Shown here: positions 1 to 64,000 of the stretch, piece by piece
How positions within the stretch are numbered: position 1 is the stretch's first letter
Layout: each line of letters begins with the position of its first letter
From: Clostridioides difficile
GTDB lineage: Bacteria > Bacillota > Clostridia > Peptostreptococcales > Peptostreptococcaceae
Direction: 5' to 3'
Length of the DNA: 64,000 nucleotides
Assembly: GCF_001299635.1 (NCBI RefSeq)
Contig: NZ_JRHN01000043.1
Coordinates: 124,001 to 188,000, forward strand
Made by a program: the position numbers and the translations under genes
Notes under the pieces: generated by a model
Told to the model about the DNA's origin: nothing
The model's database searches: none
What the model saw: only the letters and a program-made list of their open reading frames with translations

Positions 1-322
1 TTTTACTTTCTACTTGGTTTCTAACCTGCAACAACTTTAAATAAAGTTGTATATCATCATCTTTAGACTTTTCTAATAGTCCATTTATATAAATATACTC
101 TACAACTGTATTACAGAATGTACATATACTTATTAAATCTGAATCTAAGAGATTAGGTATTGTATTTATAACAAGGTTATATATATCCTTGTGTTGTTGC
201 GTATCGCCTAATATTCCGTATGTTTTCCCCTTCTGGATGCGTTCATATCCTACCAGATTCCAGAAATCAGATATTTCATCTTGCATTTTTTGCTTTTCAT
301 CTATAGTATATAAGTTACTCAA
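1..322 (-). CDS. Hypothetical mobile-element protein, C-terminus outside window
   Basis: This is an open frame of 107 visible codons that continues past the left edge of the window. The likely start is TTG at 322: a GAGGTG ribosome binding site lies about 7 bases upstream, and the start overlaps the stop of the preceding small gene by 8 bases, which suggests translational coupling. The visible part begins MSNLYTIDEKQKMQDEISDF and is mostly predicted helix with two cysteines; I see no catalytic motif. Its all-helical character and position after a small DNA-binding protein loosely recall small terminase-like or mobilisation proteins, but I do not recognise the family. The remainder of the gene would be needed to classify it. 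Confidence 0.55.
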   Translation of the reverse strand, partial: MSNLYTIDEKQKMQDEISDFWNLVGYERIQKGKTYGILGDTQQHKDIYNLVINTIPNLLDSDLISICTFCNTVVEYIYINGLLEKSKDDDIQLYLKLLQVRNQVESK

Positions 323-464
323 TTTCTAACACCTCATTTAAATATTTCTTCACTGACATTCTGATAAAATGACTAAATGTAACACCTTTCTTTTTACATC
401 CTTTTTCAATGTAATTTATTTCTTTTTGACTGAACTTTACAGTCTTTTTTATATCTTTTACCAT
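315..464 (-). CDS. Small ribbon-helix-helix DNA-binding protein (MobC/CopG-like)
   Basis: A 49-residue basic protein starting MVKDIKKTVKFSQKEINYIE. The short beta-strand-like segment VKFS followed by two helices, the second with a TFSHFIRMSVKKYL pattern, matches the ribbon-helix-helix fold of CopG/MobC-type proteins. Such proteins repress transcription or load relaxases at transfer origins; which applies here is not visible. A GTGAGG site precedes the ATG by about 9 bases. The stop codon overlaps the TTG start of the next gene, so the two are probably one transcript. The 334 bases upstream contain inverted repeats that could hold its operator. The fold assignment is by pattern only. Confidence 0.6.
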   Translation of the reverse strand: MVKDIKKTVKFSQKEINYIEKGCKKKGVTFSHFIRMSVKKYLNEVLEIE

Positions 465-947
465 TTATTTCAACCTCACTTTTCTCTGCTACAGACCTCA
501 AAATTGATTTTTTAAAATAGGTCTGACTTTTTATAAAAATTTTCAAAATTAACTTATGTTATACGAAGGGTCGGTTGAACTCGTACGTTCTCTTACTTCT
601 TCCACATTAAACCCTAGGGGGTATTAATTTTAATCCAACCACCCACAACATCTTATTTACAATCCACTTTTAACTTATTTATATTCTATCAATACAAATC
701 CTATCAATCAACCACATGAAACTATCTTAAAATCGATTCTATTAACTCTAATTGATATATTATATTTGCTATTAAAATACACACATATATTCAGATACAA
801 AAAAAGATGCAGTTATAAAACTACATCTTTCCTGCTTAATTAGATTGATATATGAGTTCTAAGAAAAATGTTTATTATCATTATTCTCATATATATTAGT
901 AATCATTTAGTAAATAAATACTAATATATTTGTAAACTATTATATCT
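465..947. other. Non-coding stretch in mobile element, with inverted repeat
   Basis: No credible gene is seen on either strand. An inverted repeat CAGACCT/AGGTCTG (493-527, 20-base loop) lies just before the small DNA-binding gene at 315-464, and a GC-richer patch (565-660) containing CCCTAGGGGG stands out from the AT-rich surroundings. These could be an operator or an origin of transfer or replication, but no known nick site was recognised. The stretch also contains the terminator at 798-830; 831-947 shows nothing notable. Confidence 0.4.
798..830 (-). terminator. Intrinsic terminator after the gene at 948-1712
   Basis: On the minus strand, AAAGATG and CATCTTT arms with an AGTT/AACT inner stem are followed by a run of T residues. 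It lies about 120 bases downstream of the stop codon at 948. Confidence 0.75.
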
Positions 948-1712
948 TTACATTAAATAATCACTTAATGTACCATTTACAATTTCATATGTGTAATGTA
1001 TTCTACTACCATCACTATGTTTAGTTCTTTCTATTAAGTCTAAATTAATCAACTTATCAATAATACGTTTTAAACTGCTCGTATCTTTATATCCAGTCCC
1101 ACTATTTATAATTCCATAATTTATTATTCCTTTTGCGTTATCCCATACACTATTTTCATTTCTTAAATAATCTCTCATAAATAAATATGTCTTTATAGTT
1201 CTACTGCTTTCTTTTGCAAGTTCATCACAAATATCTCTATCTAATATTATGTAATATCCTTCATTTTTCTTTATATTGATTTTAAAGTAAGTTTTTTCTT
1301 CTGTTAATATTCCTAATGAAATTAACTCTTTGAATCCAGTCATAAAATCTTTTTCTGATATATCATATTTACTTAGAATCTTATCTTTATTAAATGCTAA
1401 CATAAATTTAGTAATTATATTATTTTCATTATTATTAGACAATAACTTTAGTATTAGTAATACCTTATAGTCAAATGATTTATTCCTCATAAGACTTCTT
1501 CGAACAGGTAGACTAATTTTCTTATTTGTATAACTTATTCTTTCACTATATATGTAATCTCTTAAATCATGGTTGTCTATTAATTCTTCTAAATCGTCTT
1601 CAAAATAGTTATTAGATGCTATATTTAATATATCTTTTATATACTCAATATCACAATCTTGTGATTTTATTATATTTGCTATCTCTTTTATTTTTTCTTC
1701 TAATGTACTCAT
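948..1712 (-). CDS. Hypothetical winged-helix-like protein of the mobile element
   Basis: A 254-residue protein. I place the start at ATG 1712 (MSTLEEKIKEIANII) because GAGGAG lies 8 bases upstream; an in-frame extension to 1802 has no ribosome binding site. The first 60 residues are acidic and helical. Two later segments, around residues 75-145 and 170-245, each look like winged helices: the second has a helix-turn-helix-like KDTSSLKRIIDKLINLDLIE followed by a short beta hairpin. Paired winged helices occur in plasmid replication initiators and DnaD-like proteins, so a replication role is possible, but I do not recognise a family. It is separated from the upstream gene by a long inverted repeat and followed by a terminator. 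Confidence 0.6.
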   Translation of the reverse strand: MSTLEEKIKEIANIIKSQDCDIEYIKDILNIASNNYFEDDLEELIDNHDLRDYIYSERISYTNKKISLPVRRSLMRNKSFDYKVLLILKLLSNNNENNIITKFMLAFNKDKILSKYDISEKDFMTGFKELISLGILTEEKTYFKINIKKNEGYYIILDRDICDELAKESSRTIKTYLFMRDYLRNENSVWDNAKGIINYGIINSGTGYKDTSSLKRIIDKLINLDLIERTKHSDGSRIHYTYEIVNGTLSDYLM

Positions 1713-1830
1713 GTCATTATCTCCTCTTGTAAAGAACTCCTTTAGGTGTTCGCTTATTAGATGGGTTGGTGCTCTGCACCACCCATATTGTAATCGCAAC
1801 AAGTTGCTCTACACATTATTTTGTTATTTA

Positions 1831-1900
1831 TTTTCGTCCGAATAGAAGTTATATATTATATAGTGTTACATAATATATATGACTTCTATTTGGACGAAAA
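1831..1900. repeat. Long near-perfect inverted repeat between two element genes
   Basis: Two arms of about 29 bases, each starting or ending with TTTTCGTCC/GGACGAAAA, flank a loop of about 10 bases. There is one mismatch and a short length difference in the AT-rich inner part. It lies 6 bases after the stop of the gene at 1906 and 119 bases before the next start. There is no clean T run beyond the stem on either strand, so it is not a typical terminator. A protein-binding palindrome, recombination site or cruciform-forming origin element fit equally well. Confidence 0.7.
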
Positions 1901-1905
1901 CTATA

Positions 1906-2967
1906 TCATTTATATTTTGATATTATCTTATCAATTTCTTCATCTATATTCCCTTTTACTAAATGATTATTTATATTCATATACATCATCTTCTTTTTTT
2001 CAAAAGTTTCTATCAACTCATGTGGAGGTACGCCAAACACAACATTTTTTAATCGGTCTATTTCTCTATCAAATGAATTTAATATATCTAACATTAACTT
2101 TTCTGTATTGTTGTCACATTGAGTTAATATTTTATGATTTACATTTAATCGACTTACATTATAATCTAAATCATCTATTGCTCTTTTTATACTTTCTGAT
2201 GTCGCTCTTATTTCATACCCTTCATAGTAAAAATTTATGTAATCAAAACCTTCTTTATATAATAATTCCTCACACCTAATTTTAAACTTTTTCCATTTCC
2301 CCGATACATATACAAGTCCTTTATGCTTTAATCCCATATCACTTAATACTTGTCCTTCAACAGTTAATATCGCATCTGATTCTTCCTCTGTTGCTACTCT
2401 ATGCTCCATATGTGTATTGTCACATACTATAAAACATTGCCTGAAGTTAATACATCTTTGAGAATGTAGTCTTCTTAGCGACCTTTCTAATTTTTTTACT
2501 ATTTGATTATGATTTTTCATAAAAAATTGATTTAGGTAATCTAAACTAATATCTAAGTCATATGCTACATCTTGTATATGATTTCGTGTACTTTTATAGT
2601 TTTCATGTACTAATCCCATCATTATTAACGCATTATTTTTAGATAATAATATAGAATCTTTTTTTAATTCATCAAATTGATTATTTACTAACCACATTAT
2701 GATAGTTTCTAAATCTATTACTGTATCTATGTTATGACTTGTATTATTAATTCTTTTATCTTCTATAATTTCAGTCGAATTTTTTAATATCTTAATTACT
2801 TTTATATATCCTTTTTTACTTCCTTTTTCAGTAACTAAGTATGCATTTATATTTTCTATTTGTTTCTTTCTCTGATTTCCACCTTTTGCAAGTTCATTTC
2901 CAAATATTTTTTCATGTATTTCACTTGTTTTATATTCTTCGCCTTCAATGATGTTATAACTACTCAT
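1906..2967 (-). CDS. Hypothetical 353-residue protein of the mobile element
   Basis: A 353-residue protein with a strong AGGAGG site before ATG 2967, starting 3 bases after the small repressor-like gene at 2970-3119. It begins MSSYNIIEGEEYKTSEIHEK. Residues 12-60 contain a helix-turn-helix-like stretch followed by basic beta-rich sequence, with KGYIKVIKILK near residue 55. The middle has a cysteine/histidine-containing patch (RCINFRQCFIVCDNTHMEHR), and the C-terminal 80 residues look coiled-coil. I do not recognise the family. Size, basic N-terminus and coupling to a small ribbon-helix-helix gene would suit a replication or partition protein of a plasmid-like element, but that is inference. 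Confidence 0.6.
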   Translation of the reverse strand: MSSYNIIEGEEYKTSEIHEKIFGNELAKGGNQRKKQIENINAYLVTEKGSKKGYIKVIKILKNSTEIIEDKRINNTSHNIDTVIDLETIIMWLVNNQFDELKKDSILLSKNNALIMMGLVHENYKSTRNHIQDVAYDLDISLDYLNQFFMKNHNQIVKKLERSLRRLHSQRCINFRQCFIVCDNTHMEHRVATEEESDAILTVEGQVLSDMGLKHKGLVYVSGKWKKFKIRCEELLYKEGFDYINFYYEGYEIRATSESIKRAIDDLDYNVSRLNVNHKILTQCDNNTEKLMLDILNSFDREIDRLKNVVFGVPPHELIETFEKKKMMYMNINNHLVKGNIDEEIDKIISKYK

Positions 2968-2969
2968 GA

Positions 2970-3119
2970 CTATAGAACCTCCTTTTGACTATCTAGGAAC
3001 TGCTCTACCAGTTTTTGCATTAAGTATGATACTTTCCTATCATCTTCATTTGCAATCTTTTCTAGTTGTTCTTTTTGCTCTGTTGTAACTCTAAATGTTA
3101 CTGTTGTATTTTTTATCAT
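2970..3119 (-). CDS. Small ribbon-helix-helix protein
   Basis: A 49-residue protein starting MIKNTTVTFRVTTEQKEQLE at ATG 3119, preceded by AAAAGGAG with a good spacing; an in-frame extension to 3155 lacks such a site. The TVTFRVT strand followed by EQKEQLEKIANEDDRKVSYLMQKLVEQFL is a clear ribbon-helix-helix pattern, as in CopG and Arc-type repressors. It is followed after 2 bases by the 353-residue gene, so it probably autoregulates a two-gene operon, as CopG does with RepB on plasmids. The operator is expected upstream at 3120-3260, where the sequence is very AT rich and I see no obvious palindrome. Confidence 0.75.
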   Translation of the reverse strand: MIKNTTVTFRVTTEQKEQLEKIANEDDRKVSYLMQKLVEQFLDSQKEVL

Positions 3120-3261
3120 GTTTATACTCCTTTTATGTGTACTTCGTGTACTCACTATTTAAATTTTTTATCAGGCTCATGCCTTATAATACACATAACG
3201 TACAAATTTTTATGAAAGTAAAATAAAATTAAAAATTTATATAAAACTGTATCATTTAAGC

Positions 3262-3293
3262 AAAAAAATAAAGAGTAGATTATCTATCTACTC
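3262..3293 (-). terminator. Intrinsic terminator after the gene at 3306-3788
   Basis: The minus strand shows GAGTAGAT/ATCTACTC arms around a short loop, followed by TTTATTTTTTT. It lies 13 bases beyond the stop codon of the gene it ends. Confidence 0.85.
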
Positions 3294-3305
3294 CATCAAT
3301 ATATT

Positions 3306-3788
3306 TTATAATGCATTCTTATAGTCATTTATTATATCTATTATATCTTGTTTAAGCTTTAATCCTGTTTTATATTCTGGATTAAGTTCTAATAATTCTA
3401 TTCTATACCTCATATTAATTAATCCATTATCTTCTACATATTCCTCACCATTTTCATCTTCATGCAAATCTGTATCCTCTTCCCAGTCGACTCTACAAAG
3501 TATTTCACCTCCTAATTTATGTTTTAACCTAGCGAATAAATTATTTGCAACATTGTAGTTATGGTTTAATACAAAGAAATCTACATAGTTTATTGGACAA
3601 TGATTATGTTTTTCTTCTGGTATCATGTGACCTTGACAGCAATTCATTGTTACTAAGTCCTCTATAGAATTTATAGCATTACATAAGTCTAACATGTGTT
3701 TATCTATCAAATTATCTTTTTCTGCTTTTTTTAGTAACCATTCTTTGTATTCTTTATCAAACAATACTACATTCTTTAAGTTCATCAT
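3306..3788 (-). CDS. Hypothetical phage/plasmid-type protein with Cys-His cluster
   Basis: A 160-residue acidic protein starting MMNLKNVVLFDKEYKEWL, with AGAAGGAG upstream of ATG 3788. The central motif NCCQGH (about residues 49-54), followed by HNHCP and YVDFFV, resembles the SCQGH...YVSF pattern seen in uncharacterised phage and plasmid proteins and could bind a metal. The C-terminal half is rich in Asp and Glu and ends with an amphipathic helix. It stands alone between its own promoter (3826-3854) and terminator (3262-3293), so it is a single-gene unit. No function can be given from the sequence. Confidence 0.65.
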   Translation of the reverse strand: MMNLKNVVLFDKEYKEWLLKKAEKDNLIDKHMLDLCNAINSIEDLVTMNCCQGHMIPEEKHNHCPINYVDFFVLNHNYNVANNLFARLKHKLGGEILCRVDWEEDTDLHEDENGEEYVEDNGLINMRYRIELLELNPEYKTGLKLKQDIIDIINDYKNAL

Positions 3789-3809
3789 AATATTTTTTCT
3801 CCTTCTTGT

Positions 3810-3833
3810 GGTAATTTATGTTTATAAATTACC
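3810..3833. promoter_or_regulatory. Perfect palindrome over the -10 region
   Basis: GGTAATTTAT and ATAAATTACC form a perfect 10-base dyad with a 4-base centre. It overlaps the -10 box and expected start of transcription of the gene at 3306-3788. It could be a repressor operator or a 5'-UTR hairpin. Confidence 0.5.
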
Positions 3834-3854
3834 ATATGAAAACTCATATGTCAA
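3826..3854 (-). promoter_or_regulatory. SigA-type promoter of the gene at 3306-3788
   Basis: On the minus strand TTGACA (3849-3854) is followed after 17 bases by TAATTT (3826-3831), with an extended TG just before the -10 box. Confidence 0.65.
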
Positions 3855-4192
3855 TACTTTCAATCCCAGTGTTTCCAACACTTTCAGTGTGCTCACAAAT
3901 AGGCGTACAATCGTCCTCACAAATATTATAATTCGGTATTTTTGCATAGATTCAAAAAAGAAGGTAGCAACCCCACACATTGAGTTACTACCTTCTTTTT
4001 TAACTTCCGTTTGTTCAACAACACACATTCAAAAAAATGAACACAATCGCATATTGAGGTAAGGTCGTACATCCTTACAACAAGTTCCATTTTTAAGTTT
4101 AGAAAACAAGGTCACACTTCCTTGTTCTCTTTTATATATTATGGTTTTACACACTTTCGAAGTAAGATTACTTCTTGTATTTATTATATAAC
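3855..4192. other. Non-coding structured stretch in mobile element
   Basis: No credible gene. It holds an AGTGTT/AACACT hairpin near 3872-3886, the strong hairpin at 3960-3995, a GTAAGG/CCTTAC hairpin at 4059-4078 and an AACAAGG/CCTTGTT hairpin at 4105-4126 with T-rich tails on both sides. Small frames on both strands read straight through these structures and have no ribosome binding sites. A plus-strand small RNA ending at one of the hairpins is possible. Confidence 0.45.
3954..4001. terminator. Bidirectional intrinsic terminator
   Basis: GAAGGTAG/CTACCTTC arms at 3960-3967 and 3988-3995 are flanked by A6 on the left and T6 on the right, so the structure can end transcripts on either strand. 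It is upstream of, and not needed by, the gene at 3306-3788; on the minus strand it would end the operon coming from 4193. Confidence 0.75.
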
Positions 4193-4696
4193 TTATCTGT
4201 TATTTTTACAATTATTTACATTTATAATTTCTTTATATTCATATATAAATCTTCTATCAAATTTATTAACTACTTTAGGTCTGCAAGATATATTAACAAC
4301 TTGTGTACCAGATACTTTTAAATCATGTTTAATTTGGTTAAATCTCCATTTGGATATATTTAGTATTTCTATTACTTCATACTTAAAACAATCTAATCTA
4401 ATTTGATGCTCCTTGTGTATCTCTAGTATCCTTTCTGGAGGTTGCTCTGGTAGATATTTTTTTAATAACGCCTTTACTTCCTTTTCTTTTAAGTCTGTAT
4501 ACTTTTTTATTCCTATTTTACCTAATATCTTTTTACATTCATTTATTGTAATTCTATCTATTAATCTTATCGTATCTCTAATTATTAATCTATCTATTTC
4601 ATTTGTTTTGTATGGTGTATAATCTATTTCAAATACATCTAAGAAAATACTATATAATCTATTATCATCCTTATTATTCATGTATTTTATTTTCAT
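4193..4696 (-). CDS. Hypothetical HTH-like element protein
   Basis: A 167-residue protein beginning MKIKYMNNKDDNRLYSIFLD at ATG 4696, overlapping the end of the preceding mini-gene by 23 bases; ATG 4681 is an alternative start. The middle is highly charged and helical. Residues from about 100 to 150 contain DCFKYEVIEILNISKWRFNQIK, which could be a helix-turn-helix reading DNA (a YxxxEILNISxWRxNQI pattern), followed by a basic stretch. It is the last gene of a minus-strand run starting at 5371. I do not recognise the family. Confidence 0.6.
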   Translation of the reverse strand: MKIKYMNNKDDNRLYSIFLDVFEIDYTPYKTNEIDRLIIRDTIRLIDRITINECKKILGKIGIKKYTDLKEKEVKALLKKYLPEQPPERILEIHKEHQIRLDCFKYEVIEILNISKWRFNQIKHDLKVSGTQVVNISCRPKVVNKFDRRFIYEYKEIINVNNCKNNR

Positions 4697-4805
4697 TATT
4701 TTTCTTTAAATCTTCTTTTTCTAATTCTTTTATTATATCTATAAATATATCGCATAATCTATCTTTATCGACCTTATTTATTCCATAGATGATATTAACC
4801 TTCAT
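4674..4805 (-). CDS. Mini-protein, paralogue of the gene at 4795-4965
   Basis: A 43-residue frame starting MKVNIIYGINKVDKDRLCDI at ATG 4805. The start overlaps the stop of the preceding gene, and the end overlaps the next gene by 23 bases, a tightly packed coupled arrangement. Its pattern (VNIIY, then KVDKDRLCDIFIDIIKELE) aligns closely with VIIRY and KVDKDKLYDIFANIIKRLE in the upstream neighbour, so the two arose by tandem duplication. The conservation supports a real gene despite its size. Function unknown. Confidence 0.6.
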   Translation of the reverse strand: MKVNIIYGINKVDKDRLCDIFIDIIKELEKEDLKKNNENKIHE

Positions 4806-4965
4806 ATTTTCTATCTTCAATTTTTTCACATGTTACACCTTCTTTCTTCTCTAGTTCTAATCTTTTTATTATATTAGCAAATATATCGTATAGTTTATCT
4901 TTATCAACTTTTCTATCAGTATATCTAATAATTACATTCATATCTTCTATCTTGAACTTTTTCAT
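4795..4965 (-). CDS. Small hypothetical protein, tandem paralogue
   Basis: A 56-residue protein starting MKKFKIEDMNVIIRYTDRKV. ATG 4965 is preceded by AGAGGTG, which sits inside the end of the gene at 4976-5371, so the two are coupled. The strand VIIRY followed by a charged helix KVDKDKLYDIFANIIKRLE is shared with the 43-residue neighbour. The tail is charged and probably disordered. No known family was recognised; the shape would suit a small accessory or regulatory protein. Confidence 0.65.
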   Translation of the reverse strand: MKKFKIEDMNVIIRYTDRKVDKDKLYDIFANIIKRLELEKKEGVTCEKIEDRKYEG

Positions 4966-4975
4966 TTGTACACCT

Positions 4976-5371
4976 CTAATATACATATCTACTTATTGCA
5001 AACTTTATTGCATCTTCTATTTTGATTCCCTTTTCTCTACATCTAATTTCTAAATCTTCATACATTTCATTTGATATTCTAAATCCTTCTATGTGCTTTG
5101 TAGTTTGTTTTATTATCTTCTTATTCTCTATTTGGTGTTTTGCTTGTTCCTTAACCTTAGCAACATTTACTTCTTTTAAATACTTATTTGCATCTTCTAA
5201 GTTAGCAAATGATTTATAAACTGAATTGTACCCATGTACCAGTTCTTTGCATTCTGTCCATGTTCTAACTATTAAGTTTTCTACTCCCCTGCCTTCTTTG
5301 ATAGCATAGTATTTCTTTTCTCTATTTTTCTTCTTAGTTATATTTTTGTTTATAGCTTTTTTCTTTGTCAT
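4976..5371 (-). CDS. RNase H1-type hybrid-binding domain protein with helix-helix tail
   Basis: A 131-residue very basic protein; ATG 5371 follows AAGGAG at good spacing. Residues 1-20 are Lys rich. Residues about 21-68 (YYAIKEGRGVENLIVRTWTE, then CKELVHGYNSVYKSFANLED and a helix) match the viroplasmin/RNase HI N-terminal domain, including the Trp-x-x-Cys, H-G and Y-K-S-F positions. That domain binds RNA:DNA hybrids and double-stranded RNA. In RNase H1 it is followed by a catalytic domain; here none exists. Instead the C-terminal 45 residues (FRISNEMYEDLEIRCREKGI) look like a ribbon-helix-helix dimerisation or DNA-binding unit. It opens the minus-strand gene run nearest the element end and adjoins the structured non-coding region. 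A role in replication priming, R-loop control or RNA binding is inference. Confidence 0.75.
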   Translation of the reverse strand: MTKKKAINKNITKKKNREKKYYAIKEGRGVENLIVRTWTECKELVHGYNSVYKSFANLEDANKYLKEVNVAKVKEQAKHQIENKKIIKQTTKHIEGFRISNEMYEDLEIRCREKGIKIEDAIKFAISRYVY

Positions 5372-5429
5372 TTCTTTATCTCCTTATATCTATCAAGTTT
5401 GTTATTTTATATAGTAACGTTCAAATGTT

Positions 5430-6150
5430 TCACTTAACATATCACCTTAGATTCGAGTTATTTACAGAACTATCCTATCAATTCAGTAAAAATGGGTACA
5501 ATGACACAATTTATAAAATTAATAGAAAAATTCTGTAGTTAACACGAATCTAAGTTGATATAATGTATCACCCCATCATCTCGGCAGGTATACGACCCTG
5601 CAACGACCACAACCATCAAACCGTTAAGTATTCCAACTTAACTATGCATCAAAACAAGTTTAAATAACCATTATACCAACTTGTCCACCTTTTCAAGTGC
5701 TTTGCATATTCCTTAAATTATCGGTTATTATCCTCTAATCCGTTCCTCTTTGTCATATTGATATTAAATATCAACTTAGACTAAACATCCTTTAGAAAGT
5801 TGCATGTAGGGACTGACGTCACATATTACAAGATAGCATTGTAATATGACCGAGTGTACTTTGTGCTTGGGCTACACTTCACCTCTCATTTTTATCCTGG
5901 TATGGCATCCAGTTTCGGTAACTTTTTTATCATAAAAAATATCTACTATAATCCTAATTATCGAGGATAGGTTTAATCCACACATTGTATAAAGCCGTTT
6001 AACTATGTTATAAGCTAACAATAATTATCAAGGTTGTTGTAAATCCTTCCATTGCATCAAGTCCATTAGCTATGGTCTATGGACTGTATATCAAATATTT
6101 GTTATAATAAAAATACCCATTATTAAGTTAATACCTAATAATGGGTAATC
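5430..6150 (-). ncRNA. Candidate large structured RNA or recombination region
   Basis: About 720 bases without a credible gene. Paired segments include 5439-5455 with 5545-5561 (17 bases, one mismatch) enclosing 5462-5468/5531-5537, and hairpins at 5584-5601, 5623-5642, 5758-5774 (perfect), 5818-5850 and 5853-5878. GTCCAT/ATGGAC arms lie at 6061-6084 and a perfect 12-base stem at 6114-6147. GC content is higher than in the flanking intergenic DNA. The minus strand is the purine-rich one, as expected of a folded RNA. Large phage-associated RNAs such as ROOL or GOLLD are candidates by size and context only. An alternative is a replication or attachment region. Strand and ends are guesses. Confidence 0.4.
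6114..6147. repeat. Perfect 12-base stem at the element end
   Basis: TACCCATTATTA and its exact complement flank a 10-base loop. On the minus strand it is followed by TTTTTATTATAA, giving a terminator form that would stop transcripts entering the element from the coat gene side. It ends within about 10 bases of the inferred junction with the coat gene, so it may also be part of the attachment site. Confidence 0.65.
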
Positions 6151-6157
6151 GTTATAA

Positions 6158-6415
6158 TTAGCAGATTCAAATGGTGTTCCATTTGATGTAAGACCTATAG
6201 CCGTTATGTCAAATCCTGTAACTGATTTACATGAAAATATGGCTGCTGAACAAAAAGCACTTGCGACTTATTATCAACTTATAAATCTAACAGATGATGT
6301 TGATGTTATAGATGTACTAAAATTCTTAGGTCAAAGAGAAATAATTCACTATCAAAGATTTGGTGAAGCTTTAATGGATGCTTACGACTTAGAAGAAAAC
6401 CAAAAAATGTTCTAA
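6158..6415 (+). pseudogene. cotD: 3' remnant of manganese-catalase-type spore coat protein CotD
   Basis: Eighty-five in-frame codons after a TAA at 6155-6157 read LADSNGVPFDVRPIAV and then MSNPVTDLHENMAAEQKALA to the stop. This is the C-terminal third of the CotJC/manganese catalase family: the HENMAAE glutamate and the REIIHYQRF histidine/glutamate are the family's late metal ligands. The N-terminal half with the other ligands is absent. An ATG at 6206 has no ribosome binding site, and the family pattern continues upstream of it to about 6158, so the similarity, not that ATG, defines the edge. In C. difficile the gene before the SH3/NlpC-P60 hydrolase is, as I remember it, cotD (CD2401). The gene has therefore been split by the element to its left. 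It is inactive unless the element excises. Confidence 0.85.
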
Positions 6416-6530
6416 AATTTTTATTTATATAAACTAATATTATTTGATAATTTATAATTTACTGTTGTTATTAAAATTTACAAAATAACATAAATCCAGT
6501 TTATTTTCTATAAATTGAAGAAGGTAAAGA

Positions 6531-6605
6531 AAAAAGCAGGTACTAATTAAATAGTAATATAGAATGTAATCTATAACACTATTAATATTGTACCTGCTTT
6601 TTTAT
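6531..6605. terminator. Bidirectional terminator between cotD and the NlpC/P60 gene
   Basis: AAAAAGCAGGTAC and GTACCTGCTTTTT arms enclose a second internal stem (AATAGT/ACTATT). T runs occur in both directions, and two convergent genes end on either side. Confidence 0.85.
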
Positions 6606-6655
6606 TATAAGCAATAAAGAAAAATCTATTGATTAAGTTCTATAATAAAAAATTA

Positions 6656-7846
6656 TTATAAAACTCTTCTTGCGTTTACATATCTACTTGAATAGTAACT
6701 ACTATTTATATTAGATATTGTTACCTTTTTCGATGAACCTGAAGATGCATGTATCATATCTCCATTTCCCATGTATATTCCAACGTGACTTACAGAACCA
6801 TTATTTGACCCTTGTGTATCAAAGAATATTAAGTCTCCACTTCTAAGGTCTCCTCTGTTTACATATGTTCCATACTTACTTTGGTCTCTAGATACTCTTG
6901 GTATGCTAACACCTGCTGATTTTTTCATAACGTATTGTGTGAATCCTGAACAGTCAAAACTATTTGGACCTTCCGCTCCCCATACATATGGTTTTCCAAG
7001 TAGCGTCTTTGCAAAACTTATTACACTATCAGCTCCCTGACTTGGAGTGTTAGTTGAATCAGATGGAGTTGAAGTATCAACAGAACCTTTTTCAGCAAGA
7101 TATTGACTTGATACATATCCTGTTTGATTGTCATGATTTACCTTTGTCCATCCTCCATCTTCAGAAATACTTCCAACTTCAGTTCCATAGCTTAATGTTG
7201 CTACTTTAGAATGACCTGTACCTGGCCCCGTTCTAAGGTTTAATGATTTTGCTGTTACAACCTTTGTGTCCTTTACAAGGTCATTTGAACTACTTCCAGA
7301 ATTTCCATTCGTAGATTCATTTACACTAGTTCCTAAATATTTGCTTGAAACATAACCCACTCTACCATTAGAGCTTATTTTTGACCATCCATTTGACTCA
7401 GATATGTATCCAACTTCAGTTCCGTATCCTAATGTAGATATTTTAGAACTACTTGTACTTGGTCCTGTCCTAAAATTTAATCCTTTGGCTGTAACAACTT
7501 TTGTTGACTTAACTGAAGCATCACTACTTTCATTACTATTCCCAAGGTTATTTATTCCTACATAATTTGCATGTACATAACCTGTGTTTCCATTATATTT
7601 AACTTTTGCCCAAGAACCATCTTTTCCTACATACTCAACTTTATCACCTTTGTAAAGTTTTCCCATTGATTCATGGTTTGTACTTGGTCCTTTTCTAAAA
7701 TTTACTGCATTCCCTGTTATTGTTCTACTTTCTATACTTACACTCTCTACTCCAGATTCATCGGCATATGCTAAGTTCCCCATTGTAGGCATTATTATCG
7801 CAGTTGCCATTATACTGGCTGCTATTCTCTTTTGATTAAAATTCAT
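6656..7846 (-). CDS. Secreted cell wall hydrolase, three SH3b repeats plus NlpC/P60
   Basis: A 396-residue exported endopeptidase of the NlpC/P60 family, expected to cut peptide stems in peptidoglycan. Residues 1-28 are a signal peptide ending in NLAYA. Three bacterial SH3 repeats follow at about 38-98, 112-172 and 192-252, each with a LNFRTGPST-like or VNFRKGPST motif and a GYVxxxYL end; Ser/Asn-rich linkers separate them. The catalytic domain occupies about 272-396 with FDCSGF (nucleophile Cys), SHVGIYMG (His) and MIHASS (third polar residue). A GAGGAG site lies somewhat far (13 bases) from the ATG. It is convergent with the coat gene and separated from it by a bidirectional terminator. It corresponds in position to CD2402 of C. 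difficile 630 as I remember it. Confidence 0.9.
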   Translation of the reverse strand: MNFNQKRIAASIMATAIIMPTMGNLAYADESGVESVSIESRTITGNAVNFRKGPSTNHESMGKLYKGDKVEYVGKDGSWAKVKYNGNTGYVHANYVGINNLGNSNESSDASVKSTKVVTAKGLNFRTGPSTSSSKISTLGYGTEVGYISESNGWSKISSNGRVGYVSSKYLGTSVNESTNGNSGSSSNDLVKDTKVVTAKSLNLRTGPGTGHSKVATLSYGTEVGSISEDGGWTKVNHDNQTGYVSSQYLAEKGSVDTSTPSDSTNTPSQGADSVISFAKTLLGKPYVWGAEGPNSFDCSGFTQYVMKKSAGVSIPRVSRDQSKYGTYVNRGDLRSGDLIFFDTQGSNNGSVSHVGIYMGNGDMIHASSGSSKKVTISNINSSYYSSRYVNARRVL

Positions 7847-7897
7847 AACTTTCCACTCATCTCCTCTTTTCTAGTAACTTTATTTAATTTTTAAATA

Positions 7898-7944
7898 TAA
7901 AAGAAATAATTGACACTCTATTAAAATATCAATTATTTCTTTTA
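7898..7944. repeat. Perfect 16-base stem upstream of the NlpC/P60 gene
   Basis: TAAAAGAAATAATTGA pairs perfectly with a second copy across a 15-base loop. On the minus strand the stem ends in TTTCTTTTATATTT, so it may be the terminator of dut, 160 bases upstream. It is also close enough to the NlpC/P60 start (52 bases) to act as an operator. Confidence 0.6.
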
Positions 7945-8049
7945 TATTAATATTATTACAAATTTGTAACTATTTGTCTATAGCAATATTTATTTACCAC
8001 AAATTACCATAAATTAATTTTAATTATTAACAGCCTGTAATTCAGCAAT

Positions 8050-8090
8050 ATAGCCATCTTTTACCTTTTTAAAAGATGGCTATATTTTTT
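8050..8090 (+). terminator. Plus-strand terminator-like hairpin after dut
   Basis: A perfect 13-base stem (ATAGCCATCTTTT and its complement) with an 8-base loop is followed on the plus strand by ATTTTTT. The known neighbouring gene, dut, runs on the minus strand, where the tail is not T rich. This hints at a plus-strand transcript ending here. Confidence 0.55.
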
Positions 8091-8107
8091 AACTTTTTTG
8101 TAACTTT

Positions 8108-8539
8108 TTAAAAACCTGTTGAACCAAATCCACCTTTTCCTCTTTCAGAATCACTTAATTCTTTCACTTCTTCTATGTTAATATCATAGATAGGTTTCAC
8201 TATCATTTGAGCAATTTTCATATGTTTCTCAACTTTAAAATCATTTTTCCCATGATTTATTAATATAATTTTAAGCTCTCCTCTATATCCTTCATCAATA
8301 GTTCCTGGTGTGTTTAACACAGTAATAGAATGCTTTAAAGCAAGTCCACTTCTAGGTCTTACCTGTGCTTCTGTCATAGCAGGAAGCTCTATACATATAC
8401 CAGTTTTAATAAGTTTAGTCTCTCCAGAAGGTATTACAACCTCTTCTATAGAATACAAATCCATACCAGCATCACCCTTGTGAGCAAAATTAGGTATTAT
8501 AGCATCGTCATTTAATTTTTTTACTTTCAAATTATACAT
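8108..8539 (-). CDS. dut: dUTP diphosphatase
   Basis: A 143-residue trimeric dUTPase that hydrolyses dUTP to dUMP and pyrophosphate, keeping uracil out of DNA and supplying dUMP for thymidylate. All five family motifs are present: GDAGMDLYS near residue 22, [10 protein letters not shown] near 62, the loop [10 protein letters not shown] near 80, KIAQMIV near 107, and the C-terminal [11 protein letters not shown]. Length is normal for the family. AAAGGAG precedes ATG 8539. It is divergent from topB, 112 bases away. Confidence 0.95.
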
Positions 8540-8651
8540 TTTATATCTCCTTTCAACTTTCTATAAATATTATAACTTAAATTTCGACCTCTTGAAGTTT
8601 TTTATTTTTTTGTGGTAATATAATTATTAGTGTTTTAAAGGAGGATTTTTT

Positions 8652-10880
8652 ATGAAACTTGTACTTGCTGAGAAACCATCTGTTGCAAAAACTATAGCAT
8701 CCTTTCTAGGTGCAAAGACTAGACAAGATGGTTACTTTGAAGGAAATGATTATATAATTACTTATGCAGTTGGGCACTTAGTATCATTATATGATATGAA
8801 GGATTATGATAAAGATAAATATTCTGGTTCTTGGAAAATGAATAATTTTCCATTTGTTCCTGAAGATAAGTTTAAATTTAAGATTGATAGTTCTAAAACC
8901 AAACAATTTAATACTGTAAAAAAGCTCTTGAATAGAAAAGATGTAGAATATGTAATAAATGCTACTGATAATGACCGAGAAGGAGAACTCATAGCATTTC
9001 TAATATTTTTACTTGCAAACAATAAAAAACCAGTAAAAAGAATCTTAGTAAATGAATGGACACCAGAAGACATTACAAGAGGTATAAAAAACTTAAAAGA
9101 TGAAGATGAAATGAGAAATCTTCAAGCAGCTGGATATACAAGACTTATCACTGATTGGTTGATTGGAATAAATTTCACTTCTGTTGCTACATTGAAATAT
9201 GGAAATGGAAAATTATTAAATATAGGTAGAGTAATTCTTCCAACAGTTAAATTAGTCTATGATAGAGATATGGAAATACTAAATTTTATTCCTAAAACTT
9301 ATTACGAAATCGAAGGTCATTTTAAAGCTGAAGCTGGTGAATATAAAGGTAAGTATGTTAAGGGCAAAGAAAGTAAATTTGATACACTTGAAGATGCAAA
9401 TAAAATTATAGCTTCAATTACATCTGAAACAGGTAAAATACTAGATAAAAAAGTTACTATGTCAAAAGAATATGCACCCAAACTTTTTAGTTTGACATCA
9501 CTTCAAGGATATATAACTTCTAAGTATTCTAATTTTACATCTGACAAGGTTCTAAATGTCTGTCAATCTCTTTATGAAGGTAATGGTAAGGGTGGATATA
9601 TAACTTATCCTAGAACTGATTCTATTTTTTTAGAAGAAAGCTTAACTTCAAAAGTATCTCAAACCTTAGACAAATTAAAGGTTGGTCTTGAATATGAAAA
9701 TAAAATTAAATTTTCCAAGACTAAAAGAGTCTTTGATTCTTCTAAAGTAGATTCACATAGTGCTATAATCCCTACTTATATAATTCCAAAAAGCTTATCT
9801 AAAGATGAACAACTAGTTTATGATGCTATAAAAGATAGGTTCATAGCAAACTTTATGCCTCCTGCTGAATATGAGAATACAGAAATTAAGACAGAAGTAG
9901 ATAATTGTACTTTCCTAACAAAAGGTAAAGTACTTAAATCAAAAGGATATCTTGAAGTATATAATAAGGAAGAAAAAAACGATTTACTTCCACTTGTAAA
10001 TAAAGATGATAGTGTAGATGTCTTAGAAGTAAAACCATTAACTAAACAGACTACTCCTCCTAAACCATATACTGAAGACACTCTTCTAAAAGCCATGAAA
10101 AATTGTGGTAAAAACGTGCCTGAAGAAGATACAACAGTGTTATCAGGATATTCTATAGGGACATCAGCCACACGTGCTGATGTATTGAAGAAAATAAGCC
10201 AAGTTGGATATGTAAATAAAAAAGGAAAATCTTACTCTATAACAGACCTTGGAAAAAACTTAGTTGAAATTTTCCCTGTTAAAGATTTATTTGATGTAGA
10301 CTATACTGGAAAACTTGAAAAAAGTTTGAGTGATATTCAAAAAGGAAAATACACTAGAAAAGAATATCTTACTAATATCATTAATTTTATATATCAAAAT
10401 GTCAATATTATAAAACACGATACTTCAAAAAACATAAACACAGAAGCATATATTTTTGATTCAAAAACTAAAAAATTTACTAAAACAAAGGAAAAAAAGC
10501 AGAAAAAAGGTATAGCTAATTCCACAAAGGAAATTGCTGTATCAAAAGATTCTGATGACAAAAATGAAAGTAAAAATAATGATGATAATCCATCTCTTGG
10601 TAAATGTCCTGTTTGTCAGGGTGATGTGCTTGAATTCGATAAAGGGTTTGCTTGTAAAAATCATAAAGAATGTAAATTTGTTATTTGGAAAAATGATAAG
10701 TACTTAAGTCTTTATAAAAAGAAAGTTAATAAAACAATGGTCAAAAACATTTTAAAAAAAGGTGAAACCAAGGTAAAGTCTTTAACTGCTAAAAATGGGA
10801 ATAAGTTTGATGCCACATTAAAATACAATAAGAATCCAGATAATGGTTATTTTAGTTGGAAAATAGAGTTTGATAATTAA
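8652..10880 (+). CDS. topB: DNA topoisomerase III
   Basis: A 742-residue type IA topoisomerase that relaxes and decatenates DNA through a single-strand break. The TOPRIM domain (residues 1-150) carries LAEKPSVA and the acidic metal site TDNDREGE at 105-111. The active-site tyrosine is Tyr319 in GGYITYPRTDS. A basic linker (about residues 610-645, Lys/Asn/Asp rich) joins the core to a C-terminal Topo C-type zinc ribbon (CPVCQGDV at 652 to KECKFVIWK) and a short tail. AAAGGAGG lies 8 bases before the ATG. It is a single-gene unit ending at the terminator at 10892-10950. TopB paralogues also occur on mobile elements, but the setting here is chromosomal. Confidence 0.93.
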   Translation: MKLVLAEKPSVAKTIASFLGAKTRQDGYFEGNDYIITYAVGHLVSLYDMKDYDKDKYSGSWKMNNFPFVPEDKFKFKIDSSKTKQFNTVKKLLNRKDVEYVINATDNDREGELIAFLIFLLANNKKPVKRILVNEWTPEDITRGIKNLKDEDEMRNLQAAGYTRLITDWLIGINFTSVATLKYGNGKLLNIGRVILPTVKLVYDRDMEILNFIPKTYYEIEGHFKAEAGEYKGKYVKGKESKFDTLEDANKIIASITSETGKILDKKVTMSKEYAPKLFSLTSLQGYITSKYSNFTSDKVLNVCQSLYEGNGKGGYITYPRTDSIFLEESLTSKVSQTLDKLKVGLEYENKIKFSKTKRVFDSSKVDSHSAIIPTYIIPKSLSKDEQLVYDAIKDRFIANFMPPAEYENTEIKTEVDNCTFLTKGKVLKSKGYLEVYNKEEKNDLLPLVNKDDSVDVLEVKPLTKQTTPPKPYTEDTLLKAMKNCGKNVPEEDTTVLSGYSIGTSATRADVLKKISQVGYVNKKGKSYSITDLGKNLVEIFPVKDLFDVDYTGKLEKSLSDIQKGKYTRKEYLTNIINFIYQNVNIIKHDTSKNINTEAYIFDSKTKKFTKTKEKKQKKGIANSTKEIAVSKDSDDKNESKNNDDNPSLGKCPVCQGDVLEFDKGFACKNHKECKFVIWKNDKYLSLYKKKVNKTMVKNILKKGETKVKSLTAKNGNKFDATLKYNKNPDNGYFSWKIEFDN

Positions 10881-10891
10881 ATAATACTCAT

Positions 10892-10950
10892 AAAACAATA
10901 AATGTCAGTAGTATAATATATAATATTATGCTACTGACATTTATTGTTTT
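10892..10950. terminator. Bidirectional terminator between topB and marR
   Basis: A perfect 20-base stem begins with AAAACAATAAATG and ends in its complement followed by AAAAAATTTTT. The two genes converge on it. Confidence 0.9.
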
Positions 10951-10991
10951 AAAAAATTTTTCTTTTTTAATTATGACTTTCACAACTACAT

Positions 10992-11477
10992 CTAACCTAA
11001 TTTTTTTACTATTTCTGATAGCTTCAGTGTATGTTCATCCAATAAAGCTAACTCTTCTTCAGAAAGATTTGATAGTTTCTTTACTAAAGACTCTTTAAGT
11101 ATAGCTTTTACTGCATCAAACAATTTAAATGCCTTATCCGTTAATTCCACTCTAAGAATTCTTCTATCTTTTGGGTCAGGAAATTTATTCACTAAATCAT
11201 GTTCTACCAATCTATCAATAATTGGTGTCATATTTGATTTTAATATTCCTAAATTAGAAGCTATTTGAGAAATTGATGATGAGTTCGATGTCATAAGATA
11301 AAGAATTACCTTCGCATGCGATGGAGCCATTGGACATTCTTCAAAATACGCTTTCATTATATCCGAGTTATTTTGAAATTTTTTTAACAAATCACTTTCT
11401 TTAAATATATTATTTTCAAGTACAAATAAGAAATCTAAGAAAGAGTCTGCTATTTTAAGTATATTATTGTTATCCAT
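10992..11477 (-). CDS. MarR-family transcriptional regulator of the efflux operon
   Basis: A 161-residue winged-helix regulator. The MarR core covers about residues 35-140: SHAKVILYLM, the recognition helix region SISQIASNLGILKSNMTPII, then the wing DPKDRRILRVELTDKAFKLF. It is divergently transcribed from the RND efflux operon 250 bases away. A perfect palindrome overlaps that operon's promoter (11589-11604), the classic arrangement of a MarR repressor that controls itself and an exporter and is released by a small ligand. The ligand cannot be inferred. The nearest ribosome binding site to ATG 11477 is an imperfect GAAGGGATG. Confidence 0.88.
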   Translation of the reverse strand: MDNNNILKIADSFLDFLFVLENNIFKESDLLKKFQNNSDIMKAYFEECPMAPSHAKVILYLMTSNSSSISQIASNLGILKSNMTPIIDRLVEHDLVNKFPDPKDRRILRVELTDKAFKLFDAVKAILKESLVKKLSNLSEEELALLDEHTLKLSEIVKKLG

Positions 11478-11575
11478 CTTTGTAACATCCCTTCAACAAA
11501 TAATGTAATAAAACATTCGTTATTTATATAGTATAAATTATAAACTATTAATAAATTTAAAACAAGAAAAAGTTA

Positions 11576-11604
11576 TTGACTCATAATAATTATAAATTTA
11601 TAAT
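11576..11604 (+). promoter_or_regulatory. Promoter of the RND operon with overlapping palindrome
   Basis: TTGACT (11576-11581), a 17-base spacer and a perfect TATAAT (11599-11604). The palindrome ATTATAAATTTATAAT (11589-11604) covers the spacer and -10 box and is a good candidate for the MarR operator. The leader to the first start codon is about 115 bases. Confidence 0.75.
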
Positions 11605-11726
11605 CAAATTAGAGAATTATAAATTGCCAATAAAGGGAAGTTTTTTTATTAGCCTAAAACTAAACTTAAAATAAGACACTTTAAATTCTACAACAAGCTA
11701 GTGTGCAATATATAATAGGAGGAGAT

Positions 11727-12950
11727 ATGAAAAGATATTTAATAGTTTTCTTAATGTGTAGTTCACTGTTTTTAGTTGGATGTGGAAAAACAGAAGAACC
11801 TGAACCTGAGAAACCAATAGCAGTTTCTGTTCAAAAAGCAGTAGGAGGAGAAATTGAAAACACAAATGCTTTTTCAGGAACTACAAAGGTTAAAGATGAA
11901 ACAGCTGTTACTGCACAGACTGTTGGCACAGTTCAAGAAGTTTATGTAAAACTTGGGCAAAATGTAAGAAAAGGAGATGAATTATTGAGTATAAGCAGTC
12001 CAGATCTAGAAAATAGTGTAAAACAAAGTAAAGCAGCATTAGATTTGGCTAAAGCAAGTTATTCAAGTGCAACTGGTGGTTCATTAGAATCACAAGTAAA
12101 TCAAGCAAAGACAGCTCTTGATAATGCAAAGATTCAATATGATGAATCTCAAAGGAATTATGACAATAATAAGGTTCTTTATGAGCAGGAAGTAATTAGT
12201 TTAGACCAATTTAAAAAAATAGAATTTGCTTTAGAACAATCAAAACAACAACTAGATTCTGCTCAAAGATCATACGATACAGCAACTTCAAAGAGTATAC
12301 CTCAAGCTAAAGCTCTTGCTAAAAAACAACTTGACCAAGCTCAAGTATCATATAATTTGGCAATGAGTAACTTAGATAAGTTAACATTAACAGCTCCAGT
12401 AGATGGTACAATAACGGCTAAAAACTTTGATGCAAAAGAAATGATAACACAATCACAGCCAGCTTTTACTATTTCCAACCCTAACATATTAGAAGTTGAC
12501 TTAAATGTAGCCGAATCAGACATAGGTAAATTTAAGAAGGATGGAAACGTAGAAGTTATAATTGAAGACCAGAGAATTTTAGGAAAAGTAGATTATGTAC
12601 CTTCAGTAGTTGACCCACAGACATCTTTATATCCTGTTAAAGTACTTGTTAATAATACAAACAATAAATTTAAAGCAGGAATGTCTGCTCAAGTAAATTT
12701 AAGTGTTGAAAAAGAAAATGGTGCTGTTACAGTACCTAAAAAGGCAATATTCGAAGAAAAAGGAAAGAAATATGTATACATAGCAAAGAAGGATAATATA
12801 GCAAAGAAAAAATTAGTTCAAACTGGAATTGTAACAGAGGATAAAATAGAAATCAAAAGTGGTGTAAGCGAAAAAGATACAGTGGTTATTGGGGGTATAA
12901 GTCTTATTTCTGATGGAACTAAGATATTTCCTGTAGAAAAGGAGAAATAG
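11727..12950 (+). CDS. RND efflux periplasmic-adaptor-type lipoprotein
   Basis: A 407-residue HlyD/AcrA-type membrane fusion protein. The start is ATG 11727, 4 bases after AGGAGGAG; an upstream GTG at 11703 is unlikely. Residues 1-19 form a lipoprotein signal with lipobox LVGC, so Cys19 would be lipidated and anchor the protein outside the membrane. A lipoyl-like half motif (VQEVYVKLGQNVRKGDELLS) is followed by a long coiled coil of about residues 95-210, the second lipoyl half (LTAPVDGTI) and beta-barrel domains. It is the first gene of a three-gene operon with the RND pump 4 bases downstream and a TolC-like protein third. Confidence 0.9.
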   Translation: MKRYLIVFLMCSSLFLVGCGKTEEPEPEKPIAVSVQKAVGGEIENTNAFSGTTKVKDETAVTAQTVGTVQEVYVKLGQNVRKGDELLSISSPDLENSVKQSKAALDLAKASYSSATGGSLESQVNQAKTALDNAKIQYDESQRNYDNNKVLYEQEVISLDQFKKIEFALEQSKQQLDSAQRSYDTATSKSIPQAKALAKKQLDQAQVSYNLAMSNLDKLTLTAPVDGTITAKNFDAKEMITQSQPAFTISNPNILEVDLNVAESDIGKFKKDGNVEVIIEDQRILGKVDYVPSVVDPQTSLYPVKVLVNNTNNKFKAGMSAQVNLSVEKENGAVTVPKKAIFEEKGKKYVYIAKKDNIAKKKLVQTGIVTEDKIEIKSGVSEKDTVVIGGISLISDGTKIFPVEKEK

Positions 12951-12954
12951 TACT

Positions 12955-15900
12955 ATGAATTTTATACAAACTTCTGTTAAGCGTCCTCTCACAATCATAA
13001 TGGTCTTCTTAGTATTAATAGTTTTTGGTGGTATTGGATATAAGAAAATGTCAATAAATCTGATGCCTGATATAGAAATACCTGTTGTAATGGTTATGAC
13101 TACTTGGACAGGTGCTGGTCCTCAAGACGTTGATGAACAAATTAGTCAAAAAGTTGATGAAAGTTTATCAGCTGTTTCAAACGTAAATACTACCATATCA
13201 AGTTCACAAGAAAGTGTTTCTATGGTAGTTGCTCAATTTGAGTTTGGAACCAATTTAGATGAAATAATGAACGATGTTAGGTCTAAAGTTGATGCATTAC
13301 AGACTAGTCTTCCAGAGGATGCAGCTAAACCAACAGTTCTAAAATTAGATATGAATGCACAAGCCATAGGTCAGCTTGTTATATCTGGAGGAAATGAAAA
13401 TAGTTCACAGGCATTGAGAAAATATGCTGAGGATGTGATTCAACCTAAAATAGAGTCTATAGATGGTGTAACTTCAGCAGACCTTAAAGGTGGAGAAAAA
13501 GCACAGGTCAATGTAATAGCTGACCCAGCTGTTCTTTCAAATTATGGAGTTAGTTTATCAACTATAAAGGGTATCTTATCATCTAGTAATAAAACATATC
13601 CTTATGGGTCAATTACTCAAGGTGAAGATAAAATAGTTTTAAGAGCAATTGATAAACTTGAATCTTTAGATGATATAAAACAGCTTCAAATTCCTGTAAA
13701 AGGTGGAAATACAGTTAGATTAGATAACCTTTGTAGTGTAGATTATGGATATGCAGACAAAGACAGTATTTATAGATATAATGGAAAAGACAGTTTGGTA
13801 ATAGATATTTCTAAACAACAAGATGCCAATACTGTAAAAGTTATGCAAAATGCATATAAATATGTAGATGAATTAAATAAAGAAAATCCTCAATTTAAAA
13901 TTAAAATTGCTAACGATACAAGTGAGTACATAAGTGAATCAATAAATAGTGTAATGAGCAACTTGCTTATAAGTGCTGTTATTGCCTTTGTGGTAATCTT
14001 TGCTTTCTTAAAAAGTGTAAGAGCTTCACTAGTTGTTGCCATAGCAATCCCAATTTCTATAATAGGTGCTATAGCAGTTCTATACTTTACAGGAGAAAGT
14101 TTAAACCTTATCACTGCAAGTTCCTTGGTAATTTCAGTTGGTATGGTTGTCGATAATGCTACAGTTGTAATTGAAAATATATTTAAATATAGGAAAAGTG
14201 GTCGCATGAGTATTGATGATTGTGCTATTGAGGGTACAAGAACTGTAACCAATGCCATACTTGCATCAACATTGACTACTATAGCAATATTTTTACCTAT
14301 TATGTTTACAGAAGGTATAGCTAAAATAACCTTTGGAGCATTAGGTAAAACACTTATAGCTTCTCTAGCCTTCTCTTTCATAGGAGCAATTACTCTTGTT
14401 CCTAGTGTATTCGCAAAATTAAGTAGAGGTAAGAATAGCGAAAAAATGAAAGAAAAAGATAGCCCTATATTTGATAAAGTAAGTGAAGGGTATAAAAAAT
14501 TACTAAGTGTATGCTTAAGACATCAACGCTTAGTAGTAATAGCAAGTTTACTTATTTTTATAGCTTCTCTATTTGGAATGAGCTTTATAGGTATGGACTT
14601 TATGCCTGCTGCAGACAAAGGGGCATTGGCAATTTCTATAGAACTTCCAAAGGGTCTTAGTCTAGAATCTAATGATTACTATGTATCTATGACTGAGAAA
14701 AAAGTTTCAGATATCCCAGAAGTTAAAACTTTAATAACAACTTTAACATCAGATTCAAATAATAATACAGCAAATATAGCAATTGAATTAGAATCTCAAA
14801 AAAATAGAAAGAGAACTACTGATGAGATAGAAAAAGAAATAATTGATAGAGTTGCCACTGTCCCAGACTGTAAAATAAATGTAAGTCAAAATAGTAGTGT
14901 CATGGGTGGAAGTACAGGGGCAGACTTTACATTAGAAATGAAAGGCCCTGATTTAGATGTATTAAAAATATTAGGAAAAGAAGCCGAAAAACAATTCAGC
15001 TCCATAAAAGGATTTAGAAATGTTAAGACTTCTCTTACAGATACAACACAAGAAGCTCAATTTACCATAGACAAACATAAAGCTCAAGAGTATGGTGTAA
15101 ATACTGCCGAAATTGCAGGATTACTACGTACAGCAATAAATGGTGATTCAGTCACTACTGCTACTATTGATGACTATAAAGTGGATGTAAATTTAAAATT
15201 TAAAGCAGACAGTATTGACAATCTGGAAGATATAAAACAATTAAAAGTAAACTCTGCAACTGGAAAAGAAGTTCCTCTTGGTGCTTTTTCAGATATAAAA
15301 ATGGCAGATGGTCTACAATCTATATCTAGGACTGATGGAGATTTCTCTGTAAATATAACTGCTACACTTGATAATGTAGATGCTGGTACTGCTACTAAAC
15401 TAGCACTAGAAAAAACTAACAAGATGGTAATTCCTAAAGATTACTCTATTGGTGTTGGTGGAGAAACAGAGATGATGAACGAATCTATGGCAAGTCTTGG
15501 ATTCTCAATGGTTATAGCCATAGCATTAGTTTATATGGTAATGGTAGCTCAGTTTGAATCATTTAGTAAACCATTTATAATCATGTTCTGTGTTCCATTT
15601 GCATTTGTTGGAGTTGTACTTTCTCTCCTAGTCAGTGGGCAAAGTTTGAGTACTGTAGGTATGTTAGGTATAATCTTACTTATAGGTATAGTTGTTAACA
15701 ATGGTATAGTTCTTATTGACTACATAGAACAACTTAGAAAAACAAATCGTAACAATGATTTAATTGGATTGGTCTCTATTGGTTGTGCAGCAAGATTAAG
15801 ACCAGTTCTAATGACAACAGCAACAACAATTTTAGGTATGTTACCAACAGCACTATCTCTTGGTGAAGGTGGAGAAACAATGCAACCACTAGCAATAGTT

Positions 15901-16089
15901 ATAATGGGAGGTCTGACTGTATCTACACTTATAACTTTGGTACTTATACCTACCATATACTTGATATTTGATAGATGGGAAGATAAGTTTTCAGACAAAA
16001 TGCCTAAGATATTTGGTAAAATAACAGATAAAATAGGTGATATAAAAAGAAAGATAATAAAGAAACCAAAATTGAAAGCTAAAGTTTAA
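12955..16089 (+). CDS. RND-family efflux pump (AcrB/MexB-like)
   Basis: A 1044-residue proton-driven exporter with the standard RND plan: TM1 at residues 10-30, a large external loop, TM2-6 between about 330 and 490, a second external loop and TM8-12 between about 855 and 1015. In TM4 the family's Asp-Asp pair reads VVDNATVVIEN, keeping the first Asp and replacing the second by Asn. In TM10 the usual Lys region reads IVVNNGIVLID. This places it with the broad HAE/AcrB branch but with a reduced proton relay compared with AcrB. AAAGGAGAAA precedes the ATG. It is in an operon with its adaptor and a TolC-like protein and is likely repressed by the divergent MarR. Substrate unknown. Confidence 0.93.
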   Translation: MNFIQTSVKRPLTIIMVFLVLIVFGGIGYKKMSINLMPDIEIPVVMVMTTWTGAGPQDVDEQISQKVDESLSAVSNVNTTISSSQESVSMVVAQFEFGTNLDEIMNDVRSKVDALQTSLPEDAAKPTVLKLDMNAQAIGQLVISGGNENSSQALRKYAEDVIQPKIESIDGVTSADLKGGEKAQVNVIADPAVLSNYGVSLSTIKGILSSSNKTYPYGSITQGEDKIVLRAIDKLESLDDIKQLQIPVKGGNTVRLDNLCSVDYGYADKDSIYRYNGKDSLVIDISKQQDANTVKVMQNAYKYVDELNKENPQFKIKIANDTSEYISESINSVMSNLLISAVIAFVVIFAFLKSVRASLVVAIAIPISIIGAIAVLYFTGESLNLITASSLVISVGMVVDNATVVIENIFKYRKSGRMSIDDCAIEGTRTVTNAILASTLTTIAIFLPIMFTEGIAKITFGALGKTLIASLAFSFIGAITLVPSVFAKLSRGKNSEKMKEKDSPIFDKVSEGYKKLLSVCLRHQRLVVIASLLIFIASLFGMSFIGMDFMPAADKGALAISIELPKGLSLESNDYYVSMTEKKVSDIPEVKTLITTLTSDSNNNTANIAIELESQKNRKRTTDEIEKEIIDRVATVPDCKINVSQNSSVMGGSTGADFTLEMKGPDLDVLKILGKEAEKQFSSIKGFRNVKTSLTDTTQEAQFTIDKHKAQEYGVNTAEIAGLLRTAINGDSVTTATIDDYKVDVNLKFKADSIDNLEDIKQLKVNSATGKEVPLGAFSDIKMADGLQSISRTDGDFSVNITATLDNVDAGTATKLALEKTNKMVIPKDYSIGVGGETEMMNESMASLGFSMVIAIALVYMVMVAQFESFSKPFIIMFCVPFAFVGVVLSLLVSGQSLSTVGMLGIILLIGIVVNNGIVLIDYIEQLRKTNRNNDLIGLVSIGCAARLRPVLMTTATTILGMLPTALSLGEGGETMQPLAIVIMGGLTVSTLITLVLIPTIYLIFDRWEDKFSDKMPKIFGKITDKIGDIKRKIIKKPKLKAKV

Positions 16090-16110
16090 ATAGAATGGAG
16101 GGTGATTGTA

Positions 16111-17454
16111 TTGAATAAGAAAGTTAGTAAAATAGTTGCAATCGGATGTGGTGTTGGTATAATAACAGCTAATCTAATGCCAGTTTATGCAAATGATAAT
16201 ACTTCTTCTATAAATAAAGTTGATAACTCTATCATGAATGACTCAACTAAAAGAACATCTGAAAAGGAAATTTTGACTGCTAGAGAAGCTGTCAGTGCAG
16301 CGCTTAAAAATAGCGAAAAATTAAAGATGAAATCAGAAGAAATAAAAATGTTAAAAGAAAAGTTAGAAGTACAAGATGAGTTTGATAGTTTTACTGGAAG
16401 TGATAATGCATTTCCATACGACCAAATTGGACTTCTTAAAAATCAAAGTGAGCAAGCTAAGGGATTTATGGAAGACCAAATAGCCAATGATATTACTAAT
16501 AAATACAATGATTTAGTCTCAAGAGAAAATGAATTGGATAAAATAAAAAACAATCTTGAAATCAAAACTAAAGAAATTAAAGATATGAAATTAAAAAAAG
16601 AGTTAGGTCTAGTAACATCATTAGAAACTGAGTCAGCTGAACTTGAACTTCAAACGCTACAAAATACTCAAAAATCTAAGCTTCAAGAATTAAAAAATAA
16701 TCAAGACTATTTTAAATTGTTAACTAATATAGATTTAAATAATTATCAATTGGATAAAGAATATAGATTTGAATCTTTTAGAGTTGGTGGCTCAGTCGAT
16801 TCATATATGGAAGGTAAGGTTAATGAATACTTAAAGTATGACCAATTGATTTTAGAACGTACTGAAGAAAGTTTTAATGATAAGGATGAGAATAAAGCAG
16901 ATTTACCAGATAGACCTGAACTAAAAAAACCTACTGTACCTCCTAAACCAATTAAACCATCTTTAGATAAATTTTCTACTCAAGAGGCATATATAAAAGC
17001 ACTTGATGAGTATAATAAAAAACTTGATGAATATGAAAATGCAATTAATGCTCTTAATCAATATAATGCTGAAAAGACTAATTATGCGACAGGGCTTACT
17101 ACATATGCAAATTATCTTCAACAAAAATACAATACTGAAAATGGTCTAGTAACATTAGAAGACAGTAAAAAAGCTCTAAAAAAAGGCTTAATTGACAGTT
17201 ATGCTCAATTACTTGCTTTAGAAGATACAATTGAAATTACTAAAAAGCAACTTGAATTATCAGAAAAACAAGTAAAAAATACTAAATTAAGATATGATTT
17301 AGGATTAATTACTCTAACTGATTATAAAAAACAAGTAGTAAGTAATGAAGATGCTAAAAATAGCTATGACACGCTTATTGTAAACTATAACTCACTAAAA
17401 AATGGTATAGAAAAGCCTTGGATACTTAGTACTGGAAATAATACTGGTAAATAG
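16111..17454 (+). CDS. TolC-like coiled-coil exported protein
   Basis: A 447-residue protein encoded directly after the RND pump. The start is TTG 16111, 8 bases after GGAGGG. A signal peptide (about residues 1-29, ending MPVYA) is followed by a TolC-style helix (LTAREAVSAALKNSEKLKMK) and long coiled coils, with a second repeat near the end (QLELSEKQVKNTKLRYDLGL) that mirrors LKMKKELGLVTSLETE-type sequence in the first half. This two-repeat helical pattern is that of outer-membrane efflux proteins, yet the organism has one membrane. Between the repeats sits a proline-rich insert (about 275-300, PELKKPTVPPKPIKP). It may span the cell wall or scaffold the pump. No beta-barrel segments are obvious. 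Confidence 0.8.
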   Translation: MNKKVSKIVAIGCGVGIITANLMPVYANDNTSSINKVDNSIMNDSTKRTSEKEILTAREAVSAALKNSEKLKMKSEEIKMLKEKLEVQDEFDSFTGSDNAFPYDQIGLLKNQSEQAKGFMEDQIANDITNKYNDLVSRENELDKIKNNLEIKTKEIKDMKLKKELGLVTSLETESAELELQTLQNTQKSKLQELKNNQDYFKLLTNIDLNNYQLDKEYRFESFRVGGSVDSYMEGKVNEYLKYDQLILERTEESFNDKDENKADLPDRPELKKPTVPPKPIKPSLDKFSTQEAYIKALDEYNKKLDEYENAINALNQYNAEKTNYATGLTTYANYLQQKYNTENGLVTLEDSKKALKKGLIDSYAQLLALEDTIEITKKQLELSEKQVKNTKLRYDLGLITLTDYKKQVVSNEDAKNSYDTLIVNYNSLKNGIEKPWILSTGNNTGK

Positions 17455-17769
17455 AAAGTATTAAATAACTTTCACAAAGTTGTTTAATAAAAATATATAG
17501 AAAATTGATTTATTATTAAATAAAAGACTGTAGATATATTTATATAGAAACAAATATATCTACAGTCTTCTTAGTATACAATTTATAAATTTATTTTATA
17601 TAAATCTACTTAATTCCCTATATTCAATATTTCAATTTCATATCAAATAATTTTCATTTTAAATCATTATAACTTTTCTAAGTTCCATATGACATAGTCC
17701 TTTTACCTAGAGCTTATATCTATGTAAGTCTTTATTATAATAAAATAATTGACAGTTAAAAAAATAAAA
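17455..17769. other. Intergenic region after the efflux operon
   Basis: This stretch contains the operon terminator at 17525-17568. The rest is AT-rich DNA between convergent genes, and I see no further feature in it. Confidence 0.6.
17525..17568 (+). terminator. Terminator of the RND operon
   Basis: AGACTGTAGATATATTT and its exact complement form a 17-base stem with a 10-base loop, followed by TCTTAG. It lies 70 bases past the last stop codon. Confidence 0.85.
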
Positions 17770-18801
17770 CTATTTTGAAACCTGGAATCCATATTTTAAA
17801 GGGTCATCATTGTCAATAATATAAGTAGATACTCCTGTTATATAAGCACTTCCTGTAATTTTAGGTATTACTGCAGAATAATCTCCAGCCTTTGCTTCTT
17901 CCTTAATTACACCCGTAAATGTAGTACCAATAAAGCTTTCATATACAAAAGGCTCTCCAATACCAATTTTACCCCTTTTATAAAGAGTTGCGAGTTTAGC
18001 GCTAGTACCAGTTCCACATGGAGAACGGTCTGCCATATAATCACCAAATATTACAACATTTCTCATGTCACATCCAGGTGTTGAAGTAGGACAATACAAT
18101 TCAGCAAGGTCAACAGAAGTAATATCACATTCAGGATGTTGTATTTCGTTTTCTTGGTTAGCATGTTCAATTAATTTCATACCAAAATCAGTTAGAAATG
18201 GAATATTTTCAGGTGTTACATCCATACCAAATTGTGTAACATCACACAATGCAAAGAAACTTCCTCCAAATGAAATATCATATGTAATCTCTTTTCCATC
18301 AATATTAGTTGTTAAGTTTTCCTTATACAAAAATGCAGGTACATTTGTTAGTGTTACATTTACAACTTTACCATCTTTTACTTCTGCTTTTGTACGTATT
18401 AGACCAGCAGGTGCATCTAAAACAACTTCTGTATATGGCTCTTTTGCTTCTACAAGTCTAGCTTCTATAATCGCAGTAACTGTTCCAATAGTTCCATGCC
18501 CACACATATTCAGATATCCACCAGTATCCATATATATAACTCCATAATCTGCTTCTGAATGGATTGGCTCAGTAACAATAGAGCCAAACATATCATGATG
18601 TCCACGAGGCTCAAACATTAATGCCTTACGATACTGGTCACAATTCTCTTCCAAATATTTTTTCTTTTCAATCATTGTATTTCCTGGCAATTTTGGAAAT
18701 CCAGATAATACAACACGTGTAAATTCTCCAACTGTATGTGTATCAACAGCAGTAAAACATTTTTCGTAAATACTAAGATTTACATTTGGTTTTAGTTCCA
18801 T
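17770..18801 (-). CDS. Proline racemase / hydroxyproline epimerase family enzyme
   Basis: A 343-residue cofactor-independent racemase. Both catalytic cysteines are present: Cys100 in LNMCGHGT and Cys262 in RSPCGTGTSA. The retained second Cys favours racemase or 2-epimerase chemistry over the dehydratase branch, which replaces it by Thr or Ser. Other family motifs are DTHTVGEFTRVV at the start, EPRGHHDMFG and FGGSFFAL. C. difficile also has PrdF, a proline racemase feeding D-proline reductase, and this protein appears to be a close paralogue outside the prd cluster. It is divergent from a ROK regulator and has its own promoter. L-proline, hydroxyproline or a related imino acid is the probable substrate. 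Confidence 0.88.
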   Translation of the reverse strand: MELKPNVNLSIYEKCFTAVDTHTVGEFTRVVLSGFPKLPGNTMIEKKKYLEENCDQYRKALMFEPRGHHDMFGSIVTEPIHSEADYGVIYMDTGGYLNMCGHGTIGTVTAIIEARLVEAKEPYTEVVLDAPAGLIRTKAEVKDGKVVNVTLTNVPAFLYKENLTTNIDGKEITYDISFGGSFFALCDVTQFGMDVTPENIPFLTDFGMKLIEHANQENEIQHPECDITSVDLAELYCPTSTPGCDMRNVVIFGDYMADRSPCGTGTSAKLATLYKRGKIGIGEPFVYESFIGTTFTGVIKEEAKAGDYSAVIPKITGSAYITGVSTYIIDNDDPLKYGFQVSK

Positions 18802-18845
18802 TTTGGAAACCCCCTTAATATTATGTAATATAGTTATGTAACTTT

Positions 18846-18874
18846 ATTTTATAACTTTATTTTTAAATTGTCAA
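18846..18874 (-). promoter_or_regulatory. Promoter of the racemase-family gene
   Basis: On the minus strand TTGACA (18869-18874), a 17-base spacer and TAAAAT (18846-18851), 45 bases upstream of the start codon. It lies in the short region shared with the divergent ROK regulator. Confidence 0.65.
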
Positions 18875-18968
18875 CTCAGAGAACTGGAAAAGATTAAGAA
18901 AATATGATATCGTATATTTAAACAAAAGTAACGACTAATGGAATATAACAAGAAAGGAAATGTAATCT

Positions 18969-20234
18969 ATGGGAAATAGAGAGAAACAGTTGAAAAATGC
19001 TTCAATGCCATCAGACTTAAAATATTTAAATCGGAAACGAATACTTGATATCATCAGAAATACAACAGAAGTATCAGTCAATGATATTAGTGAAGCTACC
19101 AAAATCAGTCGTCCTACAGTGAAAAAAGCTATTCAGAGTTTTGAAGAAATAGGGCTTTTGGTCTCAGCAGGTAAAGGCAGTTCTACAAATATTGGTGGAA
19201 AACGCCCAGAATTATATTCGTTTTCTTGTAATAAAAGGATATTGTGTATCTCTCTTGAAGAGAGCTATATTCATTTTGCACTTTTGACTATGAAAAATGA
19301 ATGTGTCTTAGAAATAGAAATTCCTGCTACTTACAACAATACATTAGACACATTTCAGAAAGAATTAGCAATTCATATTGAAGATATTCTAGTAAATGCA
19401 GAAATCTCTCATGATGAATTATATGGCATAAGCTTTGCAATCGCTGGATTCGTAGACCAAAAATATGGTATTGTCAGATTTTTTATGATGGCTCCACATT
19501 GGGGAAGAAATATCAATATAAAAGAATGGCTTGAGAAATTGTATACAAAACAGGAGATTATAGTAGAAAACCTAGTTAGAATGGCTGGAAATGCGCTTCT
19601 TCTTGAGGAAGAATTTCGTAATAAAAGGACAGTTGTCATGTATGCAGAGGCAGGAATTTCTTCATGCTACATTGATAATGTTGTACTTACTGGTAGAAAT
19701 GCTCTTATTGGAGAAATCGGACATATGACTGTTGATTACAGTGATGAAGAGATTTGTTCCTGTGGAAGTAAGGGATGCTTTGAACGTATGGTTAGTGCTG
19801 AAAGAATTCGCCATAGGTTAAAGAAAAATTCAATGAAACTTTTAAAGTCTTCTATAAATCAATGGATAGAATCTAAAGATTTAATTCGACATGTGTTTGA
19901 AGAGGCAGACAATGGAGATGAACTGTCAATGATAGAGGTTGGTTATCTGGCAGAAATGTTCTCATTAATGTTGAAAAATGTAGCAATCAATTTTGACCCA
20001 GAAATTGTAGTCCTCCTTGGACAATATGCTTATGCAGGAGACTATTTTAAGATTAAATTGAAAGAAGAGCGAAAAAAAGCTCGATTCTTCCCAGAAGAAA
20101 CTGCATCTGTAATATATTATGATATACGACCATTAAGAGAACTCCAAAAAGCTGGTGGATATCAGGTATTAACACAAAAATTCTTTGAAAATCCCATATT
20201 TTATAAAGGTAATATTAAGGAAAATGAAGAGTAA
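18969..20234 (+). CDS. ROK-family transcriptional regulator
   Basis: A 421-residue repressor-type protein. Residues about 22-75 are a winged helix (RKRILDIIRNTTEVSVNDIS, then ISRPTVKKAIQSFEEIGLL). Residues 90-400 are a ROK sugar-kinase-like fold with the zinc-binding cluster CSCGSKGCFE near residue 265 and GEIGHMTVD, the ligand-contact region in ROK repressors. The kinase phosphate-binding loop is poor, which fits a sensor rather than an enzyme. AGAAAGG precedes the ATG. It is divergent from the racemase gene and could control it, although ROK proteins usually sense sugars or sugar phosphates. A hairpin follows at 20256-20278. Confidence 0.85.
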   Translation: MGNREKQLKNASMPSDLKYLNRKRILDIIRNTTEVSVNDISEATKISRPTVKKAIQSFEEIGLLVSAGKGSSTNIGGKRPELYSFSCNKRILCISLEESYIHFALLTMKNECVLEIEIPATYNNTLDTFQKELAIHIEDILVNAEISHDELYGISFAIAGFVDQKYGIVRFFMMAPHWGRNINIKEWLEKLYTKQEIIVENLVRMAGNALLLEEEFRNKRTVVMYAEAGISSCYIDNVVLTGRNALIGEIGHMTVDYSDEEICSCGSKGCFERMVSAERIRHRLKKNSMKLLKSSINQWIESKDLIRHVFEEADNGDELSMIEVGYLAEMFSLMLKNVAINFDPEIVVLLGQYAYAGDYFKIKLKEERKKARFFPEETASVIYYDIRPLRELQKAGGYQVLTQKFFENPIFYKGNIKENEE

Positions 20235-20255
20235 TCAAAAGCTTATGATTTTATA

Positions 20256-20278
20256 GAGCCATCCAAAATGGATGGCTC
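20256..20278 (+). terminator. Hairpin after the ROK regulator
   Basis: GAGCCATCC/GGATGGCTC is a perfect 9-base stem with a 5-base loop, 22 bases beyond the stop codon. There is no strong T run on either strand, so termination is likely but not certain. Confidence 0.5.
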
Positions 20279-20300
20279 AAAAGTTTAACTCTGAATTTAA

Positions 20301-20546
20301 TTATCTTTTATCAAATGTCTCATCTATTTTACATCTTACCATGTTAACAAATTCAGAAATATTATATCCTTTCAGTTTGCATCCACATTTAGGACAATAA
20401 TCTAGTCTCCTAGATACCAAAGCCCTACAACTAGGCTCTGGGCATCTCATTTTTAGACTTTCCTCTGCTACTTTAAATCCACATCGTGGGCATATACTAC
20501 CTGGACGTGATGATACTTCCTTTCCACATTTAGGACACTTTGTCAA
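20301..20546 (-). CDS. Small double zinc-ribbon protein
   Basis: An 81-residue protein with four CxxC-type knuckles: CPKCGKEV, CPRCGF, then MRCPEPSCRAL and CPKCGCKL, giving two rubredoxin-like zinc ribbons. The start is probably TTG 20546, which has GGAGGGG 6 bases upstream. An in-frame ATG at 20570 would place that ribosome binding site inside the coding region. The C-terminal 25 residues form a charged helix. Such proteins bind nucleic acid or act as adaptors; nothing in the context says which. It is convergent with the ROK gene and stands alone. Confidence 0.75.
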   Translation of the reverse strand: MTKCPKCGKEVSSRPGSICPRCGFKVAEESLKMRCPEPSCRALVSRRLDYCPKCGCKLKGYNISEFVNMVRCKIDETFDKR

Positions 20547-20672
20547 CTTTATCCCCTCCAGTAAACTCAATTTAATTATTAGTTAAAATTTCTCTCTACA
20601 ATAATATATGCAATACAATTAAATACGTTTCACCTTAAGTTATATAAGTTATCTTTTTATAATAAAATAAAA

Positions 20673-20728
20673 ATCCCCTATACTTAACTTACAAATAATT
20701 TATTTGATACATTAAATATATAGGGGAT
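20673..20728 (-). terminator. Terminator of the ppdK transcript
   Basis: ATCCCCTATA/TATAGGGGAT arms are separated by about 36 bases, with TTTTTATTTTATT on the minus-strand side. It lies 33 bases beyond the ppdK stop. Confidence 0.8.
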
Positions 20729-20761
20729 ATTACTTTAATTATATAATTTTACAGTATATTA

Positions 20762-23389
20762 CTATCTAGGATTTTTTATAGATGCCTGAGCTGCTGCAAG
20801 TCTAGCAATTGGCACTCTAAATGGTGAACAAGATACATAGTTAAGTCCTACATTATAACAGAACTCTACTGAAGATGGTTCTCCACCATGCTCTCCACAT
20901 ATTCCTAGTTTTAATTCTGGTTTAACTTCTCTACCTAACTTAGCTCCCATCTTAACTAATTTACCAACACCATTTTGGTCTAGTACTTGGAATGGGTCTT
21001 TTTCTAATATTTCTTCATCTACATATTGACCTAAGAATTTACCAGCATCATCTCTTGAATATCCAAATGCCATTTGAGTTAAGTCATTAGTACCAAAGCT
21101 GAAGAAGTCTGCCTCTTGTGCTATTTCATCAGCAGTTAAACAAGCTCTAGGTATTTCTATCATAGTACCTACAGTATAAGGAACTTCTACACCTTCTTCT
21201 TTTATTATAGCATCAACAGTATCTACTATCATTTTTCTTATTATCTTTAACTCATTTACTTCTCCAACTAATGGAACCATTATCTCTGGAGAAACTTTAA
21301 CACCTGCTCTTATTGCCTCTATAGCTCCTTGTATTATAGCTTTAGATTGCATTACACATATTTCAGGATAAGTTATTGCAAGTCTACAACCTCTGTGTCC
21401 AAGCATTGGGTTAAATTCATCTAAATCAACTATTCTCTTCTTAATATCACTTACTTTTATACCCATAGATTTTGCAAGCTCTTCTATAGTCTCATCATCA
21501 TGAGGTAAGAATTCATGTAGTGGTGGGTCTAGTAATCTTATATTAACTGGTTTTCCATCCATAACTTTAAATAATTCTACAAAATCTTCTCTTTGCATTG
21601 GTAATATTTTTTCAAGTGCTTTTTCTCTTTGCTCTACTGTATTAGATAATATCATTTCTCTAACTGCTGGTAATCTATCTTCATCAAAGAACATATGCTC
21701 AGTTCTACATAGACCTATACCTTCAGCACCAAACTCTATAGCTGCACGAGCATCTCTAGGATTATCTGCATTAGTTCTAACCATCATACACTTGTGTTTG
21801 TCTACCCACTTCATTAATTTCTCAAAGTTACCAGTTAAAGCTACTTCTGTTTTCTTAACATCTCCTAAGTAAACATTTCCTGTAGAACCATCTATAGAAA
21901 TATATTCTCCTTCTTTTATAACTACATCATCAAGTGCTCTTATTTCTTTGTTAAATTCATCAACTTTTATTTCTCCACATCCAGCAACACAACATTTACC
22001 CATACCTCTAGCAACAACTGCTGCATGTGATGTCATTCCTCCTCTAGCTGTAAGGATTCCTTCAGCCTTAACCATACCTTCTATATCTTCTGGAGATGTC
22101 TCTAGTCTAACTAAAACTACTTTTTCTCCTTTTTCACTTGCTTTTACTACATCATCAGCATTGAAATAAACTTTACCACTTGCTGCACCTGGTGATGCTG
22201 GTAAACCTTTTGCTATAACTTTAGCTTCTTTTAATGCCTTATCTTCAAATTTTGGATGTAATAATTGGTCTAATTGATTAGGCTCAATTCTCATTATAGC
22301 TTCTTTTTCGTCTATTATTCCATCTTCAACTAAATCAACTGCTACAGCTATTGCTGCTGCTGCTGTTCTCTTACCATTTCTAGTTTGTAATATATATAAT
22401 CTTTCATTTTCTATAGTAAACTCTATATCTTGCATATCTTTATAGTGACCTTCAAGTATATGAGTAATTTTTACGAATTCATCAAATACAGCTGGCATTA
22501 CATCAGCAAGAGTTGATATATTTTGAGGAGTTCTTATACCTGCAACAACGTCTTCACCTTGTGCATTCATTAGGAATTCACCAAATAATTTATTTTCTCC
22601 TGTAGCTGGATTTCTAGTAAATGCAACACCTGTACCACTAGTTTCTCCCATGTTACCAAATACCATTGATTGGATGTTTACTGCTGTTCCTAAGTTATGA
22701 GCTATATCATTCAATTTACGGTATACGATTGCACGAGGGTTATTCCATGATCTAAATACAGCCTCTATAGCAAGCATTAATTGTTCTTTTGGGTCTTGTG
22801 GGAAATCACTTTTAATTTCTTTTTTGTATATTGCTTTAAACTCTTTTACTATTTCTTTTAAATCATCAGTTGTAAGCTCTGTGTCAACTGTATATCCTTT
22901 TGCTTCTTTTACTCTATCTAATACATTCTCAAATTTATATTTTGGAACTTCCATAGCAACATCAGAAAACATTTGTATGAATCTTCTGTAACTATCATAT
23001 GCAAATCTTTCATTTTGTGTAGCTTCTGCTAGACCAACAACACTATTATCATTAAGACCTAGGTTAAGAATTGTATCCATCATTCCTGGCATAGAAAATA
23101 CTGCACCAGAACGAACTGATACTAATAATGGATTCTTATTGCATCCTAATGTTTTATTTAAGTCTTTTTCTAAAGTAGCTAAATGATTTTCTATTTCTTT
23201 TATTATCTCTGCTCTTATACTTTCATTGTTAACATAATAGTCATTACATGCTTCTGTTGTTATAGTGAATCCAGGAGGGACAGGTAAGCCTATCTTAGTC
23301 ATTTCTGCTAAATTGGCACCTTTACCTCCTAGTAAAGATTTCATGTCTTTGCTTCCTTCACCAAAACTATAAACATACTTAGTTTCCAT
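20762..23389 (-). CDS. ppdK: Pyruvate, phosphate dikinase
   Basis: An 875-residue enzyme interconverting pyruvate + ATP + Pi with PEP + AMP + PPi. The start is ATG 23389 (METKYVYSFGEGSKD), with GGGGGA 7 bases upstream. The N-terminal ATP-grasp nucleotide-binding domain contains GGKGANLAEM and SVRSGAVFSMPGMMDT. The central swivelling domain has the phosphohistidine in GGMTSHAAVV (about residue 455). The C-terminal TIM barrel has GTNDLTQMAFG and the catalytic Cys in LGICGEHGG. It is last in a three-gene minus-strand set after its regulator and a CcpN-like gene. In anaerobes using pyrophosphate metabolism it can run toward ATP formation or gluconeogenesis. Its threonine beside the catalytic His is the target of the next gene's product. 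Confidence 0.96.
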   Translation of the reverse strand: METKYVYSFGEGSKDMKSLLGGKGANLAEMTKIGLPVPPGFTITTEACNDYYVNNESIRAEIIKEIENHLATLEKDLNKTLGCNKNPLLVSVRSGAVFSMPGMMDTILNLGLNDNSVVGLAEATQNERFAYDSYRRFIQMFSDVAMEVPKYKFENVLDRVKEAKGYTVDTELTTDDLKEIVKEFKAIYKKEIKSDFPQDPKEQLMLAIEAVFRSWNNPRAIVYRKLNDIAHNLGTAVNIQSMVFGNMGETSGTGVAFTRNPATGENKLFGEFLMNAQGEDVVAGIRTPQNISTLADVMPAVFDEFVKITHILEGHYKDMQDIEFTIENERLYILQTRNGKRTAAAAIAVAVDLVEDGIIDEKEAIMRIEPNQLDQLLHPKFEDKALKEAKVIAKGLPASPGAASGKVYFNADDVVKASEKGEKVVLVRLETSPEDIEGMVKAEGILTARGGMTSHAAVVARGMGKCCVAGCGEIKVDEFNKEIRALDDVVIKEGEYISIDGSTGNVYLGDVKKTEVALTGNFEKLMKWVDKHKCMMVRTNADNPRDARAAIEFGAEGIGLCRTEHMFFDEDRLPAVREMILSNTVEQREKALEKILPMQREDFVELFKVMDGKPVNIRLLDPPLHEFLPHDDETIEELAKSMGIKVSDIKKRIVDLDEFNPMLGHRGCRLAITYPEICVMQSKAIIQGAIEAIRAGVKVSPEIMVPLVGEVNELKIIRKMIVDTVDAIIKEEGVEVPYTVGTMIEIPRACLTADEIAQEADFFSFGTNDLTQMAFGYSRDDAGKFLGQYVDEEILEKDPFQVLDQNGVGKLVKMGAKLGREVKPELKLGICGEHGGEPSSVEFCYNVGLNYVSCSPFRVPIARLAAAQASIKNPR

Positions 23390-23449
23390 TGTTAAATCCC
23401 CCATTAATCTTTTTATTTTAATTTATATCATTTTTATTAATAGACATTA

Positions 23450-24286
23450 TTAAATTTCTATTTCTTTGTATATCTTTAGACCATTTTCTTTCATTATATC
23501 TAAGATTATACCTGCTGTTTCTTCTATTGCCTTATTTGAAACATTTATTACTGGGCATCCAATTTTTTTCATTATTTCTTCTGAATAATCTAATTCCTGA
23601 AGTATTCTTTCTAGATTAGCATAGTTGGCTTTACTAGATAGACCTAAAGCTTTTAATCTTTGAGTTCTTATTTCATTAAGCTTTTCAGGTGAATTAGTAA
23701 GACCTATTATCTTCTTAGTATTTATCTCAAATACCTCTTTAGGAATTGGTATTTCTGGAACTAATGGAACATTAGCTACTTTTATATTTTTATTAGCCAA
23801 ATACATACTCAAAGGAGTTTTAGATGTTCTTGAGATTCCCACTAAAATTATATCTGCTTGAAGAACACCTCTAGGGTCTTTTCCATCATCATATTTTACT
23901 GCAAACTCTATAGCTTCAACTCTCTTAAAATAAGATTCATCTAATTTTCTAATTATACCAGCTTCTCTTTTAGGTTTTCTTCCTGTTCTCTTGCTTATTT
24001 CTCTTAAGATATCTGTCATAAGGTCTATACAACTAAGACCTTCTCTCTCACAATATCTTTCAACAATACTGCATAACTCTTCATCAACTAATGTATATAC
24101 AATCAAAGCGTTTTCAGCTTTTGCATTCTCCAATGTTTCAAGTAGTACTCCTTTATTAATCATGTATGGGAATCTTTTTATTTCATAAGTTTCATTTACA
24201 TAAAACTGAGACATACATGCTTTTGCAACTTGTTGTGCAGTCTCCCCTACTGAATCTGATACTGCATATATAATTAGGTTTTTCAC
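23450..24286 (-). CDS. PPDK regulatory protein (bifunctional kinase/phosphorylase)
   Basis: A 278-residue DUF299-family protein that inactivates PPDK by ADP-dependent phosphorylation of the active-site threonine and reactivates it by phosphorolysis. The N-terminus reads IYAVSDSVGETAQQVAKA, and a P-loop-like GISRTSKTPLSMYLA is near residue 155. LTNSPEKLNEIRTQRLKALG near 200 is a family signature. The start is most likely GTG 24286, which has AAGGAGG 7 bases upstream; ATG 24292 lies too close to that site. It is sandwiched between the CcpN-like regulator and ppdK, so all three probably form one control unit. Confidence 0.93.
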   Translation of the reverse strand: MKNLIIYAVSDSVGETAQQVAKACMSQFYVNETYEIKRFPYMINKGVLLETLENAKAENALIVYTLVDEELCSIVERYCEREGLSCIDLMTDILREISKRTGRKPKREAGIIRKLDESYFKRVEAIEFAVKYDDGKDPRGVLQADIILVGISRTSKTPLSMYLANKNIKVANVPLVPEIPIPKEVFEINTKKIIGLTNSPEKLNEIRTQRLKALGLSSKANYANLERILQELDYSEEIMKKIGCPVINVSNKAIEETAGIILDIMKENGLKIYKEIEI

Positions 24287-24298
24287 CAGCATACCTCC

Positions 24299-24937
24299 TT
24301 AATTGTCAACTATTTCTAAGAATAGCTTAGTTATGTTGGTTTTTGATATTCTCCCAACAACTCTCATATGATTTTTGTCTTCTCCCTTATATTCAACAAT
24401 TGGAATCGAATCTACTTCATGTTCTATTATTTTTCTTGAAGCTAATAAAACACTTGCTCCTTTAGTTAAAGTAACTACATTTGGAGTTCTTGTCATTATC
24501 ATGCCTATTGGCATCTTATTTATATCAGAACCTCCTATTGTTGCTTTTAGCAAGTCTTTTCTGGAGACAACTCCACATAACTCTTCATTTTCATCTATAA
24601 TAACTATACTCCCTACATCAGATAAAAACATAGTGACTATTACATCATATATACTTTCGTCCTTCTTAGCTAGTACAGGCATGCTCATTATATCTTCTAC
24701 TGATTTTTCTTTTATGCTTTTACCAATTAAATTAATTTCACTAACTCCTGAATAAAAATATCCAACTTTTGGTCTTGCGTCTAGTATTCCTGTCATTGTC
24801 AATATAGCTAAATCAGATCTAAGTGTAGCACGAGTCACATTCAAGCTGGAGGCAATACTTTCACTCGTTATTGGTTCATTTTCCTTAACTATATCTATAA
24901 TTTTTAGTTGTCTTTCATTAAGCTGAATAATAATCAC
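24299..24937 (-). CDS. CcpN-like HTH and twin-CBS regulator
   Basis: A 212-residue repressor. Residues 1-65 are a winged helix (LNERQLKIIDIVKENEPITS, NVTRATLRSDLAILTMTGIL) ending in ARPKVGYFYSG, diagnostic of the CcpN family. Residues 80-210 hold two CBS modules that bind adenine nucleotides (SMPVLAKKDESIYDVIVTMF; IGMIMTRTPNVVTLTKGA). In Bacillus CcpN represses gluconeogenic genes and senses energy status; the neighbouring DUF299 and ppdK genes fit that role. The GTG start at 24937 has only a weak site (GAAAGAAG), so the exact N-terminus is uncertain. It is the first gene of the minus-strand set. Confidence 0.88.
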   Translation of the reverse strand: MIIIQLNERQLKIIDIVKENEPITSESIASSLNVTRATLRSDLAILTMTGILDARPKVGYFYSGVSEINLIGKSIKEKSVEDIMSMPVLAKKDESIYDVIVTMFLSDVGSIVIIDENEELCGVVSRKDLLKATIGGSDINKMPIGMIMTRTPNVVTLTKGASVLLASRKIIEHEVDSIPIVEYKGEDKNHMRVVGRISKTNITKLFLEIVDN

Positions 24938-25387
24938 CTTCTTTCATTGTGCTATACTTTTTATCTTTTCGCATCTTATATAGTATATTATATAACTATA
25001 TATACCATTCTGTAAACAGATTTTTTATTGAATACGATATATTTTTTTACTAAGTCCTCTTGCTTAAAGATATTTATTATATATTAATGGGGGATATTTC
25101 TTTAATTAATAGAACTATATTAGTATTACAGTTAATATTATAATACATAATTGGTCATTTTAATTCATTTTATATTAAAATTTTTAATTATATTATTTAA
25201 AATATGAATATAAAGTTGCAAAATTAATTTGAATTAAATATACTATTGAGATTTTCAATTATAAATGACCTATAATATATTTACATACGAAATATCCTAC
25301 CAAAAATATACATAAATTTAAAAGGGCTGATTTAAAAATAACCATCACCCCTTTTGAATAGTATCTATATTATATTATAACCAAATC
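24938..25387. other. AT-rich intergenic region
   Basis: About 450 bases, extremely AT rich, holding the promoter region of the CcpN-like gene and the terminator-like hairpin at 25320-25355. No further gene or repeat is evident. Confidence 0.5.
25320..25355 (-). terminator. Terminator-like hairpin after the SAF dehydrogenase
   Basis: AAAAGGG/CCCTTTT arms flank a 22-base loop, with TTTTAAATTT on the minus-strand side. It lies 33 bases after the stop of the last operon gene. Confidence 0.6.
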
Positions 25388-26680
25388 TTACCCAAATATT
25401 TTTTCTTGTAATTGTCTTAAATGATATAAAGTAGTATCTTTTTCTATCTCAACCATATCATAAGTTATAACTTCACCTTTTTTAATATCTTTAACTACCT
25501 TAGTCTTTTTGCTAACTAGACCAATAGGAACAGCATTCATAGCTTTTGCAACATCGTACTTTTCTATAGTACCATAGCATGTATATGCACCATATCCATC
25601 CATATACTCACCTTTTTTCAAATCTTTCTTAGCTATAGTCATAACTTCTGCAACTAGTCCATTTTTAGGTACTATTGTAGCCTTATGTTCTAAAACTGCC
25701 ATAGCTGCTGATAAAGGAGTCTCTAAGCTGCACAAATGATATGGTCTATATAATATGTAATTAGGTCCATCACCCATACTTAAATATTTTAATTCATCAT
25801 TAACAGCTTTTAATTTATGAGCAACTACTACGAATACTCCAGGTGCTATACCATTTACAAAATCAACTACACCATAATTATCTAATACTCCACCTTCACT
25901 TTTTAATGCATATTTTTTAGGTACTTCATTCACTGTAGCTTCAATACCATGACCACCTCTTACATCAGGTACAAATCCAGTTGCATTACACATTAAAGCC
26001 ATTTCTACCATTGTTTTAGTTCCTTCTTTAAAAGAAGCTATCATATGAGGTGAAGCTCCTTTTCTTTCTGCTTCTTCTCTAACAGTATCAGGATTACAAT
26101 CTAAATCTAATTTATTATTTTTACCTTTTCCTATGACTCTAACTTCAAATCCCATTGCATCTGCAAAATCGAACAATTCCATTACAGCTCCTGGCTCATC
26201 CCCTGCAGAACCTGTAAAGATTACTCCAGCATCATCTGCTAATTTTTTAAGTATTGGTCCAACAACACAATCAGTCTCAGCATTTAACATTACTATGTGT
26301 TTTTTATTTAAGATAGCATTTAGTGCTATTTCTGCACCAATTGCAATACCACCAGTTGCATCTATAACTACATCTATTGACTTAGTCTTACAAGCTACAA
26401 GAAAATCATTACAAGTCAATACTTTTCCTTCTTGTAGTTTTAGTTCTGCATCATTTTCATTTGTTACATTATCTATAACTGCTTCATCTATTCCTGCATC
26501 AGTAAATGCCTTATGAGCTAATTCTAAATTTATATCTACAACAATAGAAGCCTCAATACCTTTCATATTCGCCATTTGGCTTACCATTCCATTTCCCATA
26601 TGACCAGCACCTATAAGAGCTACTTTTATTTTCTTACCTTCTTCTTCCAACTTTGCAAGTTTTCTGTTTAAATCTAACAT
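25388..26680 (-). CDS. SAF-domain NAD(P)-dependent oxidoreductase (homoserine-dehydrogenase-like)
   Basis: A 430-residue dehydrogenase. The start is ATG 26680 (MLDLNRKLAKLEEEGK), 6 bases after AGGAGGA. A Rossmann motif VALIGAGHMGNGMV lies near residue 25, with DATGGIAIGAEI near 105; the catalytic region is like homoserine dehydrogenase. The C-terminal 80 residues form a SAF domain (KDIKKGEVITYDMVEIEKDT). Proteins of this architecture occur beside polyol PTS genes and are presumed to oxidise a phosphorylated sugar alcohol or similar. Here it follows the glucitol-type IIA gene after 37 bases. No short-chain sorbitol-6-phosphate dehydrogenase is present, so it probably replaces that step. Its substrate is not known to me. 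Confidence 0.82.
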   Translation of the reverse strand: MLDLNRKLAKLEEEGKKIKVALIGAGHMGNGMVSQMANMKGIEASIVVDINLELAHKAFTDAGIDEAVIDNVTNENDAELKLQEGKVLTCNDFLVACKTKSIDVVIDATGGIAIGAEIALNAILNKKHIVMLNAETDCVVGPILKKLADDAGVIFTGSAGDEPGAVMELFDFADAMGFEVRVIGKGKNNKLDLDCNPDTVREEAERKGASPHMIASFKEGTKTMVEMALMCNATGFVPDVRGGHGIEATVNEVPKKYALKSEGGVLDNYGVVDFVNGIAPGVFVVVAHKLKAVNDELKYLSMGDGPNYILYRPYHLCSLETPLSAAMAVLEHKATIVPKNGLVAEVMTIAKKDLKKGEYMDGYGAYTCYGTIEKYDVAKAMNAVPIGLVSKKTKVVKDIKKGEVITYDMVEIEKDTTLYHLRQLQEKIFG

Positions 26681-26717
26681 ATCCATTCCTCCTGTTATAA
26701 TAATTTTATTTTTCAAA

Positions 26718-27074
26718 TTAAGAAATAGTTATTAAATCTCCAATAGTTACATTTGGATTTCCTATTTCTACATGTATTTCTCCTGGTAAATTTACTTCAC
26801 ATTCCCCATCAAATTTTATTGTACAATGACCAATTTCTCTAAGAGTCTTTTGAGCAATGTCTCCAACTGAAACTATACAATAATCTCTATTTCCTATTGT
26901 AAGTGTGTCTCCTATTTCAACATCACTTTTTAATGTTGATATTGAATGAATTACAGATATATCCTTTAAGTCTTCATCATTGATGGTTTCATCATATATG
27001 ATAAGACAATTGCTTTCATCCATTAACTCTTTAACTAAACTGCCTATCCCACTTATCTTAACTTCATATTTCAT
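26718..27074 (-). CDS. srlB: PTS glucitol/sorbitol-type IIA component
   Basis: A 118-residue IIA protein that carries phosphate from HPr to the membrane IIB domain. The family pattern is visible: YEVKISGIGSLVKELMDESN, VIHSISTLKSDVEIGDTLTI (with the phosphorylatable His), and a C-terminal GEIHVEIGNPNVTIGDLIT. CAGGAGG precedes the ATG. It sits between gutM and the SAF dehydrogenase in one minus-strand group. Substrate may be glucitol or a related polyol. Confidence 0.88.
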   Translation of the reverse strand: MKYEVKISGIGSLVKELMDESNCLIIYDETINDEDLKDISVIHSISTLKSDVEIGDTLTIGNRDYCIVSVGDIAQKTLREIGHCTIKFDGECEVNLPGEIHVEIGNPNVTIGDLITIS

Positions 27075-27108
27075 GACATTCCTCCTGATAATTTATATTT
27101 ATATTAAG

Positions 27109-27468
27109 TTAATTAAAAGAAACATTTATTTTTTCTTTTATAAATTTTATAGCTTGTACAATACTTTCTTCATCTTTAAATCTTTGCTCTGCACTATATA
27201 TGTCTAATCCTTCTATTTCTTCAATCTCTTTAAACTTAGCCATTACTGTGCGTCCTTTCAAAATTTCTCCAAACCTTATAAAACCATCTGAATCTGAAGA
27301 TATAATAGCTATACTTCCTTTAGAAAAATAACTTTTCTTTTTTCCTGTGGATACTATCTCCCCTTTTGTTTTAGCTCTATTTAAAGTTTTAAAATATAAT
27401 TTATTCTGTTTCATTATAAATATAGTATTTATAACATAAACAACAAATAAAATTACAAGTAGTTTCAT
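27109..27468 (-). CDS. gutM: GutM-family operon protein
   Basis: A 119-residue protein with an N-terminal membrane segment (MKLLVILFVVYVINTIFIM) and a cytoplasmic part typical of GutM/SrlM, an activator-type accessory protein of glucitol operons (GEIVSTGKKKSYFSKGSIAI). The start is ATG 27468 after GGAAGGTG; an in-frame extension to 27492 has no site. It lies 34 bases upstream of srlB and 48 bases downstream of the PRD regulator, consistent with cotranscription. Confidence 0.82.
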   Translation of the reverse strand: MKLLVILFVVYVINTIFIMKQNKLYFKTLNRAKTKGEIVSTGKKKSYFSKGSIAIISSDSDGFIRFGEILKGRTVMAKFKEIEEIEGLDIYSAEQRFKDEESIVQAIKFIKEKINVSFN

Positions 27469-27516
27469 ATTTATACACCTTCCACAAATCACATTATTTT
27501 TTAATTCTGTACGATT

Positions 27517-29490
27517 CTACATAAGATTTTTGAGTAACACTTTTTTAAATTCTAAAAAACTTCTACATTTACTTATCTTATTTGTTAACTTTACATCTTG
27601 TCCTATCTTTAAAACTTCTTCATAAATTTTTACCAACAAGTCTGAATCCATTTGATTCTCACATGGAAACATGGTCATAAGTATTATTTTTATACTTCTA
27701 TTTGCATATTGTATTGGTTCTTCTAAAATCCCAATTGCCATTAGAAATTTATCTGACTTTTCATTTACAGAATGGGGAAATAATAGACCTTTATCAAAAA
27801 CTGTAGGAGATTTTTCTTCTCTATTAATTATGTTTTCTCTAAACTTATCATCAATACATCCTAAATCCATAAGATTGTCCATCATTTTTTCCAAAGACCC
27901 AAGTATCGTCTTTTCATTCAATATCATAAATTTATCTTCATCCAACAAATTATTTATTAATAAATTTGTAGAATTAGTAGTATCAATATTTCCTTCTCTT
28001 AAACACAATACTGTTTTTAATTGTTCTCTTAGTTTATTTTCATCAAATATTGTATTTATTTTCAACACTATTGTTCCTATATTTGATGTGTCTAAATCAA
28101 TAGTTGTAAAAACTATATCGTATTCATCTAAGTTAATATTTCTCAAATTAAAACTTGAAAGAGTATCAATTTGTGGATTATTACCTATTAATTTTTCAAC
28201 TCTTATTTTTAATAGCTTTGCTGTCCCTAGACCAGTACCACATATAATTGCTATTTTCTTTATTGAATAAAATCTACTACTATTTCTTTCTAAATATCCA
28301 CTAAAATGAATTGCTATATATCCAATCTCATCTTCTGAAACTTCTAAATTATATTTCTGCTCTATTACTCTTCCTGCTATTTGAGCTAATTTAAAAGGAA
28401 GTATATAGTTCTGTTTAATCTCTTCTAGCAATATATTCTTTAATTTTATATTAAATAATAGCCTATTTAGAGTAAAACTAAGATGATATCCTAGTCCTAT
28501 CCTTAATTCATCCTCATTTATCAAAATACCCATATCAATATATATTTGGTTAAATATATTTTCCATCAACTCATCAATATTTTTATTAATTCTACTACTA
28601 TTTAAAGCACACTCTGATGCTGGTGCATTTCCACTTACTAATGGTATAGTCAAATAAATAATTTCCTCATCATTTAAAACACATTCAAATCTTTTTGATA
28701 ATATTTGTTTTATTTCCCTAGCAATAAGGTATTCATCATATGATTTGAGTAAATCAAACTTTGCATTATACTCTTTTACTCTATTTTTTTCTTTCACTCT
28801 ATAAATTAAAACTACAATATAGTTAAGAACTTCTCTTAGCATTTCATCTGTAACATAAAAATTATTATTTTTGAACAAAGTCAATAATTCCTCTTCCAAA
28901 CTTGTGAGTTCTTCTTTTTTAATGTCTTTAAAATATTTTGAATTATTTAAATCCTTTCTTGAGTTCTTATACAACTGATTTAATATAAGTAATCTAATAT
29001 CAAGTTCATTTCCATGTAATTTCATCCCTGTATTCTGTTTTTTTATTAAGTTTAAATTATATGAAGCTAGAACTTTTTCTACATACTGGAAATCATTTAC
29101 TAGAGTAGTTCTTCCTACACACATCTCATCTGCCAAACTATCAAGTGTAATAAATCCATCTAGTTCTATCAAATAATTTAGTATAAACTCTACTCTATCT
29201 TCCTTTGAGTTTAATGAGAATATATTTTTTCTATTCATATCAATAATCTTATTAAGTACTTTTTCATCTTTTATTTCCAGTTTATATCCTTGACCTTTTA
29301 CATATTTAATTACTGCTATATCACTCCCTAAATCTTTATTCAATTGTTTTATATATGTTCTTACACTTCTAGTTGTAACATTTAGTTCATTTGCTATTGA
29401 ATTGATACTTACAAACTCTTTTTTACTACATATAATCAATATTTTAAATATCTTGCGGTCAATAGAAGGAATTTTCTCAGTTACATTCAT
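27517..29490 (-). CDS. BglG/MtlR-type PRD regulator with IIB and IIA domains
   Basis: A 657-residue PTS-controlled regulator. The start is ATG 29490, with AAGGAGGAG upstream. Domain order: HTH (about residues 8-70, SINSIANELNVTTRSVRTYI), a second HTH-like Mga segment (125-180), PRD1 and PRD2 (about 200-410), a IIB-like domain with CGTGLGTAKLL near 425, and a IIA-like domain near 520-655 with LLFPHSVNE containing the phospho-acceptor His. This is the DNA-binding activator plan (MtlR/LicR), not the RNA-binding antiterminator plan. It lies inside the glucitol-type PTS locus and presumably activates it when the PTS is transporting. Confidence 0.88.
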   Translation of the reverse strand: MNVTEKIPSIDRKIFKILIICSKKEFVSINSIANELNVTTRSVRTYIKQLNKDLGSDIAVIKYVKGQGYKLEIKDEKVLNKIIDMNRKNIFSLNSKEDRVEFILNYLIELDGFITLDSLADEMCVGRTTLVNDFQYVEKVLASYNLNLIKKQNTGMKLHGNELDIRLLILNQLYKNSRKDLNNSKYFKDIKKEELTSLEEELLTLFKNNNFYVTDEMLREVLNYIVVLIYRVKEKNRVKEYNAKFDLLKSYDEYLIAREIKQILSKRFECVLNDEEIIYLTIPLVSGNAPASECALNSSRINKNIDELMENIFNQIYIDMGILINEDELRIGLGYHLSFTLNRLLFNIKLKNILLEEIKQNYILPFKLAQIAGRVIEQKYNLEVSEDEIGYIAIHFSGYLERNSSRFYSIKKIAIICGTGLGTAKLLKIRVEKLIGNNPQIDTLSSFNLRNINLDEYDIVFTTIDLDTSNIGTIVLKINTIFDENKLREQLKTVLCLREGNIDTTNSTNLLINNLLDEDKFMILNEKTILGSLEKMMDNLMDLGCIDDKFRENIINREEKSPTVFDKGLLFPHSVNEKSDKFLMAIGILEEPIQYANRSIKIILMTMFPCENQMDSDLLVKIYEEVLKIGQDVKLTNKISKCRSFLEFKKVLLKNLM

Positions 29491-29617
29491 TTTGTATCTC
29501 CTCCTTGATTTCATTCTAGTACAAACTTGAAACCAAATTAATACATAAAATTTCACTTTAATAGAGGAAAATTTAGTATTAATCTAAATCGATAATTACA
29601 GTTGATTAATAGTATAA

Positions 29618-29654
29618 AAGCTAGTCTTTCATTAACAAAACTCTTGACTAGCTT
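29618..29654 (-). terminator. Terminator between srlE and the PRD regulator
   Basis: AAGCTAGTC/GACTAGCTT arms with a 19-base loop, followed on the minus strand by TTATACT. It lies 57 bases after the srlE stop, so the membrane genes and the regulator may be separate or partially attenuated transcripts. Confidence 0.65.
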
Positions 29655-29710
29655 AAATTTATATTTTAAATTTTATTAATCAAATTTAAACCTAATGCTG
29701 ACATTAAATA

Positions 29711-30724
29711 TTATCTTAAAGCAAATACCGCAACTCCATATGCAATAATAACAGATATTGGACCAGTTATTAAACGAGAATAAAATAGAGCTGGAACACC
29801 ATATTCCACGGTTTCTGGTTCTGCTTCTCCCAAACTTAATCCTACTGGGACAAAATCGCATCCAGCTTGTCCATTTATTGCAAATAAAGCAGGAAGTGCT
29901 AAGTATGCTGGTATTGCTCCAAGACCAATTTGAGTACCTACAAGAGTTCCTACTACTTGTGCTATAACTGCACCAGGCCCTAATATTGGTGATAAGAATG
30001 GAAGTGTACAAATTATTGATATAATCAATAACCCACCAATATTACCAGCAAGTGGAGATATTACCTTTGCAATCCAATCTCCCAACCCAGATGCTAAAAT
30101 AATTCCCATAAGCATACTTACGAATGCCATAAATGGTATTACATTATTCATTATCATTTGGATAGTATCTCTACCAGCATCATAAAACTTTGAAACTACT
30201 TTTCCTGCGCCTTGGCCAATAGAAAGTATTATGTTCTTTTTAGCATATTCACCTTGTGCTTTTGATTTTACTTCATCATAATTATCAGGCTTTCTAATGG
30301 AACTCTTATTTTCACTTTTATTTTCTTGAGCTTTTTGTGGCATATCTTCTCCATCTACAACACTTATACAATTAGGGTTAACATCTGATACATAATATTC
30401 CTCTGTTATAAATTTTGCTAGAGGACCTGTTTTTCCAACTGGATTTACATTAATTGTAGGTATTTTTTTCTTTGGATATACTCCACATCTAGCAGTTCCA
30501 CCACAATCAATAATAACTACTGCCACTTCTTCATCAGAAACACCAGTTTTAAATCCATCTACAATCTCACAACCCAGTAGTTCTTTTATTTTTAATGTTA
30601 CTTCATGGATACCACCAGCAGTCATTGATAAGATTTTATTTCTATTGCCTTCTTTTTTTATATATAAAGGGCCTCCCCAACCTGAACTTCCTTTTTCTAT
30701 TTTTAATATCTTGTTTTCATCCAT
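29711..30724 (-). CDS. srlE: PTS glucitol/sorbitol-type IIBC component
   Basis: A 337-residue fusion of a cytoplasmic IIB domain (residues 1-125; phospho-Cys in VVIIDCGGTARCGVYP) with a membrane IIC part. After a charged linker at about 130-160, membrane segments follow at roughly 185-335 (NVIPFMAFVSMLMGIILASG; GGLLIISIICTLPFLSPILG). VNPNC and PVGLSLGEAEPET are family signatures. It lies 12 bases downstream of srlA. Together with srlA and srlB it makes a complete glucitol-family permease. Confidence 0.9.
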   Translation of the reverse strand: MDENKILKIEKGSSGWGGPLYIKKEGNRNKILSMTAGGIHEVTLKIKELLGCEIVDGFKTGVSDEEVAVVIIDCGGTARCGVYPKKKIPTINVNPVGKTGPLAKFITEEYYVSDVNPNCISVVDGEDMPQKAQENKSENKSSIRKPDNYDEVKSKAQGEYAKKNIILSIGQGAGKVVSKFYDAGRDTIQMIMNNVIPFMAFVSMLMGIILASGLGDWIAKVISPLAGNIGGLLIISIICTLPFLSPILGPGAVIAQVVGTLVGTQIGLGAIPAYLALPALFAINGQAGCDFVPVGLSLGEAEPETVEYGVPALFYSRLITGPISVIIAYGVAVFALR

Positions 30725-30736
30725 TTTAACTACCTC

Positions 30737-31282
30737 CTAAGCTTTATTTGCTACTTTATTTTTTCTTGTTAAAAAAGCATACATTTTTTCTGTTATTATA
30801 CCTCTTATAAAAATCACGATTAAACCAACTATAAAATACCATAATGCTAATGTAGTAGTTTCTTTACCTAAAGTAGTTAAACCAGCTGATATTCCTAACC
30901 ATACAAAAAGTTCTCCTGCATTTGCATGTGGAAAAAGACCTGTAATTGGATGTACAAATGAAACTGCTGCATCATAAAATCCTGCTTTATGTTCTTCTTT
31001 TAAAAATCTACCAAATGTATAACACATAGGATTTCCCAAGAAAAACACTGATACTAATGGAAGTAAAATATATCTTGTAAAAGAATTCCTTCCAAGCTTA
31101 GAAGCCCAATTATTAACTCTTTCCTCACCAATTATTTTAATCAAAGAGTTAATAGCTACCATTAACACGATTAGCGTTGGAAGAGTTCCTGAAACAAGAC
31201 CTACAAATTGTTCTCCTCCCTTCTGAAACAAACCAATAAACCACTCTGCACCTTTACTTAGACCTGTAATAACGTTTTCCAT
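30737..31282 (-). CDS. srlA: PTS glucitol/sorbitol-type IIC component
   Basis: A 181-residue membrane protein with about four hydrophobic segments, beginning MENVITGLSKGAEWFIGLFQ. Motifs are the GLVSGTLPTLIVLMVAINSL helix, NPMCYTFGRFLKEEHKAGFY and HPITGLFPHANAGELFVWLG, all typical of GutA/SrlA. It is the first gene of the PTS locus, 12 bases before srlE. The minus-strand promoter is expected in the AT-rich region upstream. Confidence 0.9.
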   Translation of the reverse strand: MENVITGLSKGAEWFIGLFQKGGEQFVGLVSGTLPTLIVLMVAINSLIKIIGEERVNNWASKLGRNSFTRYILLPLVSVFFLGNPMCYTFGRFLKEEHKAGFYDAAVSFVHPITGLFPHANAGELFVWLGISAGLTTLGKETTTLALWYFIVGLIVIFIRGIITEKMYAFLTRKNKVANKA

Positions 31283-31659
31283 AAAATTATAACCTCCCTA
31301 TAATATCTTTAAATTTTTAATTTTATTACTCGCTATTAATTTTACAAATTACTTCTTTTTTCTGTACTATATGCTATTATTATAAATGTTTTTTATATTA
31401 ATATCATTTTAATATAATACTTTTGATAAATAAATACATCTTTTTTCAATTTTATGAAGGAAAAAATTGTACTAATTAGAATTTTCAGAAATATACAAAT
31501 CTTATTTCGACTATATTTTAAATTCTTCTTAAAAATTTAAGAACTTATTTTCATTTATCTTATTATTAATACTATCTAAATCTTATAGAAATAAAAAAAT
31601 AGATGCTTTATGATAAGCATCTATCCTTTAATTAAATTATTTTTTAGTTTTTTTATAGA
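31283..31659. other. Intergenic region upstream of the PTS locus
   Basis: AT-rich DNA presumably containing the srlA promoter and regulator sites. The terminator of the AraC-type gene lies at 31592-31624. No gene is seen. Confidence 0.5.
31592..31624 (-). terminator. Terminator of the AraC-type gene
   Basis: TAGATGCTT/AAGCATCTA arms with a short loop are followed on the minus strand by TTTTTTTA. Confidence 0.85.
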
Positions 31660-32529
31660 TTATTTTATAGGTATATAAATATCAATTTGTGAATCCATAT
31701 TATCAGGACCTAAAAATCGTTCATCGTATACTTCAAAATCCTCTCTTATATCAATTTCGTCTTTTGAACTCAAAAACCAAGTGCCCCATATATATTCATA
31801 AGTTTTATCTAAACTTTCCAAGCTACCAATATGAGTAAATACAGCATACTTTCCTCCTGTAATAGTTTTTGCAACAAATGAATCTGGAATATACTCATAA
31901 CTGCCAACTTCAAACCCTATTATCTCATTAAATTCCATATTTTCACTAACTAGATGTATTTTAGATGTTGCTTCACAAATTCCAAAAGCTCTCCTTGATG
32001 GTAAAGTATTTGGAACAATATGATGCACTTTCTTAAACTTCTCCCACAAATTAGGTAATGAGTTATCTTCTAGTATCACATTATCTCTTATACCAATTAC
32101 CATTATTTCATCTATTTCTTTTATAACTGGTTTAATCGTTATATTCTCCATAAGATGCTTCATAAAATCTAATTCTAATTTTTTCTTTTTACCAACAAAT
32201 ACATCTATTCTATTTTTTCTATATTCCATAGGGCTAACTTTATATATAGACTTAAATGCTCTGCTAAATGCTTCTGAGGATTCAAAACCACTATCAATAG
32301 CTATATCTATTATCTTTTTTTCACTGTATAAAAGTTCTTTTGTGCTATTGACCAAACGTCTTTTTTTTATGTAGCTTCCTACACTTTCACCAAACATAGA
32401 CTTGAATAGGCGTGTCAAATGATAATAAGAATATCCTGATTCTTTTGCCACATCATTTACAGTTATATTTTCTTTTAGATTATTCTCAATATATACTACA
32501 GCTTTTTCAAAATACTTTAAGTAATCCAA
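31660..32529 (-). CDS. AraC-family regulator with GyrI-like ligand domain
   Basis: A 289-residue regulator in the Rob/SoxS style. The TTG start at 32529 has AGGAGG 8 bases upstream. Residues 8-105 hold the two AraC helix-turn-helices (ITVNDVAKESGYSYYHLTRL; IDIAIDSGFESSEAFSRAFK). Residues 130-289 are a GyrI-like/effector-binding domain that in relatives binds small hydrophobic or cationic compounds and often controls efflux or stress genes. It is followed by a terminator and preceded by 261 AT-rich bases. Its target is not apparent; the aldo-keto reductase upstream is on the same strand and could be a target. Confidence 0.88.
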   Translation of the reverse strand: MDYLKYFEKAVVYIENNLKENITVNDVAKESGYSYYHLTRLFKSMFGESVGSYIKKRRLVNSTKELLYSEKKIIDIAIDSGFESSEAFSRAFKSIYKVSPMEYRKNRIDVFVGKKKKLELDFMKHLMENITIKPVIKEIDEIMVIGIRDNVILEDNSLPNLWEKFKKVHHIVPNTLPSRRAFGICEATSKIHLVSENMEFNEIIGFEVGSYEYIPDSFVAKTITGGKYAVFTHIGSLESLDKTYEYIWGTWFLSSKDEIDIREDFEVYDERFLGPDNMDSQIDIYIPIK

Positions 32530-32790
32530 TATGACACCTCCTCAAATCAGATATTCTTATAAATTGTAAATATACATATATATATAAATTAATACTACTT
32601 TGTTAATATACTAAAATATAATAAACAATTCAATACATTTCTATATACTCTTTATTTATTTTACAATTTTTAAATTGTTTATAAAGTTAAATAAAAAGGA
32701 ACTAAACATTTGATTATTACTTAAAATAAAGTATCTATAGGATAGCATAATACTTACTCATACAAAATATCTTTTTCTCTCACGAAAATA

Positions 32791-33642
32791 TTATTGTTCA
32801 AATCGTATTCCATGCAAACGATAGACTTCATTTAAATCAGAAATATCAAGAATAAGTCTATCTTCCAAATCCATATTAGAAATTTTCTTCATATCTACAT
32901 TAGAAAGGTAAAAGTCATCAATATTATAATTTTCCTGTATCCTTTCTAAATGAACAGATTTTGGAATTGCTATGATACTACTCTGATTAAGCCATTTTAG
33001 AATAACTTGAGCAGGTGTCTTGCTATAAGATACCCCAATCTCTGTCAACATACTATTTTGAAAAATATTTTTTTGTCCTTCTGCAAATGGTGCCCATGCC
33101 ATAGGCTTAATATCATAATTTTCCATAATATTGCGTAATTTTTTCTGCTGACAGAATGGATGCAATTCAATCTGATTGACTGATGGAATAACATCATGAC
33201 TTAAAATCAAATCTACCAAACGATCAGATCGGAAATTGCATACACCTATTGATTTGATTTTTCCCATATGGTAAAGTTCCTCCATTGCCTTCCAGCTTCC
33301 ATGGTAATCCCCATAAGGCATATGAATAAGATATAAATCTAAATAATCTATTTGTAAATTAGATAGTGTCTTTTCAAAAGATATTCTAGTTGTTTCGTAA
33401 CCAGCATCCTGAATCCATACTTTAGAACAAATAAACACCTCTTCTCTTGGAATACCACTTTCACGAATTGCATCACCCACTGCTTTCTCATTTCCATAAC
33501 AAGCTGCTGTATCAATTAGGCGATACCCTGTACGCAACGCATTTAAAACACTTTCTTTACATTCTTCATAATCAGTTATCTGAAATACACCAAAACCTAA
33601 CAATGGTATTTCTAAATTATTATTCAATTTAATTTTCTTCAT
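32791..33642 (-). CDS. Aldo/keto reductase
   Basis: A 283-residue NADPH-dependent TIM-barrel reductase of the AKR5-like type (2,5-diketo-D-gluconate reductase/glyoxal reductase group). The catalytic tetrad is visible: Asp and Tyr in IDTAACYGNE, Lys in VFICSKVW, and His in YLIHMP. Family signatures include IKSIGVCNF and the C-terminal IPKSVHLERIQEN coenzyme loop. GAGAGGG precedes the ATG. It likely detoxifies aldehydes such as methylglyoxal. It stands between AraC-type and amidohydrolase genes, all on the minus strand. Confidence 0.88.
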   Translation of the reverse strand: MKKIKLNNNLEIPLLGFGVFQITDYEECKESVLNALRTGYRLIDTAACYGNEKAVGDAIRESGIPREEVFICSKVWIQDAGYETTRISFEKTLSNLQIDYLDLYLIHMPYGDYHGSWKAMEELYHMGKIKSIGVCNFRSDRLVDLILSHDVIPSVNQIELHPFCQQKKLRNIMENYDIKPMAWAPFAEGQKNIFQNSMLTEIGVSYSKTPAQVILKWLNQSSIIAIPKSVHLERIQENYNIDDFYLSNVDMKKISNMDLEDRLILDISDLNEVYRLHGIRFEQ

Positions 33643-33679
33643 ATTATTTGCCCTCTCTTTGGTATATTAAATGTATTTT

Positions 33680-34798
33680 TTACTCAATCAATTCAAAAAA
33701 ATCAGAAGGTGCTTTTTCAATATCTATATTTATTAACTGTGTTGTAGATTTAATATTGTCATTTAGATAGTATTTATTCCATATATTACTTTCTAGTCCA
33801 CCCCATAATATGTTAAACGTTCCTGTATTTAAGTCCATAACTATACTTTTTAAAGTTCCAAAAAAATCGTTATAATAATTACAAGATAATCCATATGGAT
33901 ATTTTAAGGATAAGAAATTCATTAAATCCTTCTCACTAATTTTTTTAGAATTATCTATGTATTCTTTAATTAAATTATATCTATAAATAGAATTATTCAT
34001 AGACTGTGGTTCTAATTTATGAAGTTTATCAATATGAATATGATTTGTAGAGTGAAGAAAATATTCTCTCTTATTTCCAAATTCATTTATTTTCTTTATC
34101 TCTTTTTTTCCATCTAGAGTTTCTACAAGTACCATATTTCCAGACTTATCTGCAAGTAATAGATTAATGTTATATGCAATAGGCATATCTTCTATATATC
34201 CTAATACCTCCTCTACATCTTTGCAATTTTCTAATAAATATCTAATAACAGCCCAAAACTGTAAACCTACAATTTTAGGTTTTCTCATACCTTCTTGAGC
34301 TCCTACAGGATAACCACAAGATGTTTGACTTACACCCAAACCACACTCATTCATACCTTCAGTTCTTCCAAACTGCATTACTGTAGTTCCAATGTGTGCA
34401 TATTTACCAACCACCTTAGTTTTACATAAAGCAAAATCTTCCATATGGTGTGAGAAATCAAAATTACGAGCAAAGAGAACATGCCCATTTTCAGTTAATT
34501 CTGGTGTTAAAGCAACTTGACTGCAACCTGGTCTAAGATAGGTCATAGTATAGTATAAAAGTTGACTACTATCTACTTGAATGGCATCAGCAAAACCTTG
34601 TAATTCTTCATTAAGTCCTGGGCAATATTTGTCAAATAACTCTACCATATAGTTTTCTTCTTCTTTAGTTACAACATTAGATTTATTAGTTTGTTCACAT
34701 ATCAACTCTGGTATATTTACAATTGATTTTCCTAACTCATATCCTATTTCATAGTTTGTGCCACATAATTCGTAAGTTCTTACTTTTAAAGTCTCCAT
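33680..34798 (-). CDS. C45-type linear amide hydrolase (Ntn family)
   Basis: A 372-residue protein of the acyl-CoA:6-aminopenicillanic-acid acyltransferase/choloylglycine-like group. The start is ATG 34798 after AGGAGG. The predicted nucleophile is Cys92 in RPGCSQVAL, exposed by autocleavage after Gly91 in relatives. GHVLFARNFDFSHHME just downstream is the RNFD motif of Ntn hydrolases. EGMNECGLGVSQTSCG is also typical. Relatives cleave amides such as N-acyl amino acids, penicillin or bile salt conjugates; the substrate here is unknown. No signal peptide is seen. Confidence 0.82.
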   Translation of the reverse strand: METLKVRTYELCGTNYEIGYELGKSIVNIPELICEQTNKSNVVTKEEENYMVELFDKYCPGLNEELQGFADAIQVDSSQLLYYTMTYLRPGCSQVALTPELTENGHVLFARNFDFSHHMEDFALCKTKVVGKYAHIGTTVMQFGRTEGMNECGLGVSQTSCGYPVGAQEGMRKPKIVGLQFWAVIRYLLENCKDVEEVLGYIEDMPIAYNINLLLADKSGNMVLVETLDGKKEIKKINEFGNKREYFLHSTNHIHIDKLHKLEPQSMNNSIYRYNLIKEYIDNSKKISEKDLMNFLSLKYPYGLSCNYYNDFFGTLKSIVMDLNTGTFNILWGGLESNIWNKYYLNDNIKSTTQLINIDIEKAPSDFFELIE

Positions 34799-34968
34799 AT
34801 TATTTCCTCCTATATATCTCGTGTACTTGATTTTATCATTAGGGCTACAACCTTTCATGATATTTTTTGCTATAATAAGTTTGCAAATCTAAAAAATCTA
34901 ATACGTACTAGATTTATATAGGATTATTTAAGTGCCTATTATATAAATTAAGTGTCCAAACTTAAATA

Positions 34969-35460
34969 TTACTTTTGTTCATGCATATTTATTCTTTTAA
35001 GCCATGAAATAATTTTTTCTTCTGCACCATTTCCTCCATTTCCATAAATATCAAATATCTCTAAAACCTTTGAATTAGGACATAATTTTTTTATATCTTT
35101 ATCAGCATGACCTTTTCCACCACCTCCATGAGTAATAAAAGGTATAATATTTTTTCCACTTAAATTATTCTGGTTAAGTAAAGTTGCTATAGGTGGTGCA
35201 ATTGTACTCCACCAATTTGGTGTCCCTAAAAAAATAGTATCATAATCACTTAAATCATATGATATTTTTTTAATACTAGGCATAATCCCCTTCTGTATCT
35301 CTTGTTGAGCTTGTTTCACTAGTGCATTATAATCCTTTGTGTATGGTGTTTCTGTAAATATCTCTTGTATATCAGCCAATGTATACTTTTGAATAATTTC
35401 TGCAATTCTTTTAGTGTTTGACGAACTTGAAAAGTATAATACAATATTTTTTTTACTCAT
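34969..35460 (-). CDS. Flavodoxin-family protein
   Basis: A 163-residue FMN-binding electron carrier or NAD(P)H:quinone-type flavodoxin. The start is ATG 35460 following AAGGGGGA. The phosphate loop reads FSSSSNTKRIAEII, and GTPNWWSTIAPPIATLL and FITHGGGGKG mark the isoalloxazine-binding loops. The gene follows the flavin reductase stop by 2 bases, so the two are translated together. Both sit downstream of the MerR regulator and may be its target operon. Confidence 0.88.
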   Translation of the reverse strand: MSKKNIVLYFSSSSNTKRIAEIIQKYTLADIQEIFTETPYTKDYNALVKQAQQEIQKGIMPSIKKISYDLSDYDTIFLGTPNWWSTIAPPIATLLNQNNLSGKNIIPFITHGGGGKGHADKDIKKLCPNSKVLEIFDIYGNGGNGAEEKIISWLKRINMHEQK

Positions 35461-35462
35461 AT

Positions 35463-36014
35463 CTATTCCCCCTTGTTTTTCAATGTCATACATTTAGCAA
35501 CTGTATTTCCTGTTTTTAAATATGTATAACCAGGCATTTCAAATAAAATTGGTTTTAGTTTTTCATAATCAATTTTGCTTTCTTCATTTAAAATTTCTTC
35601 ATCTGCATATGTGTGGCTTATTTTTAATATAAAACTTTCAAATCCCTTTGTTTCATAAATATCATCCACATAACATTCCATGTTTAGTTTTGATTCTTTT
35701 ATTAGTGGAGCTCCTTCATCACCTATTTCGTATTCAAATACTTTTGATTTATCAATTTTACTTCCACTTACACAACCAACATAATCTGCTTTTGACAACA
35801 TAGACTCATCTACAACATTTACAGAGAGTACTTTACTTTCTCTAATTCCTTTATTTGTATAATGTGATTTTGCTAAACTTATCATAATATGGTCATGCCC
35901 AATAATACCTAAATGTCCTACTAACATCCAGTTAGGGCTTTCATCAATTACTACTCCAACAACTACCAATGGTGTAGGATATAATCCTATTATAGAACCT
36001 AAATCCTTTTTCAT
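35463..36014 (-). CDS. Flavin reductase-like FMN-binding protein
   Basis: A 183-residue protein of the flavin reductase-like/flavoredoxin family. It begins MKKDLGSIIGLYPTPLVVVG; the PTPLVVVGV and IIGHDHIMISLAKSHYTNKG segments are typical of the FMN-binding split barrel, and SVNVVDESMLSKADYVG is also conserved. AAAAGAGG precedes the ATG. It is coupled to the flavodoxin gene and lies 66 bases downstream of the MerR gene, suggesting a redox operon responding to MerR. Confidence 0.87.
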   Translation of the reverse strand: MKKDLGSIIGLYPTPLVVVGVVIDESPNWMLVGHLGIIGHDHIMISLAKSHYTNKGIRESKVLSVNVVDESMLSKADYVGCVSGSKIDKSKVFEYEIGDEGAPLIKESKLNMECYVDDIYETKGFESFILKISHTYADEEILNEESKIDYEKLKPILFEMPGYTYLKTGNTVAKCMTLKNKGE

Positions 36015-36080
36015 ATATAATTACCTCTTTTCTTTTATTTTCTTATATTGTATTCCCTTAACCAAACTTAAGGTCAAATA

Positions 36081-36488
36081 TTATTTTTTATATTCGTGCT
36101 TTTCTTTCCATTCCCTAACCATTTTTTGTGTTACAGGGTCACATAGGTTATAGTAATTTTCAATTTTATACTCAACAACATCTAAACATTCTCGAAGTTT
36201 ATTAATCTGTGTAGTCAAATCTTCCTTTACTTCTACCAATATTTCTCTACGTACTTCTTTTGTATCATCATCAGAACATGCAAGTCGTACATATTCAATA
36301 ATAGCTTCTAAAGAAGCTCCTGCTTTCTTAAACTTCATAACAAACTCAATCCAGTGAATAGCACGTTCATCATAATCACGAATTCCAGACTTATTTTTAG
36401 GAATAGGTGGTATTAATCCTATCCTTTCATAATAACGTAAATTATCTACTGATATTCCAGTACGTTTTGAAGCTTCTTTAATTGTCAT
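36081..36488 (-). CDS. MerR-family transcriptional regulator
   Basis: A 135-residue regulator beginning MTIKEASKRTGISVDNLRYY. The winged helix with R-Y-Y-E-R-I-G-L-I-P-P is unmistakable, followed by a dimerisation coiled coil. There is no cysteine cluster typical of metal sensors, so it belongs to the stress/drug or YfmP/AdhR-like group; AdhR relatives respond to aldehydes and sit beside redox enzymes. The start may be ATG 36488 (10 bases after AAGGAG) or ATG 36494. Its promoter (36521-36551) has the 19-base spacer and palindrome typical of MerR activation. Confidence 0.9.
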   Translation of the reverse strand: MTIKEASKRTGISVDNLRYYERIGLIPPIPKNKSGIRDYDERAIHWIEFVMKFKKAGASLEAIIEYVRLACSDDDTKEVRREILVEVKEDLTTQINKLRECLDVVEYKIENYYNLCDPVTQKMVREWKEKHEYKK

Positions 36489-36520
36489 AAGCATCACACT
36501 CCTTATAAGTATCTTTTTTT

Positions 36521-36551
36521 AATATACAACCTTAAGTTAACTTCAAGTCAA
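36521..36551 (-). promoter_or_regulatory. MerR-type promoter with 19-base spacer
   Basis: On the minus strand TTGACT (36546-36551), a 19-base spacer and TATATT (36521-36526). The spacer contains the near-perfect dyad CTTGAAGTTAACTTAAGG, exactly where MerR proteins bind and untwist an overlong promoter. Confidence 0.8.
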
Positions 36552-36592
36552 GCCTTTTTTAAAACTTTTTTACAAATTGGAAAATTAAATTA

Positions 36593-36622
36593 AAAAGGTG
36601 AACTACACAGAGTTCACCTTTT
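36593..36622 (-). terminator. Terminator of the YfcC/M20 operon
   Basis: A perfect 12-base stem AAAAGGTGAACT with a 6-base loop, followed on the minus strand by TTTTTAATTT. It lies between the YfcC stop and the MerR promoter. Confidence 0.85.
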
Positions 36623-36733
36623 GTTTTAGAAACTATATTTAAATGTAATTTACTATATTATAAATAATTTAATTTAATATGTTTAATCATAATATATATC
36701 AGTTTAAAACTATATAAATATATTTTTAACTTT

Positions 36734-38152
36734 TTAAAAAGGACCTAAATTAATCTGCACTGCAATCATCAAAAATATAAACCCTAAAGCTAACTCCATA
36801 AGTATTATCTTTGATGCAAATTTAAACCATCTTGTATAAGGTACATGAGCAATAGATATTCCAGCCATAAGAACTCCAAGTGTTGGAACTATTCCATTTG
36901 CAAATCCATCACCCATTTGGTAAGCTAACACTGCAACCTGTCTAGGTATACCTATAACATCTGCAAGTGGAGCCATAAGGGGCATTGTTACCATAGCTTG
37001 ACCAGTGCCTGAAGGTATAAAGAAATTGATTACAGACTGCATAATCATCATTACTCCACCGCTAAAAATTCTAGGAACATAATTCAACACCAATGACAAT
37101 CCATGAACTATTGAATCTAAAATTACTCCCTGTTCTAATATAACTACTATACTAGATGCAAATCCTATCAAAATAGCTGGATAGACCATTTCTTGCATAC
37201 CTTTCACGAATCCAGAAGCAATTTTATTTGGGCTCATTCCATAGACTACTCCACATAAGATTCCTAAAGCAAAGAAATAAGCTGATAAGTCTGACATACT
37301 CAAAGAAAATTTTACAATCAATATCATCAAAGCAAGTATACCACCAAAGAATGTAACTAATACTCTTATATTTCCAGCAGACAATTTTTCTTTAATGGAA
37401 GACTTATCTAATTGCCAATGACTATAATCAATATCTGCTACTAAACTTTTGCTTGGGTCTTTTTTTATTTTTTTACAATAAAAAATTATGTATGTTGAAA
37501 GTAAAATCATGGTGCAAATCCAAAATATCCATCTAAACCACATTCCTGAAAAAAGTGGCAATCCAGAAATACCTTGCGCCAATCCTACAGTAAAAGGATT
37601 AATAGTAGCCGAACCATAACCCGATGCAAGCCCTAGAAGTAAAATACCTGCAGCAACTAAAGCATCATACCCTAAAGCAATACACAGAGTCATTAATATA
37701 GGCAAGAATGCAATACATTCTTCATACATACCTACCACTCCACCAGCTAAACCAAAAGTCAATACTAAGCAGGTAATTATAATCTCGCCTTTTTTGCTTC
37801 CCTGACTTTTAGAAATAACTCTTCCAATCAAAGCATCTAGTGAGCCAGTAGAATTTACTATACCAAATGCACCTCCAATAATAAGCACAAAGAAAACTGT
37901 TACAGAATTTTTCCCAAGCCCACTTGGTATAGCTCTAAATACATCCATTATACTGACTGGATGTTGTTCTCCATATTTAAAACTTCCTGCTTGCACAAGC
38001 ATATTTCCAGTAGTTAAATCTTCAACTCTATTATACGTTCCAGAAGGAACAATATAGGTCATTATAGCTGCAAATATTATGAGACCTATCATCAAAACAT
38101 ATGCATCTGGGAATGATAATTTTCTCTTTTTGCCTTCAGTTTTATTAGTCAT
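36734..38152 (-). CDS. YfcC/DcuC-like membrane transporter
   Basis: A 472-residue polytopic membrane protein of the YfcC family (C4-dicarboxylate anaerobic carrier-like). It starts after a basic tail (KTEGKKRKLSFPDAYVLMIG) and has about 12 membrane segments. Signatures are FAAIMTYIVPSGTYNRVED, GMYEECIAFLPI, SGYGSATINPFTVGLAQGI and IPSGTGQAMVTMPLMAPLAD. GGGGATTTT precedes the ATG. The M20 amidohydrolase is 24 bases upstream in the same operon, so the transporter probably imports an N-acylated amino acid or small peptide, or exports the product. Relatives are annotated as basic amino-acid or C4-dicarboxylate carriers. Confidence 0.87.
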   Translation of the reverse strand: MTNKTEGKKRKLSFPDAYVLMIGLIIFAAIMTYIVPSGTYNRVEDLTTGNMLVQAGSFKYGEQHPVSIMDVFRAIPSGLGKNSVTVFFVLIIGGAFGIVNSTGSLDALIGRVISKSQGSKKGEIIITCLVLTFGLAGGVVGMYEECIAFLPILMTLCIALGYDALVAAGILLLGLASGYGSATINPFTVGLAQGISGLPLFSGMWFRWIFWICTMILLSTYIIFYCKKIKKDPSKSLVADIDYSHWQLDKSSIKEKLSAGNIRVLVTFFGGILALMILIVKFSLSMSDLSAYFFALGILCGVVYGMSPNKIASGFVKGMQEMVYPAILIGFASSIVVILEQGVILDSIVHGLSLVLNYVPRIFSGGVMMIMQSVINFFIPSGTGQAMVTMPLMAPLADVIGIPRQVAVLAYQMGDGFANGIVPTLGVLMAGISIAHVPYTRWFKFASKIILMELALGFIFLMIAVQINLGPF

Positions 38153-38176
38153 AGCAAAATCCCCTTTATCTAAAGT

Positions 38177-39316
38177 CTACTCTTCTTTCATCTTTTTAAT
38201 TAAGTCTGGGTTTTCAAATAAACTAAAGCCTGTTAAAGCTAATATCTTTATACCATCAATCACTCTGTTTTTTGCATATGGATTCATAGAAGCTTTCAAA
38301 AATTCCTTTGTATGTAGCTCTTCACAATTTTCTGAGAATTTCATTAAAGGGTGTATACATGGTATCATTTGACTTAGATTTCCCATATCTGTAGAACCTA
38401 GTAATACTTGTTCATCGTCATCATATATACCAAATTCCTCCATAATATTTGTAAAGATACCTGTTAAAACCTTGTTTGCATTTAAACCTTGGCAAGTTGG
38501 CTCAAAATGGTAAAACTCAAGTTCACAGCCAGTAGCTATTGCAGCTCCTCTAGCACAATTTTTTACTTTTTCAACTACCTCATCAAAGTAGTCTTGCTCT
38601 TTTGCTCGTATTTCTAGTCTTACTTTTCCCATGTCAGGTATTACATTTGCAGCAGTTCCTGCTTCTAGTATGATACCATGTATTCTAGTTCCATCTACCA
38701 ATTGTTGTCTCAATGCATTCACATTATTATATAATAATACTACTGCATCCAAAGCATTTATTCCATTATATGGCTTAGCTCCTGCATGAGATGCTTTTCC
38801 AGTAAATATGAAATCTAATCCCCCTATTGCTATAATTTCTGGCGTTACACATGTTTTTGAATTTGGATGTATCATCATTGCTGCATCATATCCATCAAAT
38901 ACTCCATGTTCTATTAAGTAAGGTTTTCCATCTCCAGTTTCTTCAGCTGGTGTCCCAATTATACTTACCTCTCCTTTGTAAGTATCTAGTATACTTGCAA
39001 GAGCTATTCCAGCTCCAACTCCCATGGAAGCTATCAAATGATGGCCACATGCATGACCATTGCCTGGAAGAGCATCGTATTCTGCTATAAATGCTATTCT
39101 TGGACCATCACCATTTTTCTTAGTTGCTTTGAAAGCTGTTGCCATACCTGCCAAGTTTTCCTCAACCTCAAAACCTTCTTCTCTTAGAAATTCTGCTATT
39201 TTTTTAGCAGACTTGTATTCTTGTAAGGCAATCTCTGGCTCATCATATAAAGATTGACATAGACCTAAAATTTTTTCTTTCTTTAAATCCGCCACTTGTG
39301 TTATTTTTTCTTTCAT
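38177..39316 (-). CDS. M20-family metallo-amidohydrolase
   Basis: A 379-residue zinc amidohydrolase (M20D; aminobenzoyl-glutamate hydrolase/N-acyl amino acid hydrolase type). Start ATG 39316, with GGGAGG 10 bases upstream. Metal ligands are visible in EYDALPGNGHACGHHL and TPAEETGDGKPYL; GKASHAGAKPYNGINALDA is the dimerisation-domain signature. It has no signal peptide and so acts in the cytoplasm. It is operonic with the YfcC transporter, which suggests uptake and hydrolysis of an acylated or peptidic substrate to free an amino acid. Confidence 0.9.
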   Translation of the reverse strand: MKEKITQVADLKKEKILGLCQSLYDEPEIALQEYKSAKKIAEFLREEGFEVEENLAGMATAFKATKKNGDGPRIAFIAEYDALPGNGHACGHHLIASMGVGAGIALASILDTYKGEVSIIGTPAEETGDGKPYLIEHGVFDGYDAAMMIHPNSKTCVTPEIIAIGGLDFIFTGKASHAGAKPYNGINALDAVVLLYNNVNALRQQLVDGTRIHGIILEAGTAANVIPDMGKVRLEIRAKEQDYFDEVVEKVKNCARGAAIATGCELEFYHFEPTCQGLNANKVLTGIFTNIMEEFGIYDDDEQVLLGSTDMGNLSQMIPCIHPLMKFSENCEELHTKEFLKASMNPYAKNRVIDGIKILALTGFSLFENPDLIKKMKEE

Positions 39317-39717
39317 ATCAATCTTACCTCCCACTAAATTTATTTATTAATTCTTTTATCCTATTATAAACTTTGATTTACTATATTGAACTTATAATCT
39401 ATCTGCAGTAACAATATTATTAGATTTCTTATAAAATTTAGTGATAATGTTACTGTAAAATCTAATCACACAATGAATATCCAAATATCTTTCTATCTAT
39501 TAAAATAAATAATCTTACTATATACTACTATCCAAAATAACAGTTTTAAATATAAATACTCTATATTTCAAATTCATAAAGTAATCTTCAATAATTTAAA
39601 AGTTTAAATAGATTTACTTTAAATTTCAGTTTTTCTCGCATGCATAATATTAAGTTCATATTTAATTTTTATTATAAATAATTAAATAAAACATGTATAG
39701 GACTCTGTAAAATATCT
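39317..39717. other. AT-rich intergenic region with weak inverted repeat
   Basis: CAGTAACA and TGTTACTG arms near 39407-39453 form an imperfect hairpin without a T run. The promoter of the M20/YfcC operon should lie here. No gene is seen. Confidence 0.45.
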
Positions 39718-41181
39718 TTAATTTAACTCATGTTTATTTTCTTTTATGTATTTACTTTCCCAAAATTCAGCATTTTTTATATCTAATTCTATAGGATTAA
39801 AAGTTCTATCGCTCCTTTTTACTCCCATCTTTTTCTGCCTTTGATAATCGTAATATGCTTTTATAGCTGGTTTTTTTAGTGTAAATATACCAACTAAGTT
39901 TATATATGTTAATACACCTATACATATATCACCAAGTGCCCAACTTGTAAGTGGTTCTATAAAGCAACACATTGCTGCACATATTATAAGCATAAATCTA
40001 CAGACATTAATTATGTGCTTTTCATGTTTTTCTGCCTTAATTCTAGTCACTAAGTAAGATACGTTGGTCTCCATCATGTATGAGAAGGCTAATAATGTTG
40101 TAAATGTAAATAGTAGTAAAACTATTGCTATAAAAATATCACCTAATTGAGGATGTAATGTATTTATTGCACTCTGTACATATTGTGGACCTGGTTCTAC
40201 ACCTGGTAATGTTGTGTAAACATCTGTAACATTATACATTCCTGTTATTATAATCATAATACCTGTAGCCATACATATTAATAGTGTGTCTACATAAACA
40301 GAAAAAGCTTGGACTAATCCTTGTTTGGCTGGATGACTCACTTCTGCTGCTGCTGCACCATAAGTTCCAGAACCTTCTCCCGCTTCATTTGAGTATATAC
40401 CTCTTTTTACTCCCCAAGATATTGCTGAACCTAACATCCCTCCAAAAACCGAACCAAATCCAAATGCAGATTTAAACATTGTCATAATAGCTCCTGGAAC
40501 TAGATTTATATTTGCTATGATTATTACCAATGTCATAATAAGGTATGCTCCACCCATTATAGGTACTACTTTCTCAGCAAATAAACCAATTCTTTTAATT
40601 CCTCCAAAAATTATTATACCTAGTGCAATAGAAGATGTAACTGCTATTGTCATTTTTGAAAATCCAAATGCTTGATTCATTGCTAGATATAGAGTATTTG
40701 ATTGTGTGCCAGGCATAAAAAATGTATAACTTATGATTGCAACCACTGAAAATAAAATTGAACATTTTTTCCAACCAAGACCTTTTTCAAAGTAATACGG
40801 AGGACCTCCTCTATACTGTCCATCATGCTCATCTTTATATATCTGAGCTAAAGTAGATTCTACAAATGCAGTTGCCGACCCTAATGTAGCCATTATGCAC
40901 ATCCACACTAATGCTCCTGGTCCTCCCATTGCTATCGCTACAGCTACACCAGCTATATTTCCAGTTCCTATCCTTCCTGCCATAGATGTAGCAAAACCTT
41001 GGAACGAAGATATTCCAACATGAGAGCTATCTCCTTCAAGCAAAAGAGTAAACATTTCTTTTACATCTTTTATTTGAAAAAATCTTAATTTCATTGAAAA
41101 ATATAATCCTATACACAAACACATTGCAACTAATACAGGTGACCAAACAATTCCATTAATGGTGTTAACTAAATCGGTCAC
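39718..41181 (-). CDS. Alanine/glycine:cation symporter (AGCS family)
   Basis: A 487-residue sodium- or proton-coupled amino-acid importer with about 11 membrane segments. Family signatures are FQGFATSMAGRIGTGNIAGV, GSATAFVESTLAQIYK and NEAGEGSGTYGAAAAEVSHP. The start is GTG 41181 after GGTGGTGAG, a modest site. The C-terminal 40 residues are a charged cytoplasmic tail. It stands as a single gene on the minus strand between two long AT-rich regions. Alanine or glycine is the probable substrate. Confidence 0.92.
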   Translation of the reverse strand: MTDLVNTINGIVWSPVLVAMCLCIGLYFSMKLRFFQIKDVKEMFTLLLEGDSSHVGISSFQGFATSMAGRIGTGNIAGVAVAIAMGGPGALVWMCIMATLGSATAFVESTLAQIYKDEHDGQYRGGPPYYFEKGLGWKKCSILFSVVAIISYTFFMPGTQSNTLYLAMNQAFGFSKMTIAVTSSIALGIIIFGGIKRIGLFAEKVVPIMGGAYLIMTLVIIIANINLVPGAIMTMFKSAFGFGSVFGGMLGSAISWGVKRGIYSNEAGEGSGTYGAAAAEVSHPAKQGLVQAFSVYVDTLLICMATGIMIIITGMYNVTDVYTTLPGVEPGPQYVQSAINTLHPQLGDIFIAIVLLLFTFTTLLAFSYMMETNVSYLVTRIKAEKHEKHIINVCRFMLIICAAMCCFIEPLTSWALGDICIGVLTYINLVGIFTLKKPAIKAYYDYQRQKKMGVKRSDRTFNPIELDIKNAEFWESKYIKENKHELN

Positions 41182-41756
41182 TTAACTCACCACCATTCAT
41201 TTTATATTTATAGACAATAATTTAAATAGCTATGTTTCAACATTCTATATAATCTTCAACTCAATATATCTAAAAAATCTATCTTCTATTTATATTATTT
41301 TTAATCCACAAGCTATAAGTATCTATTTCTAAAACAAAGAATATTAATCGATATATAAACGTAAATTTATAAACTTTTTAACGATATGTATTTGACAAGT
41401 AATCAAACAATATAAATTGGAATACATGTAATGAAAAGCCTGAAACTGTTACTATATAAATAGTACCATATACAATTATTAATATATAATTGAATAGTAT
41501 ATAGTTAGATTTTAAATTTTCGTATTTATTATGAGGTGTAAAATTGAGTACAATTACCACCTATTTTTAAAATTCTTTTAATTTAAATTAAATAGGTTTA
41601 TGTAAATATATAAATAGATGATAATTGCTACTCAATTCCAGACCTTTAGGGGTAACTTTATACTAAAACCTAGAAAACTTGATAACATTTTGGTGTGTTG
41701 CACTTTAAATTTTAAGTATTGCTATAAAACTTAATAATTTGGTATTTTTACAATAT
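41182..41756. other. Intergenic region between symporter and MFS gene, with long hairpin
   Basis: It holds the 41543-41636 inverted repeat described separately. A frame on the minus strand from 41560 has no ribosome binding site and is not accepted. The symporter promoter should be in 41182-41400. Nothing else is evident. Confidence 0.5.
41543..41636 (-). repeat. Long inverted repeat with G-U-compatible mismatches
   Basis: Arms 41543-41566 and 41612-41636 are complementary over about 24 bases. The two substitutions fall where minus-strand RNA would form G-U pairs, and there is one bulged base. The 45-base loop is very AT rich. Pairing kept by G-U rather than broken suggests selection at the RNA level, or a degenerate miniature element. 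Confidence 0.55.
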
Positions 41757-43019
41757 TTATGCTTCTAACTTACTTTCTCTTTTCTTCTTAACTTTTAATA
41801 TATATAAACAAGATAGTATACCAATTATTAGAATTGCTATCTGGAATATAAATGTATATGTGTAACCTTTATTACCATAAGTATCTATCCAGTGTCCTAT
41901 TAATGCAAATTGGAATACATCTGGTGAAAATCCTAAAGCTGCTGCTATACCTATAGTAGTTGCTGAATATTTAACTGGAACTTTTACTTCATCTTGAACT
42001 GCATAGTATATACCTTTTCCCATGTAACCTAATATGCCTACTACAAATGTCAAAGCTATAAATATAGTCATTGGAGTAGATGCAGGTAATACTAGGAATA
42101 AAACTATTACTGCTATACCAAATACATATATTGGTAGTAGTACTTTTGTAGGTGATTTTACTTTATCTGCACAATATCCTCCAAATGGTGCTCCAAACAA
42201 TTTTAGACCATGTTGTCTTATTATTGCTAATGCCCCAGACAATGCCACAGAACCTCCAAGTACTGATGTTATATATGGTGTAAAATAAGACATTGTAACT
42301 GTGAATGAATATACACAGAATATGCTTATTCCTACTAGCCAAGTGTTTGGTGATTTTAGTACTGTCATAAAATCACCAGCAGACATTTTTTCACTTGCTT
42401 CTTCTTCTTTGTCTTCTCTGATATCTACATCTTTAATTACAAACCATAATACTGGACACATTACTATTGATAATATTCCTAAAGATATCATTACCCATCT
42501 CATACCCAATACAGGAGTTGAAAAGCATGTATAAATATATAAGAATATTGCTCCCATTACTACGCCAGAAACTCCAACCATAGCTTCATTGAATCCATAA
42601 ACTTTACCTTGATTATCTTTTCCTATAACTCTAAGTATTTTTACCATAGAAGGATAGTTCATAACTAATGATGTGATTGCACAACCTACCCAAGTTGCAA
42701 CTGCAAACGGATAGTTCATGTTAAATGCAAATGCAAATGATACTAATCCATTAAGAAATATAGAACCTAAAATTATCTTTCTATAATCAAATCTATCTGC
42801 TAACCAACCCCCTATAGGAGCTCCAAATATATTCCCTAATCCATAAATCGTAAGTAGAAAACCTAGTTGAGTATTTGTACACTCTAATGCTTTTAAGATT
42901 GGATCATATAATGTATATTGGATAAATGGTATAATATAAACTAATTCCCAAGATATTGCTATAATAACAAGTTGAAACATTAACTTTCCAAACTTTATAC
43001 CGTTCCCTTTTTCTCCCAT
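41757..43019 (-). CDS. MFS transporter
   Basis: A 420-residue major facilitator with 12 predicted membrane segments. The motif between TM2 and TM3 is GGWLADRFDYRKI, and there is a second such motif, GGYCADKVKSPTKV, in the C-terminal half. GAGGG precedes the ATG. It lies 23 bases downstream of the aminotransferase gene in the minus-strand operon buk-ptb-aminotransferase-MFS, so it probably imports the amino acid fermented by that pathway or exports its acid product. It resembles oxalate/formate or hexuronate-type MFS carriers only generally. Confidence 0.87.
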   Translation of the reverse strand: MGEKGNGIKFGKLMFQLVIIAISWELVYIIPFIQYTLYDPILKALECTNTQLGFLLTIYGLGNIFGAPIGGWLADRFDYRKIILGSIFLNGLVSFAFAFNMNYPFAVATWVGCAITSLVMNYPSMVKILRVIGKDNQGKVYGFNEAMVGVSGVVMGAIFLYIYTCFSTPVLGMRWVMISLGILSIVMCPVLWFVIKDVDIREDKEEEASEKMSAGDFMTVLKSPNTWLVGISIFCVYSFTVTMSYFTPYITSVLGGSVALSGALAIIRQHGLKLFGAPFGGYCADKVKSPTKVLLPIYVFGIAVIVLFLVLPASTPMTIFIALTFVVGILGYMGKGIYYAVQDEVKVPVKYSATTIGIAAALGFSPDVFQFALIGHWIDTYGNKGYTYTFIFQIAILIIGILSCLYILKVKKKRESKLEA

Positions 43020-43042
43020 ATTTAAGCCCTCACTTTTTATAT

Positions 43043-44251
43043 TTATTCACAAGCATAATTGAGTTCTTTTTTTATAACTTCTGCAAGTATTTGAATTCCA
43101 TCAACTATTTGTTCTTCTGACATAGTTGTATAGTTAAGTCTCATAGTGTTCTTTGGTCCATTATTTGCAAAGAATGACTCTCCAGAAACGTATGCAACTC
43201 CAGCATCAATAGCTTTGTCTAGTAAATCATCTACATTTATGTTTTCAGGAAGCTCAACCCATATAAACATTCCTCCATCTGGCTCTGTATATTTAGCTTC
43301 TTCTGGAAAATGTTTTTTCATAGCATCTAACATCAATAAACATCTTTTTTTGTACTCAGCTCTTATTTTTTCTATATGTTCATTTAAATTATATTTCTTT
43401 AAGAATTCTATTACTTGTACTTGAGAAAATTGATTTGATTGTAAATCTATACCTTGTTTTAAAAGTTCTGCTTTATCTATGATGTCTACATTACCACACA
43501 TCCAAGCAACTCTAAACCCTGGACATAATACTTTTGAAAATGAACCTAAGTATAATACTTTATCTTTAGTATCAAGAGATTTAAGTGTAGGTAGAGGCTC
43601 TGGTGTAAATCTTATTTCTCCATAAGGATTATCTTCTATTACTATGACATCATACTTATTCACGACTTCCATAAAATCTTTTCTTCTTTGTAAAGACCAT
43701 GTTTTTCCTGTAGGATTTTGAAATGTTGGTATTACATAGATTACCTTTATGTTAGAATTTTCAGATAATAATTTATCCAAATCATCTGTTACCATTCCTT
43801 CATCATCAGTATCTACTCCTAAAAAATCACATTCATAAGGTCTAAATGCATTTATTGCACCTAAGTAACTTGGATTTTCTGTAACTACTATGTCTCCTTT
43901 TTCTAATAAAATCATAGCACTAAGAGATATACCTTGTTGTGAGCCAGTAGTTATTATGATATTTTCTGCTTTTGTATCAATATTTTCTTCTTCCTTCATT
44001 CTTTTTACTAATAACTCCAATAACTCATCTTCACCTTTAGTAGGTCCATATGCTAAAGCAAATTTGCCTCTTTCACTAAGTACTTTTTGAGTTACTTCAC
44101 TTATCTCTTCTATTGGAAATAAGTTTGGGTCAGGAAGTCCTGCAGCAAAAGATATAACAGTACCACCACTTGCCACCTTCTGAGCTATTTTCTTTTGAGA
44201 AGCTCTTATAGCTGAAGCTTTTACCATATCCATTCTTTTTGCATATTTCAT
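43043..44251 (-). CDS. PLP-dependent aminotransferase (class I, LysN/AAD-like)
   Basis: A 402-residue fold-type I aminotransferase resembling 2-aminoadipate/branched-chain or aromatic aminotransferases. The PLP lysine is in LGSFSKVLCPGFRVAW near residue 240; the cofactor pocket shows TTGSQQGISL, PTFQNPTGKTW and EDNPYGEIRF. AAGGAGG precedes the ATG. It sits 29 bases downstream of ptb. In this operon it would convert an amino acid to a 2-oxoacid, the substrate of the ferredoxin oxidoreductase encoded upstream. Confidence 0.9.
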   Translation of the reverse strand: MKYAKRMDMVKASAIRASQKKIAQKVASGGTVISFAAGLPDPNLFPIEEISEVTQKVLSERGKFALAYGPTKGEDELLELLVKRMKEEENIDTKAENIIITTGSQQGISLSAMILLEKGDIVVTENPSYLGAINAFRPYECDFLGVDTDDEGMVTDDLDKLLSENSNIKVIYVIPTFQNPTGKTWSLQRRKDFMEVVNKYDVIVIEDNPYGEIRFTPEPLPTLKSLDTKDKVLYLGSFSKVLCPGFRVAWMCGNVDIIDKAELLKQGIDLQSNQFSQVQVIEFLKKYNLNEHIEKIRAEYKKRCLLMLDAMKKHFPEEAKYTEPDGGMFIWVELPENINVDDLLDKAIDAGVAYVSGESFFANNGPKNTMRLNYTTMSEEQIVDGIQILAEVIKKELNYACE

Positions 44252-44280
44252 AATACTTTCTCCTCCTTAATAATAATTTC

Positions 44281-45174
44281 TTATTGTGACGCTAAGCATG
44301 CTAATGCTATTGAATTTATTTTAATTTCAGCTGTATCAGAACGTGAACCTAAAATTATTGGATTTGTTGCTCCTAAAACTATACCAGCCCACTTAGCTTG
44401 ATTAAATCTAAGCCATGATTTTCCTAATATATTCCCTGCTTCTATATTTGGAAATACTAGCAAATCAACATCACCAGCTATATTACTTTTAATACCTTTA
44501 TGTTCTGCTGCATGTGCATCAAATGCCACATCAAATGCTATCGGACCCTCTGCTATACATTTTGGTATTTCTCCTGATTTTTCCATTTCTACAAGTAGGT
44601 TTGCATCTACTGTAGATTGTATTTTATGATCTACCATTTCATTTGCAGTAAGTATAGCAGTTTTAGGATTTTCCATTCCTATACTCTTCATAGTAAGAAG
44701 TGCATTTATCATTATATCTTTTTTTTGATTTAAATTTGGTGATACATTTATACCACTATCAGTGCAATAAAGAAGTTTGTGATATTGAGGTAATTCATAT
44801 ACTGCAAGTAAACTCAATAATCTCCCTGTTCTAAGACCTGTTTCTTTATTTAATATAGCTCTCATATAGACACTCGTATTAACTAATCCCTTCATAAGAA
44901 CTTTAGCCTCTTTATTCTTAACTATCTCTACAGCTTTTTTAACTGATTCATCAGGATTTTGACATCCTATTATCTCGTGACCTTTTAATCCAATTTCTTT
45001 TGATATATTTTCTATTTTATCCTTGTCTCCTACAAGAATTGGCTTTATAATATTTAAATCTGTTGCTGATTTTACAGCCTTTAATACTTCTTTATCTTCT
45101 GCAACAGCAACACTTACAATAACAGGTTCAAGCTTTTTAGCCTCTTCTAATAAATTATTAAAATCTTTTAACAT
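44281..45174 (-). CDS. ptb: Phosphate butyryltransferase
   Basis: A 297-residue acyltransferase exchanging CoA for phosphate on butyryl- or branched-chain acyl-CoA. It shows the phosphotransacetylase/butyrylase signatures KPILVGDKDKI, KVLMKGLVNTSVYMRAIL and GPIAFDVAFD. Length is normal. AGGAGAGAG precedes the ATG. The gene is 17 bases downstream of buk. With the kinase it forms ATP from acyl-CoA. Because it is grouped with an aminotransferase and an oxoacid oxidoreductase, isobutyrate/isovalerate or aryl acids are likelier products than butyrate itself. Confidence 0.93.
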   Translation of the reverse strand: MLKDFNNLLEEAKKLEPVIVSVAVAEDKEVLKAVKSATDLNIIKPILVGDKDKIENISKEIGLKGHEIIGCQNPDESVKKAVEIVKNKEAKVLMKGLVNTSVYMRAILNKETGLRTGRLLSLLAVYELPQYHKLLYCTDSGINVSPNLNQKKDIMINALLTMKSIGMENPKTAILTANEMVDHKIQSTVDANLLVEMEKSGEIPKCIAEGPIAFDVAFDAHAAEHKGIKSNIAGDVDLLVFPNIEAGNILGKSWLRFNQAKWAGIVLGATNPIILGSRSDTAEIKINSIALACLASQ

Positions 45175-45191
45175 ACTCTCTCTCCTAAATA

Positions 45192-46250
45192 TTAATAAGT
45201 TTTTGCTATTTCTTCTCCTTTAAGTACTCTAAGTGCTCCAAGAGCAAGTGCTTCCATTTCCATTTCTCCTGGAACTGTTTCTACTGGTGCCAAATATGAA
45301 ACTTTTTCTATTACTCCTTTAACTACCATTTCCGAATGTGATATCCCCCCAGTTAAAATAATTCTATCTACATTCCCTGAAAGTGAAGCTCCATACATAG
45401 ATATTTCTTTTGCTATTTGATAAATAAATGCATCCATTATAAGTTTTGCCTTTTTATCACCATCATTAATTCTATTCTCAATTTCTATCATATCCTTAGT
45501 TCCTAAGTAATCGTACATTCCTCCAATTGAACTTACTTTTGCGACCATTTCATCATGAGTATATTTTCCAGAGTAACACAATTCTACAAGAGGATATGCA
45601 AGTAATCCACCACTTCTTTCTGGAGAAAATGGACCATCAGATCTTCCACCACTTCCATCAATCATTTTCCCTCGTTTATGTGCTACAATTGATATCCCTG
45701 AACCTAGATGGGCTACAATAAAGTTATAATCCTCGTATTTTCCACCTAGTTTTTGTGCAATTTTTCTTGAAACAGCTTTATGGTTTAATGCATGTAACCA
45801 ACTAGCTTTTTCTATGTCTGAAATTCCTGTAATCCTTGATACATCATCAAACTCATCTACAGAAACTGGATCTACTACAAATGATTGTACTCCTATTTCA
45901 TCTGCTATAGTCTTAGCCAATAATGCACCTAGATTAGAGGCATGTTCTCCATTTATCTCATTTCTCATATCCTCAATCATTTCTTCACTAACAGTATAAG
46001 TGCCGCCTTTTATAGCTTTCATAAGTCCACCACGTCCAACTACTGCATCAAAAGAATTTATACTATGATTCTCACTACTTAAGATATCCACTATTAATTG
46101 TTTTCTATAGTCATATTCATCAAATACTTTAGAAAATTTTTTTAAATCCTCTCTTGTATGAGTTATATTTTTTTTCAAAACTTCATTTTCATCTTGGAAA
46201 ACAGAAATCTTTGTAGATGTACCACCAGGATTTATTACTAAAACTTTCAA
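45192..46250 (-). CDS. buk: Butyrate kinase
   Basis: A 352-residue ASKHA-fold carboxylate kinase making a carboxylate and ATP from acyl phosphate. It begins KVLVINPGGTSTKISVF and has FIVAHLGSGISIVAHKRGKM and a GGISHSE nucleotide site. The TTG start at 46250 follows GGGGGTG. It is the first gene of the buk-ptb-aminotransferase-MFS operon. Two copies of a 13-base palindrome (46276-46288 and 46324-46336) lie just upstream. Confidence 0.94.
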   Translation of the reverse strand: MKVLVINPGGTSTKISVFQDENEVLKKNITHTREDLKKFSKVFDEYDYRKQLIVDILSSENHSINSFDAVVGRGGLMKAIKGGTYTVSEEMIEDMRNEINGEHASNLGALLAKTIADEIGVQSFVVDPVSVDEFDDVSRITGISDIEKASWLHALNHKAVSRKIAQKLGGKYEDYNFIVAHLGSGISIVAHKRGKMIDGSGGRSDGPFSPERSGGLLAYPLVELCYSGKYTHDEMVAKVSSIGGMYDYLGTKDMIEIENRINDGDKKAKLIMDAFIYQIAKEISMYGASLSGNVDRIILTGGISHSEMVVKGVIEKVSYLAPVETVPGEMEMEALALGALRVLKGEEIAKTY

Positions 46251-46275
46251 TTTAACACCCCCAGTTTCACTATAT

Positions 46276-46288
46276 AGAACACCGTTCT
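46276..46288. promoter_or_regulatory. Palindromic operator copy 1 before buk
   Basis: AGAACACCGTTCT, an AGAAC-N3-GTTCT dyad 26 bases upstream of the buk start. The same dyad occurs at 46324 and before the ferredoxin oxidoreductase operon. Confidence 0.65.
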
Positions 46289-46323
46289 GATATTTCGTTT
46301 CGAAAAGTTACGTCCTACTACTC

Positions 46324-46336
46324 AGAACGACGTTCT
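46324..46336. promoter_or_regulatory. Palindromic operator copy 2 before buk
   Basis: AGAACGACGTTCT, centred 48 bases from copy 1. It ends just before the AT-rich start of the 156-base gap to the gamma-subunit gene. Confidence 0.65.
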
Positions 46337-46406
46337 ATATTTTATTAATTAAATACTAACATATAAAAATAAGTATTTCAATAATTATTTTAAATATTTA
46401 AAATAT

Positions 46407-46946
46407 TCACTTATAATCATACCCAGCTTCAAATGCTTCTATGTTTTTGGCATTAAACTTGCCTTTTCCTTGATTTTCAAAGTATTCGCACATACCCTTT
46501 TCAAATTCTTCCTTTGTAAATAAATCTAAATTTTTTACCATAACACCTAACATACAAATATTAGCAGCTTTTTCATTACCTAAATTTTGTGCGATTTCAG
46601 TAACAGGTGCTTTTATAACATTTATATCTTCTCTATATTTTCTATCCTTACTTACTAGTGATTCATTGACAAACATATAACCATTTTCTTTCATTAAACT
46701 TTCATACTTATCTACTGATACACTATTCATTCCTAATAATATATCTGGATTTTTTACACAAGGATTTGCAATTTTCTCATCACTTACAACAACATTACAA
46801 TTTGCACTTCCTCCTCTCATCTCATTTCCGTAAGATGGGAACCATGTAATTTTCTTATCTGCTTTATATGCAACATACATTATAATTTTTCCTGCTGTAA
46901 GAACTCCCTGTCCTCCAAAACCAGCACATATGATTTCATTTAACAT
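46407..46946 (-). CDS. 2-oxoacid:ferredoxin oxidoreductase, gamma subunit
   Basis: A 179-residue gamma subunit of the Vor/Kor family, which oxidatively decarboxylates 2-oxoacids to acyl-CoA with ferredoxin reduction. The glycine-rich start EIICAGFGGQGVLTAGKII and TWFPSYGNEMRGGSANCNVV are typical. GGGAGG precedes the ATG. It is last in the delta-alpha-beta-gamma operon, 12 bases after beta. No terminator is evident between it and buk, 156 bases downstream, so some read-through is possible. Confidence 0.92.
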   Translation of the reverse strand: MLNEIICAGFGGQGVLTAGKIIMYVAYKADKKITWFPSYGNEMRGGSANCNVVVSDEKIANPCVKNPDILLGMNSVSVDKYESLMKENGYMFVNESLVSKDRKYREDINVIKAPVTEIAQNLGNEKAANICMLGVMVKNLDLFTKEEFEKGMCEYFENQGKGKFNAKNIEAFEAGYDYK

Positions 46947-46958
46947 ATCATTTCCTCC

Positions 46959-47678
46959 CTAATCAATAAATTCTCCAAGTGGATACTTTGGAACAAGTTC
47001 ATTTTCGATTCTCTTCATAGCATCTACTGGCTTTAACCCCCAGTTTGTTGGGCATGGTACAAGTACTTCTATTAAACAAAAACCTTTATTTTCTTTTTGT
47101 TTTTCCAGTGCTTTTTTGATGTATCTTTTTGTTGTATTTATTTCTTTAGGGTTAGTTATTGTTCCTCTTGCTAGATACGCTATATCCAAATTACCCATAA
47201 CTTTTACAACATCAAATGTTGAACCATGATCTGCGTAATTTCTACCATTTGGAGTAGAAGCTGTATATTGACCTTCTATAGTAGTTGGGGCCATTTGACC
47301 ACCTGTCATTGCAAACATATTATTGTTCATAACAAGGAATATAACATTATCATTTCTAGTAGCAGCTGACATAGTTTCCCCAAGCCCTATCGCATAAGCT
47401 CCACCATCTCCAGCTATTGTAAATATATATTTATCTGGTCTAACTCTTTTCATAGCTGCCATTGCTGCACCCATTTTACCATGTGGTGGAACGACAACAT
47501 CTACATTCATACTAAATTGAAACATATGATTACAACCTATATCTGAACATATAATTGTATCTTGACATATATCCATTTCTGTTAATACTTCTCCAATAAT
47601 TCTATCGACTATAGAGTGTCCACAGCCTCCACAGAACATATTTTCACACATCATTATTGCTGGTGCTTTCTTAGCCAT
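46959..47678 (-). CDS. 2-oxoacid:ferredoxin oxidoreductase, beta subunit
   Basis: A 239-residue thiamine-diphosphate-binding subunit. The ThDP motif is IAGDGGAYAIGLGETMSAAT followed by FLVMNNNMFAMTGGQ, and early cysteines FCGGCGHS fit an iron-sulfur or ThDP-associated site. SDIGCNH is typical of the four-subunit Vor/Kor class. GAGGAGG precedes the ATG. It starts 2 bases after the alpha stop. Confidence 0.93.
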   Translation of the reverse strand: MAKKAPAIMMCENMFCGGCGHSIVDRIIGEVLTEMDICQDTIICSDIGCNHMFQFSMNVDVVVPPHGKMGAAMAAMKRVRPDKYIFTIAGDGGAYAIGLGETMSAATRNDNVIFLVMNNNMFAMTGGQMAPTTIEGQYTASTPNGRNYADHGSTFDVVKVMGNLDIAYLARGTITNPKEINTTKRYIKKALEKQKENKGFCLIEVLVPCPTNWGLKPVDAMKRIENELVPKYPLGEFID

Positions 47679-47680
47679 AA

Positions 47681-48757
47681 TTAAAATACCTCCTCTTGCT
47701 TAGCTTTTCCATCTATAATCTGTTGAGCAAAATCTATCAATTGATTTACTTCTGCCATATATTGAGCTGTTGCTACTGAATATACTGGGAATCTATTATC
47801 ACATGCTATAATTACATCTTCCTTCATTTGTGCCATCATGTTCATTTCAACTGTTACAAGACCTTTTAGTGAATCATTCAATTTTTTAAATGCTTTTCTT
47901 GGGTAAGGCCACAATGTTTTTGGTCTTATTAATCCTAATTTTATTCCTTTTGCTCTAGCATCTCTAACTGCACCTTCTGCTATTCTTGATGAAATCCCAT
48001 ATGCTACAAATACTACATCAGCATCTTCTATCTCTATTTCTTCCCATCTTTGTTCATTTTCTTGAACTTTTCTCATTTTTTCTATATAGCCTTTTTGCCA
48101 TGTATCTTGGTCTTCAAAATATGTTATATCAGTTATAACTTTATTTTTTTCTCCTACAGGTGTTCCTTTTGCTGCCCATGGAGCTTTATCTTTATCATAC
48201 TCTTTCATTGGTGGGGCTATACAAGGCTCTACCATTTGACCTATTGTAGCATCAGAAAGTATAAGCACTGGATGCATATATTTCTCAGCTAATTCAAAAG
48301 ACTCATATGCCATATCCATATTTTCTTGAACACTATTAGGTGCCAATACAATTAAATGATAATCTCCATTTCCTCCACCTTTTACAGCTTGCCAATAGTT
48401 ATCTTGACCTGCTCCTATAAATCCATCACCTATACCATATCTTTGTACACATGCTACAACTGCTGGCAAACCAGCTGATACCCAGTATGCGATGCCTTCT
48501 TGTTTTAATGAAAATCCTGGCCCAGATGAAGAAGTCATAGCTCTTGCTCCAAGTGCACTTGCTCCCATAACCATATTTACACTGGCTATTTCTGATTCAC
48601 CTTGAATAAATACTCCTCCTACTTCTTTTTGTCTCCATGCCATCATTTCTAATATTTCTGATTGTGGTGTTATTGGATAACCTGCATAAAATCTACAGCC
48701 ACCACGTATAGCACCTTCTGCTAAAGCTTCATTTCCCTTAATTAATAAACTCTGCAT
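47681..48757 (-). CDS. 2-oxoacid:ferredoxin oxidoreductase, alpha subunit
   Basis: A 358-residue alpha subunit starting MQSLLIKGNEALAEGAIRGG at ATG 48757 (GGAGGGG upstream). CRFYAGYPITPQSEI is the pyruvate-family active-site signature, and SSGPGFSLKQEGIAYW and the C-terminal transketolase-like domain (VVFVAYGISSRIAEGAVRDA) follow. Length matches VorB/KorA. The four-gene plan with a separate ferredoxin-like subunit fits 2-ketoisovalerate or 2-oxoglutarate enzymes; the nearby ptb/buk favour branched-chain or related oxoacids. Confidence 0.92.
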   Translation of the reverse strand: MQSLLIKGNEALAEGAIRGGCRFYAGYPITPQSEILEMMAWRQKEVGGVFIQGESEIASVNMVMGASALGARAMTSSSGPGFSLKQEGIAYWVSAGLPAVVACVQRYGIGDGFIGAGQDNYWQAVKGGGNGDYHLIVLAPNSVQENMDMAYESFELAEKYMHPVLILSDATIGQMVEPCIAPPMKEYDKDKAPWAAKGTPVGEKNKVITDITYFEDQDTWQKGYIEKMRKVQENEQRWEEIEIEDADVVFVAYGISSRIAEGAVRDARAKGIKLGLIRPKTLWPYPRKAFKKLNDSLKGLVTVEMNMMAQMKEDVIIACDNRFPVYSVATAQYMAEVNQLIDFAQQIIDGKAKQEEVF

Positions 48758-48786
48758 ACTTTTTCTCCCCTCCAATAAAATATAGT

Positions 48787-48984
48787 TTATAATATCTCAA
48801 ATACTAAATCAGGACACATTGTATAACAAGCGCCACATTGAATGCATTTTTCTTCATCAACTTTGATAGTTACAAAGCCTTTTTTATTTGTGTAATCAGA
48901 AAGACTTATTGCATCTTTTTTACAAGCTTCAATACAAAGATAACACCCCTTACATCTTTCAACACTCAACTTGACTTTTTCCAT
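48787..48984 (-). CDS. 2-oxoacid:ferredoxin oxidoreductase, delta (ferredoxin-like) subunit
   Basis: A 65-residue 2[4Fe-4S] ferredoxin-type subunit with two clusters: CKGCYLCIEACKKD at residues 11-24 and CIQCGACYTMCPD near residue 48. It passes electrons from the oxidoreductase to free ferredoxin. It is the first gene of the operon. A 13-base palindrome at 49090-49102, also found before buk, is 106 bases upstream, followed by a TATAAT box. Confidence 0.93.
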   Translation of the reverse strand: MEKVKLSVERCKGCYLCIEACKKDAISLSDYTNKKGFVTIKVDEEKCIQCGACYTMCPDLVFEIL

Positions 48985-49089
48985 TTCTTAAATCTCCCCT
49001 TTATGTAATATTTTTTTACTTAATTTTAAATATATAATATTTATATTTTATATAGACATTATATATGCTTCAGCATTGTTCCACACTTT

Positions 49090-49102
49090 AGAACATCGTT
49101 CT
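49090..49102. promoter_or_regulatory. Palindromic operator before the oxidoreductase operon
   Basis: AGAACATCGTTCT, the same dyad as before buk. A TATAAT for the minus strand lies about 30 bases downstream with a poor -35, so this site is placed where an activator next to RNA polymerase would bind. The IclR gene next door is the obvious candidate. Confidence 0.65.
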
Positions 49103-49192
49103 ATTTTGTATTGCTTAATTAAAAGATAACACATTCGCTTATATATTTCAACAACATTTTAAATTTTAAGAATATTTAATTTTTGATTAAAT

Positions 49193-49252
49193 AAAAAGAG
49201 GTCACATTTAAACTGATATTCACAAATAACAATTTAAATATAACCTCTTTTT
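49193..49252 (-). terminator. Terminator of the IclR gene
   Basis: AAAAAGAGGT/ACCTCTTTTT arms with a 40-base internal segment, followed on the minus strand by TTTATTTAAT. Confidence 0.8.
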
Positions 49253-49270
49253 ATTGTTTCGATTAAAAAA

Positions 49271-50038
49271 TTATCTAAAAAGCTCAGATATACTTTTTGC
49301 AGTTTCCATAACTCTTTTAATTTTATACTCAAAATCTCCTTCTCTCATTCTTATAGTTGGACCAGATAAACTTATTGCTGCAATAGCTTTATTATCTTTA
49401 TCTAAAATAGGTGCTCCAATACAAGTTAGCCCATGTTCTAATTCCTCATCATCTATGGCATATCCTTGCTCTTTTATTTTTGCTAAAAAAAGCATCATAT
49501 CATCCCAATTATCAATTGTATGCTCTGTGTATTTGTGTATTGGTGTCTTTCTATATTTTTCAAAGTCTATAGAATCATTAAATGCCATAAGACATTTTCC
49601 AACTGCTGAACAATAACATTCGCTACTGGAGCCAACTGATGGATTTACTGAGAGTAGCTGATTTGAACCATATTCTTTATGTATTATTATACTTCTTGGA
49701 GAATCTTGAGCTCTTTCTTCTAATATAGATACATTAACCACTTCGTTAAATTCTTGATTTAATTTTTTCGTATATGGTTTTACTATTTCATTCAATGACA
49801 TTTTTTCTCCCACAACCATACCTATTGCATATAAATTTATTCCTAGCCAATACTTACCATTTTCTGTGTTTTGTATAACAAAACCCTTGTTTTCAAGAGT
49901 GACTAAAGTTCTATGTACAGTACTTTTATATACTCCCATAGCTTTACTTATTTCAGTTATTCCCATTTCTCTCTTTTCATGATACAATAGCAAAATTATG
50001 TCTAGGGCTCTATCTAATGCATTTATTATTTCTCCCAT
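49271..50038 (-). CDS. IclR-family transcriptional regulator
   Basis: A 255-residue IclR protein. The winged helix is at residues 5-70 (ALDRALDIILLLYHEKREMG, ISKAMGVYKSTVHRTLVTLE), and the effector domain at 80-250 contains CYCSAVGKCLMAF, ELEHGLTCIGAPILD and AIAAISLSGPTIRM. The start is ATG 50038, with GGAGGAG 9 bases upstream; TTG 50044 is an alternative. It is next to the 2-oxoacid oxidoreductase operon and near buk, whose upstream regions share a palindrome, so it likely regulates both in response to an amino-acid-derived acid. Confidence 0.9.
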   Translation of the reverse strand: MGEIINALDRALDIILLLYHEKREMGITEISKAMGVYKSTVHRTLVTLENKGFVIQNTENGKYWLGINLYAIGMVVGEKMSLNEIVKPYTKKLNQEFNEVVNVSILEERAQDSPRSIIIHKEYGSNQLLSVNPSVGSSSECYCSAVGKCLMAFNDSIDFEKYRKTPIHKYTEHTIDNWDDMMLFLAKIKEQGYAIDDEELEHGLTCIGAPILDKDNKAIAAISLSGPTIRMREGDFEYKIKRVMETAKSISELFR

Positions 50039-50320
50039 ATACAAATACTCCTCCTGCGAATATTAAGTGCTACTTCAACACTCTACTAAATATTATATAT
50101 TAAAATTACAAAATTATCTATTTATCTTAATTATATTTTATAAAACAAAAATATTATACTTATTTTATAAAATAAAAACAAAATACTTGCTATGTCTTCC
50201 TTATTTTTTCTCTTAATGATATTGTACTGTTATATTTTCATCCTATCTAGATAATAATAATATATATCTCTATTATACAATAGATTCAGTTTTATACAAG
50301 ACTAATAACGAGGTGTGACA

Positions 50321-51868
50321 ATGGATAATTTTAAGAAAAGATTGTTAAATGAACTACCCAACTTTAAAGAATATTCTTTGAAGTTCTTAAATGAAGAGAT
50401 AAATAAAATGCAATACAAAGGCTTTTCTGGTGGATATGGAGTTTATGCTCAAAGGGACAAAAAGTCTTTTATGATAAGGCTTAGAGTATCTGCTGGAGTT
50501 TTATCCAAATATCAACTTAATAAAATTTACGAAATGGCTGTTAAGAATGACTTAAATAAAATACACTTAACAACTAGACAAGCTATACAACTACATGATT
50601 TGTCTATAGACTCCATTGTTGATGTTATGGAAGAAGGAATAAAAAACGACATCTTTACTAGAGGTGGTGGTGGTAATTATCCTAGAAATGTCGGATTATC
50701 TCCACTATCGGGAGTTGACCCTGATGAAGCCTTTGATGTTACTCCATATGCAGTTGCTACTGATAAATATTTTATCAAAAATGCTACTACATATAATTTA
50801 CCTAGAAAATTAAAGGTTTCTTATTCTAGTTGCTATACAGATGCTGCTCATTGTAGCATACAAGATTTAGGATTTGTGGCTACTTTAAAAGATGGTAAAC
50901 CATATTTTAGAGTTTTCTTAGGTGGAGGTTTAGGTAAACAACCTAAGGTCGCTTTAGAGCTTGGTGAACTTATAAAACCTACAGATGCACTATACTGTGT
51001 TGAAGGTATGATTAAGTTTTTTATGGCTTATGGTAATTATGAAAATAAAAATAAAGCTAGGGTTAGATATATGGTCGAAACACTTGGTGAGAAGTTATTT
51101 TTAGAGAAGTTTAAAGAATATTATAAAACAGAAAAAGAAAAAGGTAACCTTGAACTCAATGTTGAAGAAATAGATTACTCAAAGCCTGGTGTTAAAATAG
51201 ATGTTCAGGATTCTAGATTGATACGTCAAAAACAAGATGGTTTATACACTGTATATATACATCCTGTTGGGGGTATCTTATCGACAAAGGATTTAAGTAT
51301 TTTACTTCAAGAATTAGACATTATTGAATCTTCTATGATTAGACTAGGAATGACAGAGGGATTATACATCTTAAATTTAAATGGAAATGAAGCAAAAAAA
51401 ATATTGGAAATAAGTAAGACTATTAGTTGTAATTCTCAACTAGAACAAAGTATCTCCTGTATAGGTGTTCCAATATGTCAAATGGGTATACAAAACAGTC
51501 AGAAAATGTTACATGAAATCATAGATTACTTTAGATTACAAAATAATGAAGAAGTTTTAAATAAAGCTCCTAAATTATATATCTCAGGATGCTTAAATTC
51601 ATGTGGTGTTCATCAAGTTGGTAGTATCGGTTTATGTGGTAAAAAGAAGAGTGTTGATGGTGTATCTACAGATGCATTTGAATTGTTTGTTGGAGGCAGT
51701 TTTGAGATAGGCAAAACTAAATTAGGAAAATCTATAGGTGATTTTAAAGCTAGTGATATTCCTGAAATGCTTTATAAAATATCTGAAGTTTCTTCAGGAG
51801 ATTTTTATGAGTGGATAAATTCTAATAGTGATATTTTAAATAAAATAACTGATAAGTATAAGATATAA
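50321..51868 (+). CDS. Nitrite/sulfite reductase family protein (siroheme, 4Fe-4S)
   Basis: A 515-residue protein of the CysI/NirA fold. ATG 50321 follows GAGGTG. Two ferredoxin-like half domains (about residues 20-90 and 295-370) alternate with two siroheme/iron-sulfur domains. The cluster ligands are the pair in SCYTDAAHC near residue 170 and GCLNSCGVHQVG near residue 430, as in sulfite and nitrite reductases, which reduce by six electrons. It is monocistronic with no partner reductase nearby, so ferredoxin is the likely donor. A role in assimilatory sulfite reduction or nitrite detoxification is plausible; the sequence does not decide. Confidence 0.9.
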   Translation: MDNFKKRLLNELPNFKEYSLKFLNEEINKMQYKGFSGGYGVYAQRDKKSFMIRLRVSAGVLSKYQLNKIYEMAVKNDLNKIHLTTRQAIQLHDLSIDSIVDVMEEGIKNDIFTRGGGGNYPRNVGLSPLSGVDPDEAFDVTPYAVATDKYFIKNATTYNLPRKLKVSYSSCYTDAAHCSIQDLGFVATLKDGKPYFRVFLGGGLGKQPKVALELGELIKPTDALYCVEGMIKFFMAYGNYENKNKARVRYMVETLGEKLFLEKFKEYYKTEKEKGNLELNVEEIDYSKPGVKIDVQDSRLIRQKQDGLYTVYIHPVGGILSTKDLSILLQELDIIESSMIRLGMTEGLYILNLNGNEAKKILEISKTISCNSQLEQSISCIGVPICQMGIQNSQKMLHEIIDYFRLQNNEEVLNKAPKLYISGCLNSCGVHQVGSIGLCGKKKSVDGVSTDAFELFVGGSFEIGKTKLGKSIGDFKASDIPEMLYKISEVSSGDFYEWINSNSDILNKITDKYKI

Positions 51869-51886
51869 TTTATTATGTTTGCTTAT

Positions 51887-51921
51887 AAAAAATGAGATAG
51901 CTATAAGCTATCTCATTTTTT
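51887..51921. terminator. Bidirectional terminator between the reductase and glyS
   Basis: A perfect 16-base stem AAAAAATGAGATAGCT around a 3-base loop, with T runs on both strands. The two genes converge on it. Confidence 0.92.
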
Positions 51922-51940
51922 ATAAGTAATTTAAGTTTTC

Positions 51941-54007
51941 TTATTTATAAACTATTTTAGATAAATCACAAATCTCTAACATAGTATCATATATTTGTTT
52001 AAGTAAACCAAGTCTATTATTCTTAATAGCTTCATCATTATCCATAACCATAACGGAATCAAATAAGTTATCAACTACTGGTCTTAAAGATGCAAATTCA
52101 TCCAAAGCAACACCATATTTCTTATCTTTCAATAATTCCTTAACTTTTACTTTTACTTGTTTAAACTCATTGTAAAGTTTGATTTCTGCATCTTCTTTTA
52201 ATAACATTTCGTCAACTTTATCACAATCTGATTTTTGAGCTAAAGTAGAAACTCTATTAAATGCAGTAAGCATTTCCACTAACTCATCTTTTTCTAACCA
52301 ATTATTAAGCTCTAAAGCTCTCATATGCATATCAGAAACATCATTTATGTCAGAACTTAATACAGCATCAACAACATCATATCTTATACCTAAATCTTTA
52401 AACAGATTTTTCACTCTCTCATTGAAGAAATTCATTATTTGTTCAACAACTTCTTCTTTATTAAAATCTAAATCAGAATAATTATCTAAAGCATGTTCAA
52501 TAAGCACTTTTATATCTACAGCAACTTTTCTATCCATTAGTATACTAAGTATACCTAAAGCTTGTCTTCTTAAAGCATATGGGTCTTGAGAACCTGTTGG
52601 TTGTATCCCTATAGCAAAGAAACCTGCTATTGAATCCAACTTATCAGCTATTGATAATGCAACCCCAGCATTAGTTTTAGGAAGTATATCTCCTGCAAAT
52701 CTTGGAAGATAATGTTCAAAAATAGCTTCGCTTACAACATCATTCTCTCCTCCAACTTTTGCATATTCTTTTCCCATAAAACCTTGTAATTCGTCAAATT
52801 CTCCTACCATTCCAGTAACTAAATCTGCCTTACATAACTTAGCAGCTCTTATAGCGTCTGTCTTTTCATCTACTAAACCTAAACTATCAAGTATATCAGC
52901 ACTTAATTTTTCAAGTCTTAAAGTTTTATCATAAATAGTTCCTAGTTTTACTTGGAATACAACAGTTTTTAATTTTTCTATGTAGCTTTCTAAGTTTCTC
53001 TTAGTATCTTCTCTATAGAAAAATAAAGCATCTGCAAGTCTTGCTTCTAAAACCTTTTCGTTTCCAGCTTTAACATTATCTATTCTGTAAGAATCACCAT
53101 TTCTAACAGCTATAAAGTTAGGTAGCAGTTTTCCATCTTTAAGCACTGGGAAATATCTTTGATGTTGTTTCATAGGAGTTATAACAACTTCTTTTGGTAA
53201 TTTTATATAATCTGTATCAAATTCTCCATAAAAAGCAGTTGGATACTCAACTAAGTAAGTTACTTCTTCAAGTAAATCTTCATCAAATTCAACTTCTCCA
53301 CCTAAAGAATTTGCAACTTCTATACATTGTTTTCTTATAATTTCTTTTCTCTTATTTTGGTCTAAAACTATATAATTTTTTTCTAATTTTTCAAGATAGT
53401 CTTCTATAGAATTTACTTCTATTGTACTTTCTCCTAAGAATCTATGACCTTTTGTTATATTAGAAGATATTATTCCTTCTAAGTCAAACTCTAATACCTT
53501 GTCATTCAACAATGTAACTATCCATCTTATAGGTCTTGCAAATTTAAGATTTTTACCTCCCCAACGCATAGCTTTTGGGAATACTACAGATTTTATAGTC
53601 TCTGGTAATATATCTTTTAATACTTCTGAAGTCTCTTTTCCATCTTGTTTTATAGTTGCAAATATATATTCATCTTTACCAACTTGTTTAAAGTATATAT
53701 CAGACTCACTTAATCCTTTGCTTTTTATAAATCCTAATGCTGGCTTTGTTAAATTATTTTCCGCATCAACAGCAATTTTTTTAGCAGGACCTTTTATTTC
53801 TTCTTCTAAGTCACTCTGTTTATCACTCAATCCTTCAACTACCAAAGTCAGTCTTCTTGGTGTACCATATGCACTTATTTTGTCAAAAGATATTCTATTT
53901 TCATCAAATAATTTGTTAAGATTGTTTTTTAATTGTTCTAGTGTACTGCCTACAAATCTAGATGGCATTTCTTCAACACCGATTTCAAATAAAAGATAAT
54001 TTTTCAT
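51941..54007 (-). CDS. glyS: Glycyl-tRNA synthetase beta subunit
   Basis: A 688-residue beta chain of the bacterial alpha2beta2 glycyl-tRNA synthetase, which binds tRNA and supports aminoacylation. It begins NYLLFEIGVEEMPSRFVGST, has PRRLTLVVEGL, AMRWGGKNLKFARPIRWIV and the HD-like core LADKLDSIAGFFAIG. The C-terminal anticodon-binding region is helical. It overlaps the glyQ stop by one base, so the two subunits are translationally coupled. Confidence 0.96.
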   Translation of the reverse strand: MKNYLLFEIGVEEMPSRFVGSTLEQLKNNLNKLFDENRISFDKISAYGTPRRLTLVVEGLSDKQSDLEEEIKGPAKKIAVDAENNLTKPALGFIKSKGLSESDIYFKQVGKDEYIFATIKQDGKETSEVLKDILPETIKSVVFPKAMRWGGKNLKFARPIRWIVTLLNDKVLEFDLEGIISSNITKGHRFLGESTIEVNSIEDYLEKLEKNYIVLDQNKRKEIIRKQCIEVANSLGGEVEFDEDLLEEVTYLVEYPTAFYGEFDTDYIKLPKEVVITPMKQHQRYFPVLKDGKLLPNFIAVRNGDSYRIDNVKAGNEKVLEARLADALFFYREDTKRNLESYIEKLKTVVFQVKLGTIYDKTLRLEKLSADILDSLGLVDEKTDAIRAAKLCKADLVTGMVGEFDELQGFMGKEYAKVGGENDVVSEAIFEHYLPRFAGDILPKTNAGVALSIADKLDSIAGFFAIGIQPTGSQDPYALRRQALGILSILMDRKVAVDIKVLIEHALDNYSDLDFNKEEVVEQIMNFFNERVKNLFKDLGIRYDVVDAVLSSDINDVSDMHMRALELNNWLEKDELVEMLTAFNRVSTLAQKSDCDKVDEMLLKEDAEIKLYNEFKQVKVKVKELLKDKKYGVALDEFASLRPVVDNLFDSVMVMDNDEAIKNNRLGLLKQIYDTMLEICDLSKIVYK

Positions 54008-54885
54008 TATTTGTCACCGTCCTTTAAAAGAGGGAATCCCATTTCTTCTCTTTGTTTTACAAAAGTTTCTGCAACAGTCTTTGCCATATTTCTAACTCTA
54101 CCTATAAATGATGCTCTTTGACTAACACCTATTGCGCCTCTTGCATCCAATGTATTAAATGCATGAGAGCATTTTAATACATAATCATATGAAGGTATTA
54201 CAAGTCCTTTTTCCATAAGTCTTAATGCTTCTTTTTCATATATATCAAACAGATTAAACAGCATATCTGCATCACATAATTCAAACGCATACATTGAGTT
54301 TTCATACTCAGCTTTATTAAATACTTCACCATAAGTTATTTTATCATTCCATTTTAAATCATAAACACTATCAACTTCTTGAATGTACATAGCTAATCTT
54401 TCTAATCCATATGTAATTTCTCCTGTCTCAAGCTCACATTCAATATTACCTACTTGTTGGAAATACGTAAATTGTGTTATTTCCATACCATCTAGCCAAA
54501 CTTCCCATCCAAGTCCCCATGCACCAACTGTAGCAGCTTCCCAGTTGTCTTCAACAAATCTTATATCATGCTCACTTGGGTCAATTCCAATTTCTTTTAA
54601 ACTTTCCAAATACAACTCTTGTATATTATCTGGAGATGGCTTTAATATAACTTGGAACTGGTGATGTTGATATAGCCTGTTTGGGTTTTCACCATATCTT
54701 CCATCTGCTGGTCTTCTTGAAGGTTCTACATAACATACTTGCCAAGGCTCAGGTCCTAGTGATCTTAAAAAAGTATTTGGATTCATAGTTCCTGCACCTT
54801 TTTCAATATCATAAGGTTGCATCATGATACAACCTTGCTTTGACCAGTATTTTTGCAACGCTAGTATCATCTCTTGAAAATTCAT
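54007..54885 (-). CDS. glyQ: Glycyl-tRNA synthetase alpha subunit
   Basis: A 292-residue catalytic subunit. Signatures are [60 protein letters not shown] and [21 protein letters not shown] strong AGGAGGG site precedes the ATG. The promoter is at 54959-54987, and the roughly 70-base leader contains one hairpin but is too short for a T-box riboswitch, unlike many Firmicute synthetase operons. Confidence 0.97.
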
Positions 54886-54908
54886 AAAAATCCCTCCTAT
54901 AACAATAA

Positions 54909-54932
54909 AGCCTCTCGTCTACACGAAAGGCT
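54909..54932 (-). terminator. Leader hairpin with T-rich tail upstream of glyQ
   Basis: AGCCTTTCGT and ACGAGAGGCT pair around GTAG on the minus strand, followed by TTTATTG, within the glyQS leader and about 15 bases before the ribosome binding site. It looks like an attenuator but no antiterminator partner is evident. Confidence 0.55.
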
Positions 54933-54958
54933 ATTTTAATAGTTCTTCTACAACTTTT

Positions 54959-54987
54959 AGAATATCAAATTCTATAAAATTTGTCAA
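54959..54987 (-). promoter_or_regulatory. SigA promoter of glyQS
   Basis: A perfect TTGACA (54982-54987), a 17-base spacer and TATTCT (54959-54964) on the minus strand, 74 bases before the glyQ start. Confidence 0.85.
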
Positions 54988-55044
54988 TGTTAGTGATAAT
55001 TCTTATAATTATCTTCTCTTCATTTTTTAAAAGTCACTTTATAT

Positions 55045-55647
55045 CTATTTATTTTCGTCTTCGTCTTCTTTATTCTTTTCAAATTCTTCTTTCATAAGGT
55101 CAGCAGTTACATCTTTATCATCTTCTTTTTTGTCAACCACTACATCCTTAACATCTTTAGCAGCATTAGTTATCATATTCTTCAAAACATGAAGTTTTTC
55201 TTCATTCAACTCACCTAAGTCTACGATTTCTCCATCTTCTTCATTTTGAACTTTTATACGATATTTACTTATAACAGCAGCTGATAAGCCTACTAAAGTA
55301 GCTAATGGAACAAAAGCTAATCCAACAACTCCAACTGTTAAAGGAATGTTCATCATAGTTTTTCCATCTTTCTCAACTATTACTCTTACTACACTACTTT
55401 TTCTAAGAAGCTCTTTTAGTTGAAGTTTTATATTTTCTCCATCTTTACCAAACACTTCTTCCATAGTTTCTTTAGCAGATTTTGCTTTACAATTACAAGT
55501 ATTTTTTTTATTTTCTAAATATATTACTGCCTCAATTACGTCTCCATTGCATACTACTAATGCTTCTTTTGCTTCTGCATAAGTTGCTCCTGGAACTCTT
55601 TCAAAGACTGAATCAACCATTTCAATAGTTATATTACTACTCATCAT
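55045..55647 (-). CDS. UBA-like/DUF4342 membrane-associated protein
   Basis: A 200-residue protein. Residues 1-45 form a UBA/TS-N-like three-helix domain ([37 protein letters not shown]). A cysteine pair NTCNCK follows. Residues 85-140 match DUF4342 ([20 protein letters not shown]) with one hydrophobic hairpin ([20 protein letters not shown]) that may insert in the membrane. The last 45 residues are a strongly charged Asp/Glu/Lys tail. The start (ATG 55647, or ATG 55644) overlaps the recO end by 11 bases. Function unknown. Confidence 0.82.
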
Positions 55648-56410
55648 TATCCACTCCCTTATTGTTTTTTACACTTTGTAATACGTGTAATGATTTAAAA
55701 TTAATATTATCAACATAAACTTTCAAATACTTGTCTAGAATATTTTCAAGCTCATGTGTTATATATTTTGATACTTTAGCTTTACTACATGTTAAAATAT
55801 CATTCTTTAATACATATTCCATAAGACTTATAGTTGTTAAGTCTAATTTTATGTTATTATCAAAAAGTTTACTACACTTACTACATAGTATACCACCTTC
55901 ATAGATATTAAACACAGAATTTTGTAAAATTTTACATTCACAATTAATGCATTTATTTACTATAGGTTTAAATCCTATATAGTCTAAAAATTTCAACTCG
56001 AATGCTGCTGTTATAAACCTATTATCTGTATTCTCCTGTGTATACAAGTACAATGTCTGTGCAAGTAATATAAATAGCCTATTATTAGTCTGATTTTCAA
56101 GTATAGAATTCTCAACTAATTTTGTAATATATGTAGCATAAGAAAATGCTTCTATATCATAGGATATATTATAAAAACTTTTTATTATTTCACTTTGAGT
56201 AACCTTGTACATATTACCTTGTTTTTTTAAGGTAAAATTGCTATAAGAAAATAACTGTGATGATGAAAGTAAAGAGCTCTTATTTTTTTTAGCTCCTTTT
56301 GCTATTGCAGATACTTTTCCAAGCTTTCTTGTAAATAGTGTAAGTATTACGTCACTTTCCTTGTACCTTATAGCTTTAAGTACTATCCCCTGGGTGTTCA
56401 GGATTATCAT
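55637..56410 (-). CDS. recO: DNA repair protein RecO
   Basis: A 257-residue recombination mediator that loads RecA on single-stranded DNA with RecF/RecR. The N-terminal OB fold begins [20 protein letters not shown], with [20 protein letters not shown]. The C-terminal zinc finger is visible as CINCECKI (about residue 153) and CSKCSKLF. It overlaps the preceding YqzL-like gene by 35 bases and the DUF4342 gene by 11 bases. The YqzL-RecO pairing and proximity to era are conserved in Firmicutes. Confidence 0.93.
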
Positions 56411-56531
56411 CGTCTTCTTTTTTCTCCCTTACTTCTTCAATTTCTTCATGTATGTTTTTGCAATCACAGAAATATAGATATGCATCTATACTACCTGTTT
56501 TTTTAAAAACTTCCCAACTTATATTGTTCAT
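56376..56531 (-). CDS. YqzL-like small protein
   Basis: A 51-residue protein beginning [20 protein letters not shown]. The ISWxxFxxTGxIDAYL pattern is that of YqzL, a small protein encoded just before recO in Bacillus and clostridia. GGGGGT precedes ATG 56531. The C-terminal half is charged ([14 protein letters not shown]) and, unusually, overlaps recO by 35 bases in another frame. Its function is unknown. Position and motif together support a real gene. Confidence 0.8.
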
Positions 56532-56603
56532 TTTTAAAAAACCCCCTTCTTACATTTATACTTATATTTTTAGTAAGAAGAGGATAAATCATACATAAAG
56601 TTA

Positions 56604-57983
56604 TTAAACAATTTTTGACAATAATGCCGTTGTTATTATAAAGTAAACTGCTATACCAGTTATATCAAGAGCTGTAGATATAATTGGTGATGAAACTGTA
56701 GATGGGTCTGCATCCATTTTTTTTAATAGAACAGGCATAAATGCACCTATTGTTGCACCTAAAACCATATTTATAAATAATGATATTGAAACAATTAGTA
56801 CAATGTCTAATTTTCTCATAACAAAGTAAATCACAATACCAGTTATTATACTACATAAAAGACCTGTAATAATTCCTACAATACCTTCTCTTACCACATT
56901 ACTAAAATTTAAATCTTTATTAGATAGTGTTATTACTGTAACAGATGATGATTGAGTTCCAATATTTCCACCCATACCTATTACTACAGGTATAAAGAAC
57001 ACTAATGGAGCATATACAGGATTCATTATATAATCTAAGTTAGAAAGTATTAAGGAAGCTAATAATCCTCCTATTAATGTAATAATTAACCAAGGTAATC
57101 TTCCTCTAAGTGCTGATATTGTTTGCTCTTTCAATGTAGGATTTTCTTTTTCAGCAACTTCTCTTTCATGTTCTGAACTTCCTGCAAATTTATACATATC
57201 TTCTGTTGCTTCTTCTTCCATTACATCGATTATATCATCTACTGTTATTATTCCTTTTAATTTTTCTTGTCTATCAACTACTGGAATTGCTATTAAGTTG
57301 TATTTAGATACTAATCTTACTGCTTCTTCTCTATCTTCATCTACATAAACAGAGATTATATTTTCACTCATTAATTCTTCTACTATATTTGCATCTCTTG
57401 CTATTATTAATTCTCTTAATGATAATACTCCAACTAGTTTTTCTTCATCATCAACCACATATATATAATAAATAGTTTCAGCTTCTTCAGCTTCTTCCCT
57501 CATATGGTCTATAGCTTCAAGAGCTGTCATGTCTTTATTTATAGATATATATCCAGTCGTCATTGTTCCACCAGCAGAATCTTCATCATAGAATAACAGT
57601 TCTTTTACATACTCAGCATTTTCTTGATTCAAAAGATTTATTATATGTTCTCTCTCTTCTTCTTCAAGCTCACTTAATTTATCTGCCATATCTCCAAGAG
57701 ACATAAGTTCAAGTATATTTTTTGAGTGTTCTACATCAAGCTTAGATAAAATACTAACAAAAAACTCTACACTACCTTCTTCTAATATAGAAGATGCCAT
57801 ATCTAAAGGAAGTACTTCAAATAATTGAATTTTCATGTCTTCCTCTAAATTTTCCATTATATCGAATATATCAATTATATGATATTCCTCTATTAATTCT
57901 CTTAACTCCAATACTTTATTATTAGCAATTAATGATTTTACTTCATATAATAAATCTTGGGAAGCATCCAGTTTCCTATCCAT
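56604..57983 (-). CDS. mgtE: Magnesium transporter MgtE
   Basis: A 459-residue Mg2+ channel. ATG 57983 follows AAAGGTGG; GTG 57992 is possible. The cytoplasmic N domain is at 1-125, the CBS pair at about 130-255 (SAGGTMTTGYISINKDMTAL; LMSENIISVYVDEDREEAVR), and five membrane helices at 285-459. The pore region reads PVVIGMGGNIGTQSSSVTVI, with the acidic metal-binding residue in the last segments. It is 11 bases downstream of era. Confidence 0.94.
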   Translation of the reverse strand: MDRKLDASQDLLYEVKSLIANNKVLELRELIEEYHIIDIFDIMENLEEDMKIQLFEVLPLDMASSILEEGSVEFFVSILSKLDVEHSKNILELMSLGDMADKLSELEEEEREHIINLLNQENAEYVKELLFYDEDSAGGTMTTGYISINKDMTALEAIDHMREEAEEAETIYYIYVVDDEEKLVGVLSLRELIIARDANIVEELMSENIISVYVDEDREEAVRLVSKYNLIAIPVVDRQEKLKGIITVDDIIDVMEEEATEDMYKFAGSSEHEREVAEKENPTLKEQTISALRGRLPWLIITLIGGLLASLILSNLDYIMNPVYAPLVFFIPVVIGMGGNIGTQSSSVTVITLSNKDLNFSNVVREGIVGIITGLLCSIITGIVIYFVMRKLDIVLIVSISLFINMVLGATIGAFMPVLLKKMDADPSTVSSPIISTALDITGIAVYFIITTALLSKIV

Positions 57984-57994
57984 ATAACCCACCT

Positions 57995-58888
57995 TTATTT
58001 ATCATTATATCCAAAATTATTTATATAATTTTGTAAATTTCTCCAATTTTCTTTAACCTTAACCCATAATTGAAGATTTATTTGTGACCCTAAAAGTAAT
58101 TCTATATCTTGTCTTGCTGATTTTCCTATTCCTTTTAGTTTCCTACCATTCTTTCCTATTATTATTCCTTTATGTGAATCTCTTTCACAATATATCACAG
58201 CAGATACATCCACTATTTCTTTATCATTTCTTGCTTTCATTTTTTCAATTTCAACAGCTACACCATGAGGTATCTCATCATTAAGATAGTGAAGAACTTT
58301 TTCTCTTATAAGTTCTGCTATTAATACTCTCTCTGGTTGGTCTGTAATCATATAATCTGGAAAATACTTTGGACCTTCTTCTAAATACTTTTGTATAACT
58401 TTTATTAAGGTATTCGTGTTTTTTCCTTTTAATGCTGATATTGGTACTATTTCTTTAAAAATACCTTCATTATCATACATTTTGATTATATCAAATAACT
58501 CATCTTTTTGGTCTAGTTGATCTATTTTATTTACAACTAGAATTATTGGTGTTTTAACACTTCTTAAGTCCTCCATTATCTTTCTATCTCCAGGACCTAT
58601 TTTTTTAGAATCATCAACCACAAATAATATCAAATCTACATTTTTGAAGGCATCTGTTGCTGCCTTCACCATAAATTCACCTAACTTATTTTTTGGTTTG
58701 TGAATGCCTGGTGTATCTAAAAATACTATCTGCATCTCTTCATCTGTATATACTGCTTGTATTGTATTTCTTGTAGTTTGAGGCTTATCACTCATTATAG
58801 CTATTTTTTCTCCAACTACATTATTCATTAAAGTAGATTTCCCTACATTTGGTCTCCCTACTATACTGACAAAACCTGATTTGAACAT
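57995..58888 (-). CDS. era: GTPase Era
   Basis: A 297-residue GTPase that helps 30S ribosome assembly by binding the 3' end of 16S rRNA. GTP motifs: G1 GRPNVGKST, G2 TTRNTIQ, G3 DTPGIHK, G4 NKID. The C-terminal KH domain contains RDSHKGIIIGKNGRKLKGIG. Length is normal. It is part of the conserved gene run hpf...yqfC-yqfD-phoH-ybeY-dgk-cdd-era-recO, which is a reliable landmark of Firmicute chromosomes. Confidence 0.97.
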   Translation of the reverse strand: MFKSGFVSIVGRPNVGKSTLMNNVVGEKIAIMSDKPQTTRNTIQAVYTDEEMQIVFLDTPGIHKPKNKLGEFMVKAATDAFKNVDLILFVVDDSKKIGPGDRKIMEDLRSVKTPIILVVNKIDQLDQKDELFDIIKMYDNEGIFKEIVPISALKGKNTNTLIKVIQKYLEEGPKYFPDYMITDQPERVLIAELIREKVLHYLNDEIPHGVAVEIEKMKARNDKEIVDVSAVIYCERDSHKGIIIGKNGRKLKGIGKSARQDIELLLGSQINLQLWVKVKENWRNLQNYINNFGYNDK

Positions 58889-58944
58889 TAACTGTCTCCT
58901 AACTTTATTTATCTTCTTGTTTTAATTATTTATATTTTTTAAAT

Positions 58945-59346
58945 CTATTTTAAATCATTTCCAGAGAAATAGTTTGGCAACAAATCCTTTATATCTTGCT
59001 CAAAAACCTCTCCTTTAGTATATCCTGTTATTATTTTTATATCAGAACCAAACTCTATAATTACCTGTCTGCATATTCCACAAGGATATGTTTGCTCATT
59101 ATTTTCTGAGTTGTCACTTGCTATAGCTATTTTATATATATCTTTGTCTCCTTCTGATATTGCTTTAAAAATAGCTGTTCTTTCTGCGCAATTTGTTCCA
59201 CCTAATGATGCACATTCAATATTACACCCAGTATAAACTTTACCACTCTTAGTTAAAAGAGCTGCGCCTACTCTAAAACCAGAGTAAGGAGCATAAGAAT
59301 GTTGCCTGGCATTTTCTGCCAACTTTAACAATTCTATGTTATCCAC
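58945..59346 (-). CDS. cdd: Cytidine deaminase
   Basis: A 133-residue zinc enzyme converting cytidine or deoxycytidine to uridine forms. The start is most likely GTG 59346, with GGAGGAG 5 bases upstream. The zinc and catalytic motifs are TNCAERTAIFKA (Cys ligand and catalytic Glu) and YPCGICRQVI (two Cys ligands). SGFRVGAAL is the substrate loop. It lies between era and the kinase/phosphatase gene as in other Firmicutes. Confidence 0.93.
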   Translation of the reverse strand: MDNIELLKLAENARQHSYAPYSGFRVGAALLTKSGKVYTGCNIECASLGGTNCAERTAIFKAISEGDKDIYKIAIASDNSENNEQTYPCGICRQVIIEFGSDIKIITGYTKGEVFEQDIKDLLPNYFSGNDLK

Positions 59347-59464
59347 AACATCTCCTCCTGTATACAATAATTAAAAGTTATTTTTATTTAATACTCTACA
59401 TTATATCATAAAAATTTAATTAGCACAGATTTGTTTTATTTTAAACATTTTATGTACATTTATT

Positions 59465-60184
59465 TTAATTGTAGAACATTCCAAGCTGAAACACTAGTAT
59501 AGCTATTAATACACCTAACAAAGCTCCAGCTATAGTTTCCCAAAATGTATGTATTTTTCCTTCAATCCTACTTTGGGCAACTAATACAGCCATTATATAT
59601 GCAAGAGTAGACGCAACTACTCTTTCAGTCATAAGTGTAATTGCAGTTGCTATAGCAAATGCTAATGCAGCATGACCACTTGGCATACCTCCTTTTAGAG
59701 GTGTTCCTGTAGAAGTCAATGCTTTTACAACCACTACAGCTATAAGAACCAATAATATACATATCAAGGTTATATGTAATTCTGATTCTCTTATCTTATA
59801 AATTAATATCCCAGATATATCTGTCAATTTATCATAAAATAAAATATATCCAACCACTACTGAATTTAGTGCTGCCACTAGAACACCACCTGCTGCAACA
59901 TCTTTTGCTATCTTAGCAAGTACATGGTATTCATCAGTCACTAAATCAACAGCCTTTTCTATAGCTGTATTAAACATCTCAGCAACTACAACTAAACATA
60001 TAGACATTAATAACATTATCATTTCTAATTTTGAGAAGTTAAAAAACAAACTTATTATAAGCACAGCAACTGAGCCTAAATAGTGTATTTTCATATTTCT
60101 TTCAAATTTAAATGTATACAATATCCCTTCTATAGCTGCATTAAAAGCTTTAATTATACCTTGACGAGTTTTTCCTGGTTTCAT
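59465..60184 (-). CDS. Diacylglycerol/undecaprenol kinase-PAP2 phosphatase fusion
   Basis: A 239-residue membrane protein joining two domains. Residues 1-120 match the DgkA kinase (GILYTFKFERNMKIHYLGSV; AEMFNTAIEKAVDL with its catalytic Glu), which phosphorylates undecaprenol in Gram-positives. Residues 125-239 are a PAP2-type phosphatase with KGGMPSGHAALAF and SRIEGKIHTFWET. The pairing of lipid kinase and phosphatase on one chain suggests balance of undecaprenyl phosphate for wall synthesis. It is 5 bases downstream of ybeY. Confidence 0.88.
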   Translation of the reverse strand: MKPGKTRQGIIKAFNAAIEGILYTFKFERNMKIHYLGSVAVLIISLFFNFSKLEMIMLLMSICLVVVAEMFNTAIEKAVDLVTDEYHVLAKIAKDVAAGGVLVAALNSVVVGYILFYDKLTDISGILIYKIRESELHITLICILLVLIAVVVVKALTSTGTPLKGGMPSGHAALAFAIATAITLMTERVVASTLAYIMAVLVAQSRIEGKIHTFWETIAGALLGVLIAILVFQLGMFYN

Positions 60185-60189
60185 AAAAA

Positions 60190-60651
60190 CTACTCCCTTG
60201 TTATGTTTAACTTATTCAATATATGTTCTTCTTTTTCTCTCATTTCCTTTGTATTCTCATCTGTATCATGGTCATAACCTAAAAGATGAAACATACTATG
60301 ACATATTAAAAAACACACTTCTCTTTCAAAACTATGGTTATACTCTATACTCTGTTCTAAAGCTCTTTCAAGAGACACTACTATATCACCTAGAGATTCT
60401 TCTTCTAACTCAACATCCTCAAAATCATCACTTAAAAGAGGAAATGATAAAACATCAGTTGCTCTATCAACACCTCTATATTCTCTATTTAACTCATGAA
60501 TCTCTTTATTATCTACAAAAGAAAGACTCACCTCATAATTATCATCATATCCTTCATAATCCAAACATTCTATGATTATATCCTTTATCTTTTCAATTAG
60601 CTCTTCATTTACTTCTAATTTATCTTGTCTATCATCTAATATCAAATCCAT
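60190..60651 (-). CDS. ybeY: rRNA maturation endoribonuclease YbeY
   Basis: A 153-residue zinc-dependent RNase for 16S rRNA 3' end processing. The metal site HSMFHLLGYDHD shows the HxxxHxxxxxH pattern near residue 118. NREYRGVDRATDVLSFPL is the other signature. It is operonic with phoH (56 bases upstream) and the lipid kinase. It acts with Era and PhoH in ribosome quality control. Confidence 0.94.
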   Translation of the reverse strand: MDLILDDRQDKLEVNEELIEKIKDIIIECLDYEGYDDNYEVSLSFVDNKEIHELNREYRGVDRATDVLSFPLLSDDFEDVELEEESLGDIVVSLERALEQSIEYNHSFEREVCFLICHSMFHLLGYDHDTDENTKEMREKEEHILNKLNITRE

Positions 60652-60707
60652 TAATTACACCTACTTTTTATTCATTAATAATGCTATACATCTATATTAC
60701 TACACTT

Positions 60708-61724
60708 TTACTTTCTTTTGAAAGTCTTTTCCTGTATTTTCATTTTTTTACGTTCTTCTTTTTTAAATTCTTCTCTTTTATCATGTTTCTCATAAGCTCT
60801 TATTATTCTCTGTACTAACTCATGTCTTACAACATCTCTATCTGTTAACATTATAGACCCAATCCCTGGAACTCCTTTAAGAATCTCTGTAGCTTGTATT
60901 AGACCACTTTTCTTATTTTGTGGTAAATCTGTTTGTGTTATATCACCTGTAACTACAGCCTTAGAGCCAAATCCTAATCTAGTTAAAAACATTTTCATTT
61001 GCTCTGAAGTAGTATTTTGAGCTTCATCCAATATTATAAAAGAATTATCAAGTGTTCTACCTCTCATAAAAGCAAGTGGTGCAACTTCAATAGTGCCTCT
61101 TTCCAAATATTTATTAAATTTATCAGCACCTAACATTTCAAATAATGCATCATATAATGGTCTTAAATATGGGTCAACTTTATCCTTTAAATCCCCTGGT
61201 AAAAAACCTAGACTCTCCCCAGCTTCCACAGCTGGTCTTGTAAGTATAATTCTACTAACCTCATCTCTTTTAAAGGCTTTTACTGCCATAGCTACTGCAA
61301 GGTAAGTCTTTCCTGTTCCAGCAGGTCCAACGCCAAAAGTTATATCATTATTTTCTATAAGCTTTATATATTCTTTTTGACCTAGTGTTTTAGGTTGGAC
61401 AGCTTTCCCTCTTTGTGTTATAACAATGGTTCCCTCAAGTTCTTTTATTTTTTGTTCACTACCTTCAAGTAAAAGGGATAACGAATAAGAAATACTCTGT
61501 TTATCTAAATGTTTACCATTTGATACAGTTTGATGCAATTCATTCATAAGCTTTAGTGCAGAATCTACATTTTTTTCTTCTCCAATTAAAATTATATTGC
61601 CTTCTCTAAGTATCACATCTATATTTAAAGTTTTCTCTATTAATTTTACATTTTCATCAAAATTTCCAAATAATTCTCTTTCAAAATTCCCATCTGCTAT
61701 TGTAAATTTTTTTTGTATTATCAA
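60708..61724 (-). CDS. phoH: PhoH-family ATPase
   Basis: A 338-residue ATPase of the PhoH (PhoL) type. The N-terminal 110 residues form a KH-like nucleic-acid-binding region. Walker A is FGVGPAGTGKTYLAVAM near residue 135 and Walker B is SFIILDEAQNT near 230. The TTG start at 61724 has GAGGAGG 10 bases upstream. The C-terminal 25 residues are Lys rich. It is paired with ybeY, consistent with a role in RNA processing. Confidence 0.92.
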   Translation of the reverse strand: MIIQKKFTIADGNFERELFGNFDENVKLIEKTLNIDVILREGNIILIGEEKNVDSALKLMNELHQTVSNGKHLDKQSISYSLSLLLEGSEQKIKELEGTIVITQRGKAVQPKTLGQKEYIKLIENNDITFGVGPAGTGKTYLAVAMAVKAFKRDEVSRIILTRPAVEAGESLGFLPGDLKDKVDPYLRPLYDALFEMLGADKFNKYLERGTIEVAPLAFMRGRTLDNSFIILDEAQNTTSEQMKMFLTRLGFGSKAVVTGDITQTDLPQNKKSGLIQATEILKGVPGIGSIMLTDRDVVRHELVQRIIRAYEKHDKREEFKKEERKKMKIQEKTFKRK

Positions 61725-61761
61725 TTGAATTGTTCCTCCTCAAGTTTTAAGTTTAATTTTA

Positions 61762-63102
61762 TTAGTTATTGTTACTATTATTATTTTGACTGTTGTTACT
61801 ATTTTGATTACTATTATTTTCATTAGAGTTATTTTTATTATTATCTTTAGTATCCTCATCAAAGTCATTTCTTATATCATTTAATGGTCTTTTTTCTGGA
61901 TTAGAAGGAACTTCCTCTTCTCCTTCTTTTGGTTTACTTTCTTCCTTTATAAATCTTTCTGCTTCTGATTTACTAAGAGGATAAATTTTAGCAATATTTT
62001 CACTAGTTTGAACTGTTATTAAATATTCTAACATGTTTTTATTAACCTTAAAGTTATGTTTTACATCTATTATTCTAGCCGAAGCTGGGATTATGTATTC
62101 TAACTCTTTTAAAGCTTTTTCAGATAATTCTTTTTTCAACTCTTCTTTATTTCTTTTTACCTCAACTTTTTTTGTTTCATAGAAGGTACTCGTCTTTATC
62201 TTTATTGGAAAAGTATAATCTCCTATTGCTAATTTTTTTTCTTTATTTTCAACAACATAATTTTTATATTTTATATTTTTCCTCATTGTAAATTCTTTAT
62301 CATAAAAGCTTATTGTGTATATGTTTTTCTTTTCTCCTGTCTTTTTATTTACAGTGTCCACATAACTTGCCTTCTTGGCAGATTCATAAAAAGTACTTGC
62401 CCATACTTCTGGTATTGATTTTGTATTAGCTCCATTTAGCAATACATCTCCCTTTTGTACTATATCTCCAGATTTAATAACGGATTTACCACTTCTAGGG
62501 ATTACCTTTTCTATTATACCATTTTTTAAAGCAATTACATTACAATAATTTGATTGGTCTGTAGATTTTAGGGATTCTGCTTTTTTCGTAACAGTAACAA
62601 ATATATTTGTTCCTTTTACATTAATAGATAAATACGCCACATCATTAAATTTCGACATCATATGGTCTCTAACTTCTTTTCTATCAATACTCTTCTTATA
62701 AACTCCTGGCCTTACTCCAACCTTGTAAAGCTCACTTCTGAGAGCTTCTTTTTTTATACCTTCAGGAGATTGTATATATACATCTGTCACAAACTGCGAT
62801 GTCGACATCAATAAAAATAAAGAGAGAATAGCACAAATCCACATACCTTTGTGCTTATAAATTCTTTTAATAATAAAAGGAACCCCTGTTTTTTGTTTTA
62901 CCTTTATCTCAAACTTACTGCCTCTATAAATATTCTTAAATTCTTTTATATCTTGTCTATCTATATGAAACTCAATTTTAGTATTTTTTATTCTAGTTAC
63001 ATTGTAAACACTTATCCCATTTCTTATAAGATGATTTAAAAATTGTTCAAGTCCTACTCCTTCCACAACTATAACATAGTATCCCCTTATAAAGCTTATC
63101 AA
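61762..63102 (-). CDS. yqfD: Sporulation protein YqfD
   Basis: A 446-residue membrane protein, SigE-controlled in Bacillus and required or helpful in sporulation. A single membrane helix is near residues 90-110 (MWICAILSLFLLMSTSQFV) after a cytoplasmic part, followed by a large external beta-rich domain (GVRPGVYKKSIDRKEVRDHM; VIPRSGKSVIKSGDIVQKGD). The TTG start follows AGGAGGAG. Unusually the C-terminus adds a roughly 55-residue tail of Pro/Glu and then Asn/Ser repeats (about residues 395-446). It lies 12 bases after yqfC. Confidence 0.9.
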   Translation of the reverse strand: MISFIRGYYVIVVEGVGLEQFLNHLIRNGISVYNVTRIKNTKIEFHIDRQDIKEFKNIYRGSKFEIKVKQKTGVPFIIKRIYKHKGMWICAILSLFLLMSTSQFVTDVYIQSPEGIKKEALRSELYKVGVRPGVYKKSIDRKEVRDHMMSKFNDVAYLSINVKGTNIFVTVTKKAESLKSTDQSNYCNVIALKNGIIEKVIPRSGKSVIKSGDIVQKGDVLLNGANTKSIPEVWASTFYESAKKASYVDTVNKKTGEKKNIYTISFYDKEFTMRKNIKYKNYVVENKEKKLAIGDYTFPIKIKTSTFYETKKVEVKRNKEELKKELSEKALKELEYIIPASARIIDVKHNFKVNKNMLEYLITVQTSENIAKIYPLSKSEAERFIKEESKPKEGEEEVPSNPEKRPLNDIRNDFDEDTKDNNKNNSNENNSNQNSNNSQNNNSNNN

Positions 63103-63114
63103 GTGTATCTCCTC

Positions 63115-63351
63115 CTAATCAACATACTCCATATTGTAGATAATTCCTTTTATACCTATCTCACTATCAGTAATATACTTAAGCGAAAGTTTATCACCAG
63201 ATATTTTAATCGTTTTAACTTTGGTCTTTATTCTTATTAAATCAACTTCATACTCAAGTATTGATAGATAATTTTCTATACTAATAAACGTATTACCTGT
63301 AACAGTAACAACTGGTTGATTTACCTGTAAATCAGTGGATATTTCTAACAT
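63115..63351 (-). CDS. yqfC: Sporulation protein YqfC
   Basis: A 78-residue YabP/YqfC-type protein. It reads MLEISTDLQVNQPVVTVTGN, then NYLSILEYEVDLIRIKTKVK, matching the family pattern of VTIxGxxxxxIExYxGILxY. The start may be ATG 63351 (GGGGG 8 bases upstream) or ATG 63357. It pairs with yqfD, which is coexpressed in the mother cell in relatives. The promoter should be in the 200 bases upstream. Confidence 0.87.
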   Translation of the reverse strand: MLEISTDLQVNQPVVTVTGNTFISIENYLSILEYEVDLIRIKTKVKTIKISGDKLSLKYITDSEIGIKGIIYNMEYVD

Positions 63352-63480
63352 AAGCATTACCCCCTTAATTAATTTTATGCTTGAAATAGGTATTTATGCA
63401 CTTTATTGATGTTATAACAGATTAGTTCTAAAATTTTTATACAATAAATACCCTAATAATTAATATATTATTTAAACAAT

Positions 63481-63525
63481 AAAAAGGTAATCATATTGAT
63501 AAAAAATCAACATGATTACCTTTTT
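63481..63525. terminator. Bidirectional terminator between hpf and yqfC
   Basis: AAAAAGGTAATCAT and ATGATTACCTTTTT arms with an inner TTGAT/ATCAA stem. It ends hpf on the minus strand. Confidence 0.9.
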
Positions 63526-63566
63526 ATTTTTCTTATATAGAATCTACAATGTATACAATTTTTTTA

Positions 63567-64000
63567 TTAGTCTTGTTCTATTAAACCATATCCACCAGCT
63601 TTACGCTTATACACTATGTTTATTTCAAAATTATCTTGATTTCTAAACATATAGAAATTGTGTCCTACCAATTCCATTTGAAGTATTGCCTCTTCTGAAC
63701 TCATAGGTTTTACATTAAATTTCTTTCTTCTTTCTATAACTATATTTTCATCTTCTTCATCATCATAATCATAATCATTAAATTCACTGCTGTTATCTAT
63801 AAAGTCAACATTTTCAAATCTTATGCTCTTATTATTTTGACCTTTGTCTTTAACTTTAGTTTTATACTTGACAACTTGTCTACTTAATTTGTCACAAACA
63901 ATGTCAATTGCTGCATATAAATCATCTTCTACATCTTCTGCTCTTATTATTTGCCCACTAATAGGAATTATTGTGACCTCAACTTTTTGTCTATCCTTTT
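63567..64000 (-). CDS. hpf: Ribosome hibernation promoting factor, long form (N-terminus outside window)
   Basis: A partial gene; 144 codons are visible up to the TAA at 63567-63569. The start lies beyond 64000. The N-terminal part visible ends the S30AE/HPF domain (VEVTIIPISGQIIRAEDVED; LSRQVVKYKTKVKD). An acidic linker with Asp/Glu runs follows, then the long-HPF dimerisation domain (RRKKFNVKPMSSEEAILQME; LVGHNFYMFRNQDNFEINIV) ending in GGYGLIEQD. The long form makes 100S ribosome dimers in stationary phase. Confidence 0.92.
   Translation of the reverse strand, partial: KDRQKVEVTIIPISGQIIRAEDVEDDLYAAIDIVCDKLSRQVVKYKTKVKDKGQNNKSIRFENVDFIDNSSEFNDYDYDDEEDENIVIERRKKFNVKPMSSEEAILQMELVGHNFYMFRNQDNFEINIVYKRKAGGYGLIEQD

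Follow-up and report, generated by a model that had tools for sequence, protein, structure and literature searches.

The cotD gene in the genome analysed here is interrupted at codon 108 by an element of 14,599 bp. This interruption is probably a skin-type intervening element, that is, a reduced and phage-derived sequence integrated by a large serine recombinase (LSR) at the sequence CAGAT and excised late in the mother cell. The window, the whole 64,000-nucleotide stretch of DNA that was analysed (C37:124001-188000, with base 1 at C37:124001; genome G000, 4.28 Mb), holds only the right 6.2 kb of the element (window 1..6163), which extends from C37:115565 to C37:130163. A skin-like reading of the cotD interruption had been put forward in an earlier note on this DNA. 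It is supported, and the analogy with skin gains strength from four other genomes in which the insertion recurs at this codon and from a sigma-K-type promoter sequence. As judged from the sequence, the insertion is precise, the LSR lies inside it, both gene halves are open, recombination genes are present, the insertion is recurrent and a sigma-K-type sequence precedes the recombination operon. The LSR presumably made the insertion and is presumably active, and excision would take place in the mother cell with the timing of sigma-K.

A search for manganese catalases in the window genome revealed two uninterrupted genes and two partial ones. Both partial matches belong to one contig and to its plus strand, at C37:115244-115531 (model positions 1-97) and C37:130140-130388 (model positions 114-196; window 6140-6388). 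The 3′ frame in the window matched PF05067 with an E value of 1e-16 over model positions 114-196. The C-terminal CotD/CotJC manganese-catalase frame ends at window 6415, as the earlier note had it; its start at 6158 and its 85 residues are those of the open frame, which is 6 bases longer than the cotD sequence. From the PF05067 match and the comparison of junctions, the 3′ part of cotD occupies window 6164..6415 on the plus strand (codons 108-190, 83 codons, and the stop), and family-like sequence begins at window 6164 with codon 108 (GAT). Leftwards from window 6163 to the window edge the DNA has no likeness to cotD, and the minus strand carries its larger ORFs, in agreement with the unrelated element of opposite gene direction that had been described. 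The 5′ fragment anticipated at the far end of the element was found at C37:115244-115573, on the same contig and strand; codons 1-107 (C37:115244-115564, plus strand) lie outside the element and left of the window. The 5′ part stands 14.6 kb upstream of the 3′ part, and the two are collinear, with no stop or frameshift between them. Two small genes at C37:114740-115215, left of the element, are presumably cotJA/cotJB-like, judged by their position. For a neighbouring gene, the nearest solved structure was 7cfl, which we take to be C. difficile Cwl0971.

In all seven congeners cotD is one unbroken frame of 192 aa, so that among the eight genomes of the genus it is split only in the window genome. 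The site at codon 108 was CCAACAGATTCAAATGGTG in the four congeners that were read base by base, namely those with the gene on the plus strand. In the window genome, the left junction consists of CCAACAGAT followed by element DNA and the right junction of element DNA followed by CAGATTCAAATGGTG. A short duplicated core had been suspected within ATTAGCAGAT; comparison of the junctions with intact relatives identified it as the 5-bp sequence CAGAT, present at C37:115563-115567 on the left and at window 6162..6166 (plus strand) on the right. Removal of the element at CAGAT would yield GIYPTDSNGVPFDV, the sequence of the congeners, in frame. As in elements of the skin type, collinear halves of a sporulation gene form the flanks, a short direct repeat marks the ends and the element has a recombinase of its own.

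The recombinase, a site-specific enzyme of the kind looked for in the element, is encoded at the left end and is transcribed towards cotD (480 aa, C37:115640-117082, minus strand). It has resolvase N-terminal and Recombinase domains (PF00239, 2.5e-26; PF07508, 2.4e-14), belongs to phrog_95, and gave a match to the A118 integrase (4kis, E 4.6e-5). A small ORF at C37:117051-117218 (minus strand) overlaps the start of the LSR gene by 32 nt, and a sigma-K-type promoter sequence is located upstream of it at about C37:117256-117283 (minus strand). Genes for a portal protein (C37:119261-120457) and a major capsid protein (C37:120527-121633) follow, both on the minus strand. Within the window, also on the minus strand, are genes for a 353-aa protein (1906..2967), which has no Pfam match at 0.01 and shares 25% identity over 263 aa with one from the R. 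timonensis (G049) element; an Arc-like repressor of 61 aa (2970..3155; phrog_3180); a 167-aa protein near the right end (4193..4696), with counterparts in all five codon-108 elements (65-72% identical); small proteins of 51 aa (4674..4829) and 63 aa (4795..4986); and a 131-aa protein with a ribonuclease H1 N-terminal domain (4976..5371; PF01693). The 63-aa protein is a paralogue of the LSR-overlapping ORF and a member of the directionality-factor candidate family, and the 51-aa protein is the second small-protein paralogue. The right end is non-coding (5372..6114) and is followed by a hairpin read from the sequence, ACCCATTATTA...TAATAATGGGT (6115..6146), and by the right half of the deduced attP (6138..6163, plus strand). 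Neither terminase nor tail protein was recognised among the ten element proteins given to each library (Pfam and phrog), and the element looks like a reduced prophage. The 167-aa protein could be an excision co-factor or regulator. As a directionality factor it was set aside; its AlphaFold model, built from five sequences, had a mean pLDDT of 45.

The LSR was detected at E≤1e-30 in 5 of 71 genomes of the family, and at E≤1e-60 in the same five among 393 genomes drawn from the order. In each of them, i.e. the window genome, G046, G050, G011 and G049, a copy lies inside cotD at codon 108. The carriers represent four genera, G046 and G049 being of one genus. All five junctions cross at GA (window 6164-6165), and the reading frame would be restored in each. 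The elements, as reckoned from coordinates, measure about 32.5 kb in G046, about 32.6 kb in G050 and 13.3 kb in G049; in G011 the element and the cotD halves are spread over two contigs. The LSRs of G046 and G049 are 51% identical while their CotD halves are 87 and 91% identical, which indicates that codon 108 was entered at least twice. The deduced attP has an imperfect dyad around GA, which was scored without a shuffle control and matches at 19 of 26 positions in the window genome, 15 in G046, 13 in G050, 23 in G011 and 20 in G049; attB dyads score 8-13 of 26, a range that includes the attP value of G050.

Apart from the LSR, only the LSR-overlapping small protein (50-63 aa across the five elements) and the right-end protein (159-173 aa) of the window element were present in all four others (blastp, E≤1e-4). 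Its portal protein matches G046 and G050 only, and two of its proteins match G049 only. Among nine proteins scanned, terminase, portal, capsid and tape measure were recognised for the G050 element, and terminase and tape measure for the G046 element; both look like full prophages by their gene content. No virus with the window-element LSR was confirmed in viral_contigs by sequence or alignment. Among 50,697 phage records, 313 matched this LSR, all with less than 60% identity and none covering 80%.

In C. difficile, the promoters of sigma-E and of sigma-K have the -10 element in common and are told apart by the -35 (ATA or AC), according to passages of PMC3789822. The window element has a single AC-N16/17-CATANNNTA on its two strands, upstream of the small ORF (1 observed, 2.25 expected). 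In the other elements this motif is found elsewhere too, at about the chance rate; overall, with the window element included, it is not enriched. The distance from its start to the small ORF is 59-65 nt in the window genome, G046, G049 and G050, and 46 nt for a weaker, imperfect form in G011. When positions were reckoned from the LSR start, AC-N17-CATANNNTA was present at -191 to -201 in five of the six members of the LSR clade (the sixth is described below). Within 300 nt of the LSR start it was seen in none of seven complete background LSRs (12 loci were tried, five of which had no complete ORF, and some of the seven are close relatives of each other) and in none of three codon-65 LSRs; since the clade members are related too, these counts are not independent. 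The 72-aa gene of skin in the window genome has ATA-N17-CATATTTTA upstream instead, which fits the sigma-E control of C. difficile CD1234 reported in the passages available.

Small ORFs of the directionality-factor candidate family are kept in all five codon-108 elements. By analogy with the 64-aa Skr, whose gene overlaps spoIVCA, we propose that the small ORF codes for a recombination directionality factor. Homology of the small ORF to CD1234-like proteins and to the codon-65 small proteins was considered and rejected (hhalign 'Prob' 0.1 and 0.2, respectively, on a percent scale).

The sixth member of the LSR clade (47% identical, G050:C76) sits in a feoB gene. All six clade copies found at E≤1e-60 in the 393 genomes of the order (at least 47% identity) split either cotD or feoB. 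In feoB, a second candidate target (L051, L136; G050:C76:40837-59372), the element of about 17 kb carries, besides this LSR, a small ORF that gave a weak match to the small-ORF family (E 0.004) and is preceded by a sigma-K-type promoter sequence. The 3′ part of feoB is found about 17 kb further on, where some 18 codons of it can be read before the contig ends. Orthologues of this feoB are uninterrupted, with 697-708 aa, in G000, G001, G007, G011, G012 and G052. A published account, as far as its excerpt goes, places the C. difficile feoA-feoB operon (CD1518-CD1517) in the sigma-K regulon with a ratio of 0.05, and the interrupted gene is presumably the orthologue of CD1517. In line with this, a sigma-K-type motif is located 76-79 nt before the feoA start in G001, G007, G050 and G011, and G000 has it in that place too; it is absent in G052 and, in the two genomes in which the other feoB operon was checked, from the front of that operon as well. 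The feoB-site LSR had been chosen as a negative control for the promoter motif, but the motif is present there and the presumed counterpart of its feoB belongs to the sigma-K regulon.

The order-wide search for CotD covered 393 genomes, at least 153 of which have a CotD match. Among the matches listed, both halves of a split gene were seen in four more genomes, at codon 65 in G072, G156 and G172 and near codon 134 in G228. In G015, which is of the same family as the window genome, cotD is likewise split at codon 65. Together with the five at codon 108, at least 10 splits were seen among the 153 CotD-match genomes listed. Only the 3′ part was found in G141, and the partial match in G030 runs into a contig end. 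The codon-65 LSRs form one group that is distantly related to the skin LSR; those of G072, G156 and G172 are 39-40% identical to the G015 LSR, which in turn is 35% identical to the skin LSR. The G228 LSR is 22% identical to that of G015. The G156 element is only about 3.2 kb long and consists of the LSR, a 58-aa ORF with relatives in G072 and G172, and a two-gene cassette, and both halves of its cotD are open. The cassette is presumably an MNT/HEPN pair. An 18-bp direct repeat was observed at the junctions of this element (L117:15491-19334), and further codon-65 elements (L120; L086/L087; L115/L116/L123) measure about 7.2, 36 and 39.5 kb. The G228 element (L122:449-7041), of about 6 kb, shares GCAGCAGA at its junctions and its LSR is of a third kind; the remaining ORFs look, in our estimation, like a transporter and a regulator.

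To assess selection, the two halves of cotD were compared separately by the Nei-Gojobori method. Between G156 and G072, both interrupted at codon 65 by elements of another LSR group, w was 0.0175 for the 5′ half (dS 1.20) and 0.0165 for the 3′ half (dS 1.06); the halves are under purifying selection in these genomes. As their LSRs are 58% identical, the two need not share one old insertion. When the window genome was compared with five congeners, 0-3 replacements and 8-17 silent changes were counted in the 5′ half, and 4-6 replacements and 7-11 silent changes in the 3′ half. The w of the 3′ half was 0.10-0.18 with the window genome as against 0.036-0.053 in three intact pairs, and this mild excess of replacements counts against strong constraint. 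In addition, the window genome has an intact cotD paralogue (C15, 71%), and the spore yield of C. difficile does not change when cotD is disrupted, according to part of a review; loss of cotD could thus be tolerated. No intact paralogue was found at E≤1e-8 in G046, G050 or G015, where the two halves were the only matches. The CD2399-cotJB2-cotD operon of C. difficile is sigK-dependent, with a cotD ratio of 0.01 in the sigK mutant, in the available portion of PMC3789822. By orthology, the target gene of the element would be expressed in the mother cell.

If only the mother cell requires cotD, the element can be maintained in the germ line provided that the mother cell removes it. In the mechanism that we propose, the sigma-K-type promoter would, once sigma-K is active, transcribe the small ORF together with the overlapping LSR gene, and the two products would excise the element as a circle. 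cotD would be rejoined in frame and then expressed as a member of the sigma-K regulon, and the chromosome of the forespore would retain the element. In the window genome sigK itself is split by a separate element (partial matches C24:181139-181513 and C24:172783-173049; L109, G000:C24:171500-183000), which carries a 509-aa LSR and a conserved 72-aa protein, a size given for CD1234. Excision would therefore be serial, skin first and the cotD element second. Among the seven congeners, sigK is split in G003, G004 and G006, unbroken in G001, G002 and G007, and represented by two partial matches on two contigs in G005.

The cotD element is not C. difficile skin itself, as it neither lies in sigK nor carries orthologues of CD1231 and CD1234. 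Both contain an LSR (CD1231 in skin, with the directionality factor CD1234) and interrupt a mother-cell sporulation gene. They differ in the target gene, in the LSR (about 24% identical over 227 aa), in the 72-aa protein of skin, which has no homologue in the cotD element at E≤1e-3, and in the promoter sequence, which is of the sigma-K type in the cotD element and of the sigma-E type in skin. As described in parts of PMC6957869, B. subtilis skin (skr-spoIVCA) likewise has a small directionality-factor ORF upstream of and overlapping the LSR gene and a mother-cell promoter; the overlap is 101 nt with the 64-aa Skr, compared with 32 nt here. Its target is sigK and its control is by sigma-E and SpoIIID, and the likeness to Skr that is drawn here for the small ORF is one of gene layout. 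SP-beta in spsM is a prophage in a spore-surface gene, a state that the larger cotD prophages of G046 and G050 resemble; the window element, of 14.6 kb, is much smaller than the 131-134 kb of SP-beta-type elements (PMC6957869, in part). The elements yin in yabG of C. botulinum and gin in gerE of B. cereus are likewise found in late mother-cell genes, but in other ones. In the accessible sections of PMC10747680, yin codes for a 53-aa protein, a putative directionality factor, under a putative SigK promoter, and is described as unique to one strain, whereas the cotD site has been entered repeatedly. The split sporulation genes named in the portions seen of PMC10747680 and PMC6957869 are sigK, spoVFB, spoVR, spsM, gerE, kamA and yabG. 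A split cotD was not found in the open-licence full-text literature, as far as the available parts of its articles go (PMC3789822, PMC9542656, PMC10747680, PMC11222575, PMC4191935, PMC6957869 and PMC5025042 included), and may be reported elsewhere. Nor did a split feoB turn up in this literature, which was searched for a cotD case. The portion of PMC11222575 at hand mentions CotD only as the paralogue of a gene beside phi027.

Programmed excision has to be weighed against an ordinary prophage remnant, in which cotD served as attB, the phage decayed and a dispensable gene became permanently inactive. Portal and capsid being the only structural genes recognised among the proteins scanned, the intact paralogue and the slight replacement excess in the 3′ half are in keeping with such a remnant. 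So is the assembly, in which neither a rejoined cotD nor a circle junction was present with up to 3 mismatches and only the integrated form was seen, although absence of the excised form is expected if growing cells were sequenced. The LSR frame, the att sites, the promoter sequence and both halves of cotD are nevertheless intact, elements recur at codon 108, three carriers of a split cotD have no intact paralogue at E≤1e-8, and five of six clade members have the sigma-K-type sequence. The G156 element at codon 65 has been reduced to 3.2 kb, in which the LSR, a small ORF and the cassette of two genes are left, and yet the gene halves are open. Permanent inactivation by a remnant is on these grounds unlikely.

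Excision of the phage or stress type in vegetative cells, with restoration of the gene in sporulation as an incidental outcome, would suit the G050 and G046 elements, which look like full prophages, and SP-beta is reported in part of PMC6957869 to respond to stress as well as to sporulation. For the window element this is very improbable, as no terminase or tail gene was recognised among its proteins scanned and its sole sigma-K-type motif precedes the LSR operon. An assembly artefact or mis-join can be given hardly any weight: the genome is a draft of 66 contigs, but both junctions lie within one contig of 210 kb and match the relatives to the base, and the same arrangement is found in four other assemblies (with the halves on two contigs in G011).

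Beyond the skin-type element in cotD, we see about an even chance of a more general arrangement, in which one LSR clade of the family has become specialised in splitting genes of the sigma-K regulon (cotD and feoB), with its own LSR and directionality factor driven from a sigma-K promoter. In the window genome, excision of skin would then provide sigma-K, which would bring about both excision of the cotD element and transcription of the rejoined gene, and cotD/cotJC would be a recurrent target, at three codons and for three kinds of LSR. Only a handful of genes split by mobile elements in sporulation have been reported, to judge from the portions of PMC10747680 and PMC6957869 available. Many species have a split cotD, which arose independently more than once, and the elements range from prophages of about 32 kb to a remnant of 3.2 kb; the series offers comparative material on how phages become developmental elements. 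Control of the sigma-K type predicts serial DNA rearrangement within a single cell type. In the carriers, annotation would mark CotD and FeoB as broken, though they may function during sporulation.

The right ends of the elements are also conserved outside the genes. The last 60 bp or so before the junction and the first 20 bp or so of the cotD part could be aligned between the window element and each of the other four. Those four share, across genera, a non-coding block of about 600 bp with 78-88% identity (L050:14514-15084, L084, L083, L085; no Rfam match at the gathering threshold), of which no more than the final 60 bp or so recur in the window element. The feoB element, too, has a stretch at its end that looks similar to this block. 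In the window element, an inverted repeat of about 125 bp, imperfect with 74% of positions matching, lies at window 5439-5561 within the non-coding right end. A search of eight loci with Rfam at gathering thresholds, which covered this right end, detected only two tRNAs, both in other elements; tRNA genes are present within both of the cotD prophages of about 32 kb, at L083:10126-10197 and L084:8679-8751.
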